Translations under genes and position numbers: made by a program | Notes under the pieces: generated by a model | The model's database searches: none | Told to the model about the DNA's origin: nothing | What the model saw: only the letters and a program-made list of their open reading frames with translations | Shown here: one piece after another, positions 1 to 64,000 of the stretch | Layout: each line of letters begins with the position of its first letter | Numbering within the stretch: position 1 is the first letter of the stretch | From: Berberis thunbergii | Taxonomy: Eukaryota > Streptophyta > Magnoliopsida > Ranunculales > Berberidaceae | DNA: 64,000 bases | Direction: 5' to 3' | Assembly: GCA_003290165.1 (NCBI GenBank) | Contig: QNQO01001171.1 | Span: forward strand, 124,001 to 188,000

Positions 1-1
1 C

Positions 2-1132
2 TGGGATGAAGTTCCGATGCAACATAGATATTGTGTTGAAGTAGTTGATCGTGCACTACAAGACATTTACAGCACCAATAAGTCATTTGGTGGTATTACT
101 GTTGTTCTTGGGGGTGATTTTCGACAGATATTGCCAGTGATACCCAAAGGCGTCCGCGAGCAAATTGTGGCTGCATCTTTGAGGCGTTCTAAGCTTTGGT
201 TAAACATACAAGTTCTGACTTTGAGTTTGAATATGCGGTTGGACAATGGGGTAGGCAATGACGGGTTCATGAAGTTTTTGACTGAGGTATTATTTTTGTG
301 TAAACAATTCTACATTTTACTACATTGCTATTTTTTAATTACTGATTATTTTTATTTTATTTAGATTGGAAGCACCGCACAAGATGTTATTCGTATTCCA
401 ACAACGGTGCACAAGTGCAAAGATTTAAGTGAACTAATTTCTTTGGTTTATCCTCAACTAAATGTAATAGGCACAGCGTCTCCTAATTATTTGACTGAGC
501 GAACAATTCTCTCAGCACGAAATGACGATGTCTGCGACATTAACAAAGCTGCATTATCTGATTTTCCAGGAGAAATCATTGTTTATTTTGCCGCAGATAA
601 AATGGCGGAACATTTTGAAAATGATCATTCCATTGCCAACCGTTATCCAACTGAGTATTTGAACTCGCTTAATCCTTCTGGATTGCCGCCATTTAAGTTA
701 GAATTAAAAGTAGGTTGTCCAATTATGTTGCTGAGAAACATCGCACCTAAAGATGGACTTTGTAATGGAACACGTCTTATAGTTATGCGTTGTGCAAAGC
801 GTATAATTGAAGCAAAAATCTTAAATGGGGATAAGGCTGGCAATTTAGTTTTCATTCCTAGAATCTCTTTAACGCCATCATCTTCCGAGTTTCCCTTCAA
901 AATGAAAAGGCGTCAATTTCCAGTGCGGTTGGCATATGCAATGACGATAAACAAGTCGCAGGGTCAATCTGTGAAATACGTTGGAGTTGATTTACGAACA
1001 CCGGTATTCAGCCATGGCCAACTTTATGTTGCATTATCTAGATGCACAGCTTCTAACAGAATAAGTGTCCTTTTACCTCAAGATGGGCTGGATTCTACGA
1101 CCAATATTGTTTATCCAGAAGTTTTGTTGTAA
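2..1132 (+). CDS. Helitron PIF1-like helicase, C-terminal part (two exons, partial)
   Basis: Helicase half of a Helitron RepHel protein, a 5'-3' DNA helicase thought to unwind DNA during rolling-circle transposition. The frame is open from base 2 with W-D-E-V-P-M (Walker B/motif II, DEAPM-like), then a [12 protein letters not shown] block (PIF1 motif III). An intron at 287-364 (GT...TTATTTAG) restores the frame with exon 2 (365-1132). Exon 2 carries the motif V/VI blocks near residues 300-340 (TINKSQGQ, then LYVALSRCT), ending at TAA 1130-1132. About 351 residues are visible; Walker A and everything N-terminal lie outside. No stops or frameshifts are seen, so this part may be functional. Confidence 0.9.
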
Positions 1133-1730
1133 GAATTTTTAAAGGTATGTTTTAATAAATTTTCTATTGATATTTTGCTTTCATACGATATGAATCTAAT
1201 ATTGATTATACATTTTTGTAGAATTGGGATATCATTGTCGAGGAGTTCAAAAAATCCACTAAAAAACAAAAGTATAATGGTGGGCGTCATTGGAAATTGG
1301 CAAATAAGGTAGTTTATCTCTAACGATGATTGAAAATAGCTTATTTTATTAACATTTTTTTCTAATATTGTGTGTGATAAATTTGTAGATTTCAGTCATA
1401 TTCCCTCCTTGCTCAAAGTTGGTGCATATAGATGCCGATTCATTTGATAATGTGATGCACAAGATGTTTATAGCAGTTGTTGATACGTAGTTTTGATGTA
1501 CATACGCAGTTTAACCCATTTTTGTATATTGTGGGTTTCTTTTGTTCTCATTTTTTGAAAAGAGATATGGTGGTGCATATAAACAATGTATATAAAAAAC
1601 AATGTATGACTTTGATGTACTTACACGTTTTTTTATTATTTTGGCGTGTGGATATATTATTTGGTGTTCATGGCATTGATTGTCATTATAAATTTGTTCG
1701 GATAAATTTCTTTATTCATAAAATTGACAT
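1133..1730 (+). other. Helitron sequence downstream of helicase, with intron-like segments
   Basis: No solid gene. Two segments look spliced: a GT donor near 1145 with a TTTTTGTAG acceptor at about 1214-1222, and a donor after AATAAG near 1309 with an acceptor ending near 1389. The exon-like blocks between them (about 1223-1308 and 1390-1488) are open in one frame but match no family I recognise. They may be spliced 3'-UTR of the helicase transcript or remnants of a second short gene. The rest is AT-rich and leads into the tandem array. Confidence 0.35.
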
Positions 1731-4700
1731 TTTGGATATAATTTTGTGTGCGTGTCTCTTCGACCGCCAAAAAAACACTTTTAGTATACTGAAAACGGTG
1801 AACATATATTGCGCTCAGGCAACAAGTTTTTTTTTTATGCCAAATTACATGAGTATTCAACACAGCCGTTTAAGTATGATGTAATCTGCGATAATGCCAA
1901 TGGCACGAGTATTCCATTTTGTTTGTCCAAATTAATTTGGATATAATTTTGTGTGCGTGTCTCTTCGACCGCCAAAAAAATACTTTTAGTATACTGAAAA
2001 CGGTGAACATATATTGCGCTCAGGCAACAAGTTTTTTTTTATGCCAAATTACATGAGTATTCAACATAGCCATTTAAGTATGATGTAATCTGCGATAATG
2101 CCAATGGCACGAGTATTCCATTCTGTTTGTCCAAATTAATTTGGATATAATTTTGTGTGCGTGTCTCTTCGACTGCCAAAAAAACACTTTTAGTATACTG
2201 AAAACGGTGAACATATATTGCGCTCAGGCAACAAGTTTTTTTTTATGCCAAATTACATGAGTATTCAACATAGCCGTTTAAGTATGATGTAATCTGCGAT
2301 AATGCCAATGGCACGAGTATTCCATTCTATTTGTCCAAATTAATTTGGATATAATTTTGTGTGCGTGTCTCTTCGACCGCCGAAAAAATACTTTTAGTAT
2401 ACTGAAAACGGTGAACATATATTGCGCTCAGGCAACAAGTTTTTTTTTTTGCCAATTTACATGAGTATTCAACATAGCCGTTTAAGTATGATGTAATCTG
2501 CGATAATGCCAATGGCACGAGTATTCCATTCTGTTTGTCCAAATTAATTTGGATATAATTTTGTGTGCGTGTCTCTTCGACCGCCAAAAAAACACTTTTA
2601 GTATACTGAAAACGGTGAACATATATTGCGCTCAGACAACAAGTTTTTTTTTATGCCAAATTACATGAGTATTCAACATAGCCGTTTAAGTATGATGTAA
2701 TCTGCGATAATGCCAATGGCACGAGTATTCCTTTCTGTTTGTCCAAATTAATTTGGATATAATTTTGTGTGCGTGTCTCTTCGACCGCCAAAAAAACACT
2801 TTTAGTATACTGAAAACGGTGAACATATATTGCGCTCAGGCAACAAGTTTTTTTTTATGCCAAATTACATGAGTATTCAACATAGCCGTTTAAGTATGAT
2901 GTAATCTGCGATAATGCCAATGGCACGAGTATTCCATTCTGTTTGTCCAAATTAATTTGGATATAATTTTGTGTGCGTGTCTCTTCGACCGCCGAAAAAA
3001 TACTTTTAGTATACTGAAAACGGTGAACATATATTGCGCTCAGGCAACAAGTTTTTTTTTTTGCCAATTTACATGAGGATTCAACATAGCCGTTTAAGTA
3101 TGATGTAATCTGCGATAATGCCAATGGCACGAGTATTCCATTCTGTTTGTCCAAATTAATTTGGATATAATTTTGTGTGCGTGTCTCTTCGATCGCCAAA
3201 AAAACACTTTTAGTATACTGAAAACGGTGAACATATATTGCGCTCAGGCAACAAGTTTTTTTTTATGCCAAATTACATGAGTATTCAACATAGCCGTTTC
3301 AGTATGATGTAATCTGCGATAATGCCAATGGCACGAGTATTCCTTTCTGTTTGTCCAAATTAATTTGGATATAATTTTGTGTGCGTGTCTCTTCGACCGC
3401 CAAAAAAACACTTTTAGTATACTGAAAACGGTGAACATATATTGCGCTCAGGCAACAAGTTTTTTTTTATGCCAAATTACATGAGTATTCAACATAGCCG
3501 TTTAAGTATGATGTAATCTGCGATAATGCCAATGGCACGAGTATTCCATTCTGTTTGTCCAAATTAATTTGGATATAATTTTGTGTGCGTGTCTCTTCGA
3601 CCGCCGAAAAAATACCTTTAGTATACTGAAAACGGTGAACATATATTGCGCTCAGGCAACAAGTTTTTTTTTTTGCCAATTTACATGAGTATTCAACATA
3701 GCCGTTTAAGTATGATGTAATCTGCGATAATGCCAATGGCATGAGTATTCCATTCTGTTTGTCCAAATTAATTTGGATATAATTTTGTGTGCGTGTCTCT
3801 TCGACCGCCAAAAAAACACTTTTAGTATACTGAAAACGGTGAACATATATTGCGCTCAGGCAACAAGTTTTTTTTATGCCAAATTACATGAGTATTCAAC
3901 ATAGCCGTTTAAGTATGATGTAATCTGCGATAATGCCAATGGCACGAGTATTCCATTCTGTTTGTCCAAATTAATTTGGATATAATTTTGTGTGCGTGTC
4001 TCTTCGACCGCCAAAAAAACACTTTTAGTATACTGAAAACGGTGAACATATATTGCGCTCAGGCAACAAGTTTTTTTTTATGCCAAATTACATGAGTATT
4101 CAACATAGCCGTTTAAGTATGATGTAATCTGCGATAATGCCAATGGCACGAGTATTCCATTCTGTTTGTCCAAATTAATTTGGATATAATTTTGTGTGCG
4201 TGTCTCTTCGACCGCCAAAAAAACACTTTTAGTATACTGAAAACGGTGAACATATATTGCGCTCAGGCAACAAGTTTTTTTTTATGCCAAATTACATGAG
4301 TATTCAACATATCCGTTTAAGTATGATGTAATCTGCGATAATGCCAATGGCACGAGTATTCCATTCTGTTTGTCCAAATTAATTTGGATATAATTTTGTG
4401 TGCGTGTCTCTTCGACCGCCAAAAAAACACTTTTAGTATACTGAAAACGGTGAACATATATTGCGCTCAGGCAACAAGTTTGGTTTTATGCCAAATTACA
4501 TGAGTATTCAACATAGCCGTTTAAGTATGATGTAATCTGCGATAATGCCAATGGCACGAGTATTCCATTCTGTTTGTCCAAATTAATTTGGATATAATTT
4601 TGTGTGCGTGTCTCTTCGACCGCCAAAAAAACACTTTTAGTATACTGAAAACGGTGAACATATATTGCGCTCAGGCAACAAGTTTTTTTTATGCCAAATT

Positions 4701-5393
4701 ACATGAGTATTCAACATATCCGTTTAAGTATGATGTAATCTGCGATAATGCCAATGGCACGAGTATTCCATTCTGTTTGTCCAAATTAATTTGGATATAA
4801 TTTTGTGTGCGTGTCTCTTCGACCGCCGAAAAAATACTTTTAGTATACTGAAAACGGTGAACATATATTGCGCTCAGGCAACAAGTTTTTTTTTTGCCAA
4901 TTTACATGAGTATTCAACATAGCCGTTTAAGTATGATGTAATCTGCGATAATGCCAATGGCACGAGTATTCCATTCTGTTTGTCCAAATTAATTTGGATA
5001 TAATTTTGTGTGCGTGTCTCTTCGACCGCCAAAAAAACACTTTTAGTATACTGAAAACGGTGAACATATATTGCGCTCAGGCAACAAGTTTGGTTTTATG
5101 CCAAATTACATGAGTATTCAACATAGCCGTTTAAGTATGATGTAATCTGCGATAATGCCAATGGCACGAGTATTCCTTTCTGTTTGTCCAAATTAATTTG
5201 GATATAATTTTGTGTGCGTGTCTCTTCGACCGCCAAAAAAACACTTTTAGTATACTGAAAACGGTGAACATATATTGCGCTCAGGCAATTTTTATGCCAA
5301 ATTACATGAGTATTCAACATAGCCGTTTAAGTATGATGTAATCTGCGATAATGCCAATGGCACGAGTATTTCATTCTGTTTGTCCAAATTAAT
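1731..5393 (+). repeat. 204-bp tandem array, 18 units, made of Helitron 3'-end sequence
   Basis: Unit starts (TTTGGATATAATTTTG) fall at 1731, 1936, 2140, 2344, 2548, 2752, 2956, 3160, 3364, 3568, 3772, 3975, 4179, 4383, 4587, 4790, 4993 and 5197, so the period is 203-205 bp. The last unit has a short internal deletion near 5287. Units differ by a handful of bases and by the length of a T run. Each ends with a segment (TGCCAATGGCACGAGTATTC) closely resembling the true Helitron terminus at 5712-5731. Several open frames of 65-115 codons cross the array on the minus strand; they are a consequence of the repeat and are not treated as genes. Confidence 0.97.
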
Positions 5394-5661
5394 TATATTA
5401 TGTTTCTTCAAAATGATGCTTTACTAAATTGGGCATCAATTTCATCAATTTCTCACTTGGACACACATGAGATATTTCCTTCGTATTTTTAGTTAAGCTG
5501 ACATTTGGTGGAGATTAAATTTCTTAACACATAGGTTGCATTTATCAGATTTATTAACATTGTTTTACTGTTCAATAGTATTAACTTTTTACAAAATTAA
5601 TTCATCATAACTGTTGTAATAGACAATGATGTAAGTGTTTTTATAAATTTAAATAAAACCA

Positions 5662-5738
5662 CAAATTTGAGTATTCAACATAGCCGTTTAAGTATGATGT
5701 ACTTTGCAATAGTGCCAACGGCACGGGTATTCCACTAG
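5662..5738 (+). other. Helitron 3' terminus with terminal hairpin
   Basis: A diverged copy of the second half of the 204-bp unit (from GAGTATTCAACATAGCCG) ends in the true terminus. The hairpin GTGCC-AAC-GGCAC (5712-5724) is followed by a ten-base spacer and CTAG (5735-5738), with host T next. Hairpin plus CTRR about 10 bp before the end is the diagnostic Helitron 3' structure that terminates rolling-circle transfer. The array units have TGCC-AAT-GGCA and TTCTG in place of the CTAG end, so only this copy is a canonical terminator. Confidence 0.85.
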
Positions 5739-5815
5739 TAAGAATACATGTTAACAAACTTACATATGACGAGATCAAAGTCACAAGCTCGTTGTAGCTT
5801 GGGCTGTTGTGACCA

Positions 5816-6260
5816 GGACCCGGGGGGCTCCTGCGCATGGTGTGCTGGTCGGAGTCCTGCGCACGTGTGTGAGCCGTTGGATGAAATCCGACGGCTCATA
5901 TCGATGGAATTCAAAGGTTTTTAATCTCTTACAGCTGTCGAAAAGAAATTTTGCAAACAGAGTGAAAGGAACCTGCGCACGTGTGTGAGCCGTTGGATTT
6001 CCGACGGCTCACAATTCAAATTCAGATTTAATTAAAAGTGTACGCAGGTTTTTAATCTCTTACAACCGTTGGATCAGATCTAACGGCTGAGATTTTGGCT
6101 TGGAAAAGAAATTTTGCAAACAGAGTGAAAGGGACCTGCGCACGTGTGTGAGCCGTTGGATTTCATCCGACGGCTCAGAAATCAAATCCATATTTAATTA
6201 AAGTGTACGCAGGTTTTTAATCTCTTACAGCCGTCGGATCTGATCCGACGGCTGAGATTA
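5816..6260 (+). repeat. MULE left terminal region with iterated subterminal motif
   Basis: The motif CCTGCGCACGTGTGTGAGCC starts at 5856, 5972 and 6135 and occurs in reverse complement once at the right end (about 11640-11659). Each left copy is followed by a small inverted repeat around GAGCCGT..GGAT and ATCC.ACGGCTC, and by a shared tail (TTTTAATCTCTTACA and GAAATTTTGCAAACAGAG). A 12-bp-arm hairpin (6228-6239/6243-6254, loop CTG) closes the block. Such arrays are plausible transposase-binding sites; that role is inferred. Confidence 0.8.
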
Positions 6261-7055
6261 TTGGCTTGGAAAACAGATAGAGAGGGAGTTTTGAATCAAA
6301 GAGGAGGGAAACAGAACGTGAAGAGAACTGGGCGGGAAACAGAACGTGAAGAAGAAGAAGAGAGTCGGGGCTTTGGCCTGTAAAGGAGAAATTTCCATTG
6401 GGTCATAAGGTCATCTCTTCACTGAATCTTCACCTCAAACTCGTTTTTGTTGTTTTGTTAATTTCAGTGTGACCTTTCATGTGAAATTGTGAATATCAAA
6501 TGGGGTTGATGGAAATTAGTTATGTTAGATTGTGAATATCAAATTGTTAATTTTTGTGTGTCATGGATGAAAACTTAATGAATGAGGACATAATATTGGA
6601 GGTGGAGTTTAAGGATCTTGTTCTTGTTTGATGTGTGTTTATTTATTTATTTGCATCATTTATTATTTATTGATTTGTGTATTATTATTCTGTAGGTTTT
6701 CTGAGCATCTCTAGTATTTTTTTTTATAAAAATAATAATACAACATTCTGATGGTTTCCAAGAATGATCAAACTATAAAATAAAAGGCTGAGTTTAAATA
6801 ATGGAACAACGTAAATTAAAATAACTGAAAGGAAAAAAAATGGAACAACGTAAACATCCTAAAGCTAGTTCCAGATTGAGACTTAGTTTGAGCTTACTCC
6901 AAAGTTAACTTCTATGTTAAATTTATGTTGTGACAAAGTCAAACTTTATATATTGCATTCAAACTTTATATAGTTGATTATTCTTAACAATGTAGCTACT
7001 TGAAAATTGAATATATATTTTTTTGTTTTTGTGCAGAATATTTGTGTTAGGTGGC
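6261..7055 (+). other. MULE 5' leader with probable 5'-UTR intron
   Basis: No coding frame. A purine-rich stretch with a repeated GGGAAACAGAACGTGAAGA motif (about 6306-6370) resembles a plant 5'-UTR. An AT-rich segment follows and ends in TTTTTGTGCAG at about 7026-7036, a good acceptor 19 bases before the first ATG (7056). This suggests the transposase transcript began in the left end and had one leader intron. Confidence 0.45.
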
Positions 7056-8822
7056 ATGGATGCTATGGATGTTGATGATCCAAGTGTGGGCATGATGTTT
7101 GATTCATTAGAATGTGGTTGGGAGTAATGAAAAAATTATGGGAAAAAAATGCCCTTTGGAGTTAGGAAGGAGTACTCGAATAAGAGTAGAATAGATAAGT
7201 TAATTATCAATGCAGTGTATGTTTGTTGTAAGCATGGTCTCAAGAAAGAAAAACACCCTCAAAAAGGTGTTGTCACTCAACAAAGATGGGATGTTAGAAC
7301 TGACTGCAAAGTAATGTTCAAACTGAGTTTGGATAGAGTAACTGGCAAATACAGAGTCAAAGAATTTATTATTGCGCACAATCATGATTTGGAGCCCAAT
7401 GAAATGACATATATGCTAAGGTCGCATAGGGAGGTAAACATATCACAAGCCTTAGCGATTGAATTGGCTTCTGACTCAGGTATTACTCCTAAGGCTACAC
7501 AAGAACTGTTGAGTAGGGAAGCAGGGGGTAGAAGTAATCTTGGGTTTCTATTAGAAGATCAAAAAACTTACCTAAGATCAATGAGACAGAAAGAGATGGT
7601 CAATGGAGAGCTTGGAGGTATTCTCCGGTATTTTGAGCAACAAAACTCAAAAAATGCCTCCTTTTATTATTCATTTCAGCTTGATAGTGATGATTTAGTT
7701 ACCAATATATTTTGGGCAGACTCTAAAATGCTTGCAGGTTATGCGGACTTTGGTGATGTGGTAACGTTTGATACCACTTTTGGCACTAATAGAGAGTTCA
7801 GACCTTTGGGAGTGTTCACTGGATTTAATAATCATAGAAAAATTGTGATTTTTGATGCAACACTTTTGTACGATGAGACCATTGAGTCATTTCTGTGGCT
7901 TTTTGAAACTTTTGTGAAGGCACATGGTGGTAAGAGACCACGTACCATCTTCACTGACCAAGATGCTGCAATAGGAAATGCTTTAGCTACAGGATGGCCA
8001 GATACATATCATGGGTTGTGCACTTGGCGCATAATGCAAAATGGAATCAAGCATTTGGGATGACACATGAAGAACAAGAATGTTGGTTTTTTTAAGGAGT
8101 TTAAAAGGTGTATGTTTGAGTACTTGGATGAAGTTGAATTTGAAATCAATTGGCAAAAAATGCTTAATGATTTTGACTTCAAAGAGAATAAATGGTTGGG
8201 TCGCATATATGCTTTAAAGGATAAATGGGCTAAGTGTTGTATGAAAAACACAATGACCTTAGGGATACGAAGTACACAACTAAGTGAATCGTTTAATAGT
8301 GACTTGAAAGATCACTTGAAATCCGACTTGAACATTTCATGTTTTTTCAAACATTTTGATAGGGTTTTAGAGCAAAAGAGGAATAATGAGTTGGAGGTTG
8401 AATTTTTTGCAAGGCAAAAAGTGCATACATTGGGATTATCTAGATCCCCCTTGTTGAAACAAGCCTCACAAATCTACACACCTTCAATTTTCAAACTTTT
8501 CCATGAAGAATTTGATCTTGCATCAATGGCTCTGATAAAAAACGAAGATCAAAATAAACACGAGTACATTGTTGCTTTTCATGATACAAAAGAGAAAAAA
8601 TTTAAGGTGTTTTGTGACCCTAGCTTGAATGTGGCAAATTGTAATTGCATGAAGTTTGAGACAATGGGAATATTGTGTTGTCATGTTTTGAAAGTGTTTG
8701 GCCGACTTTATATCATGGAAATTTCGAAAATGTACATATTGGATAGATGGACAAGGGGAGTGAAAGGTAAACGTGTATCAAATGAAGTGAGTTCAAGTAT
8801 GGAAGAAAATGTAAGTGATTGA
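7056..8822 (+). pseudogene. FAR1-type MULE transposase, broken
   Basis: Transposase of the FAR1/FHY3-related MULE family. An ATG at 7056 opens a short acidic leader (MDAMDVDDPSVGMMFDSLE), which loses frame through small indels near 7110-7130. The main frame runs from 7149 with a FAR1 DNA-binding domain (MPFGVRKEYS...IIAHNHDLEP, residues 1-84) and an MULE transposase domain (FDTTFGTNREFRPLGVF, then TDQDAAIG) at about 190-300. One in-frame TGA at 8061-8063 interrupts it; the same frame then continues 8067-8822 with the C-terminal part and a SWIM zinc finger (CNCMKF...CCHVLKVF). Apart from these lesions the protein is nearly complete, so the element probably lost autonomy recently. Confidence 0.9.
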
Positions 8823-9909
8823 GTTTGTAGGATCCAGTCATATCTTCTACGAATGACATTTCAAGTTTCGTTGAATAAGGACACACGGGCCAACACGGAG
8901 AGGTTTAAAGGTTGGCCCGTCAATGTCAATGTACCCTTTCAACCTCCAAAACAAGCACACCCGGGTGCGAGTTTGAGTTTGAGTTTGGGAAGTTACGACT
9001 CTTCCTTTTGGTTTGATGTAAAATGTCTTTCCTATATTAATTGCTGTATTTTTTTTTGTTAAGCTCTGTATAGCTCTGTAGTGAATTTTTTGTTCAGCTC
9101 TGTATTTCTACCATCTTCATTCTGGGTTATAGACAGATATGGAAGAAATACAGTTTTTTTTATGCTCTGATTTTTTGTTCATATGTAAATTTGCAGAGAA
9201 TTTCATTTGTAATTTGCAGAAAAAATTGTAAATTTGCAGAGAATTTCAATTGTAATTGCAGAGAATTCAATTGACATAGCATTCTGCATTGCAAATAACA
9301 TTCTGCATTGTAAATAGCATTATGCATTCATGTTCTTTATTCTGCATTGTAAATAGCATTCTGCATTCAATTACTGTAAAAAAAAAAAAAAAATCTGTAA
9401 TCTGCAAATTCTGCATTCATATTCATATGACATTCTGTAATCTGTAAGTAAAAATAGCAATCTTTCAATCAACCAATACTGTTACAAAAGAAAATAGCAA
9501 AAAAAAACAATCTTTCAATGAGCAATCTGTAAAAAAAAAAAAAAAAACCTCTCAATCAGCCAATACTGTTACAAAAGAAAATAGCAAAATAGCAAAAAAA
9601 AAAACAATCTTTCAATTAGCAATCTGTAAAAAAAAAAAATATATTGTAACAACAATCTGTAATCAGCCAATACTGTAAAAAAATATATATATATATTGTT
9701 CAATCAGCAATCAACAATACTACAAAATAAAACTATAAAAGAGCAAATACTGTAATAAAAAAGCAATCTGCAAATACTGTTACAAAAGAAAACCAAACCA
9801 TCATAAAAGAAGGTGTATTGATTCATCCATAATCCCATTACATAATAGAAATTCATTACAACATCTCATATACATTACAAAATAAAATTATAAAATAGAA
9901 CCTCACATA
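8823..9909 (+). other. MULE 3' region of transposase gene, AT-rich low complexity
   Basis: 8853-9000 still looks weakly coding (ends GASLSLSLGSYDSS), possibly the frameshifted C-terminal tail of the transposase. From about 9050 the sequence is made of iterated short words (CAGAGAATTTCA, GCATTCTGCATT, AATACTGTTACAAAAGAAAA, AATCTGTAAAA runs). No gene is seen. Confidence 0.5.
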
Positions 9910-10320
9910 TCATTCACTCAAAAGCTTCAAAATAACAAGTACAAGAATCACTAGAATTAACACTAACATAGCATTGATCAAATCCCTTGTAAAAGCCCAG
10001 GGATCGTTGGCTTGGGTTTCATGTAGTTGATCATGAATTTCTTCACCACTATGCTCGCGAATGTGATTTGGTTGATTGGGTTTCATATCTTCGTCGGGGT
10101 CTCTTCTTGACTGAGTCTCTCTTCTTGCCTCTTCTGAGTGCATTCACAGACTGTAATTTTCACACGCTTCTTCAGCTGATTTGAAACCCTTTTACATGCT
10201 ACCCTTATAACCATCTACTTGTGATAAACAACTTGCCCAAGTCATGTATACTCCTGGTCTACGGCCGCAATAAACAACATACGCTTTGTATGCCATTCCT
10301 GCATTAATAGCCCAATTTAA
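9910..10320 (-). pseudogene. Small gene remnant: viroplasmin/RNase H1-N-like domain plus C-terminal membrane segment
   Basis: Read leftward from about 10310, the frame gives an AYVVYCGRRPGVYMTW...QVDGYKG block. This matches the RNase H1 N-terminal / caulimovirus viroplasmin fold (PF01693-type), a nucleic-acid-binding module common in plant proteins. A stop (TAG/TAA region near 10190) and the codon before 10143 interrupt it. The next frame, 10143-9910, encodes a 77-residue acidic-polar stretch ending in a hydrophobic helix (LVLILVILVLVILKLL), a likely tail anchor. The two parts may be one small gene, antisense to the transposase. Whether it is a MULE accessory gene or a captured host fragment is unknown. 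Confidence 0.5.
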
Positions 10321-10567
10321 ACTAAGAAGCAAACAATTCAGAAAAATAATTCATGCATTAATAGCAAACAATTCCTGCATTAAGTTTTTTACAACACTTT
10401 TCAGATAAATTTATTTTCATATATGTAGTTTAACAGGAAAAGATTGCTTCAAGCTCAAAGAGTGTTTTTTTTTTTTTTTTTTTTACCATTCACAACCTAA
10501 CAGTGGAATTCCCAACCAAATCATCATGAAAAAGAAAGTGCTGAAACTATCAATGCTCCTCTTCATT

Positions 10568-10712
10568 CTGATCCTAAATGTCAAAGAATTGTTGGTGACA
10601 GAGGATGTTTGTATTTATAATGTAAGATAGATTTTGACATGAGAGAAGGCTTTACATTCAATCCTAAATGTCTCAGAATTGTTGGTGACAGAGGATGTTT
10701 GTATTTACATTC
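10568..10712. repeat. Short direct duplication (about 45 bp, spaced 92 bp)
   Basis: The block beginning ATCCTAAATGTC and running through GTTGGTGACAGAGGATG occurs at about 10570-10617 and again at 10662-10709, with two or three differences. It lies in otherwise non-coding MULE sequence. Confidence 0.8.
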
Positions 10713-11039
10713 AATATTTACGGCTTCATTCAATTCCAGTGTGTTAATATTTTTTATCCGGCTGAAACTAGCACCCACCTCTTGCATTTCATATGGGTCT
10801 TACTTGTTTCTTTCCAACCAAGCTAAAATTGTACCAATATTCATGCCACATCATGAGACAATAAAATTAAAACACCTCATTTGATTCATTTTAGTAGAGG
10901 AACCACCAGCAAGGTTCATGCATAAAAACTAGAAATGCAATATTCAATTATACTTTGATCTTTTAATAATAAATGTTTAGCGGAATAATCCCTCGTTTGT
11001 GCAATTAAGTGATTCTTGTCAAAATAGTTCAAATGAATC

Positions 11040-11640
11040 CTAAACATTCGATAAAATATCTGGAAAAACAGAAATCACACCCACAGACATAAAAATTCTA
11101 GAAGTGTACCCGTTCCACTGTATAGATGTTCTATCATTTCTTGGTAAGACACAAGTGGATGTTGTTCTATCAACACGTGATTGAATCTCACGCCTACCAA
11201 ACTTTGCTATAAAATCTTTGGAATCAAATCCATTAATGTAAGCTTTCATCTGATTTTGGTTATCACTACCATCTCTGATTTCCATAGACGTATCTGCAGA
11301 ACCTCTACCCCGTTCAGGTAACTGATCCCATCCAGACAATTTCATCCTTGAAACTGATAATGATTCCTTAGATTCATCTCCGATAACAAAATTATCATGC
11401 TCACTCAATTTATGGGAACCTTCACTCAATTCTTCTTGATCAACTCTAGCATCAACGTTGAAAGTACCAGAAGGCCCCATTGAATGTCGTTTGACAACCT
11501 TTGCTGCCATCATCTTGCAAGATCCAGGTACTGGAATACCTTTTTTGAGTGAATGTCCCAGAGAAGATTGAGAATTAGTTCCATGCACAACCTGCTGCTT
11601 GAGTGGGTCTACTTCAGAACCAACATAAGCAAATTCATCG
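11040..11640 (-). CDS. Unrecognised ORF next to MULE right end, possible captured gene fragment
   Basis: A 182-codon frame (11588-11040) that stays open upstream of its ATG to about 11640, close to the MULE right end. The product is hydrophilic, Ser/Asp/Glu-rich, with no domain I recognise (it contains [17 protein letters not shown]). Codon-like composition differs from the AT-rich surroundings, and the ORF sits where MULEs often carry captured host exons (Pack-MULE). No start context or promoter is convincing. It could be an exon fragment; function unknown. Confidence 0.4.
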
Positions 11641-11763
11641 GCTCACACACGTGCGCAGGAGCCCTCCTGGGTCTGTTGTGACCATCACCATAGGGTATGA
11701 ACTCATGAGGAACAGCATAGGGTGGCAAGTTTATTTCGGCAAGAAATACATCTATGCAGTATC

Positions 11764-14700
11764 TATAGCACCCCGTAATTTTTGTACTTATTGAATTTTT
11801 TTTTATATTTTTGTGTGATTGTCTTCATTAAGTTATGAGCATATGTATGAGCTATTTGTTTGTCCATGTGATGTGTAGTTTGTTTATTTAAGAATTAATT
11901 TTCTACTTACCCCTTCCTCTACTGAATCTCGAAACGAAACTCTTTTGAGTTGTATATATTGTAATACCCGCCTAATTAAATAAATATAAAAATTTCTTAT
12001 TTATTAATTATGGCATATATTGTAATCTCAATTATTTGGAATTTTTTTTTTCTATTTGCCATGGCTAAATAGGATAAGGTGTGTGTGTTTAGCCAAAATT
12101 TGTAAACCCTAATGTTGATGGATTGTTACTCAATTGTATTTGGGCTTGGTTTTGAGCTTTTATTTAACCAATGATTAGGGTTTTATTTTGTGAAAGAGGG
12201 TGGATGCATTCGAAAGTTCGATGGGGGCGAATAGCCACCCTGTAATGACCCGGTCCACATGACACCATATTGTCCGCTTTGGGCTACCAATCGGCCCGCA
12301 CGGCTTTAAAACGCGTGTTGTCATGTAGAGCGACCTCGCACACTTAAAGCACATCCCCCTCCCGCACCCAGGCGATATGGGACTATGATTCCCCTTGTAG
12401 CTCGTCCAACCCTTCTTGGCCTATTGGGCCTGTTGGGCCCTCTACCCTCACCCTCACCCTCACCTCAGGTCCGCCCACTTAGAGTCTCACAATCCACCCC
12501 CCTTAAGGCCCAACGTCCTCGTTGGCCACACAAGCACAACGTCCACGTCGCCAGAGGGCCCACCAACACTGTGGCATACTTCCGGCTGGGTCAGGCTCTG
12601 ATACCAACTGTAACGACCCGGTCCACATGACACCATATTGTCCGCTTTGGGCTACCAACCGGCCCGCACGGCTTTAAAACGCGTGTTGTCATGTAGAGCG
12701 ACCTCGCACACTTAAAGCACATCCCCCTCCCGCACCCAGGCGATATGGGACTATGATTCCCCTTGTAGCTCGTCCAACCCTTCTTGGCCTATTGGGCCTG
12801 TTGGGCCTGTTGGGCCCTCTACCCTCACCCTCACCCTCACCTCAGGTCCGCCCACTTAGGGTCTCACACACCCACCATATATATATATTAAAAATTAAAA
12901 AAAAAACCCTTTTTCCTTCCTCCTTTTCCTTCTTTTGTGCAATTTCTCTTTCTCTTATCCTTTTCGACGGCGACGAAGGTGAGAGAAGTCGTGAGGGAGA
13001 GACTTCAAGCGAGGAAAGGGACGAGGTTGCGACGAGAATGTGGCGGCGAAGGGGGTGGCTTAGCTGTGACGAGTTGGGTTGTTAAGAACTGAGGTTGCTT
13101 CAGTGATGGTGAGGGAGATGTGACGGGAACTGAGGAGGGGTGTGATCGATAGGAGAGGGTAGACTTTGTAAGCAACAATGGGGGCGGTTGGGCTTGCGAT
13201 CTAGAAGTGGTGATGCTGGATCTGCAGAACTGAGTCGCTAGTGCCGGATCAGCGGGTTTCTGCTTGGTTTCAAGCATGTCTACGACTGACTAAGGTCTAA
13301 GGTAGCTGGTGACAATGTTGGGGACAACGGCAGTGGTTGTGGTGAGTTTCTCCATCCCCTTCATCTTTACAATGAGATTTTAGATTGAATTGCAAGTTTT
13401 GTGTTTTGTTTTGGATTTTTTATGTATAAAAAAAAAACATAGCTTGACACATATCGAAATGAATATGAAGTGTTATAGAATACCTTATATTGATTGCTGA
13501 TAGTTAACAAATCGCCAATGCTATTAGTTTTCACTTTGCATCTTCCATTTTAGTTCTTGTAGACTTTGTCACTTGAAAGTGAAACCATCAGTATTGTTAT
13601 CAATAATAAACCAATTCAACTTCACATCCGCGTACTTTGGATGTGTTTCTTACTTCGCTTTCTCTTTCTCTTTTCCTTGACTTATCGTTCAAATTTCTGA
13701 CTACTAATCGTCGCATTTCTCTTGCTGATTAATTTTTATTGATAAGGAAATAATTTTGTACTTACAATTTTAGATCTGAATTGGGTGCATTTGTCTTTTG
13801 CACGCAGAGGGGTATTGACTCACAGGCAATAAGGATTAAAGATGATTACATATGGAATGTTCATGCAGCATATGTGCACTAATTAATTGTGACTGGCTGG
13901 CTAGTAACAACTAATAACTATAGGGGGTGTTTGAGTTTAATAAGCCACAATGGCTTCCATGTCCCTACAAAAGTCTTCCAGGCCACATTTTTTGCTTGGA
14001 CTCAACAACCTCTCTCTTTTCAAATTATCATAATGGTCACCAGAAACATTTTGTCCCAAATCCCAATTCCTTTGCAAGAGAAAATCTGTTATGCATATAG
14101 ACAACTATTGAGTGAGTGAGTCTAATTCAGGGACACACCAGCCATATAGACTTTGAGTAGTCCAGATAATGGACTAGTTCATTCTGGGGTCGGATTAGTT
14201 TTCCTGAGTTGCATCCTTACTTTGGACTAGTTTTGGTTTGATGCATTTTAGACCATGCATCATAAAGTATTTTAGACATATGAGTACCTCCGTCATTATT
14301 TTTGTTGCTTCCATGAAATTCCACCTCAATTGATTTAAGTTATAGGTATGAGTTTAAGCTTTACACATAAAGTTAATTGAGACAAGAATGAAATCAATAG
14401 AGCAAAAACCCATTCACTGATTTCAATATTTAGTATCTTGAACATCAAATATACTTTGTGTGAATTGGAAACTGGAAATGCCATCCACTTGTTTGATTAT
14501 ATGTTACTTTCAAGTCACTAGTTGTTTTAAGCATCAGTGGTGCCTTATCTTTGGGAAATTGAGTTCTTTTCAAGTTGATTATTTTAGTTGTATGGTTCTT
14601 GATTCATGATCACATAGAGATTGAATTCTTGTTATCCTTACTCATGTTGAAGCTTGTTAGGAAGAGTATACATATACTGAATTGGCATATGAGCTTATGA

Positions 14701-15898
14701 TAAGCATACGTTTCATGCGGTTACATTAGTGCCTGATAATACTTTGAATACTCTGACTGCCAAATTCATTTGTTTGTATAGTTTAGAGTGTGACATGCTT
14801 ACTTGGCAAATGTGTCAAATATTATTTGTTCCCCAAGAGAATGGTGGATACTGTGGTTGATTTATTTATGGTTGACAAAGTGTCACCATAAAAGAGTTTT
14901 GAGTTTTAGTTGATATTTTTGTATGCTCTTTTCCACAACTCCGAAGAAAAAAAAATGTGAAAAGAAAAGAAATTTTTGTATACAGACTTGCTTGTATACG
15001 TGTGATATTATTATTGGTATGCAGACTTGCTTGCATATCGGTGCACCGTTCCATGTGCGTTAGGTTGTACGTGTAGATTTAGGAAGAATACTTGAAAGTG
15101 ATAGAACTTCGGGTGAGATGACATGACACTCGAGGTGGCACCCCACTTGGGTCATGTACACTCCGAGTGGCTTCGATGGCAAGGGAGACACACTTGGGTG
15201 AGGTGTGTTCGGCACATGGAGGATAGTGCGATTGTGGAAAAGAAGCGAGATTTCTTTTTTGTGTATGTGCATGATTACCGTAAAGGAAGAAACTAAATGC
15301 TCATTTAACCATTGAATGAGAACTACATGTCTTCCTAAAGGTAGAAAAATATGTTTTGTTAATATTTCAATAATAGTCTAATATGATTATGAATTGTATT
15401 GTTGTGGCATTTATGACGATTGATAACTCATAAATTTTATTTATTAGTAATAAATAATGCATATTTATTTATTAGGATGATAACACCTTTGCCTCATTGA
15501 GGAACTACCTGATGGTGTGGTTGTTTATTGTTTTATTTATTTTGATGTTGTTATGTGCGGATTTATTGATTTTGGGATGAAAATTTCTCACACCAGCTTT
15601 ATTGCTGACCCAAGTGAGTTTTTGCTTCTTGGGTACATTCCTTTGGGAATGTAGCCGATTAGCCTTTCAGGTTTAGAAATTTTGAGCTGCGTTACTGGAG
15701 TTCTGCTAGTGAGCTAGCCACGCCAGTCAGTCTTATCGGGTTAAAATTTTATTTGTTTCAGTAATCTAAATCATGTTTAGTTGTTGCTGCTATTTGTTTC
15801 TGTTGTTATTGAATTCTCACGTCCCGAGTTTTGGGGGAAACGGATAATCCTACGTGGATTTTGGGATTTTCATTTTCTTTGAAAATCGGGGCGTGATA
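11764..15898 (+). mobile_element. Solo-LTR-like element (4.1 kb with nested TRIM) in GLR-E S1 exon
   Basis: The same five bases, GTATC, flank it (11759-11763 and 15899-15903), and joining the flanks restores GLR exon order. The ends TATAGCACCCCG... and ...CGGGGCGTGATA are imperfect inverted repeats. They read as LTR ends TG..CA in which both terminal dinucleotides have become TA, as methylcytosine deamination would do. No gag/pol is present. Minus the TRIM it is about 3.5 kb, a size known for LTRs of Del/Tekay-type elements; orientation and family are inferred. Apart from the TRIM and a GC-richer patch at 12900-13330 it holds no gene. Confidence 0.65.
12241..12868 (-). mobile_element. TRIM (terminal-repeat retrotransposon in miniature), complete
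   Basis: Two LTRs, 12241-12491 and 12609-12868, near identical except for a 9-bp GGGCCTGTT-type repeat number change and a few bases, surround only 117 bp. Read on the minus strand, the LTR begins TGTGAGAC and ends GTTACA/ATTACA. The 5' LTR is followed by TTGGTATCAGAGCC, the primer-binding site for initiator tRNA-Met, and the 3' LTR is preceded by a polypurine tract (AAGGGGGGTGGAT). The TSD is CACCC (12236-12240 and 12869-12873). It has no coding capacity, so it needs enzymes in trans. No 5S-like block was recognised, so it is probably not Cassandra. Confidence 0.93.
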
Positions 15899-16204
15899 GT
15901 ATCCCTTCATCATCTCCTACCTTTCACTTTTGACATGAATTCCCTATAACTATACAATTTTTGACGCAGCGGGTTGCTAGGTGCGCCCTAACTTGCGATC
16001 TCACAAAGAGAATGAAGGTAAAATTCTCACACAGAGAAGTAGATACTTAGGTTTTTTTGATTTGAAAACTTGATGCCTACAGATCCATATTGAGTTGGTA
16101 TTTATACATGAATTGTTGCAGAAATACAAGGAAAAAATACACGCGGGTCGTTGACTTTTGACACACTGTGAACGGCGCGTGGGCGACTTGATGCAGTTCC
16201 TGCA

Positions 16205-19200
16205 TTAGTTCTCCCCCTCTAGAACACAACTCATCCTCGAGTTGGAATAAGGCAACGGAGGTGGTCCATGGTACTCGTACAGATCTTGAACATTGAAGGT
16301 CTTCGAGATCGTATATGCGTCCGAAAGATTAATGACATATGAATTATCATTAATCTTGTGAAGGATTTTAAATGGACCTATGTTCTTTTGTTTAAGCTTG
16401 TTGTATTCTCCAGGTGGAAGCCATTCTTTGCGCAAATGGACCATCACAAAATCTCCTTCATGAAATGATTTGTGTCTCCTGTGTTTGTCAGCGTCAGCTT
16501 GGTACTTCGCGGCATATTCTTCCAACTTCTTTTTGACTTCTCCATGAATGTTGGTTACCCTTTCAATCATATGGTAAGCAATGATGCTCATTCCTGGAAG
16601 CTTTGGTAACAGAACCAAGTCTAGAGTATGTAACGGGGGTCTAATGTAAACAACTTCAAAAGGAGATTTACCACTTGAACGATTTGGCACGTTGTTGTAA
16701 GCGAATTCAGCTTGTGGTAACACATTTTCCCATTGCTTTGGATTTTTCTTAATCAAGCATCGCAACATATTTCCCAAGGTACGATTTGTAACTTATGTTT
16801 GCCCATCAGTTTGTGGATGACATATGCTGCTATACTGTAATGATGTGTCAAGCCTTCTCCACAAGGTACGCCAAAAATGGCTGAGAAATTTGCTATCACG
16901 ATCAGAAACTATGGTCTTTGGTAACCCATGTAGATGAACGACTTCTCGAAAGAATAATTGAGCAATATGGGTAGCATCTGAAGTCTTCTTGCATAGAATA
17001 AAAGGAGCCATTTTAAAAAAACGATCAATCATAACAAAGATAGAATCTGAACTTCTTTGTGTACGCGGCAATCCTAGGATGAAATCCATTGATAAATCTT
17101 CCCATGGGGCATTAGGAATTGGAAGTGGCGTATAGAGTCCAGTATTTTGAGCTTGTCCTTTGGCAGTCTGACATGTATAGCATCGTTTGACAAACTTTTC
17201 CACGTCATGCCTGAAATGCGGCCAGTAGTATCGAGCTTCCACCAGTGAAATTGTCTTATCTCGTCCCATGTGTCCACTCAGTCCTCTACTGTGTAGTTCT
17301 TGAATGATGTGCTCCCTAAGGGACCCTCGGGGAATACATAGACGGTTTTCAAAGAATAGAAAACCATAATGTATTTGGTGTTTTTCAGTGGTTCCATTAG
17401 TGCACTTTTTCCATTCATCCTTGAAGTCTTCATCCTCCGCGTACAAGTCTTTCAAATAATCAAATCTGATGATTTCACCTCGAACAGATGTCAGCAACAT
17501 GATTCGGCGACTCAATGCATCAGCGACTTTGTTGAACTGTACAGACTTGTGCCTGAGTGAAAAAGTGAACCTCTGGATGTAGCCAATCCATCGTGCATGC
17601 ATCCGATTTGCTTTGGAAGAATTGTTGAGATACTTAAGAGCCTGATGGTCTGTGTTGAGGATGAATTCCTTATGCACTAGGTATGACTCCCATTGCTGCA
17701 ATGTGCGAACGACTGCATACAACTCTTGATCATATGTCGACCATTTCTTTCTTGAGTCGCTAAGTTTCTCACTAAAAAAAGCTATTGGTTTCATCTCCTG
17801 GGATAGAACAGCTCCATTGCCTACCCCTGAAGCATCACAATCGACTTCGAACATCTTCTCAAAGTCGGGAAGTGCAAGAACTGGTGCATTTGTCAAATTT
17901 TCCTTTAAAACTGCAAAGCTTTGTTCTGCTTGATCTGTCCAAGGGAATTGTTTCTGCTTTAAACAATCCGTGAGAGGTGCGGCGATAGTACTGAAATTCT
18001 TCACGAACCTCTTGTAAAATGTCGCTAATCCATGGAAACTTCGAACTTCTATAATTGTTCTCGATATTGGCCACTCTCGGATAGCTTTCACCTTTTCCTG
18101 ATCAACCTTGATTCCATCAGAGCACAAAGCCCAAGAATATTAAGCTATCTGTCATAAAGCTACACTTTTTCAGATTAGCATACAACATGTTGGCCCGCAA
18201 TGCTTCAAAAACCTCCTTCAAATGCTGCAAATGTTCTTCCTCACTACGGCTATAGATAAGGATATCGTCAAAATAGACGACAACGAACTTTCCAATGAAA
18301 GGCTGAAGTACCTGATTCATTAGCCTCATGTAGGTACTCGGGGCATTGGATAAACCAAAGGGCATAACTAGCCACTCGTATAGTCCTTCGTGTGTTTTGA
18401 ACGCTGTCTTCCATTCATCTCCAGGACGAACACGAATATGATGATACCCACTTTGTAGATCAATCTTAGAAAAAAAATTTGACCCTCCCAATCTATCCAG
18501 CATGTCATCCAGTCGAGGAATGGGAAACCGATATCGTACCGTGATTTTGTTAATAGCTCGGCTATCAACGCACATCCTCTAGCTTCCATCTTTCTTCGGT
18601 GTTAGGAGTGCAGGTACGGCTATGAGACTCATGCTTTCACGACCCAAGCCCTTCTTAAGAAGATCTTCTACTTGTCCTTGCATAATCTCATATTCTTTGG
18701 GACTCATGCGGTAGTGTGGCAAGTTAGGCAAGCTTGATCCAGGGACAAGATCAATATGGTGCTGAATATCTCTCAATGGTGGAAGTCCAGCAGGTAGTTC
18801 GTCGGGAACAATATCACTAAACTCTGCTAGTAGAGGCTGAACTGGTTCTAGCACGCTTTGCGAGGTAGTTGTCTCTTTCAGTACTAAAATGAGATTGGTC
18901 TTGGCTTTCGAACATGTCGAATTGTTTGGCTGCCTCATTGGGGCGAGAATAATCTTCACACGGTCCTTGTAGAATGTGTAAGTATTGCTCCTACCATCAT
19001 GCATCGTTTTCAAGTCGAACTGCCACGGTCGACCAAGTAGCATATGACATGCATCCATATCGACAACATCGCACAATACCTTATCTTGGTACTTGCCGAT
19101 AGATAAAAGTATGCGACATTGCTCCATTACTCTTGTTTCATTAACATCTTTGATTCACCCAATATTGTACGAAGATGGATGAGGCTGAGTTGGCAGCTGC

Positions 19201-20531
19201 AGTTTACCCACCATAGTTTTGAAAATAATGTTTTCGCTACTGCCACTGTCAATGATAAGATCACATATGCATTGATTAACAGTGCACCGGGTTTTGAAGA
19301 TGTTGTGCCGCTGGATGTCCTCATCTTTCTTTGGGGTGTACATTAGTCGCCTTATTACTAAGGATACACCCTCATCTTCATAAGTGAGTTCTTCTGGTTC
19401 CGCTTCCTCCTCGGACTCATCCTCTGGATAATCTTCGCCTCCTTCAACGTCATCATCATGTGTGGCTAAATTGACTGATTTGTTCTGACGACATTGATTA
19501 GAATAATGCCCTGTTTGCCCGCAACGGTAACATTTGTGGCCTCTTGGAACGACATAAGGGTTGTTGGAATTGGGCTTGTTTGCTGCCTCCCTTTGCGGTA
19601 GTGTTACAGGTTGTTTTTTAGGCTGGTTTGGCTTAGGCGTCTCAACTTGTGGTCTCACCATTGCCTTCCCTTTGCTTAGGTCAGGTCTTTGAGGTGCTGA
19701 AGATTGGGACGACACTGGATTCGACACTGGATTGCGTAATCCCCTTTTACCAAGCTGTGTTTCAATCTTCAAGGCAAGTTGAATGGCACTGGAAAGTGTG
19801 CTGTGTGACTATTTGAAGACTTCGTCTTGTATGTTGGCACGAAGTCCATCGACAAATCTAGAAATTTTCTGACTTTCAGATTCTCGAATGTCCACACGAG
19901 CAGCAAGCTTGTGAAATTTGGTAACATACTCCGACACAATCTGATATGCTTGCCGACAATGCTGATAGCGACTAAAGAGTGTTTGCTCGTAATCTGGAGG
20001 TAGAAAGTGTTCTTTCATCAACTGCTTCATACGCCTCCAAGTTCAGACTTTGTTCTTCCCTTGTCGGATGCGTGTGGTTTGTAGTTGGTCCCACCAAGCT
20101 AACACGCCTCCTTTAAGTTGATAGGCTACCAACTTGACCTTCATGTATTCTTCAGTTTCCCAATAGTCAAAGAATTTCTCCACTTCAGCTAGCCAATCAA
20201 GAAATTCTTCAATCACGAACAGGCCATCGAAATATGGAATTTCGATCTTCATACGATAGTTGTCCTGACGTCTTTCTTGGTCGGGCCCAAGAGTAGTTGG
20301 TACTTCATCATCACTACTCATATCGTGTTATGGATCAAACTCATTTCTGAGTCTGAAATTGTCACGGTGATTATTGGGTTCTCTCCATCGATTGGGTGTG
20401 TCTCGTCCGCCAATGAGTTGAGTCAAATTCTCGATCATTGCCTCTAGATTTTGTAACCTTCTTTCAACTGCTTCCACAGACTCCTTTGTTGCAAATATCT
20501 CCACTTGTTGATTTTGCTGGCTGGACTCCAT
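16205..20531 (-). pseudogene. Gypsy family 1 gag-pol, single ORF with few stops and one frameshift
   Basis: All parts lie in one frame from the gag ATG (20531, MESSQQNQQ) down to about 18120, with in-frame stops near 20325, 20041, 19807, 19153 and 18577. One frameshift near 18120 precedes the rest. Domains in order: gag; CCHC knuckle (CYRCGQTGHYSNQC, about 19490-19535); protease DSG (about 19250); reverse transcriptase with intact YFDD (about 18260-18275); RNase H (DCDASG); integrase HHCC (about 17130-17280) and catalytic core; GPF motif (IGPF, about 16360). No chromodomain follows. The low lesion count suggests a fairly young copy. Confidence 0.9.
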
Positions 20532-20980
20532 GTCAGATTTTTTTTTAACAAATACAAGCACAAAATACAAAGTGCAATTTTTTTTTATTATTTTTTTTGG
20601 CGCTGTCCCCGCACACTAAATTTTACTTTCAAAAGAAAAATACGCAAAAAACACTTCCTCTTTTCTTTTCTCTCTCCCTTTCTCACCTACTTTTTTTTAA
20701 GCCACTCAACAAATGCCAACTACCCCACCTACCATTTTTATGACTTGTCCTTTTCTTCTTTTCTCTTTTTTTTTTTTTTTTTCACTTGTCCCCATTTGCC
20801 CCTTTACCCTTTTTTTTTTTTTTTTTTATAATCAAATTGGGATGTTGACCCATTTTATTCATTTAAACAACCAAGCCCGAAGACTACATGACTGAGCCTA
20901 TAGGGTTAACTAAAAAGCCGATACAAACTCTTACCAAAGATAGGATTCACCACTACAAGCGTAGACAAAAAAAAACAAAT

Positions 20981-23247
20981 TCAGTCTTTGTACCTTTTGT
21001 TTTCTTTCCTTGTTCTATTGGATTTTCGGGGACAAAAGCTGGTATCTTTGGTGTGGCGCCTCTTATTCATCTTTCCATCTAACATAGCCCCTAAATCCAA
21101 ATCACTGTTTACTGTCTGTGGACCAAACTCAGGTTCTGAGTTGACTTCATCACTATCCTCACTAGTACTTTCGAGTGTATCGATATTCAATTTCGGCCGT
21201 CGAAGTAGCCTATTTTCTTTGAACAAAGATATAGCGTTATTAAAGTTGTCTCCGATTCTTTTATAATCCGGAGAAGTTTTGATAGCGTATTTGTCAAAAT
21301 GTCTCTTTAACCTGAGCAAAGACTGAAACTCATCATCCGACGGATCCTGCACTTGCTGATCCTGCAAAGCATCCCCTAGCTCTGTGCTAGTAGCACCGAG
21401 GTGCCCCCCCCAGATGAGTAACTGAAGCCAATTGTGCCGACTGAGATCCAACATTATTGGGTTCAATATGATGAGGTTGCTGAAGACCCGCCGTTCCTGC
21501 TCATTCCCAGCTGCCACGGGTACTGACAAGTGTCCAATGGCCGCGAGTTGTGGTCGTCTAGCATGTTCTGCTGTCAACTGTTCCAACATTGTTGACTTCG
21601 CCGTTCCAGCCCCTACTTCCCGTGTAAATACAGTCGGCCTGGTCTTCTGCGTAATAGAATCTGATCGAGGAGAAACCACGCCAATTACAGGAGAGAATTC
21701 TCCGAGAGAATCAAGTGCTACCTAGGGTAACTCGACCCCTGTTTTGGGACAGTGATCTGGCTGGGGCGAAACTGCCCCTGTTTTGATGCAGGGCCCAAGC
21801 TGGGATGACACAAAATCTGGCTGAGGCGAGACGACTTCCCCTGCTTTGATGCAGGGCACAGGCTGGGACGAAACTAGATATGGCTGGGGCAATCCTGAAT
21901 CAGCATGCCCAACTTGACCCTCGCCGTTTGAGTCACTCGTCGCACCTTGCGACGCTGCCGCATGATTATGTTGAATTTTAATATTTTTGTTCGTGTCGTC
22001 GAAACAAACACTCTTTGCCCCTGAAATGACATCATCATGTTGTTGTAACAGCTGTGCCTGATTGCCAATAACATTTGCAATCTCCGAAAATGTATACCCC
22101 GCCTCCAGGAGGCATTCCTCAGTGGATTCTTGCCTAGCCACAGCATGGTCATGAGCCATGATCTTACCCACCAGTTTCTCCGCTAAAGCATCCTCATCTT
22201 CCTCGATATTTTCTGTAAGGGTCTCAAATTTGTTTGACATCTCCACCTTTACCGATTCGATGTTCAATAAGTTCGCCTTATGATCATGGCCTCCTTGATC
22301 TCCTCTCCTCTATCATTTTTAGCACCACTCGTGCCCACATCAGATTTTGCACCTTTATTTTTATGAGCTACTGGAACATACTGTTGCTTAATAACCTTGG
22401 TATCCACCTTATGGTTCTCATGTTTCGCTTCTTGTCCACCGTGGGATGTTTTCACATGTCCCTTGAGACCTAGCTTTTTCCTTCACAATTCTTCATGATG
22501 TCCTAGCAAAGAACAATAGTCACAATATTTGAATCCCAGGTACTCAATTTTCTGCCAGAAACCCCTATTATTAGACCTATCAATCCAAATCATATTCGAT
22601 AACTTTTCTGCCAACGTCATCTCCACGCAAACACGGGCAGAACCCAGACGTGATAAACAACGGGTATGGTCATCCACACGTAAGAAACCACCAAAAGAAT
22701 TCACAATAGCTTTTAAAAGAGGAGGATGAAATAAATGCAAAGGCAGGTTAGGCAACTCTACCCACAGTGGAACCGAGACTGGATCTGCTTTCAGACTGAA
22801 ACCATCATGCCAGCGAAAGGCTTTGAAACACACTCCTAGGATCAAGAATGAGTCCCTTGACAAGACTTTCTTTGCTTCCACTTCAGACTGGAACCGGACG
22901 AGAACGTGCCTTTGATCAAGAAGACCTAGAGAAAAGTCACCTAATATCCCCCAAGTTCGATGAATAGAATCTCGTATATCGACCAATGTTGGCCGGTAAC
23001 TAGAGAACTTTAAAACTATCACGTGTTGTTCCATGAAAGCCTCTCCACGGGATTCATCAGAAGCCGTAAGCCCAATGGCTGGCTCTCCTTCTTTCCGAAA
23101 TCTTGTTCCCTCCACATGTGACTCCTTAACATCATCCACAAGAAATTTTCCAATTATTTGGGCGAAAGAGAGTTTTGGAGCCTCTTCCGGGGGTTCCTTG
23201 CCCCCCAATGGGGGAAAGGAAGAGTTGACGACTAAGGGAGCCGTCAT
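20981..23247 (-). pseudogene. L1-type ORF1 protein (DUF4283 + zinc knuckle), broken
   Basis: RNA-binding gag-like protein of plant L1 elements. It begins at ATG 23247 with an N-terminal segment and a DUF4283 domain (about residues 80-200: FSLGLLDQRHVLVRF, then VPLWVELPNLPLHLF). A CCHC-like start follows (CDYCSLLGHHEEL, ending 22483), where the frame is lost. Linker and C-terminal parts continue in fragments 22455-22264, 22267-21722 and 21679-20981; they are hydrophilic and end with basic residues before the 3'-UTR. Because several short frames are needed, I call it a pseudogene. ORF2 should follow and does not. Confidence 0.8.
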
Positions 23248-23289
23248 GTTGCAAAGAATCTCGCCAGCCCTTTAAAAAAAGCAGTGCAT

Positions 23290-23480
23290 CAGGAAGCAAT
23301 GCAACAAAATAATGCAATAGGCCAAGCAATGGCCAAGCAAAACCAAGCAATGGCCAAGCAAAACCAATCAAAAGCCAAGCAAAAACAGGCCAAGCAGCAG
23401 GCCAGAATTCGCCAAGCAATGCAACACAGCGATGCGACAAAAAGATGCAACAAAGCAATGCAATAAAGCAAGGCAACCGG
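23290..23480. repeat. Short tandem repeats in LINE 5' region
   Basis: Iterated AATGGCCAAGCAAAACCAAGC-like words (period about 20-21 bp) grade into CAAAGCAATGCAA-type repeats. They lie upstream of the ORF1 start (23247), where L1 elements carry promoter monomers. They produce apparent ORFs rich in Gln/Ala/Lys or Trp/Leu, which I do not count as genes. Confidence 0.75.
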
Positions 23481-23700
23481 CAGTTCCAGCCAAGCAATGG
23501 ATAGGCAAAGTCTGTCGCCAAGGCAGAGACGATCAGGACCGACCAAACCAGCTATCCCGGGCACTTCAAATAAAGCAGCGCCGTCCTCTCACTGTCCACA
23601 ATATCCCGCACAGAAAGATAGCAGCAGTTGTGGCTGTATGCAAAGGTAGCGGCGGCTTGTAGAACTGTATCTCGGATCGCCTCTCGCCTGCCCCTTTACC

Positions 23701-24361
23701 TCACGCACAAATAAATCACGCACAAGTGAATTCTTTTTTCACTTTCTCTCCTTTTTTTTTTCTCTCCTCTATTTCTTCTCCTTCGAGGAGGTTCTTCTTC
23801 CCTTCGACAACTCTACAAATTTTCTCCTCTACAGATCTTCTCCCTTCAAAACTCCCCCTTTTCCACTTTCTTCTTCCAGAAGCTCTCTTCTTCTACTCAC
23901 ACTTTCATTTCCTTCTTTTTCCAAAAACCTTTTTTTTGTTGGATCGGAGTGGCCTTTGGTGGGGTCGAGGATGGAGAGGGTGCCTTTGGTGGTGCCAAGG
24001 GAGCCTTTGGTCGTGGCGAGGGTGCCGTGGGTGGCAGATCTGGTTGAGATCGAAGAGATCTCTGATTTTTTTAATTTACTGGTTAGGTAGCAGTGTGTTT
24101 GTTTGGGAAGAAAACGGGATTTTTTTTTGTACTGAAACTTTGGGTTTAGCACTGGAATTTTGGGTTTTCTGGTCGTGGTGATGAGGATGGGTTTTGGGTA
24201 TGGCGGTGTTTGGGTATCGGTCCTGGCTCTGTTTTTTTTTTTTTTTGGGTTGGGGTTCAGGGTTACTGGATGGCAGTGGTGGCGGATTTTGGGTCATCGG
24301 TAGTTGTGTTGGAGTGGTCGGGAAAGCTTCGCCTGGATCAGAGGAAGGCTCTGATACTAAT
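23701..24361 (-). other. Gypsy family 1 leader (5' of LINE insertion), pyrimidine-rich then GC-richer
   Basis: Sequence between the 5' LTR/primer site and the gag start. 23726-23930 is T/C-rich on the plus strand. 23940-24300 carries GTGG-rich repeats (GGTGGTGCCAAGG-like) matching the leader of the sister element at about 50930-51250. No gene. Confidence 0.6.
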
Positions 24362-24859
24362 TGACGCAGCAGGCTGCTAGGTGCGCCCTAACTTGCGATT
24401 TCACAAATAAAAGGAAGGTAAAATTCTCACACAGAGACGTAGAAACTTAGGTTTTTTTTATTTGAAAACTTGATGCCTACAGATCCATATTGAGTTGGTA
24501 TTTATACATGAATTGTGGCAGAAATACAAGGAAAAAATACACGCGGGTCGTTGACTTTTGACACACTGTGAGCGGCGCGTGGGCGGCTTGGTGCAGTTCC
24601 TGCATCAATTTGGAACACCAATCCTTAATTTTTTTCCATTGTTTGGCAACCCAACTCCGCGGCTTAATTGTTGTTTGACCAGGCCATATTACACTGTATA
24701 GTTGTTGGTTTGAACTCGAACGATTTGGTGGCTTTGTATAGAGTGCCTCAGGAGGGATGACAGATAATCCTGAATAGTTAGTCCAGTGCCAATCTGTCGA
24801 TACCCATTCCCTATCATGTCCAATGCAGGACGGATGAGGGATCTATCTAAATTAAATCG

Positions 24860-25202
24860 AATAGGGCTAGTTAGCCCTATCCTATTAGTTAGTAAAATAT
24901 TGGTTAGAAATGAAAAAATTAGGAGATATTTAGTTATAGGCATATAGAGGGCAAAATTATAGAAAGGCGTTTAACATGATCTAGTCACGTGCGGGGGAGA
25001 TCAAATACGGTGCCAATTAGAAAATGTCCATATTGGCAAGTTAGTAAAGGGTGTAAACGGAGGGGACGACCGTTGAAAACTTGGATGAAGGTGGTGAAGG
25101 AGAACATCAATGAGCTTGAATTAGGCGATGATATGTGGAAAGATTGCATTGCTTGGCGAACTAAAATACGTGTAGTTGACCCGAGAGTATCGGGAATGAA
25201 CT
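24860..25202 (+). mobile_element. RTE-type LINE 3' fragment inside GLR-E ATD exon
   Basis: The plus strand encodes GCKRRGRPLKTWMKVVKENI...WRTKIRVVDPR (about 25045-25185), the conserved extreme C-terminus of RTE-clade LINE ORF2 proteins (RGRP.TW motif and a final W-R-x-x-I). It is 5'-truncated, as LINE insertions usually are. The same fragment lies at 38874-39190 in GLR-D at the same gene position. It splits ATD coding sequence (SFSYDSN side) from the ATD-S1 junction (DRSLIRPALDMIG side). Confidence 0.75.
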
Positions 25203-25961
25203 GCTTACCTTCATAAAAAATACTCATGCCTTCGAGATTCAGAGCCCCTCGATCTATATTACTTATGTTTGAGTCATAGACTCGTAGGAGAAAGATATAG
25301 TCTCACCTTTATCGAACAATGCCTTTACTCCATAGGCAATCGTCCATACAGTATCATAAGCATATAAGCCTTATGGATTCAACCCAAGCTGATTCATTAC
25401 TCAATTACCTCCACCTAGAAATGAAATCTCTTTTTCTTTTTTATTCAGGTGTATGAGAACGTAATGTGAGAACTCCTTGAAGTAAAGCTGCATTCTCGTG
25501 AGAAAGGGGTGATGTAGAATCCAAAACTGTAGATAACCAAGTGGTAGCTATCCATACATAACCAGAATCCATCATTCCAAGATGGCGTGCTACATCAAAC
25601 ACTAAAAGGCCCGACTTGACATAAGCATGTAAAACAATTATACGTGACTCCATACCTGCTACCTTAATCAATGCATCTGTAATCTCATTTCGGCTTGCTC
25701 CATATTCGACCTCGGGAAGTGCCACTTTGTAAGAAATTCTACAATGTTATGCTGCAAATTTATCTCCAATGAACTAATTCTATTACGCCAATGATCATCA
25801 TCGTTGTATACTGCAATTACATCTCTCCAGCGATAATAATTAATCATATCAGAAATGGCAGTCATTTGGAAGATATCACTTGGTGATGTCTGAAAAAAAA
25901 TGGGTATTGAAGTGCTGTTAGCGTTGGGTCAGTGGCTGTGAAAGACAATAGAGGAACATGA

Positions 25962-26766
25962 TTATATGAGTTAGCTCTGATAATGAAGCATGATTATTGA
26001 TAAAAGCTCACTAGCTCAGTTTAAGTAGTATGTTGTTATATCTGAATGCCTGAATGGTTGGTCCTAACTAAGGTACCCAGATGAAAACCAATTTCTTATA
26101 TCTGAATTTGATAGGCATAGTATGGTATTCGGGTCTGAATCTGATTGACTGAACAACCAATGTATGTGTTTCCAGCCAGATTACGTACCACACCAAGGAG
26201 AAGGATATTTCAAAATGTTGTAAGAATAATGATGGAGGATGATGAACTTCTTAGGAAAAGGCCTGGTCTCACTGAAAATAATGTCTTTCAGGAAGAGAGC
26301 AGTCTCTTCAGAAAAGTTATACCTAGTGCAAAACAAAAGAAATCTGTTAGGAACAAAATGCAACCTCAGGAACTAAAATGCATCCTTTTCGGTAGAGGCA
26401 AGCCTCATGGGACTATACAGGTTTCTTTTCTCCATTTACTACATAGCTGCATGAATGACCCCCACACAATGATACTGATTTAGGCAACACAAGTATTTGG
26501 GTTTCAGTGATTTTTACTACTGTTTCTAACAAAAACAACTTAAAACACTTTCAGGCATTGCCATAAGGCACTAAAATATTTTTGATAGCTTGTTCACATA
26601 ATTAACAACCACAAAACACTTCATTCTTAACCATCTGTCACAGGGTAAATACCTGCAACAAGCACTGCAGAAAGTGAACCTCCAGTTTTGAATCCAGAAA
26701 CAATGTGTTAATATTAACCATACCTCTTAGCCTAATATTCTAACAACATTCATTTACTTCACGAGA
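25962..26766. other. Spacer between GLR-E and GLR-D, with one candidate exon
   Basis: GLR-E similarity ends at 25961. A plus-strand block from about 26176 to 26420 is preceded by TGTTTCCAG and followed by GTTTCT, and is open in one frame. It gives a basic, hydrophilic peptide (RRIFQNVVRIMMEDDELL..., then KCILFGRGKPHGTIQ) that I do not recognise. It may be a stray exon of a captured or rearranged gene. The remainder (26424-26766) is AT-rich and looks like intron. Confidence 0.35.
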
Positions 26767-26956
26767 CTAGTTAAAAAATCTCTTTGATACTAATGTCACA
26801 ACTTCTTGTTTTGGCGGGTTGGGGAATTCATCATTCATCCTGTGCTCCAGAATCCATACAACTACTCCTACAAGAAAGCAGAAAAATGCAGTAACAGACC
26901 ACATCATTGGAGTGAATGGGCGCAAGAAAGCCCATGTACTAGAATTCATTTTCTTA

Positions 26957-27070
<114 letters not shown>

Positions 27071-29214
27071 CTATGAAAACAAAATAACATAAAAGTTAAA
27101 AATGACCTCTAACTGTCAGCACTCTGCAATACGTAAGAATACATGTTAACAAACTTACATCTGAGGTGATCAAAGTCACAAGCTCGGTGTAGCTCGGGTT
27201 GTTGTGACCATCACCATAGGGTATGAACTCATCTCCCTACCTCTCACTTTTGACATGAATTCCCTATAACTAATACGATTTGGAACACCAATCCTTAGTT
27301 TTTTCCATTGTTTGGGAAAACCCAACCCCGCAGCTTAATTGTGTTTGACCAGGCCATATTACATTGTATAGTTGTTGGTTTGAACTCCAACGATTTGGTG
27401 GCTTTGTATCGGGAGAGATGACAGACAATCCTGAATAGTTAGTCCAGTAGCCAATCTATAGATATACCCATTTCCTATCACGTCCAATACAGGACGGATG
27501 AGGGACCTATCTGAATTGTTGGAAATGTGGCTTTTTAAAATAAAAGAAAATGGGTGTGAATCTGGATTTGAACCCTGAATCTCTTTCTGATTTTAGTCTC
27601 TTTAATTGTTAGTCACATATCTACAATATAACTCTTTGTGGTAGAGTTTATAACGAGATTGTTAGGACTTGGACCCCTTGGGGGTACCACTCTTTTATGC
27701 TCGCAATTCGTCGGGTCGGGTCGAGTCATTAAGAGAGTAACCCATTCTTTTTGCTATAAATTTTGAATTTCTAAAGAGGAAATGAATCTAGACAGAATTG
27801 TGTACATGAATCTAGACATCCTCTTATTGCCACGTTTTAAATGCAATAACAAACGTTTTTTTTCTTAAATGCAATTTAATTCCACGTTTTGTTATGCAAA
27901 TGAATCTAGCCGATTTTTGTGTTTTGAATGAACCTTATTTTCCCTATAAATACAACACAACTTAGAGTTTAGAGAGATGAACAAAAGAGAAAAAAAGAAG
28001 AGAAAAACAAAACAAGAGTTCTTCCTTTTTGCAATAGAGAGATTTCGTTTTTGTAATTAGTTTTGTTTTTTTGTTTAGATTTTTTATCAAAGAAAAAATT
28101 TTCGTGTTGTTTATTTATTTACAATGTATTGATGATTCCGAGTAAAAGCAAGTGTTTAAGGGTGATAGTATTCCGTTCATCAAATGTGCAATTGATTGAA
28201 CGAGACAGAGAAGATTCTGGGCTGTTTTATCCTGGGGACGGCGGGGCTAGTACATTGCTTGCACAATCTTGGGCAGAGCCGCGAAACGTCTTAAAGAGAG
28301 CGACCTAGTCCGCGACTCAACCCAAGAACAAATTGGTACCTTCGTTCCTAACTTTTATTTGAATCTTTTACAGCTATTGAATTCTATACAGCAGTGACAA
28401 CAATTTTAAGACGTTTATTTCTGCTATGACTAAGATAAAAAGAATGATCCCTTTATTTTCCATAATATAAATTACGGAAAATATAAAGAAGATGGAACAA
28501 GTAATGAAATTGACTAGGTTGAAATAATACCCTGTGTTTCTAGGGAAATTTTGGTTTCATTACTTATAAGTATGTGATTATTCAATCATGTTGGGTTTGT
28601 AAGGATAACCTTTTAGCTAGATTGTTTGTATATATGCGAATTAGTCATGATTTTATATATTTAAATTGCATGAGATATTCTAGCAAAGAGTTTTTTCTTA
28701 TATATTAACAAATTGATATGTTGTCCTCCAAAATAAACGCAGATTAGATTGATTGCTTTGTTTCTTGTCTCAAAATGGGTTGAACATGCTAGATCAATCT
28801 GACATAGATTGAATACATATATATATATTGTTTCATGAAACTATAAGCATCTGTGGTTGCTTGGCTCAAAAATTGGGTTTTGAACAAGCTTCTATCAATT
28901 GAAAATAGATATTAAATGATAAAAGTCCGAGTGATCTTGATTGAAAAACTATTGTGGAGGCATTGTTTGATTGCACATCAATGCCATTTGTTTACATGAA
29001 ATTGACTTGTAATTATAAATAATGTTGAATGTTAGTCCCTTTTGCTTTGTCAATCTCTTAGTTTATTTGTACGAAATTGTCCTGTAAATAAGCTGAAATC
29101 ATATTGAGCTATGAGTCGTTTTGGAGTTTATTTAGATTGACAATTTGGCAATTTGGGAACACATGTTCATAAAAAAAAATCTGCAAAATATGGAGGGCCT
29201 ACAAGAAAAATTGT

Positions 29215-29460
29215 GATCAATAGCGTTTAAAAACCGCTATGGTAGGATACCATAGCGGTTTAGTAACCGCTATGACAGCCATCGCTATAATAGACCCAGG
29301 GGATATTATAGCGGTTTTAAAACGCTATGGTAAGTTTGGCTTTTATAGCGTTTCAAAACCGCTATGGTAGCCTCTTCCATAGCGTTTTAAAAACGCTATA
29401 GTAGACTCTAAAACCGCTATGGTAGACTTTACCATAGCATTTTAAGTATACATAGCAATT
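29215..29460. repeat. CACTA left subterminal repeats
   Basis: Clustered direct and inverted copies of a 10-12 bp word (ACCGCTATGG, CCATAGCGGT, AACGCTATGG and variants), roughly every 20 bp. In CACTA elements such arrays bind the TNPA-type protein; this role is inferred by analogy. Confidence 0.85.
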
Positions 29461-30412
29461 TTTTTTTTTTTTATCAAATGACTTTTTATTACATCTTATC
29501 ATGTATGCATTAGCCTGAGCACTCGAAATTCATTGTGACAAAGACAAGAAACACCATGTTGGTGATCAAGCAAAAGAAAATAAAATGTATTATTTTCACT
29601 TCCTTTTGCTAAAAGAAATGTTGAATGATCTAAACATTTTTGTGATGATGAATGTACATAATGTTTCAAGGGAAAAAAGGGAACAAAAGCAACGACATAA
29701 TTTTTGTGATGATGAATGTACATAACGTACAAACTCTTATTAATCTACACCTGCAACAATAACAATGACAGTAGAAACAACAACATCAACAGCAACAACA
29801 ACAGGGGCTATCGACAGCAACAACAGCAATGATAGCAACGACAGCAACAGCAGCAGCAGCCATACTAGAGTTTCTCCTAGTACACACCCCTTCCTTTTCT
29901 TCTTCATGTTATGAAATTGAAATCCCCTACCAAAAAGCCAAGGAGAGTCTACCCCAACCTGCTGAATCAATCAACTCAGATCAGAATTACTCTATATTTA
30001 GTGTCACCCCTAAAGTTGAGTTTCCTAAGGGAAGTACATTACAACATAAAAGCCATCATCCAAATGGACTTCTTGACAAATGCAAGTCTTGTTTTGGGAT
30101 TCTAGCTAATTGAAAACCGTTTACTTTGAGGAAAGTGTAGCAACATTTTCTCAACCAGAGAAGTTATATAATTTGTTAACAAGAATGGTTTGTTTTGAAA
30201 GAAAAATCTTCACTGACCTGCCCACCATGAATATTAGCAGCCTATACGAGCTTCAACTATGCAACTAACGGAAGAGTACATACCAACTTGCCACTAAATT
30301 TTCCATTGCCCTTCATACATTATTATAAGTCAGATTTATTTCAAGATAATAGCTACAGGACCTTGTCTATCTAGTCTTAAAATTTCTACAATTGGACAGC
30401 TTACCGCAACTA
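29461..30412. other. CACTA interior left of captured genes: microsatellite and unrecognised ORF
   Basis: 29745-29865 is a CAA/CAG-type trinucleotide tract that yields meaningless Ala/Thr or Leu/Val peptides. A plus-strand frame downstream (about 29870-30113) encodes HKSHHPNGLLDKCKSCFGILAN at its end. The CxxC context faintly recalls FLZ zinc fingers, but the evidence is too thin to name it. 30120-30412 is non-coding. Confidence 0.3.
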
Positions 30413-31393
30413 AGCCTGAAACAGAACCACCACCAGCATCATTGTCTAACAAGTTTCGGCATTTGGCATTCTTCTGAAGTAGATCCCTTGTTGTGATCAA
30501 AGCTGCAAAAATTTTGCATATGAAAGTAACTGATTATTTAAAGGTGTACTTGATTAAAACATAGGATGTAGGTTAGAAATGAACAGGGTTTACCTACCAT
30601 GGCCTCAGCAGAACCAAAGCACAAGGAAGAAGTAGCCAGACGTTTTACAAATGCAGCTACGTTTTGCATGTCATGTTGTCTTCCTTCACATAACATTATC
30701 TGCAGAGCTTCAGCTAATACTTCGCCATTATCTCTGTACAGCAAAAAAAAAAAAAAAAAAGGAAAACATGAATATTTAACAAATGCACCAGCATAGTGAA
30801 AGTCCATTTTATAAGCTAGTAGATTATGGACTCTTGCTCCAGATGTCATATCACATTTTAAATTTGATGTTGGCCCCTCTTGCTAATAGGGTAAATGCCT
30901 TTAGTTCCCATTTTCAATTTGGCCCTGGTCCCTCATTGTCAGTCAAGGATTACCTAGGTATGGCCTTGCACAATGACTATATAATTAGCTGTCTAAGATA
31001 AACCTTGACTAGATGATCAACTGATAGCAAGGGACCACAACCAAATTAAATTTAAAAGGGGATTAAACCAATTTACCCTAAAAGGGACCAACATCAAATT
31101 TACCCTTACTTCCACCCTATTAATGTTGTCACTCTTTATTTAGCTAAGCTAAGCACAACCATGTTCTAGTGACAACATTAATAAGGTCATGCTTGTCTAA
31201 AACAAGAGTGACATTATTAATTAGGTGGTATTAATATAGCATACATGAATATTTACAACAAGGCAAAAGAACCATCTTATCTGGTTGACAACAATTAAAC
31301 CTGTCAGGTCTATATTCAAGTAGCAGCTGGTAAAGCTGAACAAAAAATTCTTGCAGATCGACATTTAAGGCATCTAAACTGTTCCTCATCACT
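30413..31393 (-). pseudogene. Captured NOC3 (nucleolar complex-associated protein 3) fragment
   Basis: Three exon blocks match NOC3, a nucleolar protein of 60S ribosome biogenesis and replication licensing. They are about 31308-31393 (NSLDALNVDLQEFFVQLYQL), about 30597-30735 (EVLAEALQIMLCEGRQHDMQ onward to CFGSAEAM) and 30413-30503 (DLLQKNAKCRNLLDNDAGGG). Intron borders are retained (for example GTAGGT after 30597 and TTTTTGCAG before 30503), so capture was from genomic DNA. An inverted-repeat MITE lies in the intron between the first two blocks. Only a small C-terminal-half portion of the protein is present. Confidence 0.85.
30856..31103. mobile_element. Inverted-repeat MITE inside captured NOC3 intron
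   Basis: About 90-bp arms face each other: left from TTTAAATTTGATGTTGGCCCC (30857) and right, reverse-complemented, from GTAAATTTGATGTTGGTCCC (about 31102). Both continue through AGGGTAAAT and GTCCCT-type words to TCAAGG. The centre is under 60 bp. No TSD was fixed with certainty. It inserted into the captured intron or was carried along with it. Confidence 0.7.
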
Positions 31394-31450
31394 CTGAATG
31401 CCACAAAGATAAATGATATTGCAAAAATGATGTTGTTCCTTGTTTCTTAC

Positions 31451-32095
31451 ACAAAGTAGGAGTTATCAAACTTAAGAGGCTCATTTGTCCATGCACCATC
31501 AAAGCCTGATCTTTCAGGATGTGCCCTTCCCTACAATGCCAAAACCAACTAAACCGTATAGATGTGTCTATATACAAACATGCACGTACAATAGGCAGAT
31601 GAAACTATGTAAGACGGTTACCAATGTGTGTCCTCCAGTTAATGCTACTATATCTTTGTCTGACAGACCCATCCGATAGAAAATATCCCTCCAATGTTGC
31701 ACGCCTACAAGCCACAGTTATCAATGAATGTTTCAAGTGGCAAAGTTGTTGAGTGTCGCAAAGACAGTTTAATAATTTTGTGCATTAATTTCTCTCTAGA
31801 AATGGATAGTAAATCAACAAACGCATCATCAAGGTGAACATTAAGCTCATAAGTACAAGTTTCCTAATGTAAACATCAAGAAGGTTTTGTGTTACCTTTC
31901 TTAGCATCTGGAAGGCGTCCTTCCCTTGGAGAAACCATTGAATCCTGATAAGATAAACAAATAAAGTCACTAACAAGTGATTAGCAATAGATAAGTAACT
32001 AATTTCCCAAAAATATGTTACTAGCACACCTTTCTACCAGGAACAAAGTCAATGGTAGGCCCACCAGTGACCTCTATCGCAACAACTCTCGCAAT
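31451..32095 (-). pseudogene. Captured ascorbate peroxidase fragment (APX)
   Basis: Four consecutive exons with intact GT-AG borders: 32030-32095 (VVAIEVTGGPTIDFVPGRK), 31896-31944 (SREGRLPDAKK-type block), 31622-31704 ([20 protein letters not shown]) and 31451-31530 (RAHPERSGFDGAWTNEPLKF). These are the central APX segment containing the proximal haem-ligand His (TGGHTLG). The enzyme reduces H2O2 with ascorbate. N-terminal active-site exons and the C-terminus are absent, so no enzyme is encoded. The exons stay in phase with each other. Confidence 0.9.
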
Positions 32096-32262
32096 CTGAT
32101 AACATCAATCGATGCAAAGATGAGTTAACTGAGGATCTAAATAAAAATAAATAGATAAATAAAACAAGTAAGCTTAGGATAAATATAGAACAAAAACAGT
32201 CCAATTTTACAGCTAAAACAGAACACATAAAAAAGTTATACATTAACCACAAAACAACTTGC

Positions 32263-32388
32263 CTGAATCACAATTGAGTGGGCTATCAGGTTCTGGATGA
32301 GCCATTAAAGCAATTATAGCCCTACAAACTGACTGGAGAGTTCAAGCAAGGCTCCATGCAGTCTTCAAGATATCTAAGCAAATCTCTC
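32263..32388 (-). pseudogene. Captured ubiquitin-conjugating enzyme exon (PEX4/UBC21-like)
   Basis: One exon encoding GEICLDILKTAW, then TLQSVCRAIIALMAHPEPDS. This is the active-site cysteine region of an E2; the ALMAHPEPDSPLNCD wording is that of the peroxisomal E2 PEX4 (UBC21). The expected W before TLQSV is a TGA stop and a neighbouring P is L, both C-to-T/G-to-A changes. An AG acceptor precedes it and a GC-AG-type donor (GCAAGT) follows. A lone exon, not functional. Confidence 0.85.
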
Positions 32389-32399
32389 CTGTATGCATA

Positions 32400-33230
32400 T
32401 GAAAAAGGAAATAAGAACAACAGAAAGTGGAAAACACAAAAATGTTGATCAAAAAATTAGAAAGTTTGAGGAATTCTCAGTCTCACATACTTTACTGTAA
32501 TAAGATGTATGCTCATTTTTTACATAGCCACGTCCACAACATACAGTATACAAAACCAAATAATCAAATGTAACAAAACTATGAGCAATTCGTCAATAAC
32601 TTGAAAAGAAAAAGTTCATGGTATAGATATTATTTTTAAAAATCAACTTAAATTTTCATGGTTAAGAATATTATTTCTACAATCAATTTAAATCTTATAG
32701 TTTATATTCTGATTCAGCCATAAATCTCGGGAAATTTGAAAACATAGTGGTTCCTGTCTGAATCATATGTTTGGAAAAATGTCTGATTCAGATTTTCATC
32801 AAACATTAATATAACCCCCGAACAGCCTATGAACCAATGATATGATTTTCATGAGTTAAGAGGTTTCAATTAGAGCCTAAACAAACACTTCTCATCCCCT
32901 ATTATTAAAGATATTTACCTCTAGTTAGATATTATTAAAGATATTATTAAACCTCTAACTAATAAACACCCCTTAGCTAATAAACACCCCTTAGCACTTT
33001 CAACTTTGTTCATACAATTATTAAAAGGTTAACCTAATAGGCAACAAGAGCATACTCAGCATAAAAGATATCCGAAGGTTGAAAACTTGATGCATTTTGT
33101 TTTTGGAAAATACATACTAAAAGTCACAAGTTCTGAAGCACAAACTATTTAAACGCAACATGTCTTCTCAATCTACTCTTAGATGTTCATCCAAATATAT
33201 ATACTTAAGGGCAGTGATGTAAAAGATGGG
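32400..33230. other. Non-coding stretch between captured E2 and kinesin fragments
   Basis: AT-rich, intron-like, with a short repeated word (ATATTATTAAA..CCTCTA.CTAATAAACACCCCTTAGC, about 32930-33000). No exon recognised. Confidence 0.5.
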
Positions 33231-33236
33231 ATGTAC

Positions 33237-34281
33237 CTCCCTGGCACCAGAACGGGAAATATTTTCTGACCCAGCTAAATCAACCAAATTTAGCTTCCCG
33301 CATTTAATAAGCTCTTCACCTTTTGGAGTGGCTTTTTTATGTGAATTGTAATTGAAAACAATGAATGCGATCGACTAAAATTAGAAAACAAATGTTAACA
33401 CGGCACGAATTCACAACCTGAGATAAGCACAACAGCGATGGATTGATAATTACCTAGATTGCTTGTTTAATAAAGTTTCTGCGGTGCGACATTTTGCAAA
33501 ACCCCTTTCAAGTAGAGTTAAAATTTCACTTGCATTATAGCCTAGTCATATAAATTCTTTTGTTGAGCTGAGGGTCAAAAAACCTGCAGGATGCACAAAC
33601 ACAACATTGAATACAAAACAGAAGGAAATCATTGGGAAAATATTAGACAACGAGGAAATCAACTTAATATGCAAATTACATCAATGAATGGAAAATTTTC
33701 CCAAAACAAAAAAATTTATCGTTATCACAAATGTTTCGGACTTCAAGTAAATCTATTTTTGCTTCCATTCACATATGGCTTTCATATCAAAAAAAATGTA
33801 AATTTTACCCGTTTTCTACCCAAATTGTTAAAATAAAAAATATGGGTTTCATCCAACATAGCTCAAATTCATCAAATGTATCTGAAAACCCAAAAATCCA
33901 TTCACACAAGCTATAGATCTATATTTTAAAACTTCTTAATGAGAAAAATACCTTGTCGAAGGTAAAAACCCTATCAATTTGTTTCCCAGCAATGTTTTGA
34001 GACACTGCGACCTCTTTTTGGTAGTCGTTGCAGGTAACCACTTGCGGCGCATTGCTCCGCAACTCCTCGTCGTTGAATGGCCTAAACAACGGATGAAAAA
34101 CAAGAAATTAGTACACAAATGAGAGAGTCCAAAGCAAGTAAATTCATCAAATCAAGAGAGTGAAGTGAAACAAAAGAGAAAGATTCGAAATTTTGAGAAA
34201 CCCTAAAGTTGGATTCGCTTACCTGCAACGGAGAAGAACTTGAACGTTTACGCCCTTCTCTCTCTCGTGACGACTCGGCAT
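33237..34281 (-). pseudogene. Captured kinesin-5 N-terminus with internally deleted motor domain
   Basis: Starts with its own ATG (34281-34279): MPSRHEREKGVNVQVLLRC, exon 34223-34281. It joins in phase to 33952-34081 (RPFNDEELRSNAPQVVTCND), then 33454-33583, then 33237-33374 ([17 protein letters not shown], switch II). This is the BimC/kinesin-5 spindle motor. Exon 33454-33583 fuses the start of one exon (VFDPQLNK-like) to NASEILTLLERG. The P-loop GQTGTGKT segment between them is gone, so ATP binding is impossible. GA/CT-rich sequence upstream (34290-34560) may be the captured 5'-UTR and promoter. Confidence 0.9.
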
Positions 34282-36505
34282 CTCTGCAAATCGAAGAGAG
34301 GGTTCGAAATGAGAAGTGGATCTAATTTAATCGAGAGAGAAATCGATCGATCTCTTCAACTTCTTTCTCCCTGCGCCCTCCCTCTTCCTGTGTCGACTCC
34401 CTCGATCTCTCTGTATCTCGATTTCTCTCCCTCGCTCTCTCCCTGGATATATCTCTCTCCCTCCATCTTTTTTCTCCCTAAACTGTCTCTCGATCTCTCT
34501 CTCTTTGGGTCTCACGATCTCTCTCTTTCTCGATCTCTTTTGGTATGAAATATGAGTATTTGGGCGAGAGCGAGGGAGCAGAGTGATGCATATATGCTGA
34601 GTGAAATTTTTGGTTAAGCGCCAAAAGGCCCGCCTGAATTTAGATAGCTTTTTAACTGTGTCATGTCCTTAGAATTTGGGTTTTTATAGCATAAACGTTA
34701 AAACCGCTATTGTCAATTGCTATTAATAAGTAATTTTGGTGTAGTAAAGTCCTTCCGTTTCAAACACAAACACAATTTTTATGTGTGTGTCAAATTAATT
34801 GTTTTGGAATCCATTAGCCTAAACAAACTTTGTTCCAAGGATTGGAGTTTAGTTTTTTTGCACTATGTACCTTTGTTACCTTGGGTGGTAGTTCTTGTTG
34901 TCAAATTGGGTTGGGAGCAGTTTTCTATGCAAGGATACAACCCCATGACAACATTTGAAAGGTTGGAAAGAGGGCCATACAAAATCCACATGATTTTGAG
35001 ATTTGTGTACTTTTAATAATTGGCATGCTAAACTTTGTTATGTTCATAGTTTTGGATTTTGAAAGATGATTGATATTGTAAATATGCTCATAGTCCATAC
35101 ATTTTGAACCAATTTTAGAAAACATTTGGTGGATCATGCATCTGTTTTTAATTTTGCATATCCACAGCGTTTGACAGATTGTATAACATCTAGAAGCCTG
35201 GAAGCGCTTATGTTCATAACATTTTGAATCTTTTTAAGGCTGATTTAAAAACATAGTCAACTAAATCCCTGTCAGGAAGTGAAATCAAATTAGTTATCAT
35301 TATGACTAGCGTGATTAGGGATTGACATATTTGTACACATGTTGACAATGTAAAATGTAGTCTAGACTCTAAAACCATGGATGACTAACTAGAGAAGATT
35401 GTGTATGAATAGAACACCATGCTTTAAAATTAAATTTCATAGAAATTTAATTAAAGGTGATGCTCTTTTAGGCTTTCTGAGTTGGAATATCATGAAATCT
35501 GTATCAATAAATTCCATTTGAACATTTCGTGAGAAGTGAACAATATCATCTATGCATAAATTCTTTAGATAATGAGTATTTGGTTCTATGATAATTATGT
35601 TATGCACTTTGGATGATTCAGTCTATTTTGGTGAGAACAATAATTGATCTATTGTGAAAATTGGGTATGCTTCTATATCTCAATACTATTGATGGAAAGA
35701 AAACTTTGTGATTAATGTTACAGTTGATGTTTGATGTTAAACTGAAATAAGGAGGCTATAAGGAATCATTTGTATACAGATCGACCTGTGAATTTTGTTC
35801 TTGATGTCACTGTTTAAATGATTTTGCTCAGACCATAAGTTGGCCGAATTTTCACATGGTTTGATTTTTTAACATTTGAAGATTATGGCATGAGGGAAAG
35901 TTGATTTTGATAAGGTTGGAGGATAAAATCCATAGTAGCTATTTGGTGCCTTACGAATTGCTATTTGTTTATTCAATGAACGGTTTTAGGAGTGGAGGGC
36001 CACCCACATCTTCATATCTTCTTCATTTAGTATTCAATGTTTTACTATTTGGTAGAGGACATGAATTCTTAAGGAAATAATGTGTTCTCATGATGAGAAT
36101 GTTGGTGGATCTAATCTTTTTTGTTGATGGCAATCTAGAACAATTCAAGCTATTGCTTGGTTTTGCAATGGGACCTTTACCATCTAAGTCTGCAACTAAA
36201 TTCCCAAAGGTTGCTTTTATGCACAAATATAGCTTGGTGATTACAAAGTTTGAAAAATTCAGAAGCTGAATTTAAGATACGTTTTCTAATGATATTTTGT
36301 GTTGGTTCTTGAACTTAAAAGAAAATGAGAATAGCGAGGTGAATAGAATGGGTATTTATTCACTATTCTCATCGTGTGGGTCCTTAACATTTGAATGCAC
36401 GGTCTGCTTCAGCTAGAAAAATGAGTGTCATTTAATATGCATTCAAAAAGTGGCTAAACTTGTTTATGAAAATAGTTAGAGGGGCCAAAGTTCAAAAGTC
36501 CCTTA

Positions 36506-37194
36506 ATGGGAAGCTTACGTATATTTTTATACATGCTAAAAATAATTTTGTGGGTCCTGATTTTTTGTGAGAAGATTTTGTGTGTTTCTCAAGGAAGTAT
36601 TCATGACAAGATAAATTGCATTTATTTTCGAGGCATAGTGGGGGTTATTTCGAGGAATAGTGGGGGTACATCCTCAAATACCGTGCCTATGATAAGGATG
36701 CATGAAACTGATAAAGTCATAGAATCTGAGCCTAGGAGAAGTAAACGGAAACGACCTTCTTAACACCTTGGCCCCGATTACTATGTATTTTCAGTCGAAG
36801 AGGTTTCCCTTAGCTTTCAATGAGCCTTATAGATGCAATTGAAAAGGTCATGAGGTACCTTAAGAGGACTAAGAACCTCGGATTACATAATCAGAAGTTT
36901 CCCGCTGTCCTTGAAGGATATAGCAATGCTGATTGGAACAACCTTTCAGATGAGTCCAAAGCCACCAGTGGCTATATTTTCAATATAGCTGGTGGAGCTG
37001 TTTCTTGGAAATCCAAGAAACAAACCATTCTGGCACAGTCCACGATGGAGTCAGAGATGATAGCATTAGCCACGGCTAGTGAAGAAGCAGGTTGGCTAAG
37101 AAACCTGCTAGCAGAGTTCCCTTTATGGGAAAGACCGGTTCCAACTGTCTTAATCCAGTGCGATAGTACCGCGGCTATTGTGAAAAATACATAA
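36506..37194 (+). pseudogene. Copia pol remnant: linker and RNase H
   Basis: 36630-36763 encodes the Ser/Arg-rich linker before copia reverse transcriptase (SEPRRSKRKRPS). Reverse transcriptase itself is missing. 36820-37194 is the RNase H domain ([20 protein letters not shown], then [20 protein letters not shown]). A stop at 37192 precedes a still-recognisable C-terminal tail. Internal deletion joined the two parts. Confidence 0.85.
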
Positions 37195-38873
37195 TTGTTA
37201 TTATAACGGCAAGAAACGACAAATACGTCGTAAGCACAGTACGGTTAGAGAATTCTATCTACTGGTGCTGTGAGATTGGATCATGTACGAACTGATGCGA
37301 ACTTGGCTAATCCTTTGACGAAAGGATAAGCTAAAGAGAAGGTTTTCAAAACCTCGAAAGGAATGGGACTAAAGCCCTTAGATTGATGAGTTATTCACGA
37401 TGGTAACCCAACCTATAGATTGGAGATCCCAAGAAATAGGTTCAATGGGTAATAACAAGTCGTGAATGATATGATGTAATTCATGTTGACAAATAGCAAT
37501 CTCATTCCTAAATTAAAGCATAAATTCCTGAAGCGATTGTAGGATGAGTTAAAAAAAAACTCTTAATGAGGTCTATACTCTATGTGGAGTGGAGTACATA
37601 GCTACAGGAGTACTCTTGATAGACTCACCTAATTAAGTGATTGTGGAAGTTTGGCCGCTTCCTATGGAATTTGTGGGCAAAATTCCTAGAGCCTTCACTA
37701 TACTGGGATATACGTGCATGGCCATAACGCACGGGATTTTTAGACTTCACCCTGGTAAGGTTGTGCGTGTAATGTCTGTTAGAGATAGAGTTCAAAACTA
37801 CTAGTTACTCTAGTATAATCTTAAGCATGAACACTACGCAAAAGTTCAAGTCGAAAGACACTTTTGTTTATGCACAATCTTATATTTTTAGATTGCTCGA
37901 TGAAAATTGTTTTTAAATCCAAGTTGGGGATTGTTGGAAATATGTTTTTAAAATCCAAGTGGGGGATTGTTGGAAATGTGGCTTTTTAAAATAAAAGAAA
38001 TGGGTGTAAACCTGGATTTGAACCCTGAATCTCTTTCTGATTTTAGTCTCTGGATCTCTCTCTTTAATTGTTAGTCCCATATCTACTATATAACTCTTTG
38101 TGGTAGAGTTTATAAGGAGATTGTTAGGACTTGGGCTTGGACCCCTTGGGGGTACCACTCTTTTATGAGGAGGGGAGAGATAGACTCTCGCTTCAGGTCG
38201 GGTTGGGTCGGGTCATTAAGAGAGTAACCCATTCTTTTTGCTATAAATTTTGAATTTCTAAAGAGGAAATGAATCTAGACATCCTCTTATTGCCACGTTT
38301 TAAATGCAATAACAAACGTTTTTTTTTCTTAAATGCAATTTAATTCCACGTTTTGTTATGCAAATGAATCTAGCCGATTTTTGTGTTTTGAACGAACCTT
38401 ATTTTCCCTATAAATACAACACAACTTAGAGTTTAGAGAGATGAACAAAAGAGAAAAAAAGAAGAGAAAAACAAAACAAGAGTTCTTCCTTTTTGCCATA
38501 GAGAGATTTCGTTTTTGTAATTAGTTTGTTTTTTTGTTTAGATTTTCTATCAAAGAAGAAATTTTCGTGTTGTTTATTTATTTACAATGTATTGATGATT
38601 CCGAGCAAAAACAAGTGTTTAAGGGTGATAGTATTCTGTTCATCAAATATGCAATTGATTGAACGAGACAGAGAAAATTCTGAGCTGTTTTATCCTGGGG
38701 ACGGCGGGGCTAGTACACTGCTTGCACAATCTTGGGTAGAGCCGCAAAACATTTTAAAGAGAGCGACCTAGTCCGCGACTCAACCCAAGAACAAATTGGT
38801 ACATTCGTTCCTAACTTTTATTTGAATCTTTTACAGCTATTAATGAATCCTATACAACAGTGACAACATGAAT

Positions 38874-39190
38874 TAAATCGAATAGGGCCAGTTAGACCTA
38901 TCCTATTGGTTAGTAAAATATTGGTCAGAAAGAATTAGGTGATACTTAGGTGTAGCGCACATAGAAGACGAAGCACGACATCAATTAGAAGATGTCCAGA
39001 TTGGTAAGTTAGTGGAGGGTGTAGACCCGCAAGGGGCGACCATTGAAAACTTGGATAAAGGCAGTGAAGGAAGACATCATTGGGCTTGGATTAGGCGAGG
39101 ATATATGGAAGACTACAATGCTTGGAGAACCAAAATATGTATCGCCGACCGCGAGGGTATCGGGAATGGGCTTTGATAATGATGATAAAC
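38874..39190 (+). mobile_element. RTE-type LINE 3' fragment inside GLR-D ATD exon
   Basis: Orthologous to the fragment at 24860-25202: same C-terminal ORF2 block (TWIKAVKEDIIGLGLGEDIW, about 39045-39110), same 5' truncation and same position in the GLR gene. It ends near a GATAATGATGATAAA tail, like the short-repeat tails of RTE elements. It shows that GLR-D and GLR-E were duplicated after this insertion. Confidence 0.75.
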
Positions 39191-40373
39191 TGCTTACCTT
39201 CATAAAAAAAATACCAGGCTTCGAGATTCAAAGCCCCTCCATCTATTACTTATGTTTGAGTCATAGGAGAAAGATATAGTGTCATCCTTATCGAGCTTTT
39301 ACTCCATAGGCAATCATCCATACAGTATCGTAAGCATATAAACCATATGGATTCAACTCAATTGATTCATTTCTCAATTGCCTCCACCTAGAAATGAAAT
39401 ATCTTTTTCTTTTCTATTCAGGTGTATGAGGACGTAATGTGAGAACTCCTTGGAGTGAAGTTGCATTCTCGGGAGAAAGGGGTGATGTAGAATCCAAAAC
39501 TGTAAATAACCAAGTGGTAGCTATCCATACATAACCAGAATCCATCATTCCAAGATGGCGTGCTACGTCACACACCTGACTTGACATAAGCATGTAAAAC
39601 AATAATACGTGAATCCATACCTGCTACCTTAATCAATGCATCTGTATTCTCATTTCGGCTTGCTCCATATCGGCGGGAAGTGCCACTTTGTAAGAAATTC
39701 TACAACGCTATGCTGCGAGTTTATCTCCCAATGCACTAATTCCATTACGGCCATGATCATCATCGTTGTATACTGCAATTACATCTCTCTCCAGCCATAA
39801 TAACTAATCATGTCAAAAATGGCAGTCATTTGGAAGATATCACTTGGTGATGTCCGAAGAAAAAATGGGTATTTAAGTGTTGTAAGCGTTGGGTCAGTGG
39901 CTGTGAAAGACAATAGCGGAACATGAAGTTCATTTGAAAGATGCGACAATATATGAGCCATCACAAAATTTTGTGGCCCAATAATGGCCACTGTATCAGT
40001 CTCCATGAACTGTAAAGGGGCGTGATATTCAATGGAATAATTTATATATATCAACATACATATATGGGCTATCAACCTAAGAAAAGTAAACAATAATACA
40101 CATGGGAATTAGTTGGGAAAAAAAAATGATCTCCCATGATGCTGAGAAAACCACTGAAGTTGGAGTCGTGAATTGAAAGATTCAGTTTGCTTCCATAGAG
40201 AATCAGAATTCACATCATTTACAGCAGCTTCCGTAGCAATCTTAGAAACTTTTCTATTGATAGTTCCAAAGGTGAAAATGGCTCCAATATTTACAACAGA
40301 GGGTCTTGGACCTCTTTTTGTACACCTCATAAGAGAGTGCCAACAATAGTAGAAGCCTGAAAACCAAACTCAT

Positions 40374-42256
40374 GGTCAAGACTCACTACTTATGCCCATA
40401 CCCTTTTTTCGTTGCCTCCAAATGAAGTATAAGGTTGGGTACTGAAAACACAAGCATCGATATTTCAATGAAATTCATTATTAAGCATCTGAAACATGCA
40501 TGACAAACCAATTAGAGTTTTAAGCAGATGAAAGCATATAATAAACCCACATGCATTATGTTACAAAACATAACTTCAACCAGAACCGAACTAAGGAAGC
40601 TCGATCATTTAATTGAAAACATAAAACCCAAATACCTCAAGCCCACTAGCAGAAAAATATACAAACTCTCCACCAGAAACAGTATTCCATATTGAAAGAA
40701 AGGACAAAAACTCGCCTTATAAAGAGTGTAGAATCAGAAGTAGAGCAGCAAGTCACAGAATCATCAGTGTGAATGTGCAGGCAATGTTCTGCAAAGAAAG
40801 CAAGATCAAAAGGAGGGAACCTCCACATTAGTCAAAAGATTAATCTCCACATGAAAGTGCATTAGCAGCTTAATCTGAACAGTGGACACTTTTTATTAAA
40901 ATTTTAGAGAATACTTGAAAAGATGGAGAACTACTACTGCTCCCAAATCCCAATGGCAATGGAAGCACAACCAAGTTGACAGGGTGGCCTTCCCCACCCA
41001 CTAACTTAATGGGTGTTGGAAGTGTTTTTGTGAGAGACACACTTTGATAAAAAGAATGGCGGAAGCTGCAAGGCTGACAAATGAGAGCTGAGGAAGGAGG
41101 GGTGGTTGAGTAGACTCGATACACAGTAGGACATGGAAAGGGCACTCATGCTGATATGACACCTCATGATGACATGAAAGACAATAATGTTGATTCTGGT
41201 TGAGATGAATACTGGTAATAACATGAATATACCAAAGGTGGGATTGAGTCAGTTTACACCATGTCCTGCTTCCCCAGGCCTCAACATTCTCTTTCAAAAG
41301 TACTCTGATTGGAGTTGTTAATGATATGGTTACTTTATATAAGACTGATAAAATAAGACGGATATATACAATCAAGTTCTCTATTACTATCTAGACATCA
41401 AAAGCCACAAAGACTTCACCAAACCTAGGTATTATGCCAGTCAGACCTTGATCTTTTTTTCTCTCACCGCATGCTTGGCAAGTGGCTGAGTTTGCACTTT
41501 ACATATAGAGAACCAAAAATCTGCTAAGTAAATGTCTAGGGATTTTACAACACAACCCTACTTTGATCTTATACTCTCAAAATAAATATTAAAAAAATTC
41601 TGGGGAGATGAAAACAAATGTGTGAGAGAAGCATATACTTATGTATATCATATTGTACTATTCTTTTATTTTCTGTTGGCATTATAATTTAATGTTCTGG
41701 TTTATATACCAAAGTTCACTAACAATAAATTCCTTCTTTCACTTTTGTCCATTGGCTATTTATGCTTTAGATGCAGATTAATTTCTGTAACTACACATAA
41801 TTAAAACTTTAGTGGGAAAATCAGTTGCCTCGGTTCCGGCAGAAAATGAATTTCTGGTAAGCTGCAGTCATGTTTGTCAAAGGAGCAAGAAAAAAAACAT
41901 GTCTTATTCCAGCAAGAAAACTACTCTCTCAAGATAGGAGTTTGAATTTCTCATTAAAGCCATGCAGAGGACATAAGTTTCTCCTTAATAATCGCAAAGC
42001 TAGAGCATAGTAGAATCTCTCACCATTATATCGGCATTGAACAACATTTATGTAAGACACAGAAGCAGTACATAAGATTTTCAAACTGATTCACGTGCTA
42101 AATACCAACATCGAAGTGATTGTTAATAAGGAAGTTCCATATGGCTTCCATTGTTCCCATTAACTGATCTGTCATTCTGTTACTTTGCCGCTTAATGAGG
42201 TTTTAAATGTTCCTCTCCTGGACATGTTTTTATTTCTTCCTTCTTGTCGAAAAATG
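40374..42256. other. Intergenic region between GLR-D 5' end and GLR-C 3' end
   Basis: No coding sequence recognised. It should hold the former GLR-D promoter and GLR-C 3' flank. Short frames at 40870-41375 have no family match and lack splice or start support. Confidence 0.5.
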
Positions 42257-42650
42257 TCAAGAACATCTTGATGCATGCAAAAAAGAAGTATTCTGGGAAG
42301 ATAAATTAGAGTCATGGTAATCGTACAGGCAATATTGACGAATCATCAGTGCAAAGTATATTAGTAGGGCCAGGAAGCAAAGTATTCCACGTAGGAAAAA
42401 GAGGCCCATGAAGCTCTGCAGGTGAAGTTGATTCGAGTCAAGCTTTTGTTGCTGTCAGAAATGCAAACAGTTTTCTTCAGCCATTTTTCTTGAATCCTTT
42501 GAAGATCGCCATTTTCTGCTATAGTGAGTATTGCAGTTGTCATATAAACTGCCAAGGGAAAGTCACGTGGGAAGGCCTAATAATGAAAAGAAGAGCAATA
42601 TCAAACTAAGACAATAGATCCATGATATCATCTGAATTAAAAGAAAAGTT

Positions 42651-42837
42651 AATTATGAACAAGGAATGACGCGCAATTATCTGTCAAGTAAAATATCAAT
42701 TACCATACTGTATTTTAGAATTATTCGCTAGTACCCTAGAAATTATGAACAAGGAATGACGCGCAATTATCTGTCAAGTAAAATATCAATTACCATACTG
42801 TATTTTAGAATTATTCGCTAGTACCCTAGAAATTATG
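42651..42837. repeat. Perfect 90-bp tandem duplication in GLR-C intron
   Basis: The block starting AATTATGAACAAGGAATGAC at 42651 is repeated from 42741 with no difference that I can see through 42830. It lies in the intron between the M3 and M4 exons. Identity implies a very recent duplication. Confidence 0.95.
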
Positions 42838-44139
42838 TTTTATGTATCAGCATACACGCTGCTAGGAGTAGGAGGTATCATCTTATGTTTTCACTGCAAA
42901 GGTTTGCAATGCTAACAGATCATTCTATTGTTTAGTTAGACGAAAGAAAATGAATGGAAGCATTCTAGATTTTGGAATGGAAGAGTTGCAGTTAAATCAA
43001 TTCCTCTTACAAGATGCATGGCTTCATTTCCATGTTTATCATAGATATCCAAATCATTTTACTTGGAAATTGGTTGCTTTCATCATCTTTTTCTAAATAT
43101 TAAACACAAGCTTATTGTCTGAGGGAGCAGAATAGAAAGGAATGGAAAGTGTTTCCAAAGAACAAGTTTTCTGAAAGTACTTACAATATCCCCACCCATT
43201 TCTTGTAAACTCAGGACCTACAATTGTGAAATTGCATCGACTTGAGAGGAATATATAGTTCAACATATGCACGTTCAGCAACCACGGCAGCAACACCTCC
43301 TTTGTTTGGACCATCTTCAAGGGCTTTGACATATGCATATGGGGAACCAAGAGGAACAAGTATAGACTTGGGTATGTTGAGCTCATTCATCAAGTATAGC
43401 TTTCTGCAAAGGATCCCTCTTGGAAGCAAATCAATTCATGGCTCGCGATCAAGCTATCTATCCCTTTGATGGGGGAAGATAGCTGTTGCACAGTGAAAAT
43501 CGAGCTCAGCCGTGCAGTGTAACTCGAGGTGATTATCAGAACCACAAAAACCAAATGAGCAACACTAAGTGACCAAGTGTACTGACACTATTCTCTCCTA
43601 CAATAAGAAGGAAATCCCAATGATAATAAATTAGTAAGTCACCTTGCTCCAGGGGTTACAAAGCAGGGTATTCACTTACTGTGTGAAAAGCACAAGGTTG
43701 ATAAACTGAACCTGAAGGAGAAATAAAGAAGGATATCAGATACTAAGAGAAGAACCGAACCTGCAAGAAGTAAATATATGTGCAGAAAAAAAAATTGTTA
43801 ATGGTTGTTGTGACTCAAAAAATAATAATAATAATAATTGGTTGTAAACTAAGTGATTTTTTTTTGTGGGGGCGGGGGAGAAGAATTTTAATCTTTATGT
43901 ACAAAAAAATTGAATTAATATTTTACTTTACTAATTTGACCTACTATTATATCCAATGGTTTTGAACTCGTGACATCTCTCTTATTCCAAATTCATATTC
44001 TAAATGTATATTCCTCCACTAGTTGACCATTATTTCGAACCACAGGACTGTTTTGCGGAATGATTCTCAGTTGATCAAAAACATAAATCTCCTATAGAAA
44101 ACCCATGCTAGAGGCTTCATGGTTTAGATTGAAACTGTG

Positions 44140-44600
44140 GAGTTAAAACAACATTATAACGCCGATATAACACTTAACAGGGATGAACCGTTACGTTATG
44201 AGATTATTACGTTTTTGTATCATGACTCCGCATAACGCCGTTATATGGATTATTGAGATAACTTTTTTTTAAAATAAAAAATTCACCCATTTCATTCTCG
44301 ATCGAAGAAGGACCGGAGCTCGCCGTCGTCGATCGACAAAGAACCTGACCTCACCGATTGACAGAAGATGAAGAGTCGATCGCACTCTCTATTGCGATCT
44401 CACTCTCATATGAAGGAAAGTTTTTTTTTTATTAATGTTTTTGAATTTAATGTTATGAATATGATTTTTTTTTATCTCTATAATACATCAATACTTTGTG
44501 GAGATATTAAAAATATATTTAACAAAATATTCCGTTATATCACATTATATTCCGTTATAATCTGGACCATTATAGGTCCGTTATTCGTTTTAACTGCATA
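44140..44600. mobile_element. Candidate small inverted-repeat element in GLR-C intron
   Basis: Left GTTAAAACAACATTATAACG (about 44142) and right (reverse complement of about 44575-44598) GTTAAAACGAATAACGGACC form imperfect terminal inverted repeats around a unique core. CCGTTATAT/ATAACGCCGT words recur near both ends. Flanks CTGTGGAG and CTGCATAG only partly match, so a TSD is not proven. It lies in the intron between the M2 and M1 exons. Confidence 0.45.
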
Positions 44601-46194
44601 GGATTGAAATAAAATCTAATTCTTAGTCAGTGACCCTGCTTTGATCTTTCAATAAATAGGGAGTACTTTCAGGTACAAAGGTGCCTATAAGTTATCTTTA
44701 TCTATCACATCTCCCTTCCTTGATATTCTCACTTTATTTATCTTTATTCGTTTTGTTTTCCTAGCATTTATCTTATACTTCTTCGTTCTTCTAAAAAGGT
44801 GATAAGAATAGAAGGTGCTAGCGAAACCATTTACCAAATAAAAATAATGATTTAGGTTTGAAACTTTTATTTAAATAAAATTTAGCTATTTTCCTCAAAA
44901 TCTGAAAGGATAATTATTTTTCTTGTAATACTTACCATAGAATGGTACCAACTTGTTTTTTAGGCAGGCCGCAGAAATCATCATTGATCCTATGCTCAAG
45001 AATCCAAACCCCACAACAAAAAGAGAATACAAATGACATACCACATAAGTGGAGTAAATGCCTGTAGGAAAGCCCAAGCATTTAACTTCCTAACGGGAGC
45101 CAAGACTACTAACCCAGACTCAATGTACGGTTGAGTAAATCCACAATCCTTGTTCATCTTGTGACAATTGCAATATCACCTATTACAGCATCAAAGACCT
45201 ACAAAAGGCATTTCGATAAGCAGTAAAAAAAATCCTATATATGTCTACATAATCATATTTGTAAAGGAACATAATTTGAATCTTCAACTCACATCTGAAG
45301 TGATCAAGGTCATAAGCTCATCATAATTTGGGTTCTGACGACCATCTCCATAAGGAATTAGCTTGTAAGGAACAACATATGGTAACAACTTCAGCGCAAT
45401 AGTAAATACATCTATGCAGTACCCCTTAATCAAATCATAGTCTCTTTCTGTTGACACAAGTTCATGGTAACTAACTCGATGAGGGACACTGATTCTCAAA
45501 TGCCTTCCATTGTTGGGGAAAACCCACCCACGAGGTCTTATAGTTGTTCGTCCAGTCCACACTACATTGTATGGTTGTTGACTTGAACTTGAACAATTTG
45601 GTGGTTTCACGTAAAGGCTCTGATAAGCCTCCAATATACAAGACTTATCAGAGATGCCGACACCATAGGAGTCATCAATGAACCAGTGACGAAGTCGTTG
45701 GAAGGCATAAAATAGCAAGTTCCAATAGCAAGCAGTCATACAAGTTACTAGCAGAAGAGCAGCAGCAGGCATACACGGATTACAAGGTACCAACAGAAAA
45801 TCAGTGCTCTGTTAGAAGTATTGCTCTGTTAGTATTTTGTTAATTAGCAAGTGGATGCTCTGTTAATATTCAATTAAGCAAGTTGTGCAAGTTGTTGCAT
45901 TAGGTAGGCAAGTTGTTGCATTAAGTAGGCAAGTTGTTTTTCTATATAATGACCATAGAAAGAGATCCTATATAAGAGAGATCAGGAGGAAAAGAGGGAT
46001 TCATTCAATTTGTAAAACATTTGTACAAAGAGCATTTGCTCGTGGAGAGTTTGAGGCCTCTCTAATTGCCTATGAACAGAATTCAATAAAGCTTTTATTC
46101 AGTTTCCAATTTTTTGTGCTCTTTTCTTCCTGTTCTTTATAGTTCTTTTTGCAAGTTATATCAAATTGGCATCAGAGCAGTTGATATGGGATGA

Positions 46195-49100
46195 CAGGGA
46201 AATCAGCAATTCAGTCTGGAACAACCAATCTGGCAGCCAGGGTTGAAATGATGGAATGGAATGATCGATACAGTCCAACAGGATATATATTGGTTCAATC
46301 AAGGAAGAGATTAACACCATTGTGCAAAAATTAGAACACTTAGTAAAGTTGTATGGGGAATCTTCAAGAGTGGCCTCTTCTTCGGAGCAATCCAAGGAAG
46401 TCGAAGATGTTGCCTTAGGACATAAAGTATCGATGATGGAAGAAAGGGTGGGTGTCCATGGCCACAAACCTGAAAACAGATTTACAAGGCTTGAGATGTC
46501 AGTTTTTTATGGGGTCAATTCGGATGGGTGGATCTTGAAAGCGGAAAGGTTCTTTCAATTGCAACATTACACCAACGACAAAAAGTTGGAGACTACAGTG
46601 GTGGGTTTCGAGGGAGACGCGCTGATTTGGTATCAATAGGAGCACAAAAGACGTCCCATCTTATTGTGGGAAGAATTGAAGATATTTTTGTTGAACAATT
46701 CCACTCGACATCCGAAGGGACACTTTGTGAACAATTTATAGAACTCAGACAAGAAGGTAATGTGTCGGATTATCGATACCAATTCATCACTCTGGCAACG
46801 CCATTAGACTAACTTCCCGATGAGGTATATATCAGTAAGTTTGTTAATGGTCTTAAGCCCCAAATCAAAGCAGAATTGAGGATATTGGAACACCCCCCCC
46901 CTTCTAGCCCAATGGATTGAAGAAAAAAACCAGTTGAGTGGGCTCAATAGGGGAGGATCGGGTCCAGACCCAAGCCCACATACACATCGATTTAGGGTTA
47001 ATGAAAACCCTAAATCAGAAGAATTGGGAATTCGATCGCAGATAGGGGGTTTTCGGGAGCTCGAAGAGGGGAGATTGATCTTGGAAGAGGGAGCTTTAAG
47101 CGATTGAGTGAGGAAGAACTTCGACAATGACGAGAGAAGGGGTTATGCTTTCATTGTGATGAGAAATTTGGGCGGGGACATCGGTGTAAAAAGAAAGAAC
47201 TCAGTGTGTTGGTCACTCAAGAGGAAGAGATATTGGAGGAGGAAGAAGAAGGGGACGACGTCGAGCAAGGGGCTGATTTAGAAGCCACGGAGGTAGATGG
47301 GAGAGTGGAGATCTCTCTGAATTCGGTGGTGGGATGGACTACACCAAAGACCTTGCGTCTCAAAGGTAAGATCGGTGAACAAAGAGGTAGTGGTCTTGGT
47401 GGATAGCGGGGCTACCCACAATTTCATTGCAAGTAGCTTGGTCTAGAAGCTGGGTTTGAAGGTCGCATCTACGGGTTCCTATGGAGTGACCATGGGGAAT
47501 GAAGAATCAGTGAAGGGCTGGGGAGTTTGCAAGTTAGTATCGCTGGAACTCTCAGAGCTCGTGGTAGAAGAAGATTTTCTACCCTTGAATTTGGGAAGCT
47601 CGGACGTCATTTTAGGGATTAAATGGTTGAAAACTTTGGGGGTCACTCAGACCAATTGAAAATCTCAGATCATGAGATTTGAAAGTGGGGAGTAACCAAA
47701 ACACTACGAGGAGATCCGACATTAGGGAAGTCCCTGATTTCGTTAAAAGCAATGTGGAGGACTATCCGTTGAGAAAAAAAAGGGGTGATGATAAAGTTTG
47801 GGAATCTGGATGCAACTAGGGAAGTGGTCAGAGCACCTGGGAGTGAAATTGGGAGGGTATGGGAGAGATTTCAGTTGGTATTCAATGAGAATTCAGGTCT
47901 ACCTCCCTTAAGAGGGCATGAACAAACAAAAATTCTGCGTGAAGGAGCTTCGCTAGTCAACGTTAGGCCTTACAGGTATCCCAAATTCCAGAAGCATGAG
48001 ATCGAAAGACTGATTAAGGAGATGATGGCGAGGGGCATTATACGGCCAAGTAAGCGTTTGTTTTTAAGTTCCGTATTATTAGTTAAAAAGAAGGATGTGT
48101 GTTGGAGATTCTGTGTGGACTAGCGGGCGTTGAATGAGAAAACCGTCCCTGATAGATTTTCAATACTAGTCATCGACGAGCTACACGGGGCCTGCTGGTT
48201 TTCCAAATTGGATTTAAAATCCGGTTATCATCAAATTCGTATTAAGGAGGGAGATGAGAACAAAACAGCCTTTCGGACTCATGAAGGCCATTACAAATTT
48301 CTGGTAATGTCTTTCGGTCTAACGAACAACCTTTCAGGCATTGATGAATGAAAATTTTAAGCTCTATTTGCGGAGGTATGTCCTGGTTTTCTTCAATGAT
48401 ATACTAATATATAGTTTTGGGTTAGAAGCTCACTTGGAACATCTATCAATGGTATTGGCATTGCTGGAACGACACGAACTTTACGCAAATAGGAAGAAGT
48501 GTGAGTTTGGCAAGCAGGAATTAACCTATCTGGGTCATGTGATCTCCCGTCCAAAATTTCGACTATGTTAGAGTAGCCAACGCCTAAGTGCATCACAGAA
48601 TTGAGGGGTTTTCTGGGATTGACGGGATATTATAGAAAATTCGTCAAGGGATACAGTACAGTGGCTTGGTCACTAACTCGGTAGCTTAAGAAAAATAATT
48701 TTGGGTGAAATGCTGAAGCACAAGCTGCATTTCAAGTTTTGAATCAACAGATAAACCGAAGTGTCTATTCTAGCCATGCTCGAATTCTCGAAAATATTTG
48801 TGAGTGAGACCGATCAGCCTATGGGTTGGGAGCAATGTTGATTGAGATCGAAAATATAGTGCGCACTGATAAGAAAAATCTTAAGTTTTTGTTGGAGCAA
48901 AGAGTTATTGGGGTAAAATATCAGAAATGGATAGTAAAACTCATGAGTTACAACTTTGAGATACATTACAAGGCAGGGAAGACGAATACCGCCGCTGATG
49001 CCTTATCAAGAGTTCAGCCTGTATCCTAGTGTTCCACATTAGTACTTCCCCAATGGAGCGACTGGGATAAATTGAAAGTTGAACTGAAAGCTGATGAATA

Positions 49101-50490
49101 GCTTAGGCAGATCAGAAATGACCTTCAAATGGGAGCAATGCCTCGGTGGGGTTTGAGTTACGCCATGGTTTGTTGTTTTACAAGGAATAGTTAGTATTGT
49201 CTCAAAAATCATCTTTTCTTTCCCTTATTTTTGAAGAATTTCATGGTTCACCCATGGGGGGACATTCCGGGGAAACGAAGACGTATCAGCGGTTGGCTAG
49301 GGAACTCTATTGGGTGGTATGAGGTCGGATGTTGCTTGAATGGTAGTGTGAAGTGTGTCATAGAAATAAATATATGGCCACCTCTCCAGCAGGTATGTTA
49401 TAGCCAATACCCTTACCAACTCATGTGTGGGATGACATCACGATGGATTTCATCGAAGGGTTGCCAAGATCCAGTGGGTTAGATACGATTTTGGTGGTGG
49501 TGGATTGTTTGAGCAAATACGCGCACTTTGTTGGGATGCGCCACCCTTTCATGGCCGAGACGGTTGCTAAAACATTCATACAAGAGGTGGTGAGGCTTCA
49601 TGGGATTCCGTTATCAATCATTACGGATCGTGACAGAATTTTTCTAAGTCATTTTTAGAAGGAAGTATTTTGTTTACAAGGTACTTTTCTAAAGTGAAAC
49701 ACCGCGTATCATCCCCAAATTGACGGGCAGTCTGAAGTGGTTAACCACTGTCTAGAAACATATTTGAGATCTTTTGCTTCTAGTAAACCCAAGCAATGGG
49801 CAAGGTGGTTGATGTGGGCTGAATACTGGTATAACACTTCTACTCACTTTTCTCTTGGGTGTTCCCCTTTCAAAGCATTATATGGAAGAGATCCTCCAAC
49901 ATTGCTAAAAGTGGATCAAGGAAGTACTAATGTTTCCATAGTAGAACAAGTGTTGTTGGATCAAGATGCTGCCCTGGATGATTTGAGGATGCAATGGCTT
50001 CGAGCTCAGCAAAGGATGAAGGGTCAGGCTGATTTGTTTAGGCGAGAGGTGACATTTACAGTGGGTGGTTTAGTTTTTTTAACTTAAGGCCCTACCGTCA
50101 GTAGTCAGCAAAATGAGGAAATCAAAAACTCGCCGCAAGGTATTATGACCCTTACAAGGTTCTTCAAAAATTGGTGAAGTAGCCTATAAACTGGAATTGC
50201 CAACAGCTTCGCAACTACATCCAGTTTTTCATGTTTCCCAGTTGCGAAAGGCTGTAGAGAATGGATTTACATCAGCATCCCTTCCTCCTAAGCTAAAGTC
50301 ATATTTAGAGTTGTTGGTTACTCCTGAACCAGTCTTAGACAGTCATTACAAACTAATTTTCTTGGTGAAGTTCTAATACAGTCGAAGGGATTGCCTGTTT
50401 TTTAGGCCACTTGGGAGGAATCTGAGTTAATTCAACATCCATTTCCTGATTTTCACCTTGAGGACAAGGTGGTTGCTTTAGGGGGGAGGG
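46195..50490 (+). pseudogene. Family 2 gypsy gag-pol with chromodomain remnant, heavily mutated
   Basis: Gag pieces lie at 46195-46880. CCHC knuckle (CFHCDEKFGRGHRC) is near 47136-47180; protease DSGATHNFI near 47398-47425. Reverse transcriptase spans 47785-48570 with the catalytic motif changed to FFND (about 48390-48402), which would abolish activity. RNase H is near 48590-49028; integrase core 49425-50087 ([11 protein letters not shown]). The C-terminal chromodomain-type end is at about 50322-50480 (the usual W in V-L-I-Q-W-K is S here). Many stops and shifts, more than in the nested element, so it is the older insertion. Confidence 0.88.
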
Positions 50491-50593
50491 GGGAGAATTG
50501 ATAAGCCTCCAATATACAAGACTTATCAGAGACGCTGGCACCATAAGAGTCATCATTGAACTAGTGAGGAAGTCGTAGGAAGGCATACAATAG

Positions 50594-53500
50594 TGATGCA
50601 AGAACTGCACTAAGCGCCGCTCTGATGAACTCAACCCAAGCGCCGCCCACACGCCGAACGAGCGCCGCTCACCGCGTGCTAGAAGTCAACAATCCGCGTG
50701 TATTTTTTTCCTTGTATTATTGCGATATTTTTGCAACAATTAATGTATAAATACGAGCTCAGTATAATCTGTAAGCATCAAGTTTCCTTTAAAATAAAAA
50801 CTCAAAGTTTCTATTTCTCTGTGTGAGAATTTTACCTTCATTTTTTTGTGAAATCGCAAGTTAGGGCGCATCTAGCAACCCGCTGCGTCATTTGGTATCA
50901 GAGCCTTCCTCTGATCCAGGCGATGTTTTTCCAACCACTGCCACAACCACCGATGACCCAAAATTCGCCACTACCATCAGCAACCCTATAACCCAACCGC
51001 AAAAAAAAATTAAAAAAAATAAAAAAAAATTCACAGAGCCTCCATCGAGACCAATACCCTAAATACCGCCATACCCAAAACCCATTATCGTCACCACCAA
51101 CTACTAAACCCAAAATTCCAGTACAAGTGAAGAAAAAAAAATCACAGGGCCTCCATCGAGACCAATACCCCAAATACCGCCATACCCAAAACCCATCATC
51201 GTCACCACCAACCACTAAACCCGAAATTCCGAAAATTCCAGTACAAAAAAATTCGTAAAAGAAGAAAAGGGAGAAGAGAGTTTCTGGAAGAAGAAAGAGG
51301 AGAAGGGAGAGTTGAAGAAGGAAAGAAAGAATCTGGAAGGAGAAGGAAAAGAGGAGAGAAAAAGAGAAGGGAAAGGAAGTTGTGTGTGTGAGTTGTGCAT
51401 GAGGTGTAAGGAGAGAAAAAGGGGTAGGTGGGGACAAGTGAAAAAAGATAGGAAGTGGGCGAGAAAAGGAATGGGTGAAAAAAGGAGAGAGGAAGTGAGT
51501 TGCGTAAGATTTAAAGGAAAAAAAAAAGGAAAGGTGAAAAATTAGAGCCTTTTTTTTGTGTAAATGTTGTTCTAGTGGGGACAAGATGAAAGTAAAGGAC
51601 GAAGGTGAAAAAAAGGAGAGATTGCTTAGTGCGTGTTTTTGAGTAGGTGTTTTTAAGTGCGTGGGGACAAGAGTTTTTGTGCGTAAAAAAAATAAAAATA
51701 AATATTGTACTTTGTATTTTGTATTTTGTGCTTGTATTTGTTTAAGAAGAAGAAGAAAAAAATGTCTGACATGGAGTCTAGCCAGCAAAATCAACAAGTG
51801 GGGAAATTTACAATAAAGGAGTCTGTGGAAGCAGTTGAAAGAAGATTACAAAATCTAGAGGCAATGATCAAGAATTTGACTCAACTCATTGGCAGACGAA
51901 ACAACAATTTTCGACAGCAAAGGCGAGACGAAACAAATCGATGGTGAGAACCCGATAATCACCGTGACAATTTCAGGCTCATAAATGAGTTTGATCCAGA
52001 ACAGGATACAAGTAGTGATGATAAAGTACCAACTACGTACTCTTGGGCCCGACCAAGGAAGACGACAAGACAACTATCGTATGAAGATTGAAATTCCACA
52101 TTTCGATGGCATGTTCGTGATTGAAGAATTTCTTGATTGGCTAGCTGAAGTGGAGAAATTTTTTGACTATTGGGAGACTGAAGAATACATGAAGGTCAAG
52201 TTGGTAGCCTATCAACTTGAAGAAGGCGCGTTAGCTTGGTGGGACCAACTACAAACCACACGCATCCGACAAGGGAAGAACAAAGTTCGAAGTTGGAGGC
52301 GTATGAAGTAGTTGATGAAAGAACACTTTCTACCTCCAGATTACGAGCAAACACTCTTTAGTCGCTATCAGCATTGTCGGCAAGCATACTGAACTCTGTC
52401 TGAGTATGTTATCGAATTTCACAAGCTTGCTGCTCATGTGGACCTTCGAGAATCTGAAAGTCAGAAGATTTCCAGATTTGTCGATGGACTTCGTGCCAAC
52501 ATACAAGACGAAGTCTTCAAACAATCACACAACACCCTTTCCAATGACATTCAACTTGCCTTGAAGATTGAAACATGGCTTGGTAGAATGGGATTACGCA
52601 ATCCAGTGTCCACCCAAACTTCTACACCTCAAAGACCTGACCTAAGCAAAGGGAAGGCAATGGTGAGCCACAAGTTGAGGCGCCTAAGCCAAACCAGCCT
52701 TAAAAAACCATGTAGCACTACCGTAAAGGGAGGCAACAAACAAGCCCAATTCCAACAGCCCTTATGTCGTTCCAAGAGGCAACAAATGTTACCGTTGCGG
52801 GCAAACAGGGCATTATTCTAATCAATGTCGTCAGAACAAATCAGTCAATTTAGCCACACATGATGATGAAGTTGAAGGAAACGAAGATTATCCAGAAGAC
52901 TAGTACGAGGAGGAAGCGGAACCAGAAGAACTCACTTTTGAATATGAGGGTGTATCCTTAGTAATAAGGCGACTAATGTATATCCCAAAAAAAGATGAGG
53001 ACATCTAGCGGCACAACATCTTCAAAACCCGGTGCACGGTTAGTCAACGTGTATGTGATCTTATCATTGATAGTGGCAGTAGCGAAAACATTGTATCCAA
53101 AACTATGGTAGACAAACTGCAACTGCCGACTCAGCCTCATCCATATCCATACCGTATTTGGTGGATCAAAGATGTTAGTGAAACAAGAGTAACGAAGCAA
53201 TGTCGCATACCTTTCTCTAGATGAGGTATTGTGCGATGTTGTCGATATGGATGCATGTCATATGCTACTTGGTCGACCGTGGCAGTTCGACTTGAAGACG
53301 ATGCATGATGGTAGGAGCAATACCTACACATTCTACAAGGACCGTGTGAAGATTATTCTCGCCCCAATGAGGCAGCCAAACAATCCGACATGTTCGAAGG
53401 CCAAGACCAATCTCCTTTTAGTACCGAAAGAGACAACTACCTCACAAAGTGTGCCAGAACCAGTTCAGCTTCTACTAGCAGAGTTCAGCGATATCGTTCC

Positions 53501-56194
53501 CGACAAACTACCTGCTGGACTTCCACCATTGAGAAATATTCAGCACCATATTTATCTTGTCCCAGGAGCAAGTTTGCCTAACTTGCCACACTATTGCATG
53601 AGTCCCAAAAAATATGAGTTCTACAAGGACAAGTAGAAGATCTTCTTAAGAAGGGCTTGGTTCGTGAAAGCATGAGTCTCGATTGGATGTGCGTTGAAAG
53701 ATGGAAGTTGGAGGATGTGCGTTGATAGCCAAGCTATTAACAAAATTACGGTACGATATCGATTTCCTATTCCTGGATTGGATGACATGTTGGATAGATT
53801 GAGGGGTCAAAAATATTTTCTAAGATTGATCTACGATGTAGGTATCATCAAATTTGTGTTTGTCCTGGAGATGAATGGAAGACAACGTTCAAAACACACG
53901 AAGGACTATACGAGTGGCTAGTTATGCCCTTTGGTTTATCCAATGCCCCGAGTACCTTCATGAGGTTATGAATCAGGTACTTCAGCCTTTTATTGGAAAG
54001 CTCATTGCCATCTATTTTGACGATATCCTTATCTATAGTCGTAGTGAAGAAGAACATTTGCAACATTTGAAGGAGGTTTTTGAAGCATTGCGGGCCAACA
54101 AGTTGTATGCTAATCTAAAAAAGTGTAGCTTTATGACAGATAGCTTAATATTCTTGGGCATTGTCATAAGCTCTGATGGAATCAAGGTTGATCAGGAAAA
54201 GGTGAAAGCTATCCGAGAGTGGCCAACACCGAGAACAATTACAGAAGTTCAAAGTTTCCATGGATTAGCGACATTTTACCGGGGGTTCGTAAAGAATTCA
54301 GTACTATCGCCACACCTCTCACGGATTGTTTAAAACAGAAGCAATTCCCTTGGACAGATCAAGTAGAACAAAGCTTTGCAGTTTTAAAGGAGAATTTGAC
54401 AAATGCACCGGTTCTTGCACTTCCCGACTTTGAGAAGACGTTCGAAGTCGATTGTGATGCTTCAGGGGTAGGCATTGGAGATGCTCTATCCCAGGAGATG
54501 AAACCAATAGCTTTTTTTAGTGAGAAACTCAGTGAATCAATAAAGAAACGGTCAACATATGAACAAGAGTTATATGCGGTCGTTCGCACATTGCAGCAAT
54601 GGGAGTCATACCTAGTGCAGAAGGAATTCATCCTCAACGCGGACCATCAGGATCTTAAGTATCTCAACAATTCTTCCAAGGCAAATCGGATGCATGCCCG
54701 ATGGATTGGCTACATCCAGAAGTTCACTTTCTCACTCAGACACAAGTCAGGACAATTGAACAAAGTCGCAGATGCATTGAGTCGCCGAGTCATGTTGTTG
54801 ACATTCGTTCGAAGTGAAATCATCAGGTTTGATTATTTGAAGGACTTCTACGAGGAGGATGAAGACTTCAAGAATGAATAGAAAATGTGCACTAATGGAA
54901 CCACTGAAAAACACCAAATACATGATGGTTTTCTATTCTTTGAATCGTCTATGTATTCCTCGAGGGCCCCTTAGGTAGCACATCATTCAAGAGCTACACA
55001 GCGGAGGGCTCAGTGGACACATGGGACGAGATAAAACCATTTCGCTGGTAGAAGCTCGATACTACTAGCCGCATTTCAAGCATGATGTGGAAAAGTTTGT
55101 CAAACGATGTTATACATGCCAGACTGCCAAAGGACAAGCTCAAAATACTGGACTCTATGCGCCACTTCCAATTTCTAATGCCCCTTGGAAAGATTTATCA
55201 ATGGATTTCATCTTGGGATTGTCGCGTACACAAAGAGGTTCAGATTCTATCTTTGTTGTGATTGATCGTTTTTCTAAAATGGCCCATTTTATTCCATGCA
55301 AAAAGACTTCAGATGCTACCTATATTGCTCAATTATTCTTTCGAGATGTCGTTCGTCTACATGGGTTACCAAAAACCATAGTTTCTGATCATGATAGCAA
55401 ATTTCTTAGCCATTTTTGGCGTACCTTGTGGAGAAGGCTTGACACATCATTACAGTATAGCAACACGTGTCATCCACAAACCGATGGGCAAACGGAACTT
55501 ACAAATCGCAGCTTGAGAAATATGATGCGATGCTTGATTAAGGAAAATCTAAGGCAATGGGAAAATGTTTTACCACATGCTGAATTCGCCTACAACAATG
55601 TGCCAAATCGTTCAAGTGGTAAATCCCCTTTTGAAGTTGTCTACATTAGGCCCCCGTTACATACTTTAAACTTGGTTCCTTTACCAAAGCTTTCAGGAAT
55701 GAGCATCATTGCTGACCATATGATTGAAAAGGTAACCAACATTCATGAAGAAGTCAAAAAAAAGTTGGAAGAATCTGCCACAAAGCACAAAGTTGCCACT
55801 GACAAACACAGGAGACACAAATCATTTCATGAAGGGGATCTTGTGATGGTCCATTTGCGCAAAGAACGACTTCCATTTCAAATCCTAGAGGGGGAGAACT
55901 GATGCAGGAATTGCACCAAGCTGCCAAGCACCGCCCTGATGCAGGAACTCCACCCAAGCGCCGAACGAGCGCCGCTCACCGCGTGCCAAAAGTCAACAAT
56001 CCGCGTGTATTTTTTCCTTTGTATTATTGCAAATGTATGAATATGAGCTCAGTATAATCTGTAAGCATCAAGTTTCAAAATAAAAAAATAATAATAAAAA
56101 AAACTCAAAGTTTCTATTTTTCTGTGTGAGAATTTTACTTTCCTTCTCTTTGTGAAATCGCAAGTTAGGGCGCACCTAGCAACCCGTTGCGTCA
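50594..56194 (+). mobile_element. Ty3/gypsy LTR retrotransposon (family 1, second copy) nested in the family 2 3' LTR
   Basis: LTRs 50594-50890 and 55900-56194 begin TGATGCA and end TTGCGTCA/CTGCGTCA. TTTGGTATCAGAGCC (tRNA-Met primer site) follows at 50891, and GAGGGGGAGAAC precedes the 3' LTR. TSD AATAG (50589-50593 and 56195-56199) is perfect. LTRs contain a TATA box (ATGTATAAATACGAGCTCAG, about 50744-50763). Same family as the element at 15962-24607, opposite orientation; its LTRs are about 50 bp longer. The 870-bp leader (50891-51760) is low-complexity, with no gene. Confidence 0.95.
51769..55900 (+). pseudogene. Family 1 gypsy gag-pol (second copy), with integrase C-terminal deletion
   Basis: Gag starts at ATG 51769 or 51772 (MESSQQNQQVGKF). 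Knuckle CYRCGQTGH-type codons are near 52787-52830 in a shifted frame. Reverse transcriptase YFDDILIYS is near 54010-54040; RNase [11 protein letters not shown] near 54450; integrase zinc region from 55087 and core to about 55700. Relative to the copy at 15962, about 180 bp coding for the GPF motif region is deleted just before the polypurine tract (near 55872). Several frameshifts and stops (for example near 51945, 52310, 53630, 54880) make it non-functional. Confidence 0.9.
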
Positions 56195-56714
56195 AATAGC
56201 AAGTTCCAATAGCAAACAGTCATACAAGTTACCAGCAGAAGAGCAGCAGCAGACATACAAGGATTACAAGGTGCCAACAGAAAATCAGTGCTCTGTTAGA
56301 AGTATTGCTCTGTTAGTATTTTGTTAATTAGCAAGTGGATGCTCTGCTAATATTCAATTAAGCAAGTTGTGCAAGTTGTTGCATTAAGTAGGCAAGTTGT
56401 TGCTATGTATAATGACCATAGAAAGAGATCCTATATAAGAGAGATCAGGTGGAAAAGAGGGATTCATTCAATTTGTAAAACATTTGTACAAAGAGCATTT
56501 GCTCAATGGAGAGTTTGAGGCCTCTTGAATTTCTTATGAACAGAATTCAATAAAGCTTTCATTCAGTTTCCAATTTTCTGTGCTCTTTTCTTCATGTTCT
56601 TTATAGTTCTTTCTGCAAGTTATATTCACAGTTGATAGTCCGGAATAGTTAGACCAGTAACCAATCCTTTTGAGCTCAGACCCAATCACATTGAGGACTT
56701 CATATGCAGGATAA

Positions 56715-56877
56715 CAGCCCTTCTAGGCGTCGAGGAAAGGGGTGAGGGGGTGGGTATTACCACTCATCTCCTTCGGGATTCGCAAAGCTATCCATCAAGA
56801 TGGCTCAGACATGCATCTCTAGGGGGATGAGCGGTCACGCCACCCCTCGCCCATTTCCTTGCCATTTAGATTTTTCC
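56715..56877. mobile_element. 163-bp MITE in GLR-C exon with 9-bp TSD
   Basis: GCAGGATAA occurs on both sides (56706-56714 and 56878-56886), and the GLR exon is continuous across it when one copy is removed. The insert has imperfect inverted ends (TCGAGGAAAGGGGTGAGGGG on the left; GCAAGGAAATGGGCGAGGGG on the right, reverse-complemented). A 9-bp TSD is usual for Mutator-type elements, so it is probably a small MULE derivative. Confidence 0.8.
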
Positions 56878-57815
56878 GCAGGATAAACAAGAGAACCATC
56901 TGATGTGAACTGTATATGGCCTGTTAGATCACTAAGATTGCTTGACAAGATATTCTTCAACAATATGTTCTCTTGAGAGAAGATGTTCATAGCTTCAAGG
57001 TTTAGATTGCCTCCACGTATTTCCTGCAACTGAGAATCCTTGGAAAATGAAATAGTTCCTCCCTGATCGAATAATGCGTCAATTGCACGTGCAAGCAGCC
57101 ACACACTATCATAGGCATAAAGAACAAAAGTATTCAACCCAAAGGAGCTACCTGCCTGCTCTCTAGTCAGATTGTTCCACCTAGATACAAATGTTTGCTT
57201 TTCATCTGAATCAGGTGCATACGCAATGTTATAACTCCTTGTATCAAATTCATGGATACAGAAGAGAGCGAGGAAGTATCCCAGACAGTAGAGAGCCAAT
57301 ATGTAGTGATCCGATCCAAACGTATCCATTTCCCATCATTCCAACCTGGAGTGCCACATCAAATACCTCCAAGCCCGAATTAGAATAAGTGTGTAAAATA
57401 ATAACCCGTGACTCCACAGATGCCACCTCATGCAACATTTTTGTAATATCATTGTGGTTCACATCAAGATTCCTAATTGCTCTATATGAGATTTTACAAC
57501 GTCTTTCAGCAAGTTTATCTCCTAATACTGCCACCCCACTTCTCCCAAAATCATCATCAACAAAGATCACGGGCACCTCTTTCCAACCATAGAATTCAAC
57601 GATCTCTGCAACTGCAGCCATCTGATATACATCGTTATGTGTCGTCCTTGCAAAGAATATGGATATTGAAGTGAAGAAAGGCTGGGGTCTGTTGCTGCAA
57701 ATGAACAAAGGGACTTGAAGTTTATTTGCAATGTGCGAGATTATGTGAGCTATAAACAGAAGATTGTGGTCCAATGAGAGCCACGGTTTCAGTCACCGTA
57801 AATTTTAAGTCTGCA

Positions 57816-58904
57816 GAGAGAGAGAGAATCCCAAATGCAGAGCATTTTCAAAAGAAAAAAAATATATATATATTTTGAGCTAGAAATGTCATTCAAAATT
57901 AACAACAGATCATGCACTGAAGTATCAAATAAGACGGTAATAAAATAATAAACAACAGATTTTTATTATGATATTACCTTCTACAATGCTAAGAATCTAG
58001 ACTTAAGTAGAACCAGGAAAGAAGAGTCCTCTTGTTCAACAAAATGTCATTAAGGACCACAAATGAACACAATAAAACTCTTCACTAGCACAAACACAAA
58101 TTTTAATCAATATAATCACCAGCAGTGAGCTTGTCAGAACATGAAATGCTCAGGACAAGATAAGAAAATTAGTACATCAGTTAAATAACCAAACACTTAA
58201 CCAGGATAAAGTAAATCAGATGTTAAAAGCAGGATAGATGACAATGACAAAATTTAAAAGGATTAAAAGAAAAAAATGAGCATCCACTACACAAAAATTG
58301 AAGTTGGCATGGAAGAAAGTTGTTTACTTGTTAGGCATAAGCGTTCTTTTGGAGAGGAACACCCCAATGCAGCACAAAAAGAATGTGGATAGGCCCATCC
58401 TAGGCATTGAGAAGTTGTACTATGGCATGGTGGAAAGCACTTGAAAGTTGACTCTGAAAAGTGCATGTGTTCAAGTGTGAGAAAAACTTAAGTGGGTGTT
58501 ACATTGTGAAGATGAAGAAAAGAAAGAAGCTTGTGAAAGAAAGGAACCATACAGGACATAATGGTGATGCATCCCTAAGTAGGTAAGCATCATGAATGAA
58601 CTAAATGCTATGACCATTAGTAAACAAAATGAGAAGAAAATAAAACCTTTTTACTAGAAGTGATAACAAAAATAAGAGATGCACTTATGGATGAAATTAT
58701 ATTGGAGTTCCTTTACTGATCCAAAAATGACAAAAAAGAGACTTGGAACCATGTGTTTGTTCACTCTGATCTTTTTTTGAGGTGATGTTTATGTTAGATT
58801 GGGTGTGAGTAGAACTGATTTTTTGGATATTCTTTGGATTGGTGAGAATGATGGTAAACCATCAAATTCTGCCACATGATCGTAAACTAACCTGAGCACT
58901 AAAA
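57816..58904. other. Spacer between GLR-C and GLR-B
   Basis: AT-rich with no exon recognised. The missing GLR-C exon 1 should lie here but I cannot find it. Confidence 0.5.
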
Positions 58905-61430
58905 GCAGATGCACCGAGGAATGTTTTCTGAACTGGCATTTATCTGCAAGAAATATATGAAGAGTGCAACAACAAGCACAGCTCCAAAAATAAGAAAAAA
59001 AAGCCCCCTGAAACTCTTGAAATACAGCTGGTACTCTGGCTCATTGCTTTCTGAAGTGCAAGCAACTTTTGTCAACTACTTTAATGGTTCTTCTGAAGAT
59101 TCCCATTTTCTGGTAGTGTTAGAATTGCAATTGATAGGTCATGAGCCTAGGAAGCACCTAAAAGGAATCAGAGGATCAAATCAAATTGTTGAAAAGTATG
59201 CTCAAGTAGTCAATCTTATCTACAAAGTGGACAATTATTTGTATCTTGAAGCTGGAGAAACTGTTTTTGTTTCTAAATATTACACTGCACACTACAAAAA
59301 ATTCTAAAAATCAATACACTCAAATCTAAGTTAATAGTTCACCAATTTAGCTAAGGATACTACTCAGAAAACCATGCTTCTACAGTTTGCAATGAACATT
59401 ACCAATTTGAACCCACCATAAACAGAAGCTGTTTTCTTGGAGGACCTTGAATACATTATTCAACCTATGCTTGAGGATCCACAGTTCCACACGACTGCTC
59501 CAACAAACAAGAAAGGATAAAAACGCAACACTAATATGCCACATTTCTCAATGTAAATGGTTAGAGGAAAGACCAGATACCGGAGTTCAAATTCTTCTTA
59601 AATGAGACTACTATAACAAGTCCAGATTCAAGATATGGTATAGCAACAAAGTATATCATATTTCAGATGCTCACATTTTGCGATGGCATTCACAAGTTCG
59701 GTGTACCTCGGTTTCTCTCGAATGTTTCGATAGGGAATGAATTTGAATGGAAGGATGATAGGAACTGACCTTTTTCTTGATTCTTGTTTGCAGAATTAGG
59801 AGCTTGGATGCAATTTCAACAGGTCGAGATCAGCAATTTGCTCCAGAGATCATACACTGTCAGTTGTTGATTCACAATGGCAGACAATGGATTGATATTG
59901 GAACAGCCAATTTAGAAGTAACAGATATGGAAGACAGAGGATTGAAGCAATTGAGAAGAAGATATTGTATTAGAAAGATAGAAGTAAGATATCAAACAAT
60001 GTACATAGCAACTTAGAGAGTGCCAATCTCCTTGGAGAGCTATTCGAGAAGCTCCCAAACTCCTAGACAGCTAATGCTATCTGTACAATGAGAATTACAA
60101 TTGAATGAAATAAAATGTTCCCTTCTATCTTATTGGTATTTATATACTGCTGTCTTCCCAACCTACTTTATTTACAATGCTGTCTTCCCAACCTACTTTA
60201 TTTACAATGCTGTTTCCCCATTCTATTTACTTTCTTATTTCTAAAAGCAACCATAGCACCTGGTGCTCCTCTTTGTATTTCCCAGCATTTCTTAGTAGCA
60301 GCAATAACAGCCCTCTATTCTGCATAGCACTTCTGAATACAACTTCAGTATAGCATTTCTGAATCTAACTTCAGCACTTCCAGCATTTTGCATTATAGCA
60401 CTTCTGAATACTACTTCAGTATAGCATTTCTGAATCTAACTTCAGCACTTCCAGCACTTTGCATACTTCTGAATTCACACTCTGCCAACCATATTTCAGC
60501 ATCTTCCACACTTCTTAGTATAGCATTTCCTGCCAATATCAGCATTTGTATTAATTGCTTTGCACATGTAGTGTAAGTAAATCGAATGGGAGGCCTATCA
60601 AAGGACAACCCAAGACTCTAGTAGTGGGGGAGCGCCAACTTATAAGAAATTTGACAATGCCTTGATACCCCAATGCTGCAATCCATTGCGTCCATAATCA
60701 TTATCCACGAATATTGCAATCACTTCCTTCCATCCATAATAATTAACCATCCCAATCACTGCAGTCATCAGGTTGTCCTACCGAGGGGAAACTGAAGAGA
60801 AGAAAGGCGGGAGTCAGTTGCTGAAAAAGGTAATAGATGTTCACTTGCAACATGAGATATTATATGGGAAGTACAGATGTTTGTAGACCAAATCAGGCAA
60901 CAATATCCGTCTCCATGAACTGTAAAGCTGCAGGTAAACAGACTGTTAAACAGATAAATTAAAATGAATGGTGGGCAGCTTCAAACGAGTAACTTATTTT
61001 GATACCGTGCACTATAAGACATAAAAAAATTAAAAAAAATTAAAACTCCATGAACTCAATGATCCGCACAAAATCCCCCTTGTTTTGAAACACACTGGAA
61101 CAGAAAAGTTAAACACAAAAATAATGTAACTCCTTTGGATATATCAGTCATCCAGACTCTCTTCTACTAGAAGAGTTATTCGACAAACAACATTCTTGAG
61201 CTTGATACTAATTATATATATATCACCAATTAAATAAATAAGGAAAGAATATATGAATTGGTACCTTTAGCAATGCCAGTATAGAGTCAAACATGTGTAT
61301 AGCCAATTTAATTCCACCGAGAACACTTTAGTTGGAGTTTACATCTGCAACTGCTGCATCCATAGCTATCTTTGCCACTTCCAAAAGTAGAGTTGAAAGA
61401 GAAAGTGCCCCACATATTCAGAGGAGAAGG
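58905..61430 (-). pseudogene. GLR-B: GLR3-like receptor relic
   Basis: Scattered pieces in gene order on the minus strand: exon 1 at about 61330-61430 (GTFSFNSTFGS, shifted), ATD at about 60640-60935 (GMVNYYGWKE-type block, METD-like before it), S1/M1 pieces at about 59570-59760 (PFKFIPYRN..., PRYTELVNAI; then YLESGLVIVVSFKK) and the M4 exon at about 58910-59130 (ALFIYFLQI). Every block is frameshifted and most of the ATD, S1, M2 and M3 are gone. An unrelated insertion occupies about 59770-60640. Confidence 0.75.
59770..60640. other. Unclassified insertion with short tandem repeats inside GLR-B
   Basis: Non-GLR sequence between GLR-B blocks. It includes a 30-bp duplicated block (TGCTGTCTTCCCAACCTAC..., 60161 and 60179) and two copies of a roughly 70-bp block (AGCACTTCTGAATAC.ACTTCAGTATAGC..., about 60325 and 60398). 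A short plus-strand frame at 59777-60016 has no recognised domain. It may be part of an LTR, but no ends or TSD were found. Confidence 0.45.
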
Positions 61431-61963
61431 TCTTGGTCTTGATGACGAGTTAACAACATTTCTACCAACAGCATTTGATTATAAGAACAGAAGAAGAAGC
61501 CAAACCACTTTCATGATGGCTTTCAATGACAGCATACTCACTTCCCATCTAGAGATCTTCCTCTCTTCTCCAATTGAAGGAGACTAAACAATATTCTAAT
61601 AAATCGAAACTTCATGCAAACAACTTGTTCTAGATGCATCGGAGGATTCATGTAAGGTACAATAATTCTATCCCTTAAATATCTTAAAAAAATATATATA
61701 TAATCCCCAACGTGGAGATTATTTTTTTGTACCTACATTTGCAAGATAAAGAAGTCACTATTGCCATTGAAGAAGAATGTGAACTCGAACTTGATTGATA
61801 CCACCACGCAGACACAATAATAATAAGTTTGGCAAGCTCGAAGATTTTTTCCCAAGCAGAATATACAATGGATCCATTAATATGAAATGTCATTACAACA
61901 ACCTTTACGTATATATGAGCTTAATTAAAATCATATCAGTAGTCAGATTTCACCATACTGAGG
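61431..61963. other. Spacer between GLR-B and GLR-A
   Basis: AT-rich with no gene seen. It contains the GLR-A 3' flank on the minus strand. Short frames here lack support. Confidence 0.5.

Positions 61964-64000
<2,037 letters not shown>

Follow-up and report, generated by a model that had tools for sequence, protein, structure and literature searches.

CACTA transposons that carry pieces of host genes have several described precedents. The closest is Tgm-Express1, a soybean CACTA element, 5.7 kb long, that holds exons together with introns from five unrelated host genes and whose cassette exons are spliced into one transcript; in the sections of the article available to us, it appears as a single element in a host-gene intron that is read from the host promoter (Zabala and Vodkin 2007, PMC1947982). 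Pack-TYPE elements, including Pack-CACTA, are described as non-autonomous elements with terminal inverted repeats (TIRs) that take up coding DNA and shuffle it (Gisby and Catoni 2022, PMC8903248), and hybrids among them have been proposed to arise from co-mobilised neighbouring elements with terminal deletions (PMC8903248; Catoni et al. 2019, as described in PMC13317346). The accessible portions of these two sources discuss the orientation in which elements insert, and neither genes facing one end nor an E2F-like end block was found there (PMC8903248, PMC13317346). In the Japanese morning glory, the En/Spm-type CACTA family Tpn1 comprises 339 non-autonomous copies with captured genic regions and some chimeric RNA, and the available part of that report yielded no discussion of captured-gene orientation (PMC5105172). 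Multi-gene payloads that were built up stepwise and are partly common to related elements have been described in maize Helitrons (PMC3288121). In Brassicaceae, E2F-type motifs have been multiplied by transposons, namely hAT, PIF/Harbinger and MULE-type MITEs and Helitrons (review PMC12595863, citing Henaff et al. 2014).

The window analyzed here, a stretch of 64,000 nucleotides from Berberis thunbergii, contains a non-autonomous CACTA element of 5550 bp with decayed ends. It is a Pack-CACTA element, a kind for which Tgm-Express1 is the known precedent, and the two are alike in their multi-gene exon/intron payload and in a single orientation, which for Tgm-Express1 is inferred from the available text (PMC1947982). 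Most notable are the uniform direction of its payload and the E2F-like block in one of its ends. Compared with Tgm-Express1, the Berberis family has many copies whose modules can be swapped, and one end bears an E2F-like block. It resembles Tpn1 in being an En/Spm-type CACTA family with captured genic regions and maize Helitrons in its partly shared multi-gene payloads, and it differs from the Brassicaceae case in that the E2F-like block occupies a constant position at one end of gene-carrying CACTA elements. The features are as follows.

29197–34746, no strand: Pack-CACTA element, non-autonomous; CACTA-type ends and modules common to 12 other distinct insertions (both ends read); six frames without a transposase domain
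29197–29445, no strand: left (L) end, with decayed terminus GCCTACAAG and AAAACCGCTATGGTA-type subterminal repeats
30405–30502, minus: NOC3 exon N3, CBF domain
30598–30733, minus: NOC3 exon N2, GT donor in the window, GC in 7 of 9 insertions compared
31301–31393, minus: NOC3 exon N1
31450–31530, minus: APX exon A4, 3' side cut
31622–31704, minus: APX exon A3
31896–31944, minus: APX exon A2
32030–32095, minus: APX exon A1
32201–32204, minus: PEX4/APX donor junction, 4-bp shared TTGG
32263–32388, minus: PEX4-type E2 exon, one in-frame stop
32993–32995, no strand: junction of two element lineages (NOC3-APX-PEX4 and kinesin-R1), 3-bp shared AGC; identical junction in locus L029
33237–33374, minus: kinesin-5 exon K4, native frame shifts internally; contig C43 90.3% identical over 308 bp
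33454–33583, minus: kinesin-5 exon K3, stops inside
33952–34081, minus: kinesin-5 exon K2
34223–34281, minus: kinesin-5 exon K1, with ATG and GT donor
34282–34600, minus: purine-rich leader upstream of the kinesin ATG, which may derive from the TE or from the kinesin gene
34618–34634, minus: E2F-like block GGCGGGCCTTTTGGCGC, same position in three diverged right-end types
34635–34746, no strand: right (R1) end, with decayed terminus TAGTA and a short subterminal region

The terminal sequences, GCCTACAAGAAAAATT from 29197 and AATTTTGGTGTAGTA up to 34746, are both decayed CACTA ends, reading GCCTA...TAGTA for the CACTA...TAGTG of the superfamily, and in the related insertions these termini are either unaltered or show one or two changes. 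Short direct and inverted subterminal repeats of the AAAACCGCTATGGTA type occur several times at 29213–29445 and once at 34692–34713. The flanking triplets, AGG and AAG, agree at two of three bases. A six-frame Pfam scan revealed no transposase domain in the element, and a CACTA transposase presumably mobilized it in trans. Its minus-strand payload comprises the 5' exons of kinesin-5, one PEX4-type E2 exon, four ascorbate peroxidase (APX) exons and three NOC3 exons, and joined exons, checked for these minus-strand pieces only, matched Kinesin (6.7e-22), UQ_con (8.9e-11), peroxidase (3.8e-20) and CBF (3.7e-11). These observations bear out the preliminary description, which had placed degenerate CACTA termini and subterminal repeats around kinesin-5, PEX4-like E2, APX and NOC3 blocks in this order on the minus strand, with introns kept and the kinesin start codon preserved. 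One of its details required revision: the kinesin block is present, but as four exon pieces, the third apparently two exons fused through an internal deletion. AG and GT flank the exons except for A4, which lacks GT, and the E2 exon, which has a GC donor.

The ends and modules of this element recur in many insertions across the same 2.24-Gb genome. Of the other distinct insertions, 12 were followed to both ends, and all 12 have a perfect 3-bp target-site duplication; identical payload is found at other sites, having moved with the ends. Helitrons, which move by rolling circle and have neither TIRs nor target duplications, differ in this respect from the Berberis family. Copies of the NOC3-APX block differ from their consensus by 0.5–1.2%, in a comparison that covered 10 of 10 insertions for this block and 6 of 7 for the kinesin block (L033, which is split, was dropped). 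At L018, the joined flanks align straight across the junction with C149, C6302, C326 and C6896 at 81–86% among the 40 scored of 5813 candidates, as expected if these are empty paralogs of the target repeat; an empty allele of L018 was not found among these 40, and each flank was 100% identical to its own contig. End and payload modules were found recombined among related elements. Throughout the family, CACTA ends enclose pieces of unlinked host genes along with their introns, and end and payload modules are common to different elements and traded between them via deletions and short-homology junctions. The termini are thus not peculiar to one copy, which would have counted against the preliminary description. 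What it had presented as one CACTA element is real but is one among many related copies, and although the element does carry four host genes, related elements also carry several, which tempers its reading as an unusually rich case.

In the ten segments scanned on both strands, recognizable captured host genes run from the R end toward the L end. This Pfam scan covered 10 of 18 segments, omitting short pieces, positions 6303–7345 of L010 (within its R2 end), L027 and outer L023 (mostly flanking DNA), and identified 13 host-gene domain families on the strand read from the right end and no clear one on the opposite strand; ten exceed the curated Pfam cut-offs, whereas Ist1, AAA and WD40 fall under them. 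The plus strand of the window element gave no Pfam family in any of its three frames. A symmetric exon finder, from which the segments of L027 and outer L023 were excluded, favored the same orientation by 29 to 4. On the plus strand of L034, RVT_3, a retroelement domain, and DUF4834 exceeded their cut-offs; the latter is read as probable low complexity, and taking it as a gene would change the count to 13 to 1. An H+-ATPase exon noticed by eye on the plus strand in part of L027 belongs to neighboring CACTA sequence and is left out of the tally. No rule that captured genes face one way was found stated in the literature covered, which is a partial sample and no proof of absence in print.

The captured genes face an end that is itself distinctive. 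The E2F-like block sits at a fixed 112–128 bp from the R-end tip; it is a conserved part of the R end, and none of the L ends read has it. Exact genome matches of the R end with this block at CACTAC spacing numbered 525, against 0 for the control. The block could instead be a site for another protein, and E2F motifs at CACTA ends were not found reported in the portion of the literature covered. The host pieces are in sense relative to this promoter-like end, and antisense RNA starting there would therefore not be expected. Transposase_21 gave 7808 first-look candidates in the genome, of which 150 were scored; comparing these by eye with the first 100 of the 525 R ends on shared contigs revealed no autonomous partner, the closest listed pair being about 79 kb apart.

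Taken as a whole, we consider it probable that this is a Pack-CACTA family with module exchange and a one-way payload, in which the R end is a promoter and antisense pieces were later lost. Host pieces would have been captured at the DNA level, and the R end would serve as the element's 5' promoter end, active in dividing cells. Transcription from it would run through the sense exons and give spliced chimeric RNAs that are non-coding or nonsense. Antisense insertions under such a promoter might produce double-stranded RNA against essential genes, or disturb transcription, and the one-way order would persist because they were lost.

It is less likely, in our estimation, that the orientation bias is a small-sample effect in which a few multi-gene captures spread through module exchange. 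Modules are indeed widely common to different elements, the captures behind the 13 families are perhaps not all independent, and just ten segments were scanned, eight of them with a host-domain match. However, the count is of distinct domain families rather than copies, the genes come from unrelated families, and the split of 10 to 0 among families over the Pfam cut-off corresponds to about 0.002 two-sided. Comparably doubtful is the proposal that the one-way order was fixed at capture, not by later loss, through transcription-linked copying of the pieces; repair synthesis might, for example, jump from one nascent unspliced RNA to another or use the single strand that an R-loop exposes, so that sense joins the element's sense. 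The orientation of 13 to 0 despite neutral exons, the retained introns, the short homology at junctions and the apparent resemblance of donors to broadly expressed housekeeping genes would all suit such copying, yet DNA template switching followed by loss accounts for this pattern as well, and the introns are retained, with no direct sign of an RNA step. A bolder form, which we regard as more doubtful still, is a CACTA lineage that assembles gene-like arrays directionally, with an S-phase E2F-type promoter, sense-only exon uptake by transcription-linked copying, and products spliced in dividing cells. Were directional capture true, the transposon would act as an exon assembler.

The family as a whole bears on how transposons take up host exons, which is an unsettled question. 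Many-gene captures facing one conserved promoter-like end make direction at capture versus later filtering testable, and the same family makes testable whether cell-cycle control belongs to the element. Should the R end prove active, exons of housekeeping genes could enter new transcripts in sense from hundreds of sites. The window element is accordingly a test case for transposon assembly of gene-like arrays.

The preliminary description had also envisaged a chimeric product starting at the kinesin ATG. The window element may give rise to chimeric transcripts, but a functional chimeric gene selected for its fusion protein is very improbable. The kinesin start codon is preserved, as are most splice sites, and one exon-skipping combination runs for 180 codons and reads part of three donors in their native frame; none of the 1024 combinations does so for all four donors. 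When the 11 exons with a donor site are spliced in order (A4 omitted), a stop follows after 65 codons. In the NOC3-APX block, substitution rates are equal in exons (47/5432) and introns (84/9972), with a pN/pS of 1.26, for 9 of the 11 insertions given (L024 and L029 are incomplete; L016 was not among the 11). These exons evolve like introns, and protein function is therefore not indicated; proteins appear not to be maintained. Short APX-fragment proteins gave 32 matches in a public protein search, the top-scoring one 81% identical over the whole query and others reaching 85% along a portion of it, in a database that may be without proteins of this species.

The captured DNA has identifiable likely donors elsewhere in the genome, 90–96% identical and on four different contigs: C43 for kinesin-5, C477 for PEX4, C834 for APX and C9197/C853 for NOC3. 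The APX region (31433–32209) matches C834 at 96.2%. For PEX4, C477 is 95.3% identical over 32201–32456 and the paralog C1033 89% over 32201–32538; for the NOC3 region (30400–31400), C9197 reaches 93% and the paralog C606 87%. C43, 79% identical over another 172 bp beyond its best stretch, is the closest kinesin-5 among the candidates aligned, with other copies of the same type existing outside this DNA-level comparison. C574, C487 and C1582 were rejected as too distant, at 68–82% on short exon stretches, and the kinesin-5 tail domain PF13931 gave no match as a donor probe, its control being silent too. Nor are the four genes adjacent on the contigs examined, an arrangement that the preliminary description had named as contrary to its reading. 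A segmental duplication or genuine gene cluster lying by chance between CACTA-like sequences might account for exons and introns retained in gene order, but it can be set aside almost entirely, because the likely donors lie on four contigs with differing identities and the modules recur in other insertions that have target duplications of their own and carry other sets of genes.

The element in the window is delimited as follows.

29197-34746, captured exons on the minus strand: CACTA element with decayed ends, subterminal repeats and nearly matching flanking triplets

Its identity as a Pack-CACTA element is secure. The CACTA ends and subterminal repeats that the preliminary description placed around minus-strand exons of four host genes, with introns kept, were seen, and Pfam agreed for all four genes (Kinesin, 6.7e-22; UQ_con, 8.9e-11; peroxidase, 3.8e-20; CBF, 3.7e-11). 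Pfam resolves these exons at the domain level; more finely, we take them to be kinesin-5, a PEX4-type E2, APX and NOC3. Their splice sites are mostly intact, and a six-frame Pfam search of the element found no transposase domain. In the genome searched (2.24 Gb, 11,732 contigs; window at C1171:124001-188000), a second assembly copy with the same flanks lies on C9934 (99.6%).

The 1-kb NOC3 query yielded at least 55 matches, NOC3 genes themselves among them (40 of 310 candidates scored), and the kinesin/right-end query at least 48 (40 of 895 scored). Haplotype pairing was frequent among the contigs fetched, with nine pairs whose 5' flanks were 98.7-99.9% identical. The termini proved common to other CACTA copies, a check set beforehand: of the loci that were read through to both termini, 12 distinct insertions other than the window copy carry CACTA-type ends, all 12 with perfect 3-bp target duplications. 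At one related locus, L018, the joined flanks matched four paralogous places right across the junction (81-86%), with no insertion there. These flanks (C1431) belong to repeats, for which there are 40 more partial matches (78-87%), including four that span the joined flanks.

The four genes might have been neighbours elsewhere in the genome; instead, their likely donors lie on four different contigs. These are C834 for APX (96.2% over 781 bp including introns; paralog C710, 84%), C477 for PEX4 (95.3% over 256 bp, against 89% over 338 bp for the paralog C1033), C9197 for NOC3 (93%, against 87% for C606; the C9197 contig also has the NOC3p domain further up) and, as a candidate among several copies of its type, C43 for kinesin-5 (90.3% over 308 bp, two neighbouring exons without stops). 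Kinesin-5 copies also occur as inverted pairs approximately 5-9 kb apart on C238, C6916, C1607 and C10608, possibly an inverted duplication from which hairpin RNA might arise. A second multi-copy set of kinesin-5-like fragments (~65-80%) shares stop codons, and some adjoin the kinesin exon K2, which suggests that elements with longer kinesin captures than that of the window exist. An APX C-terminal exon, absent from the window element, has matches of 71-86% identity in dozens of places, some of them true APX genes; APX pieces therefore seem to be spread in other repeats too.

The NOC3-APX block shows no coding constraint: across nine insertions exons and introns depart from the consensus at similar rates (47/5432 and 84/9972 cells) and pN/pS is 1.26 (9 synonymous, 38 non-synonymous changes). 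Copies diverge from this consensus by 0.5-1.2%, less than from the donors. The proposal of preserved splice sites stood, these being mostly retained in the nine insertions, although seven have GC at the N2 donor and one has lost the N3 donor. As for the chimeric transcript suggested to start at the kinesin ATG, a fusion protein read from it is not supported: the full splice yields 65 codons before a stop, none of 1024 splice combinations exceeds 200 codons, and none reads through all four donors in the native frame.

Element comparison distinguished at least two types of left end, three of right end (R1, R2 and R3, the last known from one locus, L023) and variously combined payload blocks. In L010 and L012 the NOC3-APX-PEX4 payload is found alongside R2 ends and further modules, and in L030-L035 the kinesin block alongside R1 ends and further modules. 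In the window element and L029, these lineages meet at 32993-32995, where they share three bases, AGC; L021 and L030 represent the parental sides. The PEX4/APX donor junction has four bases in common, TTGG, and L010 has the appearance of an L021-like element after a deletion, with a 3-base filler. Together, the module combinations and shared-base junctions fit capture and repair at the DNA level, with exchange among elements afterwards. Retroelement pieces (RVT_3 and Integrase_H2C2 fragments, plus strand) also lie within the L030 and L032 payloads.

Multi-gene CACTA elements are already known: in Tgm-Express1, five genes contribute to a single spliced transcript (PMC1947982). What stands out here is that payloads face one way throughout the family and that an E2F-like block sits at the end where reading of the captured genes starts; neither was found reported in the related literature consulted.

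A symmetric exon finder placed 29 exons of the module library on the minus strand versus four on the plus strand, of which one coincides with the CT-rich leader of kinesin, two oppose stronger minus frames and one (L010) lacks a recognised match. In a two-strand Pfam scan (E 0.01, ten segments), eight segments carried minus-strand domains from 13 families (Pkinase, CPSase_L_D2, IMS, AAA, SART-1, CBF, Kinesin, UQ_con, peroxidase, Ist1, WD40, FPN1 and Cyclin_N); L033 and L023 matched on neither strand. Plus-strand matches comprised RVT_3, Integrase_H2C2 and five overlapping families in one L034 stretch, which we read as probable membrane-like low complexity (DUF4834 was just over its cut-off). 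The 13 versus 0 orientation has a two-sided probability of ~2.4e-4; it is ~0.002 for the 10 families that pass Pfam's cut-off either in the scan or once their exons are joined (10 versus 0), and likewise if the L034 stretch counts as a gene (13 versus 1). Further exons, identified by visual inspection as PsbS, V-ATPase E, Ca-ATPase, RCC1-like and WAV2-like, have the same minus-strand orientation; Pfam gave no match for PsbS and Ca-ATPase and weak ones for the other three. Direction may have been fixed at capture or produced by later loss, two testable alternatives. At L027 (window orientation; features at 1138-1431, 2506 and ~8490-8926), a plasma-membrane H+-ATPase exon on the plus strand reads towards another CACTA end, at 2506, and a Lon-protease-like exon follows further on, on the minus strand; both exons were identified by eye.

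The E2F consensus is TTTSSCGC, and the 5' end of En/Spm has the shorter subterminal region. In 12 of 14 R1 and R2 right ends the block TTTGGCGC sits at an offset of 116-121 from the tip; it is mutated in those of L014 and L024. None of the 13 left ends read has it within its first 600 bases, nor does the left part of L029 over that length, and element interiors hold a single occurrence; the L027 end near 2506 has no E2F-like block. Since the block is at one end only and the subterminal region there is shorter, as at the En/Spm 5' end, the right end may be the promoter end. Overall identity among the R1 consensus, the R2 consensus and the one R3 sequence is 43%, and their best 18-base window contains the block (89%, versus 78% for the best elsewhere and 69% for the first 45 bases). 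Against 0 + 0 exact matches for a reversed control pattern, CACTAC followed by 88-118 bases and GGCGGGCNTTTTGGCGC gave 264 + 261, haplotypes included.
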